In this document: in pieces, positions 1-64,000 of the stretch
Layout: each line of letters begins with the position of its first letter
Position numbering within the stretch: the stretch's first letter is position 1
Assembly (NCBI GenBank): GCA_021292105.1
Contig: CM037862.1
Span: 32,333,245-32,397,244 of the forward strand
Direction of reading: 5' to 3'
DNA: 64,000 nt
From: Anadara kagoshimensis
Taxonomy: Eukaryota; Mollusca; Bivalvia; Arcoida; Arcidae
Translations under genes and position numbers: made by a program
Notes under the pieces: generated by a model
Database searches by the model: none
What the model was told of the DNA's origin: nothing
The model's input: only the letters and a program-made list of their open reading frames with translations

Positions 1-49
1 GGATGTAATGTTTTATTTCGATATAAATACGTGTACATTGTATCAGTCT

Positions 50-235
50 TTGTCATGGACTCATGGATCACATGGTCTCCTTGTCTTGGTTCGAATTCTG
101 TTTCTGTCAGTTTGCTTGCCGAAGGTCGGTAGTTTTCTGATAACTCTGATATTCTCCAACATTCCAGATGAAACCTTCTCGATATCAGTGAAATAATCTT
201 GACAGGGGTGTAAAACATCATTACTCCACCTCATG
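50..235 (+). repeat. SINE-like repeat, family B (partial)
   Basis: It contains the family B body (gtctgtcagtttgcttgcc, gaaggtcggt) and tail (tcttgacaggggtgtaaaac, catcattactccacctc). The same body and tail recur at 13585, 18945, 19685 and 28460, and inverted at 29702 and 37627. Confidence 0.6.
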
Positions 236-410
236 TCAAATTGAAATAAAAAAATATGTGATACTCTAGGTACAGTAGGTATAAATGCATTATAACTTAC
301 GTTGTAGCTCCGGCATAGTAGTAGTATGAACTGTAGTATGAGTAACTAGAACAGCATGAACGGGTATAGTAAGTACCACAGCAGCTATAACAGTAAAACG
401 AGTATGTATA

Positions 411-793
411 CGCTGAATAACACCTCACCGCAAACACTCCGCTAACTGAAAATAGAACTACAGGCAATCACAATACAACACAAATATACCGTGCTGAATA
501 AATTACTAAACGCTGAAGAACACCTCACCGCAAACACTCCGCTAACTGAAAATAGAACTACAGGCAATCACAATACAACACAAATATACCGTGCTGAATA
601 AATTACTAAACGCTGAAGAACACCTCACCGCAAACACTCCGCTAACTGAAAATAGAACTACAGGCAATCACAATACAACACAAATATACCGTGCTGAATA
701 AATTACTAAACGCTGAATAACACCTCACCGCAAACACTCCGCTGACTGAAAATAGAACTATAGGCAATCACAATACAACACAAATATACCGTG
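411..793. repeat. 100-bp tandem array, about 3.8 units
   Basis: The string CACCTCACCGCAAACACTCC starts at 421, 521, 621 and 721, giving an exact 100-bp period with very few mismatches. No coding potential is seen. Confidence 0.95.
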
Positions 794-3292
794 GTTGAAT
801 GAACATGTACTTGACAAAAGCCAAAGGAATCAAGAACGAAAAAACAACAAATAGAAGAAATACAAGTAAGTAAAACAAAGATAAACACGGAATATATTGA
901 TTTTGCGGTAATTTGCGATTGGATGCAATCGCGAATTCAAGTCTTTCAACAAAGAAAATAGTTATATCGTTGCATCTCAAATAAGTTTAAGTTGAATTTT
1001 GCAAAATTCAAGTATTTGCGAATAAAGACTTTATATTGCTAAGGTAATAAAATTCGATTTTAAACTTTTGTTTTTCAAAATTTGAGAACTTTCTAAATTA
1101 ATTTTCCTTACCAACAGAGCTCTACTCGCTAAAATAAAGTAACCAAGAGAGATAGTTATGTCACTTAATATTCTAGTTTTGAAAACCATTTAAATGCTGG
1201 TAAAACTTGATTTAATGTCATTAACACCTGGCTAAAATTTGAAATTTTTATGAACATAATTTCTATTTTACATATTATAGAGAAAAATGGCAAAATACAC
1301 GTTTCTCTTCTCTTCTAAATAAGTTGAGAAATAGTATTTATTTTTTGTTATTGAAAAGAACAAGTTAAGAATATTCTGAAAAATCAAGTTTTATTGACCG
1401 ACATTGTGACGCATAAGTGGTTTATACTTAGGCTTTTTATAAAAAAAAATCGCAGATTTTTTCATTGCTTTTTATGAATTATTATGTGTAAAGTAAAGCC
1501 AATTGCTTTGCTGAAGGTTTAGGCTTTTTCTTCTAACACTCCGGTTTCCTCTATCATTATAGAAGTGAACACTTTGATATAACAAACGAATCTCTTAAAA
1601 TGAGCGTATTTTTTAAACACAATTCCTCGTTAAATGGATTACATATGTGTACTGTCTAATACAGTCTCTGCGTCTCAGTGGGTTTGGAGCCAGGACACCG
1701 TGGTTACTTTATCAATTTAAGAAAGAAAATGATAATACACCCCTGCTGTAGTTAATAGGTTGGTAAAAACAGTTAATTTTGCTGGCAAACCAGCATAAAA
1801 CGGTACAAGACAAATATACCTGAATAATTGCGTAGAAGACAAACATTGTCTTCCGAACCTATTGGTTTAATGCTTTAATTCTGCAAATCGATACAGATCC
1901 ATTCATAGAGTACCATATCTAACACTAACACTGAACTCTGTATTTAAAAATCAATAATTTATTCCGTGCTCATTACATTCGATACGCATTTAAACTAGGA
2001 TATAGATTTCTGTGGCTGAATAATATTTATTTTGTCTTTTCAAAAACATCTTTAGGCAAACAAAAGATACTGCAATAAACCACAGAGCAGTACAAAATAC
2101 ACCCGCCACTCAAAACTGTAAGACTAGTTAAGTATACATATGATGTTTGATTGTATTATAATTACATTTGCTAATGTGACGTCACTATTCTCTTACTTAA
2201 TGCCTGTACCGTGACGTCATTGATTGGCTGTTCTAGCAGTAGGAATAGCATGCCGCACACAACAGTGTTTTAAATTTATGTTAGGATTTAAAAACAAAAA
2301 TAAGATTTTTAAAAAACTGTCTAGAAATGACATTTATGGTTAAATAACTCTACATGTATATTCAAGTAGAATCATCATATTTTACATATTATATGGAGAT
2401 ATACACGTTCAAGAACGTAAAAAGATTAATAAAATTTTATTCAAAACTGTCGGATTACTTTATCACGAAGTTATGATATTGTGTGAAAAATCTAACATAT
2501 TTTTTACGTAAAAGGAAATTAATATTCAATCGGCGACAACGGATTTTGTAATACGCATGCAGGCAAACACACATACCAAATTTAGTTAAATCTTAATTAA
2601 AACTGTAGGAATTGCTAAGGTCGCAAACTGTCAAGAAACAAACAGATAGACGGACGGACGAACATTATGATAACATAATACGCTCCATATACAATTAATT
2701 TAATTACTCATGTGGCGCAAGCTACACTCGCATTGATTATAAAACTATTGAATATCATTAACAATCTCAAAACGGTTCCCATTCATTGATATATGGTTCT
2801 AGAACTCGGGTCGGCTTTAAATTTCAGCACATGTACTTTTCCAGGGCAGTGAAGTAAATTTAAAAGATATTTAATGCCCCTTTTCCCTAGAATGGGGAAT
2901 TTTAAATATTAAAAAATTACAAAAACCTGGAAAAAAAATATTTGAAAGGAATCCTCAAAGCCTCTTGCCAAACCTGAAATTTAATTATGATGTATAAATT
3001 GTTGTAATATTGTCCCCAGATAAACTTCGTATTTATATAACCCGTGATTATGGATACTGCCTCTCTCGTGATATTTTTCTTACAGATACGTAAGTACTGG
3101 ATAGTAACACGTGTATTTTATCTGGGGATTTATTACAAACTATCAAATTTCAAATTTGAAAATAGGCTGTGAGGATTCATTTTAAATATTATTGGTTTTG
3201 GTAGTTTTTCATATTCTAGGGCAAAAAAAGCATTAAATCGGCGGATTATGATCTAAATAGAGGTATGTACACCGTGATTTGGTGGTTGAATC
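794..3292. other. Gene-free AT-rich stretch
   Basis: No exon with conserved protein signal or splice structure is seen. Apart from the CRE pair at 2177-2227 it holds only AT-rich sequence and a short GGACGG-type string near 2652. Confidence 0.6.
2177..2227. promoter_or_regulatory. Paired full CRE palindromes with inverted CCAAT box
   Basis: TGACGTCA occurs at 2177-2184 and again at 2212-2219, 35 bp apart, followed by ATTGG (inverted CCAAT) at 2223-2227. CRE plus CCAAT is a common promoter arrangement. No gene start is recognised nearby, so it could serve a gene left of the window or be chance. Confidence 0.35.
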
Positions 3293-4259
3293 CAGCGGCG
3301 TACCGTGACCTGATTATATGTGTACGCAAAGTTGGAGTGCCAAAGGCGCGACCACAGTAGTGGGGTCCGGGGGCATGCTCCCCAGGAAAATTTTGAAATC
3401 TACTATGCTTCAAAACGGCTTTTCCTGCATTTTGAGACAGATATACAATACTTTCTCGTGTAAAATTTTTGATACAAGTTGGAGCTTAATTACAAATTTT
3501 ATATATCCTACTGATCCTTCGGGAGGTTGGGTACCAGGTTTAACCACACATGTTCTCTGCGTTTGTATCATAGATTTATATGGATGAAAGTTTTTGGTTT
3601 GATGATTTGAAAAATTTTCTGATTTGAGCTCCGATTACAAATGATGATGCACAATTCATTGAAATCTAAATTAGTATTTTTTAATTTTGTATTAGTGTTT
3701 TATTTATTGTGTGCCTGTTTCTTGCTGTTTGATCTCTGTTACTTCCATTCTTAATTTGAATTGTGCAACTTAAACAATATAAAGAAATTTTTGGATTATT
3801 TTAATAATCGTAACCGACGGTTTCCAAATGTATATTAGTATTTATTGGTCATTCAAAGTTAATTTTCCTCTTCTTCTGAGCGTTAAATTTGTCAATAACG
3901 CTTTCTACGTCGACGTCCATCTCGTGATGTATTTGCATTAATAATGCAAGGTAAGAGAGGCGATCTTCTTTCATTGTGCTCCTTAAATAAGTCTTGAAAC
4001 ATTTCAGCGCACTGAAACTTCTCTCGGCAGTGGCTGTTGTAGGGGGCATGGTTACAAAATTTTTTATGATCTTGAAGACATATACAGTATTGATAGAGAT
4101 GTTTTTCTGTCCTTTCGAGAAAATTTAGAAAACACACACACACACACACACTCTCTCTCTCCTCTCTCTCTCTCTTATAGTTTTTTATTTTAAAATAATT
4201 TTTGTGACAAATTTATGTGTACGCACTTGCGTTTTTGCGTATAGGGCGGTACGCCACTG
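3293..4259. mobile_element. Decayed hAT transposon, about 970 bp
   Basis: The ends are CAGCGGCGTACCG (left) and CGGTACGCCACTG (right), a 13-bp inverted repeat with one mismatch and typical hAT form. GAATC borders both ends, perhaps a decayed target duplication. Inside is the remnant of the hAT dimerisation domain (minus strand) and a (CA)n(CT)n tract at 4133-4175. The subterminal block (aaggcgcg ... ggggtccgggggcatgc) is shared with the element at 48461. Confidence 0.75.
3849..4049 (-). pseudogene. hAT transposase C-terminal dimerisation domain remnant
   Basis: The translated stretch contains TATAERSFSALKCFKTYLRS and then TMKEDRLSYLALL, the conserved hAT family C-terminal (RSFSALK...RLxxLALL) motif found in ZMYM1-like transposases. 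Only about 65 codons remain. The rest of the transposase is missing, so it is not functional. Confidence 0.75.
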
Positions 4260-7200
4260 GAATCGTGCCTGAAAACAAGAATCCCAAGATCTTGCCTAGA
4301 TCGTGGTAGGCAAAAAGTACATAAAGAGGTTGTTTGAAAATCACCCATAAATGAAGCATTTTTGAATTCGATATAATGAAAGGTATAACTTTTATCAATA
4401 AATAAATAAACAAAATAAATAAATAAAAAGATGCGAGAAATAGATGCACCGAGTGGCCTTACCATACATATATTGTGACACATCGTCGACAATGATGAAA
4501 ATTGAAACCTAATAGTGGCTTTATGACCAGAATCTAACCGTCTCCAGTTCATTGAGGTGCTCATCAAGTCAGTCACTGTACCCTTTAATGATACACGTAA
4601 GCCCCCAGTCTTGAAACTTGAGTCAAAATATTTTGTTGCGTCTCATAAGACATACAGAATTTATGTGCCATTTTCACAATATTTTGAGGTTCAATATGTT
4701 CAGCCATTTTTAAATACAGGTCATTGGAATATGACAAGTAAAGGACGTTGGTACTCATAGACTTTCTGGGTACTAGTACTTGTTAGCCATTTTTAAAGGC
4801 ATACAGTATAACCATAAGTCATAAACAATTTATCAATTTTTAAAACAGTTCTACTGTAAATACTTACTGTTTAAAAGAAATAAGATTGTCCCCAAAACGA
4901 AATTCAACCTTGTATCTAAACCCATGATGAAATAACCTGTCAAAATGGTGGCAGTTTGTTGGATACCTGGATCATGTCGATTTCATTGGTAACGCTGGTT
5001 GTCAAGATAAACAGTATGTCAGCTTCCTGCTATCGTTTATTACACAGGTGTAACAATCAATAATATAATAAAGCTTTCTGTTATTTAAATCCCATTTTTC
5101 CAATAACTTACATGTAGACAGAAGTAATGCATATAGTATGGCATTATATACAGATACATGTATTTGCATTGATAAAAGTGTGCCTGAGGTTTTTACTTTC
5201 TTTTCTTATTTACTACATGTAGTTTGAAATCTAGTTACAAGCTAAGGACTCTTAAGTTATATGACTTCAATTATTCATTAAATTTGTTACTGATAGCCAT
5301 GTTGAACATGGAGTCAGGACAAGAGAGAGAGGGAAGAGGAGAGAGAGACTTGGTGAACTATGGATCAATAAAGTGTTCAGATTTTTAAAAATGGAAACTG
5401 TGTTTTGAACCATAAAATGGTACTCTTTTGTTCTGTGAAACTATGGTCAAACTTGAAACAAACACTTTAATACACCACTTCATACTTTGTTACTTACTCC
5501 TCCGAAGTAGGGGTGGTATCAAAACATGTTTATGTAACTTTTACTGTTTGGATTTCCTGTTCAGAGTATTTCAATTATAAACTTCTTTTGTGTATATTGT
5601 CTTGTTTTCATATTGTTTGTTTTGTAATGTCGTGTTCATTGTTGAATTTGGTATTGTCAAGTATGAACAATTATCTTACATTATACAATGAACTTTATTT
5701 TATCTGTATGATACTGCTTATATTTTATAGTGCTAGGAGTGTCTAGTCATATTGATGGGAACTTTGTGTTATATTGAAGAATACACCATGACTAACTAGA
5801 CTAAAAATCTCCAGTCAAACTGGAGTTATGATAAGCTCATTTTTTCAAAATCTTTTGTTTTGTTTTTTATCTTAATACTACACACTCATCCAAACTCAGG
5901 ACAGCCATTCACTGACTTATCTAAAGTCAGGACAGCCATTCATCGACTTATCATATCCTCACACTTGCCATGCCAAATAATTAGTTCATTAAAAAATTTC
6001 TTTAGTCTATACTTTGTCTTGTTTTTGTTCTGTTTGTATTTACTATTGCTATATCTGTGCAGGTTTTTAAGCTAGGGGGGCCTTTTTTATATTGCATGCA
6101 GTGATAGATGGCAACTAGTCATTTGTAGCTTAAAGCACTTTGTGCCATATAGAATACTTCATCATGACTGACTAGATGAACATCTCCAACCAAACTGAAA
6201 ATCATTAATCCTTGTTTTTATGACATTTTCTGCTGACTTTAATTTTCAAATCCTTGTATTCTATATTTAAAATAATATTTTTCATAAAATAAACAGAAGT
6301 TAAAAAGTAACCATATACAGATATAAATTTTAATTTAAGTACATGTATAACAAAGGTAATAAGTAGTTTGTATGTTCAAAATAATTCATGATACAAAAAT
6401 ATAAATGTGTTTACATGTATATAACACAAAATAGTATGATTTTTTAAGTAATCTCCAAAGTCATGGCATTATTTCATGATAAATTATCAATATCATAAAC
6501 AACAACAGATATACATCATACAACACAAACAATCATGTAATCACAATTTTTATACACATTTGAAACACAAGCAGTGAGTTGTCTCCCTTTGACCATACAA
6601 TTTTATTGCTTTAACCAGTTTGAGGTTTTACCCAAAGTGAAGATTATATTATTTATATTGAGACTGGAATCATTGACTTGTTAATGTACTGCAGTTACAA
6701 CAGTGGATTAAACTGTTTGTTTCCCATTAATTGCTTAATTTGGTTGCTATTTGAGGATTCTTAAGTTTAAGGCATGTTAATCTTTGGTTTTGAACATTAT
6801 GCTGCTATTGTTTACTAAAAGTTGGATTTATAGACATTTTTGACCTGTTAATGTTTCCTATCTTTGTGACGTTTTTACCCAACATATAAACTTAACCTAG
6901 ATTTTGGACAAAATGTACTTTTAAGCAATTTCAGTAAAACTAAATAAATGTGTTAACAATATCTTTCTTTTGTTTTTCTGAATGATGACACCTAGCTGCT
7001 AGTGTATTATATGACCTGACCTAGTAACCTACTTTTTACCCAACATGGCTCATATTCAACATTGACCTACTTTATATTACCAAAAATTAACAAAATATCA
7101 TTCTTAGTGAATTTAAGCTAGAGCATTAAAGCAACATTTTATATATATCATATACCTAATATTAGAAAGCTTTTTTTCAGAATATTAAAACAAAATATAT

Positions 7201-7700
7201 ATACATGTAAGAAGGTATATTGTGCCTCATTAGAAAATTAGTTCTTTTCATTTTCTAAATATTGTAGCGTATTACTTATAATAAAACAATTCTGTTGTGA
7301 AACAGAAAAGCAGGTAAACAGACCTAATTTTGCCAATAATTTACAGCAAACATACAAAACACAAATTCACATACATGATGCCAAGCTAACTACAATAACT
7401 TTTAAGACTTTGGTTCGGTGTGTGTGAAGTTGTCAAAAGAAATATGTAATTCACATGTAGTCAGATGTCAAAGGCACTTTTTTCAAATTTACTGTGCAGT
7501 GTTGGACGGCACATTAAAATCACAGACCTCCTTTTTAATGAGTTATTTATACAAGTGCCATGTCTGACATCTTAACATTTTTGGCCTTGTGACATCTAGC
7601 ACTGTTGGGCTAGCTATAAAGTATATCTATTCTATAAAATCACAATAACTAACATCTTGTAGCACTTACTTATCACTTGTTAAATAAAATAGCATGTCAA
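4260..7700. other. Gene-free stretch
   Basis: AT-rich, with only short open frames of low-complexity composition and no recognisable domain or exon chain. It holds the direct repeat pair listed at 5741 and 6108. Confidence 0.55.
5741..6205. repeat. Diverged direct repeat pair about 365 bp apart
   Basis: 5741-5835 and 6108-6205 share an ordered series of words: ctagtcat, gatgg, actttgtg, atagaata/agaataca, catgactnactaga, atctccancaaact. The identity is clear but partial, so this is an old duplication. A shorter repeat, AGGACAGCCATTCA, occurs twice near 5901 and 5930. Confidence 0.5.
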
Positions 7701-7943
7701 TACACATTGTCACCCTTCAAAGAAATTTCTCGAATAGAGATTGGTTAACTTGCTGGGGTACATAGAACTATGTTCGGAGATCTGTCGGGGTACATAAATG
7801 CACACAACATTTAGCGGTAAAAGGGAAGTAACTCATACACTGTGGAAGAACATGGTGACAATGTACGTATGTCACACAAAATACGACATCGAATTTAAAC
7901 AGACCAAACTATTGCTGCTTTGAAGAGTGACAAAAATTTTATA

Positions 7944-8054
7944 CAGGGATTTAGCTGGTTACACAGACCCATGTACCCTGCCAAAGATAAATGTACCCTT
8001 CGCTTGCGGATCTTTGACAGGGTATATGGGGATGTGTAACCTGCCAAAACCCTG
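7944..8054. mobile_element. TA-flanked MITE/hairpin, copy 1
   Basis: Begins CAGGGATTTAGCTGGTTACA and ends TGTAACCTGCCAAAACCCTG, an imperfect inverted repeat. TA is directly outside both ends, as for Tc1/mariner-type insertion. Confidence 0.6.
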
Positions 8055-8319
8055 TATAACTTATATTGTCACCCTTCAAAGAAATTTCTCACATAGCGAT
8101 TGGTTAACTTGCCCGTGTACATAGAACTATGTTCGAAAATTTGCCGGGGTACATGAACGCACACGACGGTTAGTGGTAAAAGGGAAGTAACTCGTAAATC
8201 TCTGACGTTTAGTTACGATAAACAAACATGGCGACAACATACGCAAGTCACACAAATTACGAAATGGGAGTTAAAAAGATCCAACTGGTAACGCTTTGAA
8301 GGGTGACAAAAACGTTATA

Positions 8320-8460
8320 CAGGGCTTTGGCAGGTTACATGGCCCCATGTACATTGTCAAAGATTTATATTGTCAAAGATTTATGTACCCTGAGACGCAG
8401 GCGAAGGTGACATTCATCTTTAAAGGGGTTCATGGGGCCGTGTCACCTGCCAAAGCCCTG
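8320..8460. mobile_element. TA-flanked MITE/hairpin, copy 2
   Basis: The terminal inverted repeats CAGGGCTTTGGCAGGT and ACCTGCCAAAGCCCTG match perfectly over 16 bp, with TA on both flanks. Inside is a short duplication (tgtcaaagattta twice). Confidence 0.65.
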
Positions 8461-8733
8461 TATAACTTATAATGTAGTGATGATACATGATCTTGTGCTT
8501 GGTATATGCATATGCATGAGTACAAACATACAAGTGTGTCTGTGTGTGTGTGACAGGTATAATTAGAATTATTCTAGAACATAATGATAACTAACAACTT
8601 AAGAACACTTGCTAAAGCATTGATATAAAATGTATGTGCGTGTGTGTGACAGCTAAAATTAAAATATGAATTTGATAACAGTCATAAAATTAATTAAAAA
8701 AATATTCATATAAAAAAATGAAAATATGTACAT

Positions 8734-8783
8734 ACACACACACATATATATATATATATATTATATATATTATATATATATAT
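8734..8783. repeat. (CA)n/(TA)n microsatellite
   Basis: An alternating purine-pyrimidine tract, mostly TA, with no coding content around it. Confidence 0.9.
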
Positions 8784-9096
8784 AGGTTAACTTAAAAAAA
8801 ATATAAAGTTTTAATCTGAATGTATATTTCAGAGATCACTGATAATTTTATTTTATTTAAACTTTTGAAAAATATATTATAAAGCTATATAGCACATTAC
8901 AATCAATTATAAAATTACATATATTACACTTGAAGATAAATAAATAAATAAATAAATAGCTAAATAATAAATGTATAGGCAAACAACAACAACGACCTGT
9001 CTGCTTGACCTCTCATTAGGAATATTCATATAGGAGGATCTACCCAATACATGTTAGTATAAAAATTTAATTAATACATATAAAATGCAACAACAT

Positions 9097-9500
9097 CAGC
9101 GCTCAAAATGGGTTTCAAAACTAAGTGGCCAGCTGGCCACCAATTTAAATTTTCAGGTGGCCAGTAGTAATTCAAAGTGGCCAAGCAATCTTTTCTTCCA
9201 AATGAAGGAAAATTAAGGCATCTTTTAGGTGTGGAGAACAAAAATGCATATTTTTAAAACTGACTTACAATCACTTACATATATCAGTGTTATTAATAAC
9301 AATTATGATTATGTAAAGTGTCCATTATATTTGCTTTAAAATGGAATAAGTATCATGAAAATTTTGTAACACAGAAATAATATCTGTTCTCTGGTCACAA
9401 ATGTTCAAATTTAAAGTGGACAAGCTGGCCACCATTTAGGTTGCCAGACACAATTCCAGGTGGATTTAACCACCATTTTAGCAGACAAAATTGAGGGCTG
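9097..9500. mobile_element. hAT-like non-autonomous element, about 400 bp
   Basis: The left end CAGCGCTCAAAAT matches the inverted right end ATTTTGAGGGCTG read from the other strand, with mismatches. The subterminal word GTGGCCAGCTGGCCACC recurs near both ends. AACAT borders both sides. No transposase frame remains. Confidence 0.55.
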
Positions 9501-9756
9501 AACATATGCACCTAAAAGCACTTAATTAAATGTTGATATTTTCCTTAACTGTCTCAACCACTTTACCATTGATATGTGTTTGATAAGTGTTTCCCCTATT
9601 ACATAGATAATTTAAACACAAACTTAAAGCTGTCCGTCACGGAAACTAAAGAGTAATCCTACTTCTGTCTGTATATCCCTCCTTTTTGATTATGAACTAC
9701 AAACATTCTAATCTGAACGATTGTCAAAATGAAAGGTAAAAGAGAAAGCCTTTTTT

Positions 9757-9905
9757 GTTTGGTAAAATAAAGTGAATAGTGTTCTTGGTCGAGGGAAATA
9801 TGGAGGATTGTCTCCCCTTGGGAACTTTATTTAATGTTTCCTCGTGAAGACAATCCTCCATATTTCCCTCAACCAAGGGCACTATTTATATAATTTTTAC
9901 CTTTG
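9757..9905. mobile_element. Long hairpin (inverted repeat, arms about 60 bp)
   Basis: GAGGGAAATATGGAGGATTG and its complement CAATCCTCCATATTTCCCTC flank a loop of about 30 bp. The outer arms continue with GGTAAAATAAA and its approximate complement TATAATTTTTACC. A foldback MITE is the simplest reading. Confidence 0.7.
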
Positions 9906-10189
9906 CATTAATTTACTGGTTCATGATAAATATTTAAATTAAAGGTTAAGCACACAGGTCAATGTTGTTTACCTACATAAGCTACATAAGCTATACTACA
10001 ATAATAGCAGGATAAGGGAAAAACATGAATCCCATAGAATATGATGTCTTGCCTAGGGTTCCTTTCATCAACATCCACTATAAATATTTAAATTAAAGGT
10101 CAAGCGGACAGGTTAATGTTGTTTGCCTATACATTATAACACATAATATTTATGTTGGATGATAAGATATTGAAGCTTGTACCTAAGTC

Positions 10190-10855
10190 AGTACACTGAA
10201 AACCTGTATAATCAGAACAAAGTCTTCAGTTAGGAATGTGTCCGATTTATACAGGTTCTGTCAGTAAACTGAAAACCTGTATAATCAGAACAAAGTCTTC
10301 AGTTAGGAATGTGTCTGATTTACCGGTATACAGGTTCTGTCAGTAAACTGAAAACCTGTATAATCAGAACAAAGTCTTCAGTTAGGAATGTGTCTGATTT
10401 ACCGGTATACAGGTTCTGTCAGTAAACTGAAAACCTGTATAATCAGAACAAAGTCTTCAGTTAGGAATGTGTCTGGTTTATACAGGTTCTGTCTGTAAAC
10501 TGAAAACCTGTCCGCTCAGAACAAAATCTTCAGTTAGGAATGTGTCTGGTTTATACAGGTTCTGTCCGTAAACTGAAAACCTGTATAATCAGAACAAAGT
10601 CTTCAGTTAGGAATGTGTCTGGTTTATACAGGTTCTGTCTGTAAACTGAAAACCTGTCCGATCAGAACAAAATCTTCAGTTAGGAATGTGTCTGGTTTAT
10701 ACAGGTTCTGTCTGTAAACTGAAAACCTGTCCGATCAGAACAAATCTTCAGTTAGGAATGTGTCTGGTTTATACAGGTTCTGTCTGTAAACTGAAAACCT
10801 GTCCGATCAGAACAAATCTTCAGTTAGGAATGTGTCTGATTTATACAGGTTCTGT
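10190..10855. repeat. 72-80 bp tandem array, about 9 units
   Basis: The unit contains CTGAAAACCTGTATAATCAG, AACAAAGTCTTCAGTTAGGA and TACAGGTTCTGTC. Some units carry an extra ACCGGTATACAGG insertion (80 bp), and later units replace TATAATCAG by TCCGATCAG. AAACCTGTATAA and TTATACAGGTT within a unit form a small inverted repeat. Confidence 0.92.
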
Positions 10856-10860
10856 CTTAT

Positions 10861-12100
10861 ATATGAGAAAGTATAATAATAAGCATGGAATGTCAGAATT
10901 ATAAACATAGATATATACAAATTATGCAGTAAATATAAATATTTGGCTTAATTATGTGCACCTTTTAAATAATATATATATATTCTTAACTGGATTGGAT
11001 GATATACATGTTTTATTACATATACCTCGTATGTTACATTAAACAGGGGGAAGAAACTCCTTGTATGTATTATTTATACAGACAGATGACTATTTACAAC
11101 ATACATTTACAAAATATTAATAAAAAAAACAATCAGTGTCGGACAGGATTTAAATTTGTTCTACAAGTATTATTATTTTATTGCTCAAACTTATCCTGCT
11201 TGACAAACTACGCAATTTTGGCTGCATTGTCATTGTGTATAAACTTCTCTACCATCCAAAAATGAATAAAATAAAAAAAAATTTGTCATTCCTATACATG
11301 TAAAATAACTTCAAATTAACATGAAAATGTCCTGCTATCCCTGACCTAATGATGAAGAACAACACAGTACCAAAAGTTCATCCATTTTATTTTTTGACAC
11401 TTTGCAGCTAGCCAGAAAGGAGTTGCCTACCTTTCCAGATACATTGCCTCACATCCCCGGTGTTTTCACATTTTTCAGATCCCATTTTACATGTATTTCT
11501 TATAACAAAATTCAATTTAAATGAAAAGTAAAAGGCCAGCCCTTTAAGAATTTTTCTTATTTTGTAAATTGTGATTTTCACTACTATGTACCTATTCTCA
11601 TTATTTACTGTAAATCTGGAAGATTTTGCATTTGTTTTAGTTTTGCATATATTATTTGCAAGAGAAACAAAAGTGGGAAATATAAAACGTTTGTGAATAT
11701 TTTGATATATTCCCGTTGCATTTTCACTGACCAACATCTGACAGCGTGAAATTAATACAGATGAATATCTTGATATAACTATATTCACGAAAATTAGGTT
11801 ACACAAAAATTTACAGTACATATTTTTCTCCTCATCAGCACCAGATTTCTGCTGTACTTACATCAGCACCAGATTTCTGCTGTACTTACATACAGTAGAG
11901 TAACAATGAACTTTGACTTAAGTCCAGCATTTCTTGCTTCAGAATATTAAAGAGTGAAATCAAGATCATAAAAACACACAATGACAAGAATAGGTACATC
12001 ACCATTATAGTGTAACTACAAAACAAAGATAGATTTCAACATGTATAGCAAGAAACGGTACACCACCATTATGGCTAAACTACAAAATAAAGACAACTGT
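10861..12100. other. Gene-free AT-rich stretch
   Basis: Nothing recognisable except a tandem duplication of ATCAGCACCAGATTTCTGCT plus GTACTTAC near 11838-11890. The open frame around 11408-11821 has no domain or splice support. Confidence 0.55.
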
Positions 12101-12337
12101 TTAAGGCCAGTCAATACACTTCAACTTTTTAACCTCCAAAAGATTTACAGATTTGTCTAAATATAGTCTTCAGTTCTAGTATTATTTCATGTAGGTGAAA
12201 TTTAACACACATTATACATACAGCAATACAAGTTGTTACAGTTTATTGAACTATTCTGTAACATAAGTATTTTAGTTCTGTGGAACTCTCCTGTTATATT
12301 GGAGTTAAGAAAGTTCAAGTGTTCTGACTGGCCTTAA
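12101..12337. mobile_element. TTAA-flanked MITE (piggyBac-like)
   Basis: TTAA at 12101-12104 and at 12334-12337 flank inverted ends GGCCAGTCAATACACTTCAA and its near-complement TTCAAGTGTTCTGACTGGCC. A TTAA target duplication is diagnostic of piggyBac-type insertion. It is about 230 bp, with no coding content. Confidence 0.7.
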
Positions 12338-12514
12338 TATACACAATAACATATAATGCTTACTAGATGACTACTGCCCAGCAGTTAAAACATCAATACT
12401 ATAAACTATTTAAAGATTGTCACTCTTTAGACCAAATGTCAACAAAAAGATAGTAACAGACAGTTTCGGCTTTAAGATACCAAATATCAACAATAAGATA
12501 GTAACGGTCATTAA

Positions 12515-12780
12515 AGGGCAGACATGATCGAGTGGTACTGTCATTGGCTTTCGAAGTTCAGGGTTGTGGGTTCGAACCATACTCAGGACTTGGAAATTTT
12601 CTGAGATTATTAACATCTTCTGCCCCTACTAGAGCTCTAAAAAGCTTGTTGCTCAGTAGTCTTTTCAAAACTGAGGTCCTGTGTCTCAGTGCACGTTTAA
12701 GACACCTATGTAGAGTGTGCCCACTACAGAGGACGCTTACAATTAGAAGTGACTGAAATAGACTGAGCAACAATAAACTA
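12515..12780 (+). repeat. tRNA-derived SINE-like repeat
   Basis: A tRNA-like head has an A-box-like GATCGAGTGGTACTG and a B-box GGGTTCGAACC, followed by an unrelated body. It lies just downstream of the phosphatase stop codon. Confidence 0.5.
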
Positions 12781-13220
12781 TAGAAATTAGCTGCTCGTAT
12801 TAAATTATGAGAGTTACAGTATACAAAGTAGTATGTGAGAGACTTTGGATTAGATACTACATCAAACATTGCATGTTTGATTTCTGACTGCATTAGCTAT
12901 ACACTATAGGTAAAAGGTATCATTTAAAAGGGGAAATTATCAACATCTATTCTTAATATCATGCATATTAATATATTAATACATTGTATCATCCATAAAT
13001 GTGGAATGCTTCAAACGGTACATGGGAGGGGGGAGGGGTTGTGCAGAATTTTATACAATAGACAGTGTATTATTTATGTTTACTCCTCAATAATTAAACT
13101 AGCTAATTAACAGTGCCATTAATTATGTTAATGTTTAGATCTTGTATTATATCACTTTATGTTTAGTCTATCAAAAACAGTCTACAATTTTCAGGAAAAA
13201 CCTAATGTTTTCAGTGTACT

Positions 13221-13297
13221 TCAAAGTTTTATTTTGTCCCACAAAGACGGTTTTTCCCGTTTTCCTTTTGGTGCTTTTCCCAGTCTCTTCTTATAAC
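13221..13297 (-). CDS. PTPN12: PTP-PEST exon 17 (C-terminal homology motif and stop)
   Basis: After a TTTTCAG acceptor the exon encodes (G)[19 protein letters not shown] followed by DKIKL and TGA. This matches the family C-terminal homology motif (GxRxGKPKGPRxPP...W), which recruits PSTPIP-type adaptors. The two central prolines are partly replaced here, so binding strength cannot be judged. Phase 1 entry from the 30-nt microexon 14349-14320 supports the join. Confidence 0.88.
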
Positions 13298-16200
13298 CTG
13301 AAAATTAAAATGCATTCCGTAATTTTTCATTAATCTGAAAGAGTTTAAAATTATCATGCATAAAAATAATCAATTTCCCCACATGCAGTTTATCAAATAG
13401 ATCTTATGTGATGGCATTATTCCTCAAATTAACAGGTGTCTTGCTCTTTTGGGAATAACCTATGTTAACTGCTATTTTGCAAAGGTTTTCTACTGGTTGG
13501 CTTCTTACAAGTATACTGGATTAAGTAATCTACACAGTTTTTCTGCAACACTTTGAGCTAATGCAATAGGCACTCTTAAGTAACAAGGGTCTCTGTGGCC
13601 AAGTGATCTAAACCACACCCTTATGGATCACAATACCCCTTAATGCCTGTGCTTAAAACCCAATCGGACAGATCCTAGTGTGAGAAAGTTTGTCAGTTTA
13701 CTTGCTGGAGGTTGGTGATTAACACCAGATACCCCAGTTTCCTCTGCCATCTCAAAACTGACAAATCCAATGTAAGTGAAACTTCAGAAAGGATCTAGCT
13801 TGACTGGGGTGTAAAACACCATTACCCAACTCCTTTTGTTTCCACCAATACAAAGCAGATCAGAAACATTTGCACAAACCTCACACACCCGACAAAACTT
13901 ATGTTCAGATCAATCCTCAAGATTAATGATGAAAATTTTCTCACCATGAATTCAAATCAGATGATGCATCAATGAAGGTTTACACAGTGATTTAGTGACC
14001 TTAAATACGGAAATATATGTGACGCAATATATATTTCCGTATTAGGTCACTAAATCACTTTAACGAATTTATCCCACCAAAGATCTTGATCTTCAAGATG
14101 TCAAAACATTAGTACATCTGCAATTACATCAAACCGTTTTGACGATGTCATTGTTTATACATGTTACAGGGGGCGTAATCTCTAGTGACCTAATATTTTT
14201 GGGGACAAGGGAGACAACCACTAGTTACCTAATATAACCCCATATTAGGTTACTAATTGACCAATGGGAATAAAGGATTTTTATCTGAGGTGAGATAATT
14301 TGTAATATAACTGACTTACCAGGAATATCACTTGTATCAACATTTGTATCTGAAAAATAAAACAAAACAAAATAGGATTATCTGTAAAAACTAATTAATA
14401 TATGAAATACTTTAACAAATAACCCACCAACATTACTTCATACATGTACATGTATAAATAAGAATGACAAAGATATGGATGTGTAGCCTAGGTCTTAAAA
14501 GCAGTGGATTTTGTAAAATAAAAAATGCCATGTTGTTAGCTGTATGTGATATGATGTCACATTTCATTCTTGCATTATACAGAAATAAAATAGAAGCACA
14601 TGCTGCAAAGTTAACTGATGAAACTTTGATATCTTGAATTGTATTGGCTTCTGATTTTGATTTCCAGTAACTTAGAATTTGATACAATAGTTATAACTGT
14701 TAAGATCTCTGTTGCATTAATGGTATTCCAGAAAAAAGAGGAAGAGTTGTCAGGTTATTGAAGTTCGGATGTATTTTGTTTTTGCATAAAGAAATTATAA
14801 TAAATTTAGTCATACATACCTGAAGATCCCTTAAACTGAAACAAAATAAAAAATCAATTACCATGATTACATAGAAAATATTGCAGTTGTGGGGATTTTA
14901 CATGTTGAAAATGACCATATTTACACTGAAAGTTATGTCCTTGGTAATTTATTACATTGTATTCACAAAAGGGTCTGCCAGATGCTTGTTTTTGTAAAAT
15001 CCCCACAGCTGCAATGTTATACTCTGTGCAGAAATATTGTATAATAATTAAATCCATACACACACAGCAATTTCCAATAAGGCTAGGCTCAAGCAAGTAA
15101 AATTAGCCATTAACTCCCATCATATAGGACATCAAAGTTCCTTTAGTTTATAGTTAAGTTTTAAAACAGTGTACATACCATTCTCACACCTGCGACAAGG
15201 CGATCTCATTTTTTTTACCAGTGTTCAATTTCCTTGTCTTTTTGCTATACTGAATTGATGATGACATACTCATTTTACAGATGAACGTCAACTAAATTTG
15301 ATGACGTCAGTTTCAGAAGGCATGGATGGTGGCATGAAAACTGAACATTTGATGCAAACATTTGTTTACAATAGGAATCAAATATTTTTTTAAATTTTGG
15401 CCAACTATTTTCAGATGCTTAAAATCACCACTTTCAGATGCTTAAAATCACCAGTCACATCATGTTTTAGATATTGGTCACTTAGTATAAGTCTAAATTC
15501 TAAAGCTCTGTAAGGACCAAACTAATCTGGAAATAGCATGTCTCAGATTTTGATAATATTATACCTAATTGGTAAATATATATGATAAATCAAGGGAAAA
15601 TGCTCAAACTTAGATTAACTAATTGATTTGGTTTTATGTTACAGTCAAGAATATTTCACTCATATCGAGATGTCACTAGTTATATACATGTAGGTGAAGT
15701 GGCAGAAATTTTTACCTTTGCAGTGCACTCTGGGCAATGTGCACATGGTGCAGTAAGCCCTGCAGTGACAAGGGGCAACGGTTTTTTAAGATCTCTTTCC
15801 AAGGACCCTGTAATTTCATTTCTAAATGCCAAGTGGTTGACAAAAGAACAGTCACTACCTATGTTCAAGTCTTGGTCAGACCTGGCCAGGATTCGAACCC
15901 ATAACCTCCTACATAAGAAGCAAGCATTGAGCTAGATTTTTAAATACTGTTACAATAAGCTGAATCATCATGATTCTTGTTTAGAGTTTCAATAGAGTTA
16001 TACATGTTGAGGAAGATATACAGCAAATTTATTCTCAGAAGCAGGTGGTTTTAAGGCAGGTCTGACCATGTGCTGACTGGATGTTAATGCATAAACCCAA
16101 ATACATATATAAAATAAACAAAAAAGAATATCACCTTTGAATTCATGCTGTAAAATATATGTTATGTTTTTGTCGTTAAAAATTTGTTCTAACTCAACCA

Positions 16201-19200
16201 TTCACATGCAATCACACCCTGTATTATCCCAGAAAAGTGCCCCCAACTGAACCATTCATATGCAATCACACTCTGTATTGTCCCAGAAAAGTGCCCCAAC
16301 TGAACCATTCACATGCAATCACACCCTGTATTATCTCAGAAAAGTGCCCCAACTGAACCATTCACATGCAATCACACCCTGTATTATCTCAGAAAAGAGT
16401 CCCCATCAAAACATTTAAAGAAAAATAAAAGCATGCTATTTATACCAATACTGTCCACATAAACCTTAGCAAATAAAATATTAGTATATTGTAAATAGAG
16501 CGGACAGAAACCAAAGCTGTCATGAGAACAGCATAGCTCACTTGTATCTCAAGCCCATGAGGCATTTTGCCTATTGAATGTCCCATTTATGCTATAGCTC
16601 ATAAAAGGGTATGAAATAAGGGTTTTCTGCACTTTGTCCAAGTGAGCTAAAGTGACACCTAGAAACTTAAACCTCTAAAGCCAAAGATATGGATCAGATT
16701 GAAATCCAAAATGTTTCATGCAAACACAGTGTGGTAGCCATGACTACCAGTTATACCAAAGAGAATTGAAAAAAATAGTCTGTAGCCAGTAACCAGTTGT
16801 AATTACATATATAACATGACAATTGATTCCATGCATCCATCATGTTCATATTCCATGCAAACAGCTCATCATTCTCAATACTCACCATGCTAGAAAGATG
16901 ACATTTTTCTGTAACTAAATGCTGAATTTACAAATAACAAATATGTTTTACTTTTTTATTTGCTTTATTTGCTTTCCTGGTATATCTTATAATCACATGT
17001 GACGGGCGTAGCTAGCTAAACAAGAGGTGCTTACCCTTCTGGAACACCTGGACCCAGTTGTTGGAAGCTTGATTACCGGTAGTTTAATCAGTGATTAACA
17101 CAAGTTCAAAAAGTCAATAAAAATCAAAGTATCATAATTTATTAAATGGATAGTTTTATAATGATATGGTTAAGTTTGATGGAATTCTATTAACTTTCAA
17201 CATTTTCAACATTAATTTCACAGCAAATCTGAATTTTTTTGAAATTCCAATTTTGACTAATTAATTGATTAAACTAATCAAGCTTTGAGCAACTGGCCTC
17301 TGGCCTCACTTCCCTTGTGGATATGGATTTTCAAAGTTTTACTAAAATTGCTATTGGTATTGTTATTTGTACATGGCTGGTATGTTTGTGCTTGATGAAT
17401 TATTACAATTATAAACTTTTTAAACATTGTATATTTATTTTATTTAGTACTCAGTTTGCTGGTAGAGCTGTTACGATAACACCAAAAATCGTATTGCAGT
17501 ATTGCACAATTCCTTAACTGTACTGTCAATCATTAAAGTACTTACATATTTCTGTTTTATCCTACCCAGAGTAGTAGTACTTTCTGTTGTTGGCACTTTG
17601 GCCTGTGAATAATCTACAGAATAAAATAAAAACAAGAACTATACATAATTATATGTCCCGATCATCACCATGTACATGTTTAGCAGGGATTGTATGGTAT
17701 TTAGTCAGGGTGTTTACGCTGGCGATTTTGTAGCCAAAATTGGACCCCGATTTCATTGCTGAAAAGTGTAATTTTCACAATATTAGATCCTCCTTGTCCT
17801 ATTTTCCCAAAATGTAACATATTTTTAAATCTTCAAGGGCACTAGCTCTATTCCCAACATGAAGTGAGAGGACTCTCTGTAAGTATTAGTTTTTTGCAGT
17901 AACATCAACTTTTATCAGCTTGTCACAAAGAGGCATAATATGTTCATACACTAATTCACTTTAGGAGTGCTAGCACACTTGTCCACAATGTCATTTATAA
18001 GAATAAGCATGAGCAGATAGACAATTAGATTTTATCACAGAAGTATATATATCTTAGATGATTGAAATAATGGCTGTATTCAACTGGTAGTTTTCTGTAG
18101 AGCAAGAGGCTTTTCTATTTACCGGTATTTCCTCAAATAAACATTTAACCAATCGGATCACAGACTGCAATTTTTAATTTTTCATTGACAAGAAAAGTGC
18201 CAGAGAGTCTGTAACCCCCTAAACAGACTGTTGTTCATGAGATGCATTGAGAACACTTACCCAGCCATACAGTAAATGTACAATTGTTGTCCTTGATCTG
18301 ACTGGTCAAAAACATGTGGGGAAATAATGATTAACAGAAGAGCTTTTTGTTCAAGGGAATACTATCAGTCAAATACGGTTAATGTATTCAGTATCCTACC
18401 TCTATTATCAGTATCGTTGTCACGGTAACCCCTTTCTGGAATTTGTGGCACATCAGGATCCTGTAAAACATGAGTTTAATCATAGCATTTTATCTTTACT
18501 TCCAATATGAAGATACATGTACCTGTGTACTTTAGATATGAAAAATTTGAGTTGAGTTGTGTAATTGTGTTTAACGTCCCAGTCGAGAACATTTCACTTA
18601 TATTTGGGCATTGCCAGCTATTGGCAAAGGAGCAGAAATTTTGCCTGTGAGTTGCACTGATGGGATAATACAGCAGGGTTCTTTATTGTTCCATGGCTAC
18701 CATGACACGGTACCTCATTTAATTTAAGTTCCATGTGCCATATTCTCTTTCAAGTCTTGGGTCAGACCAAGCAAGGGTAAAAACCAACTGCCTTCCACTT
18801 GAGCAAGCACTCTACCAACTGAGCTTCCGCAGTGATTACAGGTGGATAAAATTATGAAGGAAATAAAACCTTACTTTATTCCAGCACACCATGTGATACA
18901 ACATCACTTTTGTTAACACTTCTGAATTATTTCCACATGTTCTAGGGCTACAGTGTCAGAGTGGTCTTAAGCATGTGATTATGGATCACAGCATCTCTCA
19001 CTACCTAGGTTAGATTATCTCACTTATGACAGATCTTAGTATGTAAAGCTTGTCAGTTCACTTGTCAAAAATTGGTGGTTCTTAAGGAATTCAGGTTTTC
19101 TCCACCATAACTGAATTGATTGCCTTGATATATGACAATTGAAAGGATCTTGACTGGAGTGTAAAACTCCATCACTCTACTTCATTCCATTTCACTCTAC

Positions 19201-22200
19201 ACGTTCCATTCGGTATGGAATCACATAATTCCATGTCTTGATGTAAAAATGTCTTTTTTGGGAAAATGCAACATAAAATGTTTTCCATAATCAACACGTC
19301 CCTGTTCAACAATCATTTCTTAACTAAGATTTTCCTTAATTTAAGTCTGGCAAAACTAAAACCTTTATAATTTTGTTATTTGTTAAGATATTGGAGAAGT
19401 TAAGGTGCCATTTTACATTAAGCTTATGACATCTGCAATTAATTTCGACAAAAATAAATATTGTTGTTCATAAGAGAGCTTACAAAAATTGGCTAACTTT
19501 AAGTTAAGGAAAATCTTAGTTAAGAAATGATTGTGAAACCGGGTTAGGAATAATATATAGTTCTGCACCACCTGGTACACTACTACCATATTATGTTAAT
19601 TTGATAGATACAAACAAGCGAACAAACCAGAAATTTTGTCAGTTTGCTTGCCAAACATTCTTGGTTTTCTACATAGACTCAAGCAAATGTCTCATTAATA
19701 TTAAGTGCCTCTCAATGCCTAGATTCCAACCCCACTTTGGGGCAGATCTTAGTGTGAGAATGTCAGTATGCTTGTCGAAGGTCATGATTTTTTCGGTGCT
19801 CCAGTTACCTCAATCACACATGATCTGTCCACCTTGATGTAAGCAAAAGATCACTCTGCTTTGCTCTAGTGCACATTCATTGAACACGCTGGTATAAATG
19901 AAAGAATCTTGACTTGGGCCTAATACACCATTACTCCATTCAACTCCATAAATGTCACCAACAGGCACTTTTACTTGTCATTTCGTAAATGATTTAATCC
20001 AAAACCTGTATAGAAAGGAATTATTATGAACCAGTCCTAAAAGACATCATGTTTACTCTTTGCTGGATAAATCAGAATCAATGTTCTGATATACAGTACA
20101 GACCTGTCAAAAGTTTAACAGAAAGGCCAACAAATTACAGGTAAATCAGCAGCTCATCTCAACCTCCACCCTTAACTCTATCTCAACAGTTTTTCAACAG
20201 CTGGTATATATCTCTTGGTAGCTTTGTGGTCAATAGGTGTCAATATCTTGACCACTCAGTAGCTCAGCTTCCTCCCTTTTCATAGCTCAGTGTTAAAACT
20301 TTTGACAGGTCTGTACTGTATGTAACTAGTACACTGACCCTACTGACTGAAATGCCATGTTGGTAACTATATTTATCTCCAGTCACAAACAAGCAGGTAA
20401 ATTTTGAATAATATAATGCTGCAATCCATGACAATAAAATGAATACTTCTATTCAATTGATCATTTAAACCATTTAAGAACAAATTATTATAATTGATTT
20501 ATAATATAACTTACTGTTCTTACTGGATCTGCCACTGAAATTAAAATCAACAAACATTAAATTCTGTTTTCTTACAAAAACATGGAACTTCTTCTATGTA
20601 CAAAAAATCTTTTTATAATCTTTTTATAATTTTTATCTTTTAACAGCACTTTAGCCCTGTTATTCTATGAAAACAGGATGATTTTAATTTTTTCAAAATT
20701 ACCCTTCTAGTACCCCCACTACCAATTTTTTTACAAATTAAATTCTACATCTACTTAAAATATTCAAGGTCAAGCTTTAATATGTACACTGAAAGTTGAA
20801 ATCTAATTAATTTACAGGGGCTCTTTTATCCCATTTTGGGTCCAGCTATAAAGATTTTGGTAAATTAAATACTATATGTACTATGGATATTACATTGAAT
20901 ACTAGTATATCTTAAATCTAGATATTGTATACTAATTGGAAATGATTTTTAATTAATTTTAAAAATTCTCATTATAATAATAAGATGTGCCTATTTATAC
21001 TTGTAACTTACATGAGTACAAGCTGTCATTATTAAGGGCTTCATACACTCCACCTGTTGGACTACTAGGTTTAGGTCTATATTCGCCATTAGTACCGATT
21101 CTTTCATACAAAGAATCACCTCCTTTGTTCTGAAGTCCTAGATGTACTGGTTTCTTCTGTTTACTGACCTCAGAATATTCCATATTACTCGCAGGGTTTA
21201 CGTTTCCCGCTGATTTGCTAACCTGTGCGTAAACATCTCCCCCTGTAGACTGTTTAAACACAGGTCCTTTATTTTCTAACTTGATCGGTTCTTCGGCTTT
21301 AACATTAGATGCTAGAGAATAAATGTCTGTTTCAGGTATTTTTTTATTTGGCATGTCCGGTAATTTCTTATTTTTATCCAATGAAGAAGCCAAATGTTTA
21401 GTTTGGTCACTACTACCTGGTGATGTTGTGCCTTGAGAACCACCAGATGAAACTAAATTAGTAGCCTGACCACCACTTCCCACTGTTATTGATGACACAA
21501 ACTTTCCTGCTGTTTGGGACTGAGTATTATTCTGTTTGGTTGCATGAATAGCTGGCTTTCTGGACGGTCCTGGTGAGGTCTTCACAAATGTGGGCCCAGA
21601 AGGACCAGCTGGTAACATACTATTTTTACCAGACGGCACACGGGTAAGAGGCGGTTTTGGTGGTGGAACATTTTCTGGATCTTGTTTTAACGGGGTATCC
21701 ACATTAACATATCTGTCACCTTTGAAAACATTTAAATAATTTTCGGGTTTATCACTTTTCCCTCTCGGTAGTTCCTCCTCTTTTCTTTCATTCAATATGT
21801 TCTTTGATGTTCGTTTTACTGGTTTTGGTGATTGGTCTTTTGGTTGTTTTTCTGGGAGTGATGGTGGAGAGTGATCTATTTGAGGAAGTGGTTTCTTTGA
21901 CACGTCTATCTGTGGCTTAGGACTTAATGGTGGCTTACTATTGGATATGTCTAATGATGCGGCATCACTATATATTGATACTATAGAAATAACCTCTCTT
22001 TCTAAAAGCTGCTTAGGTTCCACATATGAATAAGTTTCATCAAATTTTATATCACTGTATGAAGAAGAGGCATCTGAAATAATCAAACACTGACAGTAAA
22101 ATCAACATGGTAAAAGTCAGACACCTTTTATTTCATTTCTAATAGATTTTGCAAGAAAGCTTTTTTTTTTTTTTTTTATTTATTTAGAAATAACAGGCAG

Positions 22201-24271
22201 CATGTGAAAATATGATTTTTCTATCCATAATGAAAATTTTCATTTATGATTTCTAGCTAAATGCTTTTTTTGATTTTTATTATTGAGTCATACAGCCAAT
22301 CCCGTTATCGCCATAGAGATATTGAATTGCTGAAAAGTGATCCAGAGAATCAGTAGAAACTATTGTAACAGAAAGAAACTACCACAAGTTATGCATGTTA
22401 TGATAACTACAGAAGAAAGAGCGAACAAATTAGTAGTGTTTTTAATTTGTAGATGACCAGTACTTGGATATTGCATAATATGTACATGTACTCCCAAACT
22501 GGGCTCTTAATATTTCCAAGTTAGTTGGATTGACTGAAAGGGGATTTACTTCCAAGTAAAGAATATGTTAGTTTATATAACTTGCATAAGGATAGTGCTA
22601 TCCATGTAGCAGACACTGTTGTCAGCGACATGATCAACATTTTTATGATCTATGACTTTGACTTTGATGATCTATATTTGAAGTGCCACACATTACCGAA
22701 GACTGATTATCATAAACTAATGCTAAAATGGATTATTATGTCAATCTTACCTTCCACATTTGCATTGTAGTATTCATCCTGAAAAACAAATATTTCAAAT
22801 ACCATTATTATTATTAATACAATGTGTTTTCTTTCATATTTCTAGAAGGTTACAGAAAACAAGAATTACTCATTATTATAAGCCTTGGCTTGCCTACTTT
22901 GATCATAAGGTAATTGCACGGTAAGAAAGTATAGACTAGAATATTTTCTTGGGCAACAAATGCCGAAACATTGCCTATAGAAGATTTGACCTTGTGACCT
23001 TGACATTTGGCCTGCACATCATTGCATGTTGATGTACTTGTTTGCCGTGTTTGATCAAGATACATCCGTAGCTGTGAAAGTTATGGAATGGATACAATAT
23101 TAGGACAGACAGCATGAGTCCTATATCCCTCAACTTCATTTTAGGGATATATTTATTTAAAGCAAAGTACCAACTGTACCAATTCTTGTATAGCAATATT
23201 TATAGAGATTTCATCAATCAAACAATCTTTCAAAATCTTATCAATAACTGAATAATAACAAAAACATGTCAAAATAAATTTATAACATACCAGGTTTTCT
23301 ACATTAGCATATACATTGCCCTCTATCACATCTATATGTTTTAGGAAGAGGTCTCTTATTGCTATGTGTGCCATCATATACTGTTCCTGAAACACAAAAA
23401 ATACACAGAGGTCTGAAAATCTTGAATTACAAAAACAAAATTAATGTTGTTTTTAAGTAAAATTGAATTTATTCAACAAGTTGAATAGTTTTTTATTCAA
23501 CAAACCTTGCATGAAATACATAAACAATTTATTCAATGATTTTGAAGTGCTTACCTTTCTGGAGCACCTGACCTCACTTACCTTTCTGGAGCACCTGACC
23601 TCACTTACCTTTCTGGAGCACCTGACCTCACTTACTTGGTAGAAGTTAATATGTTTAACATGTTTAACTTTATTTCTTAGTTTCAAAATTTTCACTATGC
23701 CTTGGGATTGTGATTTGGATATAGATAAGTATGTTTGTTTTGAACAATGAATATTAAATATGAATATAAAATTTGTTTTACTGTTTGAATTTTTTCAAAT
23801 TTTTGTATACCACTAAGTTACCATAACTTATTAGATTTCTCTAAACACATGCTTATCTGTTGCCTTGTTATCCTCCGCCTTTCAAAGAAAGCAGGGGATA
23901 TTGAATTTGAGTTTCTGTTTGTTTGTCCTTCGGTCCATCCAAAATTCTTGTCTGCAAATTCTCCAAAACTATGAAGTACTATTTCACTAAACTTAGTGCA
24001 ACACATCAAAATTAGTAGGAGATGTGGACAAAGCCGAGTTGGTTTGCTCCTTTTTCCTGGGAGTTATGGCCCTTTGACTGAAGAAAAAGAACCTGCTGAG
24101 ATCCTATTACACTTAATTTCCTTGATTCACTGTGTTCTTGAGACATCACCATTTGCACATATTGTACATATGTATGACATTATGACTATAAATTTAGAGA
24201 GAGAGAGAGAGAGAGTTTTCTGTTGAAGAGAAACAAGAGGAATATTTTCTGTTGAAGCAGAGACAAAAGGA

Positions 24272-24310
<39 letters not shown>

Positions 24311-25161
24311 GTTTACTTACTAGTGTCTGTATCATGGACTGTCGTTCTCTCTCACTCTCTCTCTTTCTCTGTGGTATACTTACTAGTGTCTGTATCATGG
24401 ACTGTCGTTCTCTCTCACTCTCTCTCTCTTTTTCTGTGGTATACTTACTGGTGTCTGTATCATGGACTGTCATTCTCTCTCACTCTCTCTTTTTCTCTGT
24501 GGTATACGTACTGGTGTCTGTATCATGGACTGTCGTTCTCTCTCTCTCTCTCTCTTTCTCTGTGGTATACTTACTAGTGTCTGTATCATGGACTGTCGTT
24601 CTCTCTCACTCTCTCTCTTTCTCTGTGGTATACTTACTAGTGTCTGTATCATGGACTGTCGTTCTCTCTCACTCTCTCTCTCTTTTTCTGTGGTATACTT
24701 ACTAGTGTCTGTATCATGGACTGTCGTTCTCTCTCACTCTCTCTCTTTCTCTGTGGTATACTTACTAGTGTCTGTATCATGGACTGTCGTTCTCTCTCAC
24801 TCTCTCTCTCTCTTTTTCTGTGGTATACTTACTGGTGTCTGTATCATGGACTGTCATTCTCTCTCACTCTCTCTTTTTCTCTATGGTATACGTACTGGTG
24901 TCTGTATCATGGACTGTCGTTCTCTCTCTCTCTCTCTGGTATACTTACTGGTGTCTGTATCATGGACTGTCGTTCTCTCTCACTCTCTCTCTCACTCTCT
25001 CTCTCTCTCTCTGGTATACTTACTGGTGTCTGTATCATGGACTGCCAATGTTCTCTCTCTCTCTCTCTCTCTGTGACACACTTACTGGTGTCTGTATCAT
25101 GGCCTGTCATTGTTCTCTCTCTCACTCTCTCTGTGGTATACTTACTGGTGTCTGTATGTTC

Positions 25162-25202
<41 letters not shown>

Positions 25203-28200
25203 GGTATAATACTTACTGGTGTCTGTATCATGGACTGCCGTTGTTCTCTCATTCGTTTAATTATTTCATATAGATTAAAATTTTCTTCTAATCTCTGTAA
25301 AACAATGTAAAAGGTTTTTTTTTAAATTTATAAACTGGATTTACCAATGGTTATTTATTGGACAATTTGACATTGGAAAAAGCCTTGTTCTCTTGAGTAA
25401 CATGTTCATGGATAACTTAATTATATCATTTGATTTTTTTAAGATTTTCATCATACGGTAGTTATTACTACTTTAGTAACCCGTAATCAAAATATGAGGC
25501 GGCTTTGAGTATTGTTTATTGTATACTTACCCCCCCACCCCTCCCCAACAACAACAACAATTAACATTTTCAGTGCTTTCAAAGTACATGTAATGATGTA
25601 TACTAAACACACATTGTATACTTACCCCTGTTTTTAGCATTTCTTAAGCATAATAAATGGCACATATTGTACACTTACCCCTGATTTTAGCATTTTCCAA
25701 GCATAATCAATGGCACATATTGTACACTTACCCCTGTTTTTAGCATTTTCCAAGCATAATCAATGGCACATATTGTACACTTACCCCTGTTTTTAGCATT
25801 TCTCAAGCATAATCAATGGCTCACTGTACACTTACCCCTGTTTTTTTTAGCATTTTCCAAGCATAATCAATGGCACATATTGTACACTTACCCCTGTTTT
25901 TAGTATTTCCAAAGCATAATCAATGGCTCACTGTACACTTACCCCGGTTTTTAGCATTTCCCAAGCATAATCAATGGCACATATTGTACACTTACCCCGT
26001 TTCTAGCATTTCCCAAGCATAATCAATGGCACATATTGTGCACTTACCCCTGTTTTTAGCATTTCCCAAGCATAATCAATGGCATATATTGTACACTTAC
26101 CCCTGTTTTTAGCATTTCCCAAGCATAATCAATGGCACATATTGTAAACTTACATCTGTTTTTAGCAGTTCCCAAGCATAATCAATGGCACATATTGAAA
26201 CTTACCCCTGTTTTTAGCAGTTCCCAAGCATAATCAATGGCATATATTGTACACTTACCCCTGTTTTTAGCATTTCCCAAGCATAATCAATGGCACATAT
26301 TGTAAACTTACCCCTGTTTTTAGCATTTCCCAAGCATAATCAATGGCATATATTGTACACTTACCCCTGTTTTAGCATTTCCCAAGCATAATCAATGGCA
26401 CATATTGTAAACTTACCCCTGTTTTTAGCAGTTCCCAAGCATAATCAATGGCACATATTGTACACTTACCCCTGTTTTTAGCATTTCCCAAGCATAATCA
26501 ATGGCACATATTGTAAACTTACCCCTGTTTTTAGCAGTTCCCAAGCATAATCAATGGCACATATTGTAAACTTACCCCTGTTTTTAGCAGTTCCCAAGCA
26601 TAATCAATAGCACATATTGTAAACTTACCCCTGTTTTTAGCATTTCCCAAGCATAATCAATGGCATATATTGTACACTTACCCCTGTTTTTAGCATTTCC
26701 CAAGCATAATCAATGGCACATATTGTAAACTTACCCCTGTTTTTAGCAGTTCCCAAGCATAATCAATGGCACATATTGTAAACTTACCCCTGTTTTTAGC
26801 AGTTCCCAAGCATAATCAATGGCATATATTGTACACTTACCCCTGTTTTTAGCATTTCCAAAGCATAATCAATGGCACATATTGTAAACTTACCCCTGTT
26901 TTTAGCAGTTCCCAAGCATAATCAATGGCACATATTGTAAACTTACCCCTGTTTTTAGCATTTCCCAAGCATAATCAATAGCACATATTGTAAACTTACC
27001 CCTGTTTTTAGCATTTCCCAAGCATAATCAATGCCACATATTGTACACTTACCCCTGTTTTTAGCATTTCCTAAGCATAATCAATGGCACATATTGTAAA
27101 CTTACCCCTGTTTTTAGCAGTTCCAAAGCATTATCAATGGCACATATTGTACACTTACCCCTGTTTTTAGCATTTCCTAAGCATAATCAATGGCACATAT
27201 TGTAAACTTACCCCTGTCTTTAGCAGTTCCCAAGCATAATCAATGGCACATATTGTACCTGTTCTTCCACAACCAGCACTAAAATAAAACAAATTAATAA
27301 GTTATTGACATTATCGTCTTTCCATCCTCACAATGATAATGATAAACAGTGGGAATAATTTTTAAACTCAACATGAATGTCGACACTGCCAAAAATGACA
27401 CCCAGAAGAAGGTACACCCACTATTAATGTATATAACTTTCTTGTGAGATTTTAATTTTGGCTATACAATGTTCTGACATGCTTTATACCTTCATGTTTT
27501 GTATTTGTAGAAATTGTAGACAATGTTTGTAAAATGACTTTGGATATAAGGTAATATTTTTATAAACCAGAAGTAGATGTCAAATAATTGTATATATGAT
27601 CACAACCAAAAGTAGGGAAGGGAGGGAAGGCAAAACAATTGATACTGATATGACTAGATGTATCATTATAGAACAGTAATTTATGTATTTTATATCAGTT
27701 TTGTAGCAATTAATTCCATTGACTAATGGGCAACCAAGTGACACAAACTAATGGCGTGTATGAACCGACCTAGCAATACACGAGCTGACATTGGACCAAG
27801 CAGGCAATAAACAGTTATGCGCCTTCAACGAAAAGCCCCTATGGTCATAATTGGGTTTGGTCCAATGATATAAAAGATATAGCTACTTATGTACAAGGCA
27901 CTATGAAGATTTATGGACATTCCATTGGCCCTGCCTGCAGGTCAGGCTGTATCAAAGTGATGGTCCATATCCTGGCTCTTGACCAGTCCATAAACCTTCA
28001 TATTGCCCTGTGCATAAGTAACTATAGCTGAAGTACTTGATAATTAAACACATTACTATTTTTGTAGCTCCTGATGGTAACTTTATGTCATTACATATGA
28101 GCACAGTTTTATATAATGATGGTGGAGATTGCCAAAAAAAACATGTGGTGTATGGGGGAAAATTTTTGTTTCATTATTAAAGATTTTGTTTTGTTATTAT

Positions 28201-31200
28201 ATTTCATATAGATAATTTTAAGTCATTACAATATATCATACTTATAATCAAAATGGCTTGGTCAATTAAACTCATAATCAATGGTCATTTAACACATTGA
28301 AAAGTACTATAAACATGATTAAATATATATACATGCATATTTTTTTACACTTTCTATTTTTTATATTTAAGGTGTCTAATTACAGAGTATTTTCATGCAT
28401 GACATGATGAAATTATAACTCTGTAGGCTCTAAATCTTGGAGGTATAATTGTGAAAAGGGCTGGCCTATGTATCACTGTGCATTTCATCAACTAGGTTAA
28501 TATCCCACTCAGGCATATCCTAGTGTGAGAATGTTGTCAGTTAAGTTAGGTTAGAGGTTTTCTCCAGGCACTCATGTTTCCATCCAGCATTCAAGAACTA
28601 ACTGCCTCAATATAAAAGAGAGAGTCTTGACCAGAGCATAAAATATCATTACTCCATTCTACTCCACATACACACAGATCTACTAGCTTAAAGTGTACTT
28701 ACCTACAATGAACAACAACAGGGGCAAAATCTTTGTCCCGTTGTCGCATAACACGCATCTTAGCTATCATTTCTAGGATAACGTCCACATCATCTGGGAT
28801 TCCGTGATCAGGCCAACCTGTGTATTGGAACTGTGTTATCCGTAACGGTCCCTCAGTTCCTTTGTACACATCCATACATCTTTCTATACAATCATCAGCA
28901 TTGGCTAGGTTACTCTCATTTACCTAAAATGTGAAATACACTGCTTAAATACATGTTATGTTTCAAATATTGGTAGCCAAAATAAGTATCTAGCTAATAA
29001 TTTCTGAGAAATTCTAGAGAAAAGTAACCTATTTCAGCTAATGTGTGAAAAAATACTTTAAAAACAACAATATTTCACAAATTTGAGAAATTTGGCAACC
29101 GGGTACTTATAATTTCAAATTTGTGGAAATCTAGACAATAGATAGCGAAAGTCAGCAAGAAGATTTCAGAAAATTCTGATTTACATCATAATATTTATTA
29201 TGAACAACAATTCTTCAATAATTCAAAGTACTTTAATCAACAGAACAATTTACAAATCAATGTAAAAAGTGATGCAAGATGGTTGATTTTGGAGATGATG
29301 TGTGTTGTAGACATGTCAAATACATTATAAACCAAAGCTCAGGCTTAAACAGGAATAACACCGTGATTTAAAGATCAAAACTTAAACCTAAAATGGACTC
29401 ATAAGAAGGGTATTCTGATGCCGTTACAGAAATCTGAAATAAATTTTTTATCATTAAATATTATTATTATTATTACTATTATTATTATAATTACCAATTT
29501 AACTCTGATATCATTAAATGTTGCCTCTTCACTTGCATTTTCAGGCCAGTAGCATGCACATTTTTTCTGCAAGAGAAAAATTGAATTTTCAAAAAAAAAT
29601 CAAAGCTAAGTAAGCTAATGTGGAATTGACTGAGCTGCTTAATCAAACAGTGTAGTGCCGTATTTCTGTTAAAAATTTGCATAATTTACTAGGTTAACCT
29701 CCCCATTAGAGAGTGAAGTGGAATGGAGTTATGGTTTTTCATGCCCCTGTCAAGATTCTTCCATTCATATTGAGGTTGTTAGTTCTGTGATGATGCAGGA
29801 AACTCTGCAGGAAAGAGTGCCTTGAGAAAACCACCAACCTTAAGCAAGCAATTAAATTACAAATTTCTTCACACTGTCATTGTCTATTGAAAGTTCTGGT
29901 TTCATTAACCATTCCAGAACTGAACACCTGAATAAAGTGGATTTCCTCCACAATTCCAGAACTGAACATCTGAATAAAGTGGATTTCCTCCACAATTCCA
30001 GAACTGAACACCTGAATAAAGTGGATTTCCTCCACAATTCCAGAACTGAACACCTGAATAAAGTGGATTTCCTCCACAATTCCAGAACTGAACACCTGAA
30101 TAAAGTGGATTTCCTCCACGATTCCAGAACTAACCATCCGAATAAAGTGGATTTCCTCCACAATTCCAGAACTGAACACCTGAATAAAGTGGATTTCCTC
30201 CACAATTCCAGAACTGAACATCTGAATAAAGTGGATTTCCTCCACAATTCCAGAACTGAACACCTGAATAAAGTGGATTTCCTCCACAATTCCAGAACTA
30301 ACCATCTGAATAAAGTGGATTTCCTCCACAATTCCAGAACTGAACACCTGAATAAAGTGGATTTCCTCCACAATTCCAGAACTAACCATCTGAATAAAGT
30401 GGATTTCCTCCACAATTCCAGAACTGAACACCTGAATAAAGTGGATTTCCTCCACGATTCCAGAACTAACCATCTGAATAAAGTGGATTTCCTCCACAAT
30501 TCCAGAACTGAACACCTGAATAAAGTGGATTTCCTCCACGATTCCAGAACTGAACACCTGAATAAAGTGGATTTCCTCCACAATTCCAGAACTGAACATC
30601 TGAATAAAGTGGATTTCCTCCACAATTCCAGAACTGAACATCTGAATAAAGTGGATTTCCTCCACAATTCCAGAACTGAACATCTGAATAAAGTGGATTT
30701 CCTCCACAATTCCAGAACTGAACACCTGAATAAAGTGGATTTCCTCCACAATTCCAGAACTGAACACCTGAATAAAGTGGATTTCCTCCACAATTCCAGA
30801 ACTAAACATCTGAATAAAGTGGATTTCCTCCACAATTCCAGAACTAAACATCTGAATAAAGTGGATTTCCTCCACAATTCCAGAACTAAACACCTGAATA
30901 AAGTGGATTTCCTCCACAATTCCAGAACTGAACATCTGAATAAAGTGGATTTCCTCCACAATTCCAGAACTGAACATCTGAATAAAGTGGATTTCCTCCA
31001 CAATTCCAGAACTGAACACCTGAATAAAGTGGATTTCCTCCACAATTCCAGAACTAAACATCTGAATAAAGTGGATTTCCTCCACAATTCCAGAACTGAA
31101 CACCTGAATAAAGTGGATTTCCTCCACAATTCCAGAACTAACCATCTGAATAAAGTGGATTTCCTCCACAATTCCAGAACTGAACACCTGAATAAAGTGG

Positions 31201-34200
31201 ATTTCCTCCACAATTCCAGAACTAAACATCTGAATAAAGTGGATTTCCTCCACAATTCCAGAACTGAACATCTGAATAAAGTGGATTTCCTCCACAATTC
31301 CAGAACTAACCATCTGAATAAAGTGGATTTCCTCCACAATTCCAGAACTGAACATCTGAATAAAGTGGATTTCCTCCACAATTCCAGAACTGAACATCTG
31401 AATAAAGTGGATTTCCTCCACAATTCCAGAACTGAACATCTGAATAAAGTGGATTTCCTCCACAATTCCAGAACTAAACATCTGAATAAAGTGGATTTCC
31501 TCCACAATTCCAGAACTAAACATCTGAATAAAGTGGATTTCCTCCACAATTCCAGAACTAAACACCTGAATAAAGTGGATTTCCTCCACAATTCCAGAAC
31601 TAAACATCTGAATAAAGTGGATTTCCTCCACAATTCCAGAACTAAACATCTGAATAAAGTGGATTTCCTCCACGATTCCAGAACTGAACACCTGAATTAA
31701 GTGAAAGTTTCTTCACTAGATGTCAAACAAGATCATTTCACTCCACATTTCAGAATAAATCTGGTTGTAGGCAGTTCCACTAGATAACTCATCTGTATGG
31801 TGGCGTCATTTTACAACAATGTTTGAATAAAAATTCCACTAATAACCAATGATCGATGCATTAAATATATTTATAATTGTCCAAAACATTTGTTTAATTG
31901 GGGGGAAAAAAACAGTTTAATATCACATTTTATAAAGATGTGTTTTTGAAACTTATCACTTTGAATTTTTTTCAACAAAATTAAATGGATAACAATCCGA
32001 ATATATTGTTAAATTATTTTTTTAAAAATAATGTTTTTTTACAAAAAATCCTCTAAAAGTTCATTATAAAGATTGGTCCATTAACTTAACATTTGACACT
32101 AACACTAGTGCAAATACTGGGGTTACAATAATAACTCTTTTTCACTTTGCTCTGGTGAGCTCACAATGTACTATGTATATTTCCCATGTTTCCATAGTGT
32201 ACACTTAAAAAAAGAGCTTGCCTGCACATCCGTTCTATGAATAAAATATCATAACCAAATAAGCTAAATTTTGTCATTTAAAATTCTTTAGTCAAACCAT
32301 TTATTACTGGACTCTTACTCTTTCACATCGGAACTATACTACATTCTAGACAAGCTTTAATAAATTTTACCTTTCCCATTTCAACTTCTTTACATGCCAT
32401 AATAACAACCTTGACCTTGTACTGCCATAACATCCTCCAGTAATCATTAAGTGTATGTGGTAATGGACCTTGTGAAGCAATATAGGCGGCCCTGCCCATA
32501 GGACCCTGCATTGTAATAAAAATAAAATTGTAAATTATAATCTAATCAAATGGCCTAATGTGCTAACATTACATCCTCCAGAAATCATTGAAAATGTAAG
32601 GTACACACTAAGAAATTTGTGAGGCAACTTAGGTTGCTCAACTCACATGCAGCACAGGATGTTGTTAGAAACATGTCAATTAATTCAAAAATGTGATGCA
32701 TAATTTAGGGTCAATGTTACACAAACTGCAACCACAAGGGTGAAAATAGGATGATGAAAATAATCAAATCTAAACTATCATAACGACAAATATCAATTTT
32801 AACAATCACTGCTTAGAATGATGGCTAGTTCAGTGGTTGAATATGTACATGCTCACAAGTTTTGTTTTCTTATTTTTTCACAGTCCCTGACAAAACAGTT
32901 GTTTCCTAGGCATTGCTTCTAAATATCAAGAGTCCAAAGGACTCCAATAATGTTGAAATAAGAGCCTAAATATAATCATGGCTATCTACACTTGATTTTA
33001 AATATCACTATTATATTTCAAGTGAGTGGGAGTACTCTTAACAATAGGAGGAAGATACATTGAAGAAAAAGAAGGAAGTTACTGTTACAATATTCATTAA
33101 ACAAGGGGCATGAAATTTCCTGTTGTCACAATTGTTACCAATTTGGTAAACTTTAAGAGACCTTTATCATAAAACTGTGTCAGAGAAGCAGAAATCCTGC
33201 ATCAGAAAACTCCCTGATTTAAGTGGCACTATGCATTTAAGTTTTCATTAATAAAGAAAACAATATAACCATTATGTATACTATAAATTTAATATAAATT
33301 TGAGTGATCTATTTGAAGGTTTTTCTCAATATAAGTGATTAGCACATCTTTATTTTAGAGCACCAACTGTTTGTTTGTACTCAGAGTCCCTTATGGGTAA
33401 TTTTAGCACATTTTTATTTTAGCGGAAAGATCTTGCTAAAAGCAAAAGCACTAAAATAAAACAGCCACTAAAATTTCACAGTTTACAGTACCAGATACTT
33501 CAACATGTGTATAATATGTCCCAATAAAGACAACATTTTTCCACTGTATAGACATAGAGAGTATATAGTATCAAAGATGCACATAAAATTTTTGTTATGA
33601 CTAAGCTAAAGTAACTGAATAATAACAAAAAATTATTCAAATTTGTTAGTTTTCTTAAGGAAATTTCCCATGTTACACTGTCACAAACACAATGACACTA
33701 ACAGTAATATCTCTGCTTTCCACATCAATCACTCAAAATTATATTATATATACTGTATATATATATATATAGTATTGTGTAGGTGGTCACAATGAAAGTT
33801 TACTGTTTAATATAGGTTCAGGACAGAATGACAGGGTCATATTTATTATGCTGTCAAATACAAAATCAGTTATCCTCAATTTATGATTTTTTCAGTAGTA
33901 TTTAACAATAAACTGACATTGAAAATTTAAATTGAACATGAAGTTTCACTTTGATACAGATCTTCAAATACATATAAAAGCCATCATGCTTCACAAAGTT
34001 TGCAATATCCTGATCATGTTGATAGACAAACTAATAAGAATTCTTAAAGTAATTGACACCTTGCTAAAATTACTCTTTATAATTTGAATAACTTGTAAAT
34101 GAAAGTCTATATAAAGGATGGTCTAGAGGTGTCTGTTCCTTGGGTATTTCTGTCCATGATATTATGTTTGCATGTTTAACTTCCTCAGATCACAGGAAAT

Positions 34201-37200
34201 TGCAGGATTTTATCCTACATTTTAAAACTTTTCTAGGGGAGCACACCCTCATACCTCCCTAGTTCTTTCATCCACATCAATAGACAATTGGAATCCCCCT
34301 TTCCCAATATTCCAGGGTCTGTCACGGTTATATATGATGTATATATACAAACCTCAATAAAGCTAGCATTTATATAATCAGATCCCTCTGTATTTGGTAT
34401 TTCATCTAAAGTTACCCTGTGTGAATCATCTGTAACAAAAATATAGAAAACAAGAATTACACCTAATTGTAATTATATATTCTGTCATTTTCTAAACTTG
34501 ATGGTGAGGTTAGCATAATGTGGGAACATTACATCAATAACTCAAAAGGGGTTACTGGAATTCAGTTTTAACTTTAAATAATCACTGCTGTCTCCACTTA
34601 GCAGATGAATGAGGCACTGGTAGCCAAATATCTACAACAAAGGTGTCAGAGGAACACTTAATTAATTTTGTAGGAAGCAGCAACTTGTAGGACACAAAAT
34701 CCGTAATGCACCAAATGTTTTGTCAAAAAAATGAAAGTTTTAAATCGTTCAAATACTCTTATGGGTTTTCCCTATCCAAAAGGAGTCTACAGAAGTTTCT
34801 GTTAGGCTAATTATGATTTAGACATTCCAGATAATGAAAAATAGTCAATGTTTTGAGTGGCTAACCGCATAATTTTGATCTTAAGGTATTTAAGTTTGTT
34901 TTGAGATCCATTTTCTGTTCAATTTTTGTATTAAGTCTTAGATTTAAGACCAATTAGATTTAAGCACAGTGTTGAAATACCAATAGTATAGCAGAATTCA
35001 AAAATTCAGTCTTTTGAATATTAAAATATTGAATCTTGATTGCATGTCAGAGTTGAATGTTGACGGTATGCCATAGAAGAGTTCAAGGAAGTCTATTACG
35101 CGTAAATTAGTTTTCATTTTGTGGTTATTAAGAGTTAGTTTAAACATGAAATACTATGTTAGCAAATATTTATCATCCTAGAAATTAACCCTGAATGGCA
35201 GAACTTCCCCCACAGAACTCCCAACAATGAAATTGACATTCACATGATTCATGTATACTGGGAAATTATAAAAAATGCTGATCACAAGGCCTGCTATCCC
35301 ACTGTTGATATCTAAAAGTTTGAATATGTATCAATGATTCTAATTCACATGACTTTGACTATTTAATAATGATATTTCTGATAATTTATTAAACTTCCTT
35401 GACAATTCTTCCTTAAAATGATAAGAGAAATGCATATTAAAACAATGGAAGAAACTCAATTAATCAATAGAAGTACCAAGAATGATGACTATACATAAAG
35501 TCTATGACTAAATTAGTACCCGGCTGTACAGGTGGCCCCAGTTTCACAATCATTCCTTAGCTAAGATTTTCCTTAACTTAAATTTTACGAAATTTCAAAT
35601 CTTTATAATTTTGTTAATTTTAAAGATATTCAGGAAGTCAATTTTAAGATCACTTCTAGGTTAAAGTATCTGCATTTAGTTTTGACAAAAATATTCACCA
35701 GTTGTTCCAAAAAGAGATTACCAAAATTTGCTAAATTTAAGTTGAGGGAAATCTTAGTTAAGGAATGATTGTACAACTGGAGACTGGTGATGTATCCTGC
35801 AATTCAACATGTTCACCAGTTCAGCAGTATTTTATTCACAGTGACTATACATTGTACACGTATATGGCAACAGATCATTAATTACATTTCCCATGATTAT
35901 CAGTAATATCTTACAAAAGAACTGATAATTATTACATTCACGTTCATTTCCAGTGCGCAGTATTTCCAATGCGCACTAATCTTTTATGTTGAGTTGGACT
36001 TTAAGTACAATCTAGGTAACAGCAAAATAATGTCTACACTGTGTTATCCCAGTGTCAGTATAACATGACTTGGGGAGTGGTCACTTTTCTGCGGCATACT
36101 CAGTTAGCTAGCACCTTAAAGTCACCCTGAGTGCACACTAGTACAAGGCAGACCATACAGCACACTGGCACTTCAAACACATACACTAACTTGTTCATAG
36201 ATTAATCCATAAAGATTAATAAATAGTTCTTGTCACTAATAGTGAAAAATTGTTAATGCTAAGCAACACTCAACCAACCAACCAATCTATACAGTGTTAT
36301 GTCATACAAAAACCAACTTACATGATATATGAAAACTCTTAACTGAAATATCTTGAGAGTATTAAAACCTGGACAAACAGATGACAAAAAAGTGGACTAA
36401 AATACAGGTCAATCCTTATAAAGTACCAAGTGTACATACATACACTTTGTAGTGAATTTAGTTCATTCCTCAGAGAATTACATGAACAAAGCACACTTAC
36501 TTTTGGGTAAAACAATTACAGACATATATATGTAAATATTATAAATTAAGACTTAAAACTACATGTAAACAGTTGATTAGTCTCTCAAGCTTAATACTGA
36601 TCAGTAATATACCATCAATGACAAAATTTTCATTTTCATTTCTCATGAGTTTTTTTTTTTTTTACATAGATCATACTGAGCACATATTTTGATTTTTTAA
36701 AACATAAAGATAGACACCTAAAACTTAGAATCAGTGTGTAAACTGGAACCACAATTTATTTATAAATGCCTACGAGGACCCCAGATATCTATTTTCGGGT
36801 CTGTAACTAGAACTACCAGTACATATGATTTTTATTTGGCCCAATTCTATTGAATTTTAAACCTACTCGTGTAACAGATAAATAAAGATTATTTATGGTT
36901 GATTACATGATAATCTGTATAGGACAGTTAAAAAGAAAGAAGACTGTTAAATTTTTAAACTATCGGTATAATGTACATATATGATAAGTAACACTATATA
37001 ACTTCCTGGATATTAGATATAAAGGAAAAACCTATCACATGACTGAGCTAGCCAGATATTTTATATAATTTTATTGTTCAGGGGTTCAAAATAATGTTTC
37101 GTAATGGAAGGTCCCGGACATTTTACCTTTAATTTTGGCAGGTCCTCCATAAAAGTTTTGAAAGTTCAATATCATCCATGAAAGGTTCACATGCAATTAT

Positions 37201-40091
37201 GTTATCATACAGAAAAACTTAAAAGTAGCATTATCCTGGCAAAAAAAGGCAGGTCTATTGGACTGTTGCAGTTTAAATATCAAGAGTCCAAAAGTAAAAT
37301 CAATATATGCCAGTCTTTAGACCTGGGGAATTTTTAACCCATGTTTGTTGTTTACTTATATTACAGGTACATCAAACTGCAAACATGTACATATATATAG
37401 TCAGCAAAATTAACACAAAAAATATAAATTATAATGTACATTATGAAATTTATTCCATTATCTACTGGAGTTTTGTTTGACACAAGTTTCTTTCATACCA
37501 GTAATTGTTCTAGGCTTTGTCTGTGTTGCCAAATGCAATTTTTTTGAAAGATTAGTTCCAAATTTAGATTTCGGGCTATTATATATATAATCACAGGGAA
37601 TGTATATGAATCAATGTTATAGGCACACTAAATGGGGGAGGAGTAAAGTAAAGAGTTTTATGATTCTTTCATTTTTTTCTTGATGTCGAGGTGGAGGAAA
37701 CCAAAGTGCTGGAAAAACCACCCAACTAAAATTGTCAAGTGAACTGACAAACTTTCTGCTTGGCCAATGATAGACTAGTTGCCAGGTCAGGCAACAGGAC
37801 AGAATTATTGTCAGGACAGACAAGTTGCCAGTAAGAGAGGAGTTGAATAGGCAATAATTTTGGTTTATAGTGTAATACTTACATGGTACAATATCTCTGT
37901 ATCTATTCTTCTTTACATTATATGGCAGTTTACCAAATGCAGCTGGAAATGTCTCATCTTCTTTATTCTTTGCAGCTAAATCCCTCAGAACCTGAAGAGA
38001 TAAAATAATAAATTCCTGTATTGAAGACCTGGTTTTCATACAATTTAGTTTATTCATAAAACTCAATATTATATCACATATGTTTACATTTCAATAATTT
38101 TGTTTTATGAAACTTAGTTTGATATAAATGATGATCATTATGACTACCGGGTACAATACATTTCTGTTCCTGGTAGCAAAAATTCCAAATGTTTATTAAT
38201 TCTTGAGAAATTCTTTCAAAAAGTTACCTTTTTTAAGAATTTTGTTGAAAAATACCTCACTTTAAAAAGAGCTTTAAATATCACTGATCACATACGTGAC
38301 ATCACTTGCATTATGAATACACACATTATCATCATTAATTGGGCTGTTCTATTCACCTCACATAAAGGTGATATATATATAGCAGCAATTTAATTTTTTA
38401 ATAATTTGCAAGGATTAAAAAAGCTCGGCCGGTAAATCAAATGTTCAATCAGAAATGTAGTCTGGAGGATATTCTAGCACAAGTTTTGTAAAACAGGGGC
38501 CATGTTTTCAAAACATGGGTCAACATTATAACATACAGTAGCTCAATTTGAATTTTGTTTTATTTGATTAAAAAAGATCAGTATTACCATAGGTCAAAGA
38601 AAAATATGAATGAGGACCATAGAACTGGATTTATTCGAAACCTAACTAATGGTACTAGTAAAACAACAAATATGGGGAGGCTAGGTTTGTTCCACAGACA
38701 GACAGTATTGTTTCACAGACAGTATTTTGTTGGACAAGGGCACCTACAAAATTGACCACTGTCAATCATTTGTAAAATCACAAACTGTTCAAAATACAAC
38801 AATGAACTATTAAAGAATGCATGTCATTAATGATTTAGCAAGCTCATATTATTCAGTTTGCTTTGCACAGCAAATAAATGTCATAACTTAAGAGTTCAAG
38901 GCATCAGCAGACAGAAAAAGAAGGAAGGAAGTAAATATAAGATATGTAAAATAGCAGTATACAATGTGATTAAAACAACAGGTCTGACTGTAAACACTTT
39001 ATTGATTGATTGATTGATTGATTGAATGGGGTTTTACATCCCAGTCAAGAATACTTCACTTATATGGAGACATCACCACCTATAAGTGAATGGACAGAAA
39101 TTTTAACCTTTGCAGTGTGCTCAGGGCAATGTGCAAGAAAGGTTTTCTAATATTACATATCTGCTGTGACACATGACATCAGTTTGTAGGCTTCCTCCAA
39201 AGGACCTCATGACTTTCATTTCTAAATGCAGAGTGCTTGACGAATGAACTGTCACTACCTATTTTCAAGTCTTGGTCAGAGTCTCAGACCCAGTCAAGTT
39301 CAAACCTCCCACATATGAAGCGAGCAATCTACTATAGTGGTTTCAAACCCTTTATTCAATAGGTTCCTCCAATGCATCATGCAATCAATAACCTGTAACA
39401 TTGTTGGGCACAAACAGTTTGGAAAATGTCTATGTTCAAAATTCCCAGTATTTGGTCGATTATGTGTGGAAACATTTTTATTGGAAAACATTAACTGATG
39501 CGATGTGATTTAATATCAAATGGGAACAATAGTTGTTCTGTGCACATGTTAAGGATGGTACATGCACACTGGCAAACTAATTCATTTCAACTTGAACTTA
39601 GCTAGATGTTTCACAAAGCAAACCCATGTAAACAAAAAAAAACAACTTTCCATTTGGAGCTCAGAGTAAACCAAAACTCTTCTAAAATTAACTCTGTGTA
39701 AAAAGAACACCTGTCTAAACTGAACCCTGAGAAAACAGAACACCTATCTACTATAACTGCTATACTGAACCCAAGTAAACATTACTAATCCATTTCCTTA
39801 ATTTCGTTGGATGGTGTTTGGTTTAGACTGACATTATTTACTGTATTTTTTATATTTAAATTAACAAATAAACACATAAATAAACAAATTCTGGTAACAT
39901 ATTTATAAATAAGGCTCATAGTGAAAGTGCCCCCCCCCCCCCCACCTTAGCACACCTTTTCAACTATCCATACTTACTCTATATTCCTTATGGAAGCCGT
40001 TTCCAGATGGATCTTCTTCATTTTCCAGTTCACTAACATGGTCTATAAATTTCTGGAGACACGCCTGTAATTTATCTGTCCGATTATCCAT
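13221..40091 (-). CDS. PTPN12: PTP-PEST family non-receptor tyrosine phosphatase, complete 17-exon gene
   Basis: Reconstructed by hand from GT/AG junctions that keep frame throughout. Exons in transcript order: 40091-39978, 37991-37883, 34429-34353, 32505-32371, 29566-29495, 28923-28703, 27278-27212, 25294-25217, 23386-23291, 22778-22751, 22073-21012, 20534-20515, 18460-18400, 17613-17546, 14835-14820, 14349-14320, 13297-13221. The sum is 2,331 nt, or 776 aa plus TGA, close to the length of vertebrate PTPN12. Seen: the [11 protein letters not shown] pTyr loop, DYINASFIE, the WPD loop (GWPDHGIP), the P-loop [10 protein letters not shown] with catalytic Cys and Arg, the Q-loop QTPEQY, a PPPKPP proline motif in the tail and a terminal [11 protein letters not shown]...LW motif. 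Family knowledge: these cytosolic enzymes dephosphorylate adhesion and cytoskeleton adaptors. The proline motif binds SH3 domains such as that of p130Cas, and the C-terminal motif binds PSTPIP proteins. PTPN18 or PTPN22 orthology is not excluded. Introns carry large tandem arrays, listed separately. Confidence 0.93.
13585..13830 (+). repeat. SINE-like repeat, family B
   Basis: The head ggtctctgtggccaagtgat, the body (cagatcctagtgtgagaaag, tttgtcagtttacttgctgg) and the tail gcttgactggggtgtaaaac match the other family B copies. It lies in the last phosphatase intron. Confidence 0.65.
13986..14276. mobile_element. Nested foldback repeats built on GTGACCTAATA
   Basis: AGTGATTTAGTGACC...AAATACGGAAATATAT pairs with ATATATTTCCGTATTAGG and TCACTAAATCACT (13986-14060). 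A second small palindrome with AGTTACCTAATAT and ATATTAGGTTACT is at 14223-14252, and TAGTGACCTAATA recurs at 14183. It looks like a foldback element with internal duplication. Confidence 0.6.
14880..15015. mobile_element. Inverted-repeat element
   Basis: ATTGCAGTTGTGGGGATTTT plus ACA at the left matches TGT plus AAAATCCCCACAGCTGCAAT at the right over 23 bp with one mismatch. It is a short MITE-like structure in a phosphatase intron. Confidence 0.55.
15635..15935 (-). repeat. tRNA-derived SINE, family A (near full length)
   Basis: On the minus strand a tRNA-like head with B-box GGGTTCGAATCC is followed by a body containing gtagtgactgttcttttg, ggcatttagaaatgaaatta and a tail gatatgagtgaaatattctt. 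Copies recur at 18560, 39005 and 41030, and with head in plus orientation at 49905. Confidence 0.65.
16199..16400. repeat. 54-bp tandem array, 4 units
   Basis: The word CATGCAATCACACCCTGTAT (one copy with CATATGCAATCACACTC) repeats at about 54-bp spacing from 16205, each time followed by CAGAAAAGTGCCCC. Confidence 0.9.
16995..17050. repeat. Dispersed repeat, family C (5' fragment)
   Basis: CGTAGCTAGCTAAACAAGAG and GTGCTTACCCTTCTGGA match the longer copy at 50945-51120 and the triplicated copy at 23550. Confidence 0.6.
17053..17298. mobile_element. MITE-like inverted-repeat element
   Basis: The ends CCAGTTGTTGGAAGCTTGAT and TAATCAAGCTTTGAGCAACT(GG) are inverted copies with small differences. 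The general design resembles the elements at 19300 and 35535. Confidence 0.55.
18560..18840 (-). repeat. SINE-like repeat, family A
   Basis: Contains the family words cgagaacatttcacttatat, ccagctattggcaaagg and cagaaattttgcctgtg, and ends in a tRNA-like head read on the minus strand (GTAGAGTGCTTGCTC). Confidence 0.55.
18945..19190 (+). repeat. SINE-like repeat, family B
   Basis: The head gctacagtgtcagagtggtc, body cagatcttagtatgtaaagc and tail gatcttgactggagtgtaaa match other family B copies. Confidence 0.6.
19300..19545. mobile_element. MITE, AATCATTYCTTA family, copy 1
   Basis: CAATCATTTCTTAACTAAGA plus TTTTCCTTAA at the left is complemented by TTAAGGAAAA plus TCTTAGTTAAGAAATGATTG at the right, nearly perfect over about 33 bp. 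The same ends occur at 35535-35785. Confidence 0.7.
19685..19945 (+). repeat. SINE-like repeat, family B
   Basis: Contains cagatcttagtgtgagaatg, tcagtatgcttgtcgaaggt and aatcttgacttgggcctaat, as in family B, with an extra insertion before the tail. Confidence 0.55.
20094..20318. mobile_element. TA-flanked MITE with near-perfect terminal repeats
   Basis: The ends CAGTACAGACCTGTCAAAAG (plus TTTAACA) and CTTTTGACAGGTCTGTACTG (preceded by TGTTAAAA) are inverted copies. TA lies outside both ends. It is 225 bp with no coding content, probably a Tc1/mariner-type derivative. Confidence 0.72.
21012..22073 (-). CDS. PTPN12: PTP-PEST exon 11 (long proline-rich, PEST-like tail)
   Basis: A single 1,062-nt exon, open throughout, rich in Pro, Ser, Thr, Lys and Asp. 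It carries several PxxP stretches ([17 protein letters not shown]) and tyrosines in short acidic contexts (DIYSLAS, GDVYAQV, GGVYEAL, DSLYS). By family knowledge this is the disordered scaffold half that docks SH3 and phosphotyrosine-binding partners. The donor lies inside TACTCAT|GTAAGT. A 20-nt microexon follows and encodes ADPVRT. Confidence 0.92.
23550..23740. repeat. Dispersed repeat, family C, with 27-bp triplication carrying GTAAGT
   Basis: CTTACCTTTCTGGAGCACCT plus GACCTCA occurs three times in tandem (23571-23650). On the gene strand each reads CCAGAAAGGTAAGTGAG, a consensus 5' splice site. The downstream part (ggattgtgatttggatatag) matches the copy at 50945-51120. It lies in intron 8, between exon 8 and exon 9 of the phosphatase. 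Confidence 0.75.
23870..24130. repeat. Probable dispersed repeat
   Basis: The wording (tttgtccttcggtccatcc, cctgggagttatggcccttt) is of a kind common in bivalve interspersed repeats. Only one copy lies in this window, so this rests on general familiarity. Confidence 0.3.
24306..25216 (-). repeat. Roughly 60-bp tandem array of exon 8 tail plus 5' splice site, with GA-rich spacers (about 14 extra copies)
   Basis: On the minus strand each unit reads (GA)n-GAACGACAGTCC-ATGATACAGACAC(C/T)A-GTAAGTATACC-(AGAG)n. The core is the Q-loop tail of exon 8 with its donor. Fifteen copies are counted including the real exon; one near 25150 is truncated. Spacer length varies with the CT/GA microsatellite, which resembles expansion of the exon's own ATGAGAGAAC. 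Confidence 0.94.
25217..25294 (-). CDS. PTPN12: PTP-PEST exon 8 (first part of Q-loop)
   Basis: The acceptor TTTTACAG precedes 26 codons that start [15 protein letters not shown] and end QRQSMIQTP at a GTAAGT donor in phase 0. The next exon (23386-23291) starts EQY, completing the family Q-loop QTxEQY. The tail of this exon with its donor is the seed of the GA/CT-rich array at 24306-25216. Confidence 0.93.
25616..27211 (-). repeat. 53-bp tandem array of exon 7 tail plus 5' splice site (about 30 extra copies)
   Basis: The unit on the minus strand is the last 15 codons of exon 7 (ACAATATGTGCC to AAAACAGGG) followed by GTAAGTTT or GTAAGTGT. About 31 copies are counted including the real exon, most exactly 53 bp apart. 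Two unit variants intermix: GAACTG, like the real exon, and GAAATG. Copies at the far end are more diverged, and a degenerate CTTACCCCC at 25530 may be an older remnant. The array fills most of intron 7. Because 53 is not a multiple of three, the array is not an extended coding exon. Confidence 0.96.
27212..27278 (-). CDS. PTPN12: PTP-PEST exon 7 (P-loop and following helix)
   Basis: It encodes (S)[19 protein letters not shown] followed by KTG, completing the CX5R signature. The donor GTAAGTTT is in phase 0. The last 45 nt of this exon plus the first 8 intron bases form the unit of the 53-bp array that follows directly. Reading past this donor meets an in-frame TAA inside the first array copy (GTA AGT TTA ... 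TGC TAA), so only this first donor gives a full-length protein. Confidence 0.95.
27879..28030. mobile_element. Foldback element with arms of about 43 bp
   Basis: TATAGCTACTTATGTACAAG plus GCACTATGAAGATTTATGGA pairs, with mismatches, with TCCATAAACCTTCATATTGC plus CCTGTGCATAAGTAACTATA. It is in intron 6 of the phosphatase gene. Confidence 0.6.
28460..28672 (+). repeat. SINE-like repeat, family B
   Basis: Contains catatcctagtgtgagaatg, gaggttttctccaggcact and gagtcttgaccagagcataa. It lies immediately downstream of exon 6 on the gene strand. Confidence 0.55.
28703..28923 (-). CDS. PTPN12: PTP-PEST exon 6 (WPD loop)
   Basis: The 73 codons plus 2 nt include [15 protein letters not shown], where the Asp is the general acid of catalysis, and end FAPVVVHC. 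The catalytic Cys codon is the last complete codon of this exon. The following Ser codon is split by the intron (AG|T), so the P-loop spans exons 6 and 7. Confidence 0.94.
29702..29850 (-). repeat. SINE-like repeat, family B (minus)
   Basis: On the minus strand the tail (gaatcttgacaggggcatg) and body match family B. It borders the 42-bp satellite. Confidence 0.5.
29910..31698. repeat. 42-bp satellite, about 43 units with constant period
   Basis: The plus-strand unit starts TCCAGAACTGAACACCTGAA and continues TAAAGTGGATTTCCTCCACAAT. There are 42 complete units and one partial. Variants are single-base changes (GAACAC/GAACAT, TAACCAT, TAAACAT, CACGATT) and no unit changes length. Because 42 is a multiple of three and the unit has few stops, long open frames of about 600 codons exist on both strands. 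These are by-products: the array lies inside a phosphatase intron and the frames have no upstream gene structure. Confidence 0.95.
32371..32505 (-). CDS. PTPN12: PTP-PEST exon 4 (catalytic core, [11 protein letters not shown] segment)
   Basis: The 45 codons start [19 protein letters not shown] and end VEMGK. YIASQGP and DYWRMLW are invariant PTP signatures. The exon is flanked by an AG acceptor and a GTAAAA donor, both in phase 0. The downstream intron (32370-29567) is mostly the 42-bp satellite at 29910-31698. Confidence 0.92.
32506..37626. other. Phosphatase introns with no further exon except 34353-34429
   Basis: AT-rich intron sequence. Apart from exon 3 (34429-34353, encoding [12 protein letters not shown]...DYINASFIE) and the MITE at 35535, I see only short AT microsatellites and a poly-T at about 36649. 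Confidence 0.6.
35535..35785. mobile_element. MITE, AATCATTYCTTA family, copy 2
   Basis: The ends CCCAGTTTCACAATCATTCC and GGAATGATTGTACAACTGG are inverted, followed inward by TTAGCTAAGATTTTCCTTAA and its near-complement. Same family as 19300-19545. Confidence 0.68.
37627..37795 (-). repeat. SINE-like repeat, family B (minus)
   Basis: On the minus strand the words cactttggtttcctccacct and ttgtcagttcacttgacaat match the family B body. It lies directly downstream of exon 2 on the gene strand. Confidence 0.5.
39005..39330 (-). repeat. SINE-like repeat, family A with (GATT)n tail
   Basis: Contains cagtcaagaatacttcactt, gtgctcagggcaatgtgcaa and gaactgtcactacctatttt, and ends in a tRNA-like head. 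The 3' end is a short (TTGA)n run at 39002-39025. Confidence 0.6.
39978..40091 (-). CDS. PTPN12: PTP-PEST exon 1 (start codon, N-terminal helix)
   Basis: The 38 codons begin [15 protein letters not shown] and end HKEYR at a GTAAGT donor in phase 0. The start is the first ATG of this open stretch and matches the short N-terminal helix that precedes the catalytic domain in the family. The next exon (37991-37883) carries the KNRY motif. Confidence 0.85.
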
Positions 40092-40147
40092 GGTTTGACT
40101 TCTATGTAAACATACTACCGTTCTCTACCGACATGTTTATTTACAGA

Positions 40148-40200
40148 CGAGGAAGTGATTGTTTTCGTACGATCGGATGACCCCGTGATATCACGTGATC
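40148..40200 (-). promoter_or_regulatory. Candidate PTPN12 promoter motifs (E-box and ETS-like)
   Basis: About 60-110 bp upstream of the phosphatase ATG lies TCACGTGA (40191-40198), a full E-box of the MITF/TFE type, and GAGGAAGTG (ETS-like, 40149-40157). The position fits a TATA-less promoter. Function is inferred only from motif and place. Confidence 0.35.
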
Positions 40201-40316
40201 ACCGAGACAAAAATCTTTTGTAATCCAGTTTAAATATTTTTAAATACACCTCGTGCCACTTACAAGCTAACACTTAAATTATTTTTAAATACTAGATCTA
40301 GTATATAACTTTGAAT

Positions 40317-40342
40317 CATCATCGTCGTCATCATCATCATCA

Positions 40343-40390
<48 letters not shown>
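40317..40390. repeat. (ATC)n/(ATT)n microsatellite
   Basis: A trinucleotide tract, ATC changing to ATT, just upstream of the phosphatase gene. Confidence 0.95.
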
Positions 40391-40391
<1 letters not shown>

Positions 40392-41029
40392 TATTATTAA
40401 CAAAAATTTCAATTCAAGTAAAAACTTTTATCTTTTATTTGATTGAAACAAAATAGGGCCTATAAAGTTTCTGAAACTCATCGGAAAGGCCTGTTCATAG
40501 AAAGTCTAAATTAAGTCCTGTGCGTTTTACATGGTTTTAGTAAGTAGTTTTTGATGAAAAGGGAAGATAATTTAAAATAGTAAATACGAGGTTTTATGAA
40601 TTTTCATAAATTCTCACTAGGTGCCTCAGTCTAAAATCCGTTACAGACCCCAGACCTGGTTTACCAGACACGTTCAGATTCTAAAAAAGGGAAAAAACCG
40701 CACAACTAAGTCCTAAAAACTGAAAAACAACCGTTGACTATGTACATACTGCCATGTGCTACTTTTGAATTTTTATAGAATAACGGATTCAAAACGAAAA
40801 GTAGCACAATCATGACAATACTACTCATGCTACTTTTTGAAATACAATGAAAATGACATCACAATTCTATCATTGCAGTGAAAGAAAATATTGTTCATTA
40901 TGAACAATGTTTAAAAAACAAACATACATACATTGTATATTTGAAAATATAAGTTGTTTTTTTTTAGGAAATTTTAAATATTTAAATATAAAAAAAATAG
41001 TTAAGTGAATAAAACCCCATCAGAATTAA

Positions 41030-41240
41030 GTCACAGTCAAGAACATTTCACTTATATCGAGGCGTCACCAGCTATATATATCAGAAATTTTAACCTGTGC
41101 TCAGGACCGAATGTGCAGGGAGAGTTCTTTAAAATTTCAAGTCTGCCGTGACACAGGCATCGGTTTTTAAAGTCTTTAAAGTATCCCGTGACTTTCATTT
41201 CTAAATGCCGAGTGCTTGGCGAAAGAACAGTCACTACCTA
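41030..41240 (-). repeat. SINE-like repeat, family A (partial)
   Basis: Contains cacagtcaagaacatttcac, atcgaggcgtcaccagctat and tttctaaatgccgagtgctt, matching the body of the copy at 15635. The tRNA-like head is missing. Confidence 0.6.
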
Positions 41241-41304
41241 TATAGCTATTTTGCATTTATAAAACATCCAATAAAACAAATTTTATCACATTTCACAATT
41301 AAAT

Positions 41305-42290
41305 GTCACTATGGTTAACCCAAGTGCCATGGAACACATTGGCTTAAAGCTTCAATGTAAGCCAATACCATTATACAGTATATTTTATCCAGGATTTTTT
41401 TAAAGGGGGGTTGAGGATTATCCAGGGTTTTTTAAGGGGGGTGGGGGAGGGGGTGAGAATTATCCAGGATTTTTTTGAAAGGGAGGGTGAGAATTTTATC
41501 AATGCTAGGTGCGAGGGCCAAAGGCGCGAGCTCCAGAGACGAGGGGTACAGAACAGAGCCCCAATGGGGGCCAAGAAAATAATTTTTAACCAATCAATAT
41601 CTCTCTCTCTCTCTTTCTCTTTTAAAATTTTCAAAGGGGGGGGGGTGGTTGCGGGAATTGCAAATCCGCTTAAATCTGCCACTGTTATATAGACGGAAAG
41701 TAACAGAGTGAAGCTTTTACTGTCCGGGGAATTTCGAAATATCATATTGTACTACTATGCATAGGCAATGTCACTACCAAGTATTGTTACCCTCAGTGCC
41801 TCGGAACACATTTACTTATAGGTTTAATGTAAGCCATTTCATTATAATATATATTTCATATAACAGAAAGTAAAGTGCCTGAGCAAAGTGAAGCTTTCAC
41901 TGTGCTGTAAATTTCGAAATATCATTTTGTACTACTATGCATAGGCAATGTCACTACCAAGTTTGGTTACCCTCAGTGCCTCGGAACACATTGACTTATA
42001 GGTTCAATGTAAGCCCTTCCATTATAATATATATTTCATATTGTGACAGAAAGTAAAGTGCCTGAGCAAAGTGAAGCTTTCACTGTGCTGTAAATTTCGA
42101 AATATCATTTTGTACTACTATGCATTGGCAATGTCACTACCAAGCATGGTTACCCCCAGTGCCTCGGAACACATTGGCCTTAAAGCTTCAATGTAAGCCC
42201 ATAACATTAAACAGTATTTTTCATATAGACGAAAAGTAAAGTGCCTGAGCAAAGTGAAGCTTTCACTGTGCTGGGAATTTCGAAATATCA
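41305..42290. repeat. About 180-bp tandem array, 4 units, interrupted by an insertion
   Basis: GTGCC(T/A)(C/T)GGAACACATT recurs at about 41323, 41797, 41977 and 42159, and the related GAAGCTTT(T/C)ACTGT follows in each unit. Spacing is 180-182 bp except the first, which is longer by about 294 bp because of the inserted element at 41391. Confidence 0.85.
41391..41690. mobile_element. G-rich transposon-derived element inserted in the 180-bp array
   Basis: The left side repeats ATCCAGG(A/G)TTTTTT(T)AA and GGGGGG three times. The right end reads CAGTGGCAGATTTAAGCGG on the minus strand, a hAT-like terminus. An aaggcgcg block resembles the subterminal blocks of the hAT elements at 3293 and 48461. 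Confidence 0.55.
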
Positions 42291-43110
42291 TTCAGTTGTT
42301 TAAGTTAAACACGTAAACTTCCACCTGGTATAAGCGAGTACGACCGGATCCTCCGGAAGGGTAAGTCTATCCTTGTCTAGTACGTCTAGCTAGCTACACG
42401 TGTAAAAAGAAAATTGAGAATGGGTGGAACATGGAACTACAGAAAATCTAGGATTTTCGCGTTCAAACTTAAGGGCACTTTTGTTTTCGCGTCGGCGATA
42501 ATAGAACATTATGCATCTTGTCAAAATCAAATAGTCGGGTTTGTTTTTTCGTGTGTTGTAACTGTCGCATACTCACGAGAAAATTTTCCGATCCACAGTA
42601 TAATCCGTCAAATATATCGAGGATAGTTTTGGATACTGTAATGAGGAATACCACTGATTTTAATCAAGATACCAGCCTTTGGACACAGTATTACTGGTGC
42701 GGTGAAAGTACAATTTACTAAGGTCAGTACCGGCGTGATATCGGTCACACCGTGGACTACCTCGCAATGGGGGGATGGTTATGTTGAAGCTAGGACATTT
42801 AAATAGTAAAAAAGTATGGTCAAATGACATTGGCTTGTCCGCATTGCAATTCAAAATCTTTTATTATACATTCAAGATATTTAATCGAAATAAAAACGTT
42901 CAACACACAATATATTTCGTTTTTTTCCTTTTTATTTATATACACTATACAATATAATACAATGAAATTATATACAAAGTCATGTGTTTTACAATAATTC
43001 CTATTTTCAAAACCTCACAAACCACTTTGAAATGTAACGAATCTTTCCTGTCACTAGATTTGAACTATAAGAACTGGAATCATAGCAGATCTAAATCTTT
43101 ACGCCTTACC

Positions 43111-43130
43111 CCCCCCCCCCCCCCCCCCAA
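43111..43130. repeat. Poly-C tract
   Basis: An uninterrupted run of C of about 20 bases between the FAS1 gene end and the 180-bp array. Confidence 0.95.
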
Positions 43131-43762
43131 ATAAGAGTACTGGTTCTTTAGGTGAATCAGTCGTATTTATTATGTAATTTTTTTCAAATTGAATAATTTG
43201 CATATATTGAATAAAATTACATTTTATATTAAGGGATTGCCTGTCCCTTAGAAGTTTACTGTTTCATATACGCAAATGTATATCATCAATATACTCTTTG
43301 ATAAACTATATGAAAGATGGGCTGACTGTTTTGTCTAGAATAGTATAGGCTAGTATACTGAATGTGCATCAAATCCCAGGTGAAATTAATAAACTAAAGC
43401 TAGGAAATATCAAAAGAAAAATATTTACAAAACTGTATATGACAATTTAAGTTTAAAAAAAATTTCTAAAATCAGCATATGACACAATAATGTTAAAATG
43501 AGTATAATATACAACGAAGACGTTGTATATGAATTTGCATGCCACGCAATATCTGGATTTTTCATATTGCAGCAACAACATCGAGTAATTACAGAGGTTA
43601 TCAATGTTACAAAAACATATATTAAAAAATTCTATGTATCATTTTTTTATAATTGTTTTAGCGAAAATCTCAAATGACTGAGGTGTAAGCCTGAAAATTC
43701 TAAGACTAAAATCAAGATTTTTCATATAAAGTGTTTTGTCTATTTTGATCCTATAAAGAAGT

Positions 43763-44030
43763 CTATCCTACAATTTCGTGTACTGGTGATACATCAACAT
43801 GGTTCTGTGGAAGTAAAACGTGGTCTATAACATGTATTACACCGTTTGTTATGCTGATATCTGCTTGTATCACTTTGGCGTTCTCAATCATAACATTACC
43901 TAGAAAATACAAATGTTGTGTCTTAGTAACAGAAGAAGTAAGAGCAACAAGTGTACTCAATTACGGTATGCTTCTTCAAAATGACATTAACGACAACGAA
44001 TATAGATGGAAAATAATAAAATTAGAACTC

Positions 44031-44070
<40 letters not shown>

Positions 44071-46805
44071 CCACTTCCCATACCAAGCATCGCCTATACG
44101 AGGAGATATTGGACCATGTTACACACCTCAATGTCGTTTATGGTCTCGTGCTGCCATACACTAGTCTGTTCAAAGTTTGACAAAAATCGATCCATGGATA
44201 TGAAACTTAAGGAGCGGACACTATATATCATGATACATGTACGTGGGTTATTGAACAAACATTATATATTATTAAAAATGCTTTATTTACAGAGAAGGCT
44301 ATAAAAAGTTGATTGCAACAGCAAAAGGAGTATCATAGCATTATTTAACGTATAAAAGTCATACAACTTCGGCTGTTTAGCTTTTCACGATTTCCACCCC
44401 AATGCACCATTTATAATAGTCGTCTCCACATAAAAGGAATAATCTTTATTGGAACCTAAAACAGCATTTAAACGATTCCAACTTGTCTCCAAGAAACCTT
44501 TTTTAATTGTCATATACTGTGAAATCATCAATTTTCGTGAGTGCCCGTTTTCATTGTTATAGTGGACACTGGCCAACGAATTTACACATCAACGAAATAG
44601 TATAGGTTACAAACAACCACAAAACACGAGTTTTCACCTATGAAATAGAATTTTTCTCTCTTAGAATCGCAAAATTGGACACCACGAAAATTTAATGATT
44701 TCACGGTTATATAATTATTCATTAATGCCTAGTACCTACCGTTTTGTATGATAACTCTAACATCTTTTCCGTTTAGTGTTTGGATATTTTCGTTTCTAAG
44801 ACCAGCACTGTAAAATGTACCTTTTATTATGTGGTAATTCATCAAAGCTGAAATGAAAATAAATGATATTGAGGTCTTGACAAAGATAGCTTAATATACC
44901 TTATAGTAAAAAAACAGCATACTATATATTAAAAATGTTAGACGCAAGAATTTTGAACACGTACCGCTAGCTCCGGGTTTTCAATCATTCCACAACTAAG
45001 ATTTTTCTTTTTCACGTAAATTTGTATTGAGTATTACTTTTTGCAATCGTTAATGGTATTGCAAACACGACGATATGAATATCTTGAAAATAGGCAGTTA
45101 TTCAAATTGAAATTTAGCTTAGCTTAATTTAGTTTAGTTAGGGTTAGCTATGAAATTATTGTCAAAATTATACTAGAATTTTACCAAAGTTATAACTTTA
45201 ATGTTGAAAAAAACAACACCGAACAATTTAAAGTAACAAAGTGAACTTTCTACTTGGGAAGTGAGCCCAGGTGATGTTATATACCGGTATCTTATATATT
45301 TTTCTCTCATGAAATGAGGAACCGTTTTATTTTTAAAAAAATTGCACATGTATCTAGACAAAAGACACTGTGTTAAGTGATTTAGTCAGAACAGTGAAGG
45401 CTTCGAGTGTAATTAGAGACTGACCTTTAGAATGTGTCACGTTCAAAAATACATCATTTAAATAACCAGCTGGCAGTGCATAAAATGCTGCATCTAATGG
45501 TGCAAATATAGTAAGTGGTCCACCTGAAGTTACAACAAAAAGGTAGATTTTATAAAAACCGTTATAATACCAATACGATGTAGTTATTACTTTATACAAG
45601 TTTAATAATAGTGTACTTAAATAATCTCGTCTGGGCACGCTGCGTAACTGGCAATTTCAACATCTGTTAGCCGAGAAAGAAGCGTCAATTGGATACCGTA
45701 AAGCAAAGGAAGGAAAATGCTAAATCTGCAGAGAAGCAAAATAAATATTTATCTGGACATTTTAAAATTGACTAAATCATTTATGATAGTCTAAATGCAA
45801 TGACTGGTTATAATACCTTGTAGCTCTGTGGCAATATTAGCCCGTATAGCGTTGTAAGTCAGCTGTGTAAAGTTAGGTTTACTGGCTAGATATTGTAGCG
45901 AACTTTCTTCCGGTATTGGGAACATTACTCTGTCAATTAAATGGATTACGCCATTGGTGGCTTGTAAGTCAACTGTGATTATTTTACTTCCGGTAGCTGT
46001 CACAACCTGAGAAATAAAGAAAAATGGTGTTTCATTAAATAGAACATGATTTGAAGTTACAAGCTTGAAAGAAAAACTATATACATTATTTTTCAGGAAG
46101 CAGAACACCCACCATAGGATAGATGCCGCATCATAAACATATGGGGTTAACTTTCCTGACAATACTGTTCTACTCATCTCACAAGCTATAGGTAAAGTGC
46201 CTTTATAGTGTTCAGACTTATATACTGGAGACTTCTTTCGGTTGTCAGGCCTTTAGGGTTTTATAGGTTTTAAGGTCTTTTCCGAAGGCCCCTAAATGGC
46301 GAGTGCATGATGAAAGAACAGTCACTACCTATTTTAGGGACAAGACAATAGACGATGCTAAAAAACTAATTCCCTTAGCTTCAATATGTAAGAACAGAAT
46401 TCAAATGCACAATGTAACTAGAGACAATGAGGTGATCGGGGGGGGGGGGGGGGTAGCTGGGTCCGAGATATCGCATGATGTGAAGATGGCCGATGGGAGT
46501 GGGTGCGGGAGGGGGTGGGGTTGACCCCCGACGAAGAGAGATTTTTCGTTGTCGTAGACCTTTGTCGTTTGGTTCGTCACCAGTATAATACTATGTTCAT
46601 TTAAATGTATATTTTCCATCTTAGGACTAAGGGAAGCAATACAGCAGGACCGAGATATCTCTCAAAAGTATTTTGTACCGTTTTCATTCTCACAGAAATA
46701 ATGTTAGTATTAATACAAAAATGCGTCTATGCAATACCCGAGTTCCTAAAACATGAAACATCTGCTTATTGACGAGAGTTTATGTCGGTTCTATTTTGCT
46801 TTCGA

Positions 46806-46852
<47 letters not shown>

Positions 46853-49800
46853 TTTCGTGAAAATATACTTTATTTGTCCTATTGTTCTGGATCAAGTTGG
46901 ATTTAAATGTAATTCACCCTACAGGTAATTATATAAATCGTGCATGTCTTCGATCCGGAGCTGTGTTCACTATTCATTAAAACATTTTGTGGTATGTAAG
47001 AGTTATGTGGAATGCCATAACCAAGAATAATAGAATAATTTTAATTGTATTTAACCAAATTCTTCAAAAAGTTAAGCTATACTGTGAAGAAACTTCTATA
47101 GAAAAAATAATATATTTTTTTTCTTTATATCAAAATTTAACATAAAATATAACATGTATCTACAAAGTTGATTTTAAATACATTACTAAACGACACCAGA
47201 ATGAAGTGATACCAGATATCGTCATAAACCAACATTACTCAATGTTGATCAATTTTGTGTCCCGTGCTGTTCTTAACAGAATAGTGTAAGATGTCGGAGC
47301 AGTCTCTGATATCTAACGGGAAGGTGGTTCATTATATCCGTGATGGATGTTTTGACCACTCGCCCTTTCGGGGGCGCTCTCTCAATTCGTATACTATTTC
47401 TGACTTTTTACTTTCCTGATTTCTTTCTGTCTTGTATTGTACAGTTGGTGTTCTATTGCTTACAATAGCCATCATCTGCCCCTGGACTACTGTTGCCTAG
47501 TGGTTCAGGGTTAAACTCTACTGGGTTACGGTTGCCTAGTGGTTAAAGCACAAATCTTTAATCACATGGCGTCCGTAGTCCAGGGTTCCACTTGGTCAGT
47601 GGGTATCTTCTGTTCCTGGGCTACGGTTGCCTAGTGGTTAAAGCCTTTAATCACAGGGTGCCTAATAAACCCTGCTGTTTAATGGCATCAGCGCAACACA
47701 GACAACATTTCTGCACCTTAGCCTATAGCTGGTGACGTCTCGATGTAAGTATAATATTCTTTACTGGTATGTAAAACGCTATCACTCAACTTTTAAAGTT
47801 TTAAACGTATATATCTGTTGCCAATTTGCCCTTCAAAATAATGTGCGAAAAAAACTTATCAGGAGTTGAGCAACACATGAAGAACGGCTGATAAATTGCT
47901 GATGTGGAGTAAAAGAACGGACTATCCTCTTTCCTTGGAGTTAATCTCTGGCGTTTTTTTTTTTTTTTTTTTTTTTTTATTTCATACTTGTTCAAATCAT
48001 TATCAATAATAATCCGTCCTCTGGCCGATACTGGTTGCCATGGTACCAATATGCATACGCTTTGTGAAAATTAGTTTGTAGCAGATCGGGAGGCGTGGAC
48101 CACATGAACATTAAGAGTAATTTATATGTAAGAATATGATTTTTTTGTGTGACTAAAACAATATACAACCAATCGACCACCCTTCTTATCCATGATATTA
48201 TTAATCTCTGAACTAGTGTGTGAACTAATTTTCACCATTAATACGCCTTGACTTAATATAAAAAGCATTATGTAACAGTGTGTATGTGTGCAGGGGCGAA
48301 GCTGGGTCCGAGATATCGTGTAGGCACAGACGCATGATGGGCAGAGTGCCGATGGGAGTGGGTGCGGGAGGAGTTGGGGGGGGTTCCGGGAAATTTTAAA
48401 ATATTAAATAGAAAAACACGCAATTCAGAGTGTTTTAATGTCTTTATAACACATTGTATGCATGGCCGTAACTAGGGCTTGGTTGTATGTGAGGCAGAAA
48501 TTTAATGCGCTGAAGGCGCGTCTCACCAGGGGGGTCCGGGGGCATGCCCCCCTGAAAATTTTTAAAACTTTAAGCCAAATTCCTACATTTTCCTGGCATT
48601 TAAAAGGCTAAAAGGTGTTTACTCAATTCATGTATTTTGATATCAAATTGGGTTGTAACTGAAAATAAAATATTTGATAGCCCCAAAGTCATAGAAGCCC
48701 GGTATAAAAAAAGAAAGAAGGGAATGATCTGAAAAAATAGATCAAGTTGATAAAGCTTCAAGTGTAATGCCAAAGTTTGAACTAGCATCTCCGGATGTAT
48801 TGGATATGTTCATCTAGTCAGTTGTGGTGAAATTCTTCAATGAGGCACCGAAGTGCCGCCTACCAAGAGTGACTTAACGTCCTCTATAAAAATAAATTCT
48901 GTAAATGGTGTAGTTAAACATCATGTGTTGCATTTAAATCTTCCCTTATGACTTTTTTTACATACATAAAGAAGAAATGGGTTTTTTTCCAAAGTTTTAG
49001 AATATGTAGATTAAAAAAAAGCTGAGTTACTTGTTAGTGACAGCTATAATGACGACTGAAGATTTTCATCTAATAACTACATGACACTAAATCGGACATA
49101 CTGATCGAGTCGACTAATCTATTCATCAATGTCAAAAGCAAGTGGGATTTTTCTAATTCCAGTTCTGTCCCACTTCTTAAGGACTTTTTCAGGACAAACG
49201 TTTCCAATAACATCATCACGATGAATATGTAACAGTGACAGGCTACAGAACCGAGTTCCAGTCATTGTTGATCTATTCCACACTTTCAGTCGTCTCATGG
49301 CAGAGAATGATCTCTCGCATGGGCATGAACCTGCAGGGATAGTGAGTAAAAGTTTGACTATAATGTGAATATTCGGATACAATGTCTTGTCTGCTAATGG
49401 CATGGTATGATATCTAGCAGAGATTTTGCATCTAAATTGCCGTTTCTGCATCTAGTTAACCACCTATCAATCTCTTGAGGAAAGTTGTCGGAATATGGCA
49501 AATCCGCACCTATACGTGTACTATCAACTATCTCTGGGGTAATCTTGTCAATGTTACATGAGATCAAATACGACCCATAAAACAACGGTTTTATTTCCTC
49601 TGGGAAACGAGAATTTATATGGGCAAGTTTTTTTTATTGTTATTGTCTGTTCCCATAAAATTTTAAATCGGTTAAAAAAAAAAAAAAAAAAAAAAAAATC
49701 GGCAGAATTCTAGGTGAGGCAACTGCCTCACTTGCCTCAATGGTAGTTACGGCCATGGTATGCTATAAAAACTTTATACCGAAATCGTTAATTAAAAGAT

Positions 49801-52606
49801 TTTTTTCTTATTTCAGTGGATTGCTGTCAAATGATTTTTCATAGCAGGATGTTTCTCTGATTTGTGTTTTTGAAAACGCTTAGTGCCTCGCCATAGTCTA
49901 TGTTAGATGCGGTAGCTCAGTTGGTTCAGTGCTCGCTTCGTATGTGGAAGGTCGGGGTTCGAATACCGGCCAGGCAGAGTGGTAGTCTTCAGCAATTATA
50001 GATGAAAATCACCGATCCTTTGGATGAGATCTTTAAAAAACCGATGCTCTTGGCACGGTAAGCGTGACACGCGAAAAACACTCACTGCACATTTCCCTAC
50101 ACGCACTAGAAACTTGTATTAATTAAATTAAATTTAATTTAATTCTTAATACATTGACATATTTGTCAAAATAATGTGTAGGCACGTGCCTTTTGGCCTT
50201 AAGGCAGTTACATCCCTGTTGAAAAAAGAAAGAAAATATTATGTCCTGTTACCCTATGCAGCGGATATTCCCTGGCATTCGCCGCACAACAACCAGAAAA
50301 GATTACCTACCCTTCCATTGTCATAATCATTCAGTCTTATCTTCTTGCCGGGAAATAGAGATGGCAACAGCAAGTCATTTTTGACAGCAGACGACATGAC
50401 GTTCCCCGACACCACGTGATATTTCAGTACATTTGCCAGTAGTGAATGGTCAGTAAGTATACCTCTCAATGTGTCTGCTGGTACGTGTGCAAATGCTGAA
50501 TCTACTGGGGCAAATATGGTAAAATTGCCTGAAATTAAAACAAATTATACTTCTAACTTTACGACATCATAAAATATAATGATTTTATGCGAAAGGCTAC
50601 ATTTTGAACTTTATGAAAAACGTGATGACTTCAATTTTTCTATTGTCAACTTTCCATTTCTATGCAGCAATTTACCTGCTTTTCCTGTAATGGTTTATTT
50701 GTTTCCCAATTAATACACTATACACTATGGTACAGCTTGTTCCAACTACGGGAACTTTGTACAACGAAGCAGGCTCTTTGCATATTGTTGCTCCAGGGAT
50801 ATTGCAAGCCTAGGCGTATCAGGACCGGCCCTCAAAAAGTTTCATTTCACAGTATAGTTGATAAATTTGATTCTCTGTGTCCAGGATAGCCCTGGATATA
50901 TTTGACGTCCCATAGTTCCATGTTCATTTCACATAATTTTGATTACACACGTGGCGGGTGTAGCTAGCTAAACAGGAGGTGCTCACCCTTCCGGAGCATC
51001 CCGCCTGACTTGCCCGATGGGAGTTCACGTGTCTAACTTGACTTGTCAGTTCCAAAGATTTTACTTTGCTTCTGGATTGTGATTAGGACATGGGTTAGTA
51101 TGATTGTTTGTTTTTGATTAATTAAGTCCTAATTGTTTTTGGGGACAAATGCATAGTTGTAAAATAGGGATGGTTAAGGCCCACCACAGAACCGAACCCT
51201 TACTCTAGCCGGAAGTTTATAATCAATGACCTCCATATATGTTAATCTGCCATGTTTTGCTGCTTAGTTCGGCTGTTTTATTTTATCGCTGTTGTCTTGG
51301 CAATAGACAAGTGCGTTTGTATACAATGCCACGTGTTATCAGTGGTTCTAACTATATGGTTATCTCATATCTAATTTGTTTGTTGTATCGTGTTATAGGT
51401 TGTACTGGTCATTGGCAAGTTTGTCTTACATCTTTATTATAAAGACATTAAAAAACGACCTATGCAGAAGCCACATGTATAAGAAATATCCAGATATGAA
51501 TTTATAGTAGATGTAAACGGTTTTACAAGGTCTTGGATTTGGACCAAATTCGCAATACTGTAATACTTGTATATGTTGAATAACACCCATGGTGCCAAGA
51601 AAAATGGACTTTAAGGACATGTGGTATTTATAACTTTTCTGTTTGTTTAAATCTGAAGCAAAGGGTATAATTACCAAAGTGGTCTTTATGTAGAGATAGT
51701 GATTATATCAGGTTTTTATATCTATAGTTTCTTTGTAAATTAGTTTGTTACAACTCCAATACCAACAGGAGTTCTAAGAAACTGCTTTAAAATATGTCGT
51801 GCTGACACAGTAGCGGGATTGACGTCAAATCCATCGATTCAAACAATGAAATATGTCATTATATGCCCTTTACGGAACTTACTTGATATTTAACACATTG
51901 GGAAATTAATATTCGCTACATATTCATCAATATTTATTTGCTTAACGTCAACCATAATAAAACTGTTTCCGCTCTATGCCGTGCTATTTGATTAAAAATC
52001 AAAGTATTTGGTAAAATGCAATTTGTATCACATCTGCAGGAACCAACAATGGCGTTTTTACCTTTTGACTTTATTAGCAACTATTATATCTGTCACTCAA
52101 AGGTCACGATATTTAATCAGCGACTGTTTTGTGGAATGTTTCAACTGAATAACATAGAAATAGCCACAAAAACAACTTTATGTATAAAACAGAAATATAA
52201 ACTCCATAAAGATATCACTGATTATAAAACCAGACATAATGATGGCAAAACAGTATCCACTGATCCGGGCAGACAGTGGTACGATATCCAGTGATTCCGG
52301 CAGACAGTGGTACAGTATCCAGTGAATCCGACAGACAGTGGTACGGTATCCAATGATTCCGACAAACAGAAGACAGTTTCCAAATGCTAGCCCATTTATA
52401 TTGATTCTAATAATAAATCTAACATTTTGACAAATACACTTACCCCCATGTTTGATCGTGTTTGTGAGCCCGGCCTGTTTGATTAAGTTGACAAGTGAGT
52501 GAGCTCCTGAATTCTGTGCTAACTCAATGAGGTCCATGCCTTCAACCAGAGTTTGATAAAAACTCGCCAAAATTAGAAAACTCGCGATTTTAATTATAAT
52601 CCTCAT
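43763..52606 (-). CDS. Secreted two-domain fasciclin (FAS1) protein, complete six-exon gene
   Basis: Exons in transcript order: 52606-52444, 50528-50311, 46006-45817, 45523-45425, 44847-44740, 43899-43763. The sum is 915 nt (304 aa plus TAG), with frame kept at every GT/AG junction. The first 23 residues are a clear signal peptide. FAS1 domain 1 shows NFTIFAPVDSAFAHVP, the YH motif (KYHVVSG) and NGVIHLIDRVMFP. Domain 2 shows PLTIFAPLDAAF, NYHIIKG and NGVIHVIDHVLLP. FAS1 proteins such as TGFBI and periostin are extracellular adhesion or matrix proteins, but this one has only two domains and no EMI domain. No membrane anchor follows domain 2. Domain 2 lacks some of the middle found in domain 1, so the two copies have diverged. 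Confidence 0.92.
44033..44067. repeat. (CT)n microsatellite
   Basis: A CT tract in the last intron of the FAS1 gene. Confidence 0.95.
46436..46535. repeat. Dispersed G-rich repeat, copy 1
   Basis: AGCTGGGTCCGAGATATCG, GCATGATG and GCCGATGGGAGTGGGTGCGG occur in the same order at 48300-48370. A poly-G of about 17 bases precedes it. Confidence 0.65.
46808..46852. repeat. (TG)n microsatellite
   Basis: A TG tract of about 44 bases in intron 2 of the FAS1 gene. Confidence 0.95.
47488..47790 (+). repeat. SINE-like repeat with triplicated A-box-like head
   Basis: GTTGCCTAGTGGTT(A/C) occurs at about 47488, 47530 and 47625. Two copies continue AAAGC and then CTTTAATCACA. The tail (ctggtgacgtctcgatgtaa, ggtatgtaaaacgctatcac) resembles the family A tail. 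Confidence 0.55.
48293..48395. repeat. Dispersed G-rich repeat, copy 2
   Basis: Begins CAGGGGCGAAGCTGGGTCCG, which looks like a hAT-type terminus. It shares its body with 46436-46535 and carries a 13-base insertion (gtgtaggcacaga) relative to it. Confidence 0.65.
48461..49757. mobile_element. Decayed hAT transposon, about 1.3 kb
   Basis: The left end CATGGCCGTAACTA and right end TAGTTACGGCCATG are perfect inverted repeats of 14 bp if offset by one base. GTATG lies outside both ends. It contains a hAT C-terminal domain on the minus strand, a poly-A tract at 49673-49698 and the subterminal block ggggggtccgggggcatgcc. It sits inside intron 2 of the FAS1 gene. Confidence 0.75.
49119..49585 (-). 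pseudogene. hAT transposase C-terminal remnant (frameshifted)
   Basis: One frame (49585-49394) gives LPYSDNFPQEIDRWLTRCRN. A second frame (49451-49119) gives SCPCERSFSAMRRLKVWNRS and FCSLSLLHIHRD, the hAT dimerisation motif. The two parts belong together but need a frame change near 49400-49450. The N-terminal transposase is absent, so it is dead. Confidence 0.72.
49910..50125 (+). repeat. tRNA-derived SINE, family A (head preserved)
   Basis: GCGGTAGCTCAGTTGGTTCA carries the A box and GGTCGGGGTTCGAATACC the B box of RNA polymerase III promoters. The body (gatctttaaaaaaccgatgc) matches family A. The anticodon region (TTCGTATGTGG) and the missing 3' acceptor stem argue against a working tRNA gene. 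Confidence 0.65.
50945..51125. repeat. Dispersed repeat, family C (longest copy)
   Basis: GTGTAGCTAGCTAAACAGGA, GGTGCTCACCCTTCCGGAGC and GGATTGTGATTAGGACATGG match copies at 16995 and 23550. Confidence 0.6.
52255..52373. repeat. 32-bp tandem array, about 3.7 units
   Basis: The word CAGACAGTGGTACGATATCC plus AGTGATTCCGG repeats with small changes just downstream of FAS1 exon 1 on the gene strand. Confidence 0.85.
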
Positions 52607-53336
52607 TTTGAAATTTTACGATTTGATCAGACGCTTAGTAGGTTTACTTAGAAATAACCAGAATTTTAAGTCGGCGGATTTAAATACAATTTGATAATTT
52701 ATATAATTGTAGTGTTATCTAGTCACGTTCAAAGACATAATGCCATCAAGAGAAACGGACATGACCCACGTGTTCAGAACGTATACTGATAATGTAAGGG
52801 TCTAACACACGGTTCAAAAACCATACATATGATTTTGGTCCAAGGATCTTCGATGTCATGAATGTTATCGATCTTAAGCCATTTTTTATTATTATTCTGT
52901 GTTTAAAAGTTTGATTTATACATTTTGTTGTGTTGCAGTTTTGGTTGCTCTTGTCAATGTCAAATTAATTTCAGACTAATTTAGACTTAATTAAGGTGTT
53001 TCATAATCATTGTATTTTATGACCTCTCCTCTTTTGTTACTACATTGCATTCAGTACTCATTTTCATAAATTATTTGATAACAAATGCGATTTTCAATTT
53101 TTTCATAAAACAAAGATACTTCGGTAGATTTATTACTTGTAATATTTCACGATGTAACATTGCAATTTGGTTACAAGTTTAGGCGCCATGTCAACAGTGG
53201 AGATTTAAAACTTTTAATCCAGTGTTTTCGAATCCCGTGGCCATTTTCAAAAGCTAATGTTATGAGCGTTCACAATTCTTTGAATCTTCTGGTCTATATT
53301 AAAATTGACTTATAGTCGTGATGTAGTTTAATTGTT

Positions 53337-56300
53337 TTAAATTGTGTTATTTGAGTTTTCTTTCTTTCTTTCACAGCTCTGGATTTCATTCTCTTCGGAG
53401 GTTTCGTCAATTTTCTCTTCGGGGGTTTCGTCACTTTTCCCTCTAGGGGTTTCGTCAATTTTCTCTTCGGGGTTTTCGTCACTTTTCCCTGTAGGATTTT
53501 GGTCACTACTCTCTGTAATCTCCAACTGCTGGTTATTGGCGATCATAGATATTGTCACTTGACCATTTTTCTCCAAAGCTTTCGCCGCTTTCTTCTTGTC
53601 AAATCTGTTTTTCTGGATACTGCGCCATATATCAGCCACTTTGACAAAGACAAGCGACATTAGAAGCGCAGAAGCGAAAGTCAGAAATATTGGCGCAACA
53701 ATACCAGCATCTGAAAATAAAAAATATAAAATTTTATAGATTAACCATGTATTTAACAATAATCACAGTTACTAAAGTCACACCACAATGAAATCTGATT
53801 GTAAAGGAAAATTAAATAAAAAAAAATTATTACAAATCAAATTTAAAAAAACGACTCCTCGGGTTTAGCCAATCGATAACCTGTCGCCACAGTAATTATA
53901 TTTTGCCACATAATTTGTCATAAATAGCCATTTATAGTTAAATATATTGATTTACAAACGCAATGTGTTCCGGACATTTTATATCTATGTTATTCAGAGA
54001 AAAAACTGATAAAATATCCATTGACCAGTTTAAGTATAACTAGAAAAACTGTGAGCCACAAGCTCACAAAAAATACCCCCGCTCCCCCCACATAAAAAAT
54101 CTATCAGATCAAATTTTTAAATAGGAGGTGCATATCTATATTATATCACAAAGATTTGTGAAAGTTTCATGAAAATCCATTGAAGGGTTTAGGAGAAGTT
54201 GCGGATAAGAGATAGGTACCCTAAGGTGTAACGGAAGGACGGACGGACACACGGACGGACACCCCTATCACTATATACCCCCCATTTTTTAAACGAGGGG
54301 TATAAAAATACTAGTACCCGTGGATTTTTTCACATTTGTACGTTTTGTCTTGGTAGCTTTAACTATAAGAATATCTGAATGAGCACTTACGATCATATGT
54401 CTTCTCAGCAGTAACCCTCAGCTTGAAACTTGACTTGGATACATTCTTGGATGAACTATTGGTCTCTCTCCTTCTTTTGTCATCAACTTGTATGTCAAAA
54501 TACTGGTTAGAATCAGCACAAACCTTTTTGGGTTTCTTGTCCAAACACGAAAATGTCTACAAAGATGGTGAAACAGCATCGTATAAATCCAAACTTTATT
54601 GAAACAAACCACTTATTTGGGCAGTGTACAGACAATGCAATATAAATTTGACATGAAGATGCTTGTCGTGTTCGAATTGCCTTAATATTAAGAGAGAGAA
54701 TCATTGCAATGTGTAAATACAGACAATGGAGTATGCCAGCGGACTATGTGATCAATACCTCTTAACGTTTGTGCTGGACGTTTTGGAAAACGTTTACGTC
54801 GAAATTTCCCGGAGTAACGTCAAAAACTAAAAACGTGAATTGAAGCGATTCAATCCCCAATGGAAATATTTGTTCCGCAGAAACGTTACGCGGTATCAAG
54901 TGGTATGCTGGCGAACCCCGTTTAAAGTTTGGTTGGTTTGTTAAATGTTGCTTAACGTCGCATTAGCAATTATCAGCTATTCGCGACGAGAACTATTTTA
55001 TTAATTTCTATGGATTAATCTATGAACAAGTTTTTGTATGTATGTGAAGTGCAGTGCGAGTGTGTTTTATGGTCTGGTCTGTACTAGCGCGCACTCAGGG
55101 CGACTTTAACGTGCCAGCTCACAGAGTCATTACGTCACAGAAAAGCGTACCTGACTTCCCCTGCCCATTATACTGATACCAGGTGAACCAGTAAAGGTCA
55201 ACGGCAAGGAAAGGATTCCCGTTTAAAGGATTCCTTATGTGTCAAGAGGTAGAATAAAAATTTTAAGGATTTCGGAAATAAAATTCGGCATTATACCAGG
55301 AACAAAACGGTTTAAATGTTTTGTTACAAAGTTTTATTTACTTTTTTCTATAAGTCCTGTTTGAAACCAAATGAATTTACATGAGCTATTATTACCATTA
55401 CCCATTTGCTTATTATGCATATACGTGAAATGACATCCATTGGCTATATATAACTTCTATAGCCGTATAAGGCAAACCAATAATAGCGCGCCAGTATTAT
55501 TCAGTTTCCGTACTTCCAAACCATTCTAAATCAACTCAAGCCCTATTTTTCAAATAACATTGCAATACAAACACGTGTCACCTACCATATTAGGCTCACT
55601 GCTGTAACCAAAGTAATATTCCAAACTTATTCCACAGTCTATGACATCGTACTCCAATGTTTCCACGCATATTTTGTATTTATCAAGTACATAGAAACCT
55701 TTACCAAGGAAACCATATTTACAGCATATGATTGGCTCGCCACTGTAGACAACCTCAAAGTACTCCAGTGCGTCTAGGGTGTAGATTTTGTAGGAGGTAC
55801 AGAACGCCAATGAGGACTCGGAGCAGCCATCGTTACCAAGTGATGTTTCAACTGTAAACAATTTGTAAACTTATTTCAACATGCAAGTAACATCCAAACA
55901 AAATACAAATTTTATAATGGTTTTTCTTCAAACACTTTTACTGTACATCCATTATCTTAATGGCTCATTACTACAACTATGTAATGATTATATTTCGCGG
56001 AGGTTTTAATTCCGCTGTATTCACGATCAAGTGCTTCTGCGAAAATAAAACCTCCCCAAAATAAAGTCTGTATACGCGAGTTTCTAGAACGCGAAAATAA
56101 CAAAGTGAATAAATCCACTATCGCCAAACCGCTTGGGTTTTTAATCATTTCCTATAAATAATACAGGTTGGGCAATTCAAGCAAAAATACATCCAATACA
56201 GTATTATTACTGGCTTATAGATACACAAACTCGATAAAAATATAAATATAAAAAAGGTCGGTTACTTCGGACTTTGATAATAAAATCAAATTAATATGTG

Positions 56301-56526
56301 TTAATGTCATGTTAGGGAATATCTGAATATTTACATGTACGTCAGAAGATCAGCTTAAAACGAATGACGATATCTATAACTTGGTGACTCAGTGAAGAAT
56401 TAAAATGTGCAGTATGTGTCATTATGATACCAGTACTAGAAACATACCTATTGTTGTGTAAGAGTCCATTTTATTCATGTTCACCCCCAAAACAAAGAGG
56501 GAAGCAACCAGGCTTATACAAAACAT
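53337..56526 (-). CDS. Unrecognised single-pass type I membrane protein, complete four-exon gene
   Basis: Exons in transcript order: 56526-56448, 55851-55586, 54556-54391, 53710-53337. The sum is 885 nt (294 aa plus stop), with consistent phases 1, 0 and 1. The start MFCISLVASLFVLGV is a signal peptide. The ectodomain has about ten cysteines (including GCSE, FCTS, ICCKYG, KICVE, VIDCG) and many aromatic residues, followed by a basic and Ser-rich stretch (DDKRRRETNSSSKN). One membrane helix (AGIVAPIFLTFASALLMSL) lies at about residue 173. The cytosolic tail ends with two near-identical acidic repeats of 20 residues built from KSDE(T/N)PEEKIDETP. I do not recognise the family. Receptor-like topology is all that can be said. 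Confidence 0.8.
54050..54305. repeat. Probable dispersed repeat ending in GGACGGAC run
   Basis: Starts TGAGCCACAAGCTCACAAAA (a small palindrome), continues caaagatttgtgaaagtttc and ends with (GGAC)n and ACGAGGGGTATAAAAATA. The style is that of interspersed repeats, and only a short similar string exists at 2650. It lies in the last intron of the membrane-protein gene. Confidence 0.4.
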
Positions 56527-56744
56527 TTTGATAAATGTATGTATCTGTCGAAAAAAATCGTTTTAACGTCAGTTATAGGTTAAAATGTAAGTTAACACTT
56601 TCAATGAACTATATATTAATAATTCATATGCTGTAAATCATTACAATTAGCCGCGAAACTATCTGGCTCTATATTCTAATTGAGTTACAAATAACGTCTT
56701 GTAAATACATAATGTCTGCATATATTTATCTCCATTCAGATTGT

Positions 56745-56855
56745 CGGAACCGCGTTGACTTAGTGGTTAAAGTGTTGGCTTTCAAGCCCAAGGTATCTTA
56801 CCTCTTTGGATTCTACATCGGGCGATCCCAAGGAATGCTGTGGGTTCGACCATTG
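56745..56855 (+). repeat. tRNA-like head of a SINE-type repeat
   Basis: GACTTAGTGGTTAAAGTGTT resembles a D-arm/A-box. TTGGCTTTCAAGCCCAA could fold as an anticodon arm, and GTGGGTTCGACC at about 56830 is B-box-like. Spacing and stems do not make a clean tRNA. Confidence 0.4.
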
Positions 56856-59120
56856 TTAACCGCAATCGAGAACTAGATTTTTCTTGTACCTATCATTAAT
56901 CGTCTTGAAACAAATGCAAAACTGGAATTCATCATATATATTTTCAAAAATATTGGAACAAAGCTGCTCAGAGGAAAATTCGATTACCTGAGAACTTGTA
57001 ATCAAGAACTTACCCGTGAAATCTTGAACGTACACGCAACCGTATTCTATAGTATGGAACTAAACGACCTCAGTCTTTTAAAACAGGAACAACGGATAAT
57101 GAAAAATAAATATAATTATTGATGTTTGGAATTTTTCTGATGCTCTCTATAAAAACTACAAATAAGAAAGGCGGGGATAAGTGAAACATATAAAAGTGTA
57201 GGATGAATAAGATGCGAATGTAACCTGCACTGATACATCTGAAGATAAATATAAAAAAACACTTTGGAGACTTTACTTAGCGGTTAAAAATGGAAATAAT
57301 TTTACACGTGATTGTGAATAAGACTTCCGCATTTGTTAAAGATGGGGCCTTACATAACCCACCCACAGAACAAGATAAACTCGTATACATTCGTGGGTGT
57401 ATCTCTGTTGTCAAGTGACATGTTATTCTTACGGCCAATGTCAATTTCACAACTCATAGAAACTAAATTTTAATTTACTGTTTATGTTAAGATCGTGAAT
57501 GTTGTTTCCTTTCAAGTTTTCCAGTAATCAATTTCAATTTCGCAACAACTAACTAAATCAAATATAAGTTTAAAGAAAATGAAATTGAATATGATACTGT
57601 ATATGTTTACATCGTGGTGTCAATTTCCTTTGAAAATTCAATATTTAAACTTCCGAATTTTTCGTCTAAATTAAAAATGTCTATGTTGTCAAGAAAACAT
57701 GCTAGTTCAACTTCACAACATATATATATAATTCTGACGGTAATTATATAATCGACGTCGACAAAATGATAATCTGCATCCTATTTATTTCTTAAGTTAA
57801 GCGTTAAAAACGATAAATTACATGCAATTTCAACCAAATATGCGTATCCAAACTAACGGAAATGAAACATCTTTATTTGTACCGTGATGTCGATTTCCTC
57901 CCAAATTTCAATTTATATGACTTCTTTACTGTAGTATTAAAGGAATGTAGGTATCTTCCATGCCTAGGATGTTGATTTCATAACCACATTTAAGTTCCAT
58001 TTTCACTTGTAAACAACTTTTACATGATAAAATTTTGAACCAAAATACATCAAATTGGCATGTAATTAATAAGTTTAAATTCCTATACTTCTGTTTCTTA
58101 AAGTGCTGTTGACAAGATATACTTTTATTTCTGACGGACGGATCCCACTGGCGATTTTCGTTTGGTTTTCATAAGCAAAAATTTAAATCCTCATGTTTTA
58201 CAATATTTCTATCAAGTGTAGACATAATATGTTTTAAACAGACATGTTAGTAGAATCTTGACTTTACATTGGTTAATCATATTTTGATGTAGCCAAATTT
58301 CTGTACAATAAACTGCCGTTGTCTGAGGTTATAATTAAAAAAGCAATTTCATGAGCTTGTTAAAGTGTGCTGGGTATGCAAACAGGTTTATAGAAACAGA
58401 AAGATGGGAGCACACCCGACTTTAGATTGATGTAGGCCTACCTGTAAATGATTTTGTATTTTAAAAGATATTTAACTAAACACTATTTAAGTAAGCCTCG
58501 TCCCATTTTGCTGGGGGTGACGACAGAAAAATGTTGAGCAGAAAACATTTTTTAAGATTTGTAACTTGCCAGTGAACAAGTAAATCTGGAATAGAACAAA
58601 TAAGCCCCATTTAAGAACAGAAATAAAAAAAGAGAAAGTGGAACTGGGTTGGCCACACTCAGAAAACTACCAAACAACATCATACGGTAAGCATAAGAAT
58701 GGAATCCACAAGAAAACTGGACAAATAGGAAGACTACAGCAGAGTTTGCAGTGACAGCAGAATTCAAAACGGCAAAGCTATCTCGGGGAGAAATTTAAAT
58801 TAAGAACAATGTACAAAATCGCTCAAATGGAAAAATATTGTGTTGGCCTTTTTTTCGAGGAACTATATGATTGAATTCTAAATGCGACAGAAGAACTCCG
58901 AATAAAATTTAGCTTATTTAGAATGCAAAAAATTATTGCTAATAGTCACATACTCCATCATTTAATCTCGCCTGCTCTACTTTCAATCTTGCATTCTTAA
59001 GGGTACGTAGTCAATTCATAATTACTAAGGCATGATCAGTCAAATGAACGAATTTTTCTATATCAGTACATACTCGTATATAATGTTAGCAACGGAAGCT
59101 ACAATAATAATTTCTTTGTC
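56856..59120. other. Gene-free stretch
   Basis: Upstream region of the membrane-protein gene. AT-rich with no domain, exon chain or clear repeat seen. Confidence 0.5.
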
Positions 59121-59124
59121 TTTG

Positions 59125-59850
59125 CGCAATGTGTTTCTTGTCAAAAATGATGTTTAAAAAGAATATCTTATCTATTTTATTTTGTATCCTACGGTAAAGA
59201 AATACTTTACGCTTAAATCAACCTTGTTGTCATTTTTTTATTTGAGTGCCATTTAATACCATTAGTATGCTTTATGCAGTATCCTGTGCTTTTAAAACAT
59301 GTGTTGTGACCAAATATTTTGTTTTCAAAGGATTTTTTTTCTGTTTAAGATAAAGAGATGCTTTACTCTGAAATCAAATCTTCCACAGGCAATATTGCCG
59401 TACTTTTTGTTTTAATTGCAATTGGCCTATGCTCTCCTCAGCAGCCTGTGCCTTTGAAAAATGTGTTGTGACCAAATTTTGTTTTAAAAGAATAACTTTT
59501 TTAGTTAAAGAAATGATTAAAGCTTAAATAACATTCTTCCAGCAGCCATGTTGTCATGTTTTTAATTCCATTTAGTAACAGTTGTTTCTATGTTCCGCTT
59601 AGCATCGTGTGCTTTTGAAAAAATGCAGTGTGACCGAATTTCGCAGTATGATGACAATGCCAGACTGATTGAACTTACAGTTTCCCCCACTCCTTGCGAT
59701 TTACATCCTTTGAAATATGATGTTTTCAAATAAATCCCCATAAATTCCTCGCATTTATTCATCAACTACTTCTTGTTTTAAAAAAAAGACTTATCGTTTT
59801 AGTAAGAAATGTTTTACACTTAATCAAATGTATCAACCTCCCACGCCTAC
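59125..59850. repeat. Diverged tandem array of about 165 bp, about 4 units
   Basis: TGTGTTGTGACCAAAT occurs at 59300 and 59463, with a weaker copy (gcagtgtgaccgaatttc) near 59623 and a possible first one near 59131. Each is followed by TTTTAAAAGAAT-like sequence and AAAGAAATG(A/C)TTTA. The units are old and diverged. Confidence 0.6.
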
Positions 59851-60310
59851 AGCAAATAGGAGCTCAAATATTTTGAAGAGAAAAATAAGATAAAAAATAA
59901 CAAAAATAAATAAATAAGTTTGGGTGTCAAAAGCACTCCGTGTTTATAAGTTTAAAGCCATTATAATGTTGTTCTGTTATGTAGATAGTAAAGGGTAGGG
60001 TACACTGTTTGTATCCGGTCCTGTGATAATTTGTTAATTCTAGAAGGTCTGTCGACACAAGGTACACAGTGATAACGAAATTCTACACGATCAAAACCCT
60101 ATATATACCAATATACATAGCCATGTTCTCTTTCTTCAGTGGAAGCTTGACATTGAGACCCAGACATACGTTACACTTCTCCACCTTGTTAGAGCTGTAT
60201 TTAAACAACAAGCATCGGCATTACTTTTTCGTTTTTCAACAGTCGCAACTAGACTTTAAGCATCTATAGGACAAACATTAACTTTAGCATTCCCAGTCAT
60301 ACAGTGCAGC

Positions 60311-63300
60311 ATGAATCTTTTAGGTTTAACATTAGTTTTATTGTCTGTGACAATTGCAGCGGCAAATGTACTCAAAGTTGAATGTAAAGATAAATTCGGA
60401 ATTGTTATGGATGAAAATTGCCAGAGAAAATGGCAATGTGTTTGGGGTAACCCTGTCTTAATGCCAAACTGTCCACTAGGAATGGTTTACAACAGACTCG
60501 GTGCTTGTGTTGTAAAAGGCGTTGGTGGTTATCAAGATTGCAAGATGGACGGCAAAGGTTAGTATATTCTGATAGTTTATTAAAACTTGGTTTTAAAATC
60601 ACGCCTATGCATAAATAAGTAAACACTCAAGAAAAAATCTTAATCATTTCTCGTTTAAATTATAGCATTTTAATCTTAGCTTATTACATTATAAGTTTTA
60701 ATTTTTGCTTAAAGTTTGATTATCTTTTGGTTATAATGTGAAGACTGAAGATTGTAATTTGTCTTTGTATTATGAAGGTACAGAGGTTTAACGCTATGAC
60801 AACCTATACACATTGACAGTATTGTTAATCGGGAAACTTTGGTGTTTGTTTTATTTTTTTGCGTAATTTCAAGAAGTAAGAAGACACGAAAATTAAACTT
60901 TAGCTAATATTTTATTCTTATATACAATGTAATTCGCTTGTTTTTAATGTGAACTGGAGATTCTCTGCTGCGAAAATAGAAAAATACTAACGGTTACACC
61001 CAGTCAAGATTATTTCACTTATGTCCAGAATGATAGAAGTAATTGGATTGCTAGTACAGGAAAAGACCGATCTTCACCAAACAAACAGACAGACTTTCTC
61101 CCACAAATATCTGTCAATCTGGGATTCGAACAAATTTAAGGCGACAAAGAACGGTTGTGATCCGCAAGTCGGCGCTTCAGACAACGTTTTCAATCCGCAA
61201 CCGGGGCCAATAAGATTGTGAATCATACATGCCTACAGAATCAATTCGGCCCCAAGAGGGGCTTTATCAATCGGCTATTGTTCAAAGCCCTCGTCGATTA
61301 AAAGACAAGTAATGTAGCATTGTCATCATGATTATAAACTAGTCCGAATTTTCTGACCAAGACTTTTCGCCTGACTATCGATTTTCGGACTATAATCATA
61401 CATGTATAAACAAAACCCGATTTATCGTTGTAGCACCAGAGGTAGTGGCACCTGTAAGTGTTTGTTCCAGTTCCCCTTGTAAAAATGGTGGGACATGTAA
61501 CGATTGGCAAGATGGAAAATCCTTCAGTTGTACCTGTAAATGGGGATTTGTAGGAGAAACATGTGAACAAGGTAATACTTGTGTATCTATATACCTTCTT
61601 TATCTAAAACATTAATTGTACAACATAATCTTTTACAGTTCAGTTTAAACTCATCTTTTACAGTTTGTATGCTCTTGTGTTAATGCCAGAATATCAAAAG
61701 GTCACATATAAGAGTTTTAATTCCATGTAAAATGGAGAGACGTTTAGTTTTGTTTTGGACATAGATTGATATGTTTGTTTTAGATTTATCTGCATATAAC
61801 TGTGCATATAAATTGCAAATAAATAAATAATTAATTAATTAATTAATTAATTAATTAATTAATTAATTAATTAATTAATTATTAATATCAACTTTTGTAG
61901 TTTAATTAGTGATAGTTCGCAAGTGAATTGTTTTGACTGCTTATAAGATCATTTAATTCCGATTTGAATTTATGTATAAGAAACGTATGTCTTATTCAAT
62001 TCGTCGTCTTCTCTTCTGTTTTGTACATATATGGTGTTTGTGTGTTTCAGCAACAATAACTGACCCCTGTGCCAGTGGGCCTTGTAAGAACGGAGCAACG
62101 TGTAACCCATGGTCAGATGGACAATCATATTCTTGTACGTGTCCTTGGGGTTATCTGGGAGCAAGATGTGAAGAAGGTTAGTAAAAGCCGAAACTAGACG
62201 TCTTTTGAATGCTTGACGTTATTTAAATGGCAGTTAATTGAAACCCAATTTAATATCGTGAAGAATTATTTCCATGATTACAAATACTTTTAATTGATTC
62301 ATTTGTAGATTACTAGAATGTGTTGCAAAACGTTATTCTAGCAGTATTTTGGTTCTAGAATTTATTTTGAATCGCGTTTACAACTTTATAATATGAACAT
62401 GTCTGTTCTAATCCGCCATCAGTAACACGCAATGCACAGATTTTAATTGTCTACCAGACGGATTCCGACAACCAATCGTGTCGTCATCATAAAGTTTCGA
62501 GTTTGACTTGATAGTTTGCAATTCAAGGTAGAAATGTTCAATGCATTGGAATTCGTGAGGGGATGGCTCGCTAATTCCTCACCTACTTTAATTTCTTGAT
62601 GGTCTGCGTGCTTACTTCATTTGTCAGTTGTTGAAATTTCCACTGTGGTTTTAGAATTGGACGTATGATTGTGCGGGATTATTTAGTGAACCTGAAATAT
62701 TTTTACTTTCAGAACTGATGCTGAGAGCCACACTAACTCCGTGTATGAGCTTCCCTTGTAAGAATGGAGGGTTATGTAAAAACTCTTTTGATGGGAAAAG
62801 TTACGAGTGTATCTGTAAAGATAAATATAGTGGCGTGAATTGTCAAAAGGGTAAGTTTTTGAAACTATAATATATTCTTTAAACAATTAAACAATTCGAG
62901 CAAAGCAAAATTCGAAAGTATTTAAATGGATCAACAATTCAATATAGTGAAATAAATTCGAACAAGAAAAGCTTCAATTAACGAATAACGAAGGCTCTAA
63001 AAATATTTGATAGAACAGAACAAGAGCTCATCAAACCACTTACTATCTGTTACTAGACGCTTCCTAGCAATGCACTTAAGTCGTATTTAAAAAACAAAAT
63101 AAGATAAAGGTAAAATGTATTACATGTTTTCTGAACACCACCGTATAATAAACATACAGGTATGCACCGACAATAGTAATATCAAACATAGCAAAACCAT
63201 GCTGTGCAGACCCTTACTTTTTGTCAAGAATGAGTCATTTCTGAAGACTGACATTTATAGTTATTTTTCGGGGAAAAAATAAAATAGAAAAAAAAATAAA

Positions 63301-63627
63301 TTTGGAGACATGCACCTTGAATCGAGAAAATGAAATTGAAAGCAAGGTTTGCCTGTAGTAATAACCCTTTAACTCATTATATATATTAATTTATAACAGA
63401 GTTATCTGTAGAAGAGAGATGTAAGAATAACCCATCACTTGTATTTCCACATCCCGAAAACTGCCACCAATACTACAACTGTAGCATGAAGTACAAGAAA
63501 ATACCGATGTTCTTTGAGCAGCATCTAATTGAATGTACATACCCACTCCAGTTTTCTACAGAAACCAACAGTTGTAAAAACTACACAGAAGTCCAGTGTA
63601 ACGGTCGAAAGGATGAACCCGAAGGAT
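60311..63627 (+). CDS. Secreted chitin-binding/EGF modular protein, 5' part (runs off the window)
   Basis: Exons: 60311-60557, 61434-61571, 62051-62176, 62713-62850, 63400-63627. All junctions are phase 1, so each internal exon is a symmetric module. Exon 1 has a signal peptide ([20 protein letters not shown]) and a six-cysteine module resembling a chitin-binding type-2 (CBM14) fold. Exons 2, 3 and 4 each encode one EGF-like domain (for example [15 protein letters not shown]...[12 protein letters not shown]). Exon 5 encodes a clearer CBM14 module ([13 protein letters not shown]...ECTYPLQFS) and ends at T|GTAAGT, so more exons lie to the right. Such architecture fits an extracellular chitin-associated matrix or shell protein, by inference. 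A TATTTAAA about 110 bp upstream of the ATG could be a TATA element. Confidence 0.88.
60990..61215 (-). repeat. SINE-like repeat, family A related (diverged)
   Basis: Contains cagtcaagattatttcactt (the inverted family A tail) and GGGATTCGAAC, a B-box complement. It lies in intron 1 of the chitin-binding/EGF gene. Confidence 0.45.
61820..61884. repeat. (ATTA)n microsatellite
   Basis: A tetranucleotide tract in intron 2 of the chitin-binding/EGF gene. Confidence 0.95.
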
Positions 63628-64000
63628 GTAAGTTGTTTCAAAAATTTTATGTTTTTTTCCTTGAACGAGTAGTATTTTGTTAGGCGTAAAAAAAACAAAG
63701 GGTGTTCATAACTGAAATGCGGTGAACATATTTACAAGCTTTGGGTTAGTTATAAACTTCAGTCTACTGTTGAATTAACAAAAATAACAATATAAGAAAG
63801 ATATAGAATTCATAATATGTGCAGAAAATTGTTTGAAGTTGGAAAATCTCTCTTGAAAACATTTTTCTTTACAAGATGCAGTTATAGTTTATAAACAATT
63901 CATATTTTCATTTTATATGAAGTCATTATTTAACCTTAATACTAAAATGAAATGAATTTAAGACACAGATTTGCCATTGATAAGTAAATCTTTATTTGCA

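Follow-up and report, generated by a model that had tools for sequence, protein, structure and literature searches.

Tandem duplications of exon/intron boundaries have been described in amphioxus under the name 'mirages', in an account that places them at both the 5' and the 3' edges of exons (PMC3087553) and draws its cases from Adh3 (Canestro 2002, cited in PMC3087553) and from the globin genes. According to the parts of that account that deal with their variation, haplotypes differ in the number of copies, as in BflGb6 with 6 and 3 units, and the ends of the arrays escape homogenization (PMC3087553). Regular splicing is left intact by the amphioxus arrays, as indicated by the Adh3 data and by RT-PCR on the globins (PMC3087553, PMC3902484). 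In human factor VII, several 37-bp repeats are found in intron 7, the first of them containing its donor; of the repeated donors, the most upstream is reportedly the sole one in use (PMC6627357; Borensztajn 2006 cited there). Duplication of coding DNA together with its splice signals features in accounts of intron gain by tandem genomic duplication (the model of Rogers, cited in PMC3087553; also PMC4974935, PMC3443670), and in human genes, internal tandem repeats situated where exons meet introns are described as modifying exons or have been put forward as a source of new introns (PMC2812944). Among the matches listed in our literature search, none described mirages in a bivalve.

The locus studied here lies in a window of 64 kb (the whole stretch of DNA that was analyzed) from the bivalve Anadara kagoshimensis, the minus strand of which carries a PTPN12-like phosphatase gene with eight recognized exons (Table 1). 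The exon coding for the P-loop of the protein tyrosine phosphatase (PTP) domain was identified through a 34-residue piece that matches PF00102 with an E-value of 7.6e-5, and through a tblastn comparison with human PTPN12, giving 82.6% over 23 residues. The catalytic region of the phosphatase has matches to oysters, and its tail region matches Tegillarca granosa at 58% over 56% of the query and another relative at 91% over 54%. A P-loop was present in 23 of the 25 relatives examined (18 of the 23 being named bivalves), with one copy of the motif in each. Two further repeats in the window deserve mention as observations in their own right: another intron of the PTPN12-like gene holds 42.7 copies of a 42-bp unit (positions 29911-31703), which as judged by eye has one or more open frames, and a 28-bp repeat of 2.1 copies (positions 11833-11891) contains GAT/GTAAGTACAG, which is at once donor-like and acceptor-like.

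Table 1. Positions and supporting details of the exons, arrays and edge words considered in this study; plain numbers refer to the window.
Feature	Position	Strand	Details
Exon parts of the PTPN12-like gene	about 38075-37884, 34427-34353, 32511-32365, 29569-29501	-	
Exon upstream of the P-loop exon	28703-28923	-	WPDHG ... VVVHC; donor TAG/GTAAGT, without array; splice signals placed
P-loop exon (PTP)	27212-27278	-	donor GGG/GTAAGT at 27211; both splice signals placed
Exon next after the P-loop exon	25217-25294	-	donor CCA/GTAAGT; both splice signals placed
Exon downstream of both arrays	23291-23386	-	donor CTG/GTATGT, without array; splice signals placed
Array 1, exon tail and 5' splice site in each unit	25608-27258	-	TRF period 53, 31.2 copies, 93% matches
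Exonic word TACAATATGTG	27247-27257	-	proximal edge of array 1; putative seed
Intronic word TACAATGTGTG	25608-25618	-	distal edge of array 1; putative seed
Array 2, exon tail and donor	24283-25251	-	TRF 63 bp, 15.1 copies including the real one
27-bp array	23550-23635	-	3.2 perfect copies with AAAG/GTAAGTGA; same intron as array 2, 163 bp before the next exon
Array at PLAT exon	L011		77-bp unit, 4 copies including the real one; PF01477, E 1.7e-6
Donor-side array at GTPase exon	L023		MMR_HSR1, E 9.9e-7
Donor-side arrays at open exons	L025, L027		open frame and splice signals; no Pfam match
Acceptor-side array before CtBP exon	L039 1-237 = C1:10155711-10155947		42-bp unit; PDB match, E 1.8e-22, whole 43 aa
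PTP exon pairs	C6:32.36/34.13 Mb; C15:26.00/27.09; C3:55.17/55.87; C19:38.88/39.56; C16:43.42/43.51		

The array that directly follows the P-loop exon (array 1) numbers 31 copies if the real exon tail is counted, and its unit is made up of 45–47 exonic and 6–8 intronic nucleotides, with the edge ambiguous by 1–2 bases. An earlier note on this DNA had described a 53-bp monomer that combines the tail of the host exon with the start of its intron and recurs about 30 more times directly after the real exon, and both TRF and our reading of the minus strand agree with this description. The hexamer GTAAGT is found in all 31 copies, GGGGTAAGT in 30 of them and ACAGGGGTAAGT in 27. Hence the further statement that every extra copy carries an intact AGGG/GTAAGT donor is correct for the hexamer in all 30 decoys, and at the level of GGGGTAAGT in 29 of the 30; the decoys were also said to be as strong as the real donor, which applies to 29 of them and fails for one. 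Translation from the first codon of the exon indicated that splicing at any of the 30 decoys leads to a stop after 37 residues.

In its structural features array 1 appears to fit the definition of a mirage, in that a tandem unit spans an exon/intron boundary, adjoins the authentic copy of the exon and repeats the splice signals. It differs from the described amphioxus cases in its occurrence in a bivalve and in its size, with 31 and 48 copies per array at the two loci discussed below against the 6 and 3 units given for BflGb6; furthermore, splicing in amphioxus was checked by RT-PCR, whereas the bivalve arrays are known from DNA sequence alone. With factor VII, as described, array 1 shares a donor in each repeat with the real one coming first, although the 37-bp unit is shorter and the gene is a different one. 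As in intron gain by tandem duplication, coding DNA with its splice signals has been duplicated, but no new intron has arisen, all copies of array 1 being situated inside a single intron, and an inspection of the array 1 unit by eye turned up no pyrimidine-tract acceptor. The human boundary repeats offer a parallel in the form of minisatellite expansion that alters gene structure in recent paralogs (PMC2812944), from which the present case departs in that the exon is unchanged. Given the mirages and the repeated donors of factor VII, at least as these are set out in the sources (PMC3087553, PMC6627357), the earlier view of the array as standing apart from known kinds could not be upheld.

A second array of exon tail and donor (array 2) occupies the next intron, and its unit likewise spans an exon/intron boundary, as in the mirages. 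Its typical unit runs from CAGTCCATGATACAGACACCA across the boundary into GTAAGTAT, with the donor GTAAGT, followed by a GA-rich piece of intron, and its donors, the real one included, comprise 13 instances of GTAAGT and 2 of GTACGT. At the start of the array the exonic GAGAGAAC joins a (GA)n tract of the intron. Translation through each of the first three decoys ran into a stop. The shorter 27-bp array in the same intron is also present at the second locus, and no exon matching it was found. Thus the earlier note, which was right about the reality of array 1, had missed a further exon-tail array in the adjacent intron. Nor are such arrays special to the P-loop exon, as array 2 and the PLAT and GTPase cases below, which are equally situated at exon edges, make clear.

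We searched the 1.115-Gb assembly with 29 bases of the 53-bp unit, allowing up to 3 mismatches, and recovered 65 matches, all of them at the window locus or at C6:34128151-34130588; the reversed control of the same pattern gave 0 matches genome-wide. This second locus (L021) lies 1.77 Mb away on the same strand and contains, as measured by TRF, 48.2 copies of array 1 and 14.4 copies of array 2. The two loci are 98.99% identical over 6.2 kb aligned, and a kilobase upstream shows 994 identities, 0 mismatches and 12 gap positions. Unit maps of array 1 revealed that the two loci agree in their first unit, in the final seven and their order, and in blocks lying in between, with the middle rearranged, and that copy number, at 31 and 48, differs by half between these near-identical loci. 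The assembly contains several PTP exon pairs of near-equal score, each on one contig, 0.1–2.7 Mb apart and some inverted; hence the window locus and L021 may be unpurged alleles, or else a recent duplication.

Tandem arrays are error-prone in assembly, and the pairing of near-identical PTP exons within single contigs is suggestive of unpurged haplotypes, so that one might ask if the copies were inflated or invented by the assembler. We consider this very unlikely, because the variation among the units is ordered, the two loci have both array ends in common and each of them carries arrays 1 and 2. In particular, the presence of array 1 at a different copy number in a near-identical second locus makes it unlikely that a single copy was multiplied artefactually, although this leaves some doubt about the precise number of copies. 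Tandem repeats abound in bivalve genomes, and 7.5% of a 250-kb sample of this one consists of repeats with a period of at least 20, which would favor a dispersed satellite or transposon that had inserted by chance after the P-loop exon. The probability of such an insertion is close to nil, given that the unit begins inside the P-loop exon and that, with 29 bases and 3 mismatches, it was found at the two near-identical loci only, which refutes the idea at that sensitivity. The same search, within that sensitivity, bears out the earlier claim that this is no standard satellite or transposon.

Arrays of this type were not confined to the phosphatase gene. The 250-kb sample was made up of twenty-five 10-kb stretches, and the exon-edge arrays counted there represent a lower bound; it yielded at least one with domain support, at a PLAT exon (L011). 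In a search for triples of the donor word AGGTAAGT, the 5' flanks of all 6 families among the matches listed were read, and three of these (L023, at a GTPase exon, L025 and L027) adjoin an open exon; in the 5' flanks of the other three families (L022/L035, L024 and L026) no exon was found adjoining the array. The edge words of L027 and L011 are short or unclear. A corresponding search for acceptor arrays gave 12 families, grouped by eye, among the matches listed in the first 21.5 Mb of C1, and of the 10 whose 3' flanks were read a single one (L039) adjoins an exon, which codes for part of a CtBP protein. Its unit comprises a pyrimidine tract, AG and the first 16 nucleotides of the CtBP exon, with the real acceptor coming last, and a stop follows from either of the two decoy acceptors tested. 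We had expected acceptor arrays to be absent, an asymmetry that was dropped on the strength of L039, as this case indicates that donors are not the sole exon edge affected. One unit from the longer-spacing listing described below, at C1:9712959, has a ZIP-like match with an E-value of 0.001, scoring 18.8 bits where the cut-off is 35.1.

Raw match counts would seem to point to amplification specific to donors. With the shorter spacing the donor word gave 712 + 884 = 1596 matches against 461 + 457 = 918 for the reversed word, and with the longer spacing 821 + 1432 = 2253 against 387 + 433 = 820; in the latter, one array accounts for about 44 of the 100 matches listed, among which there are 7 new families. 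Donor-specific amplification was nevertheless rejected as a candidate, since the raw figures of 1596 and 918 are dominated by a few large arrays and the excess by locus is small among the matches listed. Counted by locus among the matches listed, there are 6 families (7 places) of AGGTAAGT in 80.1 Mb and 16 families (19 places) of the reversed 8-mer TGAATGGA in 248.2 Mb, all grouped by eye and with 5 low-complexity places of TGAATGGA dropped. The two words occur 44,761 and 55,194 times in the genome, respectively, and after scaling by these counts the 6 families of AGGTAAGT among the matches listed compare with about 4.2 expected. Arrays of the donor word are thus about as common by locus as those of its reverse, and there is no clear donor-specific process at the shorter spacing in the by-locus counts among the matches listed.

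Nor did arrays collected irrespective of any word show an excess: strict donor words were seen in 2 of 65 random-sample arrays against 1 for the control and in 4 of 18 window arrays against 2, and with looser words, applied to 85 arrays, donor-like instances numbered 5 against 9 in the control and acceptor-like ones 10 against 21. The donor-flagged sample arrays include L011, which adjoins an exon, and, by the looser words alone, two in L006 and one in L020; no exon was evident adjoining L017, which was also flagged, or at the 3' side of the six acceptor-flagged sample arrays. The 250-kb sample holds 21 arrays of 20–130 bp with at least 2.9 copies, the unit lengths of which add up to 700 bp, or 0.28%. 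This is the rate at which a random site should be met by an array, and with some 200,000 introns, a figure that we assume, it would give several hundred donor-side arrays. Arrays on 2 of the 8 recognized exons of the PTPN12-like gene exceed this per-site rate; the window was a selected one, but array 2 lies outside the original finding. The excess over the sample rate may reflect local instability or chance.

The retention of the donor within the arrays was assessed by hexamer counts, with mixed results. In array 1 GTAAGT shares first place among the best-kept hexamers at both loci, the two having a common ancestry; in L023 it ranks first if AT-repeat words, present several times in each unit, are disregarded. 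It is level with many other hexamers in L025 and L033, and falls behind others in L027 and array 2, where some of the words ahead of it are present more than once per unit. Selection to keep the decoys was set aside as a candidate.

Taken together, array 1 is most probably an exon-boundary minisatellite of the mirage type, belonging to that part of a high rate of minisatellite birth across the genome which falls on exon edges, with no donor-specific process and no selected function behind it. Neutral expansion had been named as one option in the earlier note and matches this explanation. Given that such arrays are seen again in the adjacent intron and in a small number of other genes, they look like a recurrent copying error, for the most part harmless, which the splicing apparatus has to disregard. 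The first duplication could have arisen through slippage or microhomology-mediated exchange between TACAATATGTG and TACAATGTGTG, which are identical at 10 of 11 bases, and short repeats may have acted as the seed in both array 1 and array 2. Subsequent expansion would then have involved the intronic copies, through slippage, unequal exchange or the duplication of blocks, without taking in the real exon copy. The word CTAAAGACAG is confined to the real exon copy, being found in 1 of 31 copies at the window locus and 1 of 48 at the second, which suggests that the expansion took place among the decoys. Since the decoys bring stops (all 30 in array 1 and the first three in array 2), we infer that the exon-proximal donor must serve most transcripts if the phosphatase gene is to work. 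The array would be tolerated because the spliceosome presumably uses this donor, resulting in a normal mRNA.

The reading of array 1 as a minisatellite without a selected function has to be weighed against the possibility that the donors serve as an array of U1-binding sites, which raise or delay splicing or suppress premature polyadenylation, with copy number tuning the output of the phosphatase. The equal strength of 29 of the 30 decoys, the arrays in two neighboring introns, the standing of GTAAGT among the best-kept hexamers in array 1 and, apart from the AT-repeat words, in L023, and the raw match counts in favor of donor arrays are all compatible with such a role. We nonetheless regard it as unlikely: the by-locus counts among the matches listed, at the shorter spacing, give no clear donor-specific excess, the donor hexamer is outdone by others in array 2 and L027, the CtBP array affects an acceptor, and copy number differs by half between near-identical loci. 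The idea that this bivalve lineage commonly carries arrays at exon edges, which serve as copy-number dials on co-transcriptional splice timing and whose length is a fast-evolving quantitative trait differing between individuals, is distinctly improbable. The early stop that each of the 30 decoys adds just past the P-loop would also allow for a regulated truncation, in which decoy usage gives rise to early-stop mRNAs that lower or shorten the phosphatase. This we hold to be extremely unlikely, as all 23 P-loop relatives have one copy of the motif, although these represent other species or sources, which may or may not have arrays of their own.

As a minisatellite of exon edges, the locus constitutes a natural experiment on splice-site choice, in which a real donor is followed by 30 or 47 near-equal copies, and all 30 of those tested would truncate the catalytic domain. 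The CtBP acceptor adds the mirror case to this experiment, with the real site in the last position. If the true site is spliced cleanly in both, it would be proximity to the body of the exon that decides, and not strength or the order of transcription alone. The arrays also extend the amphioxus phenomenon to a distant animal group, suggesting that mirages follow from minisatellite load.
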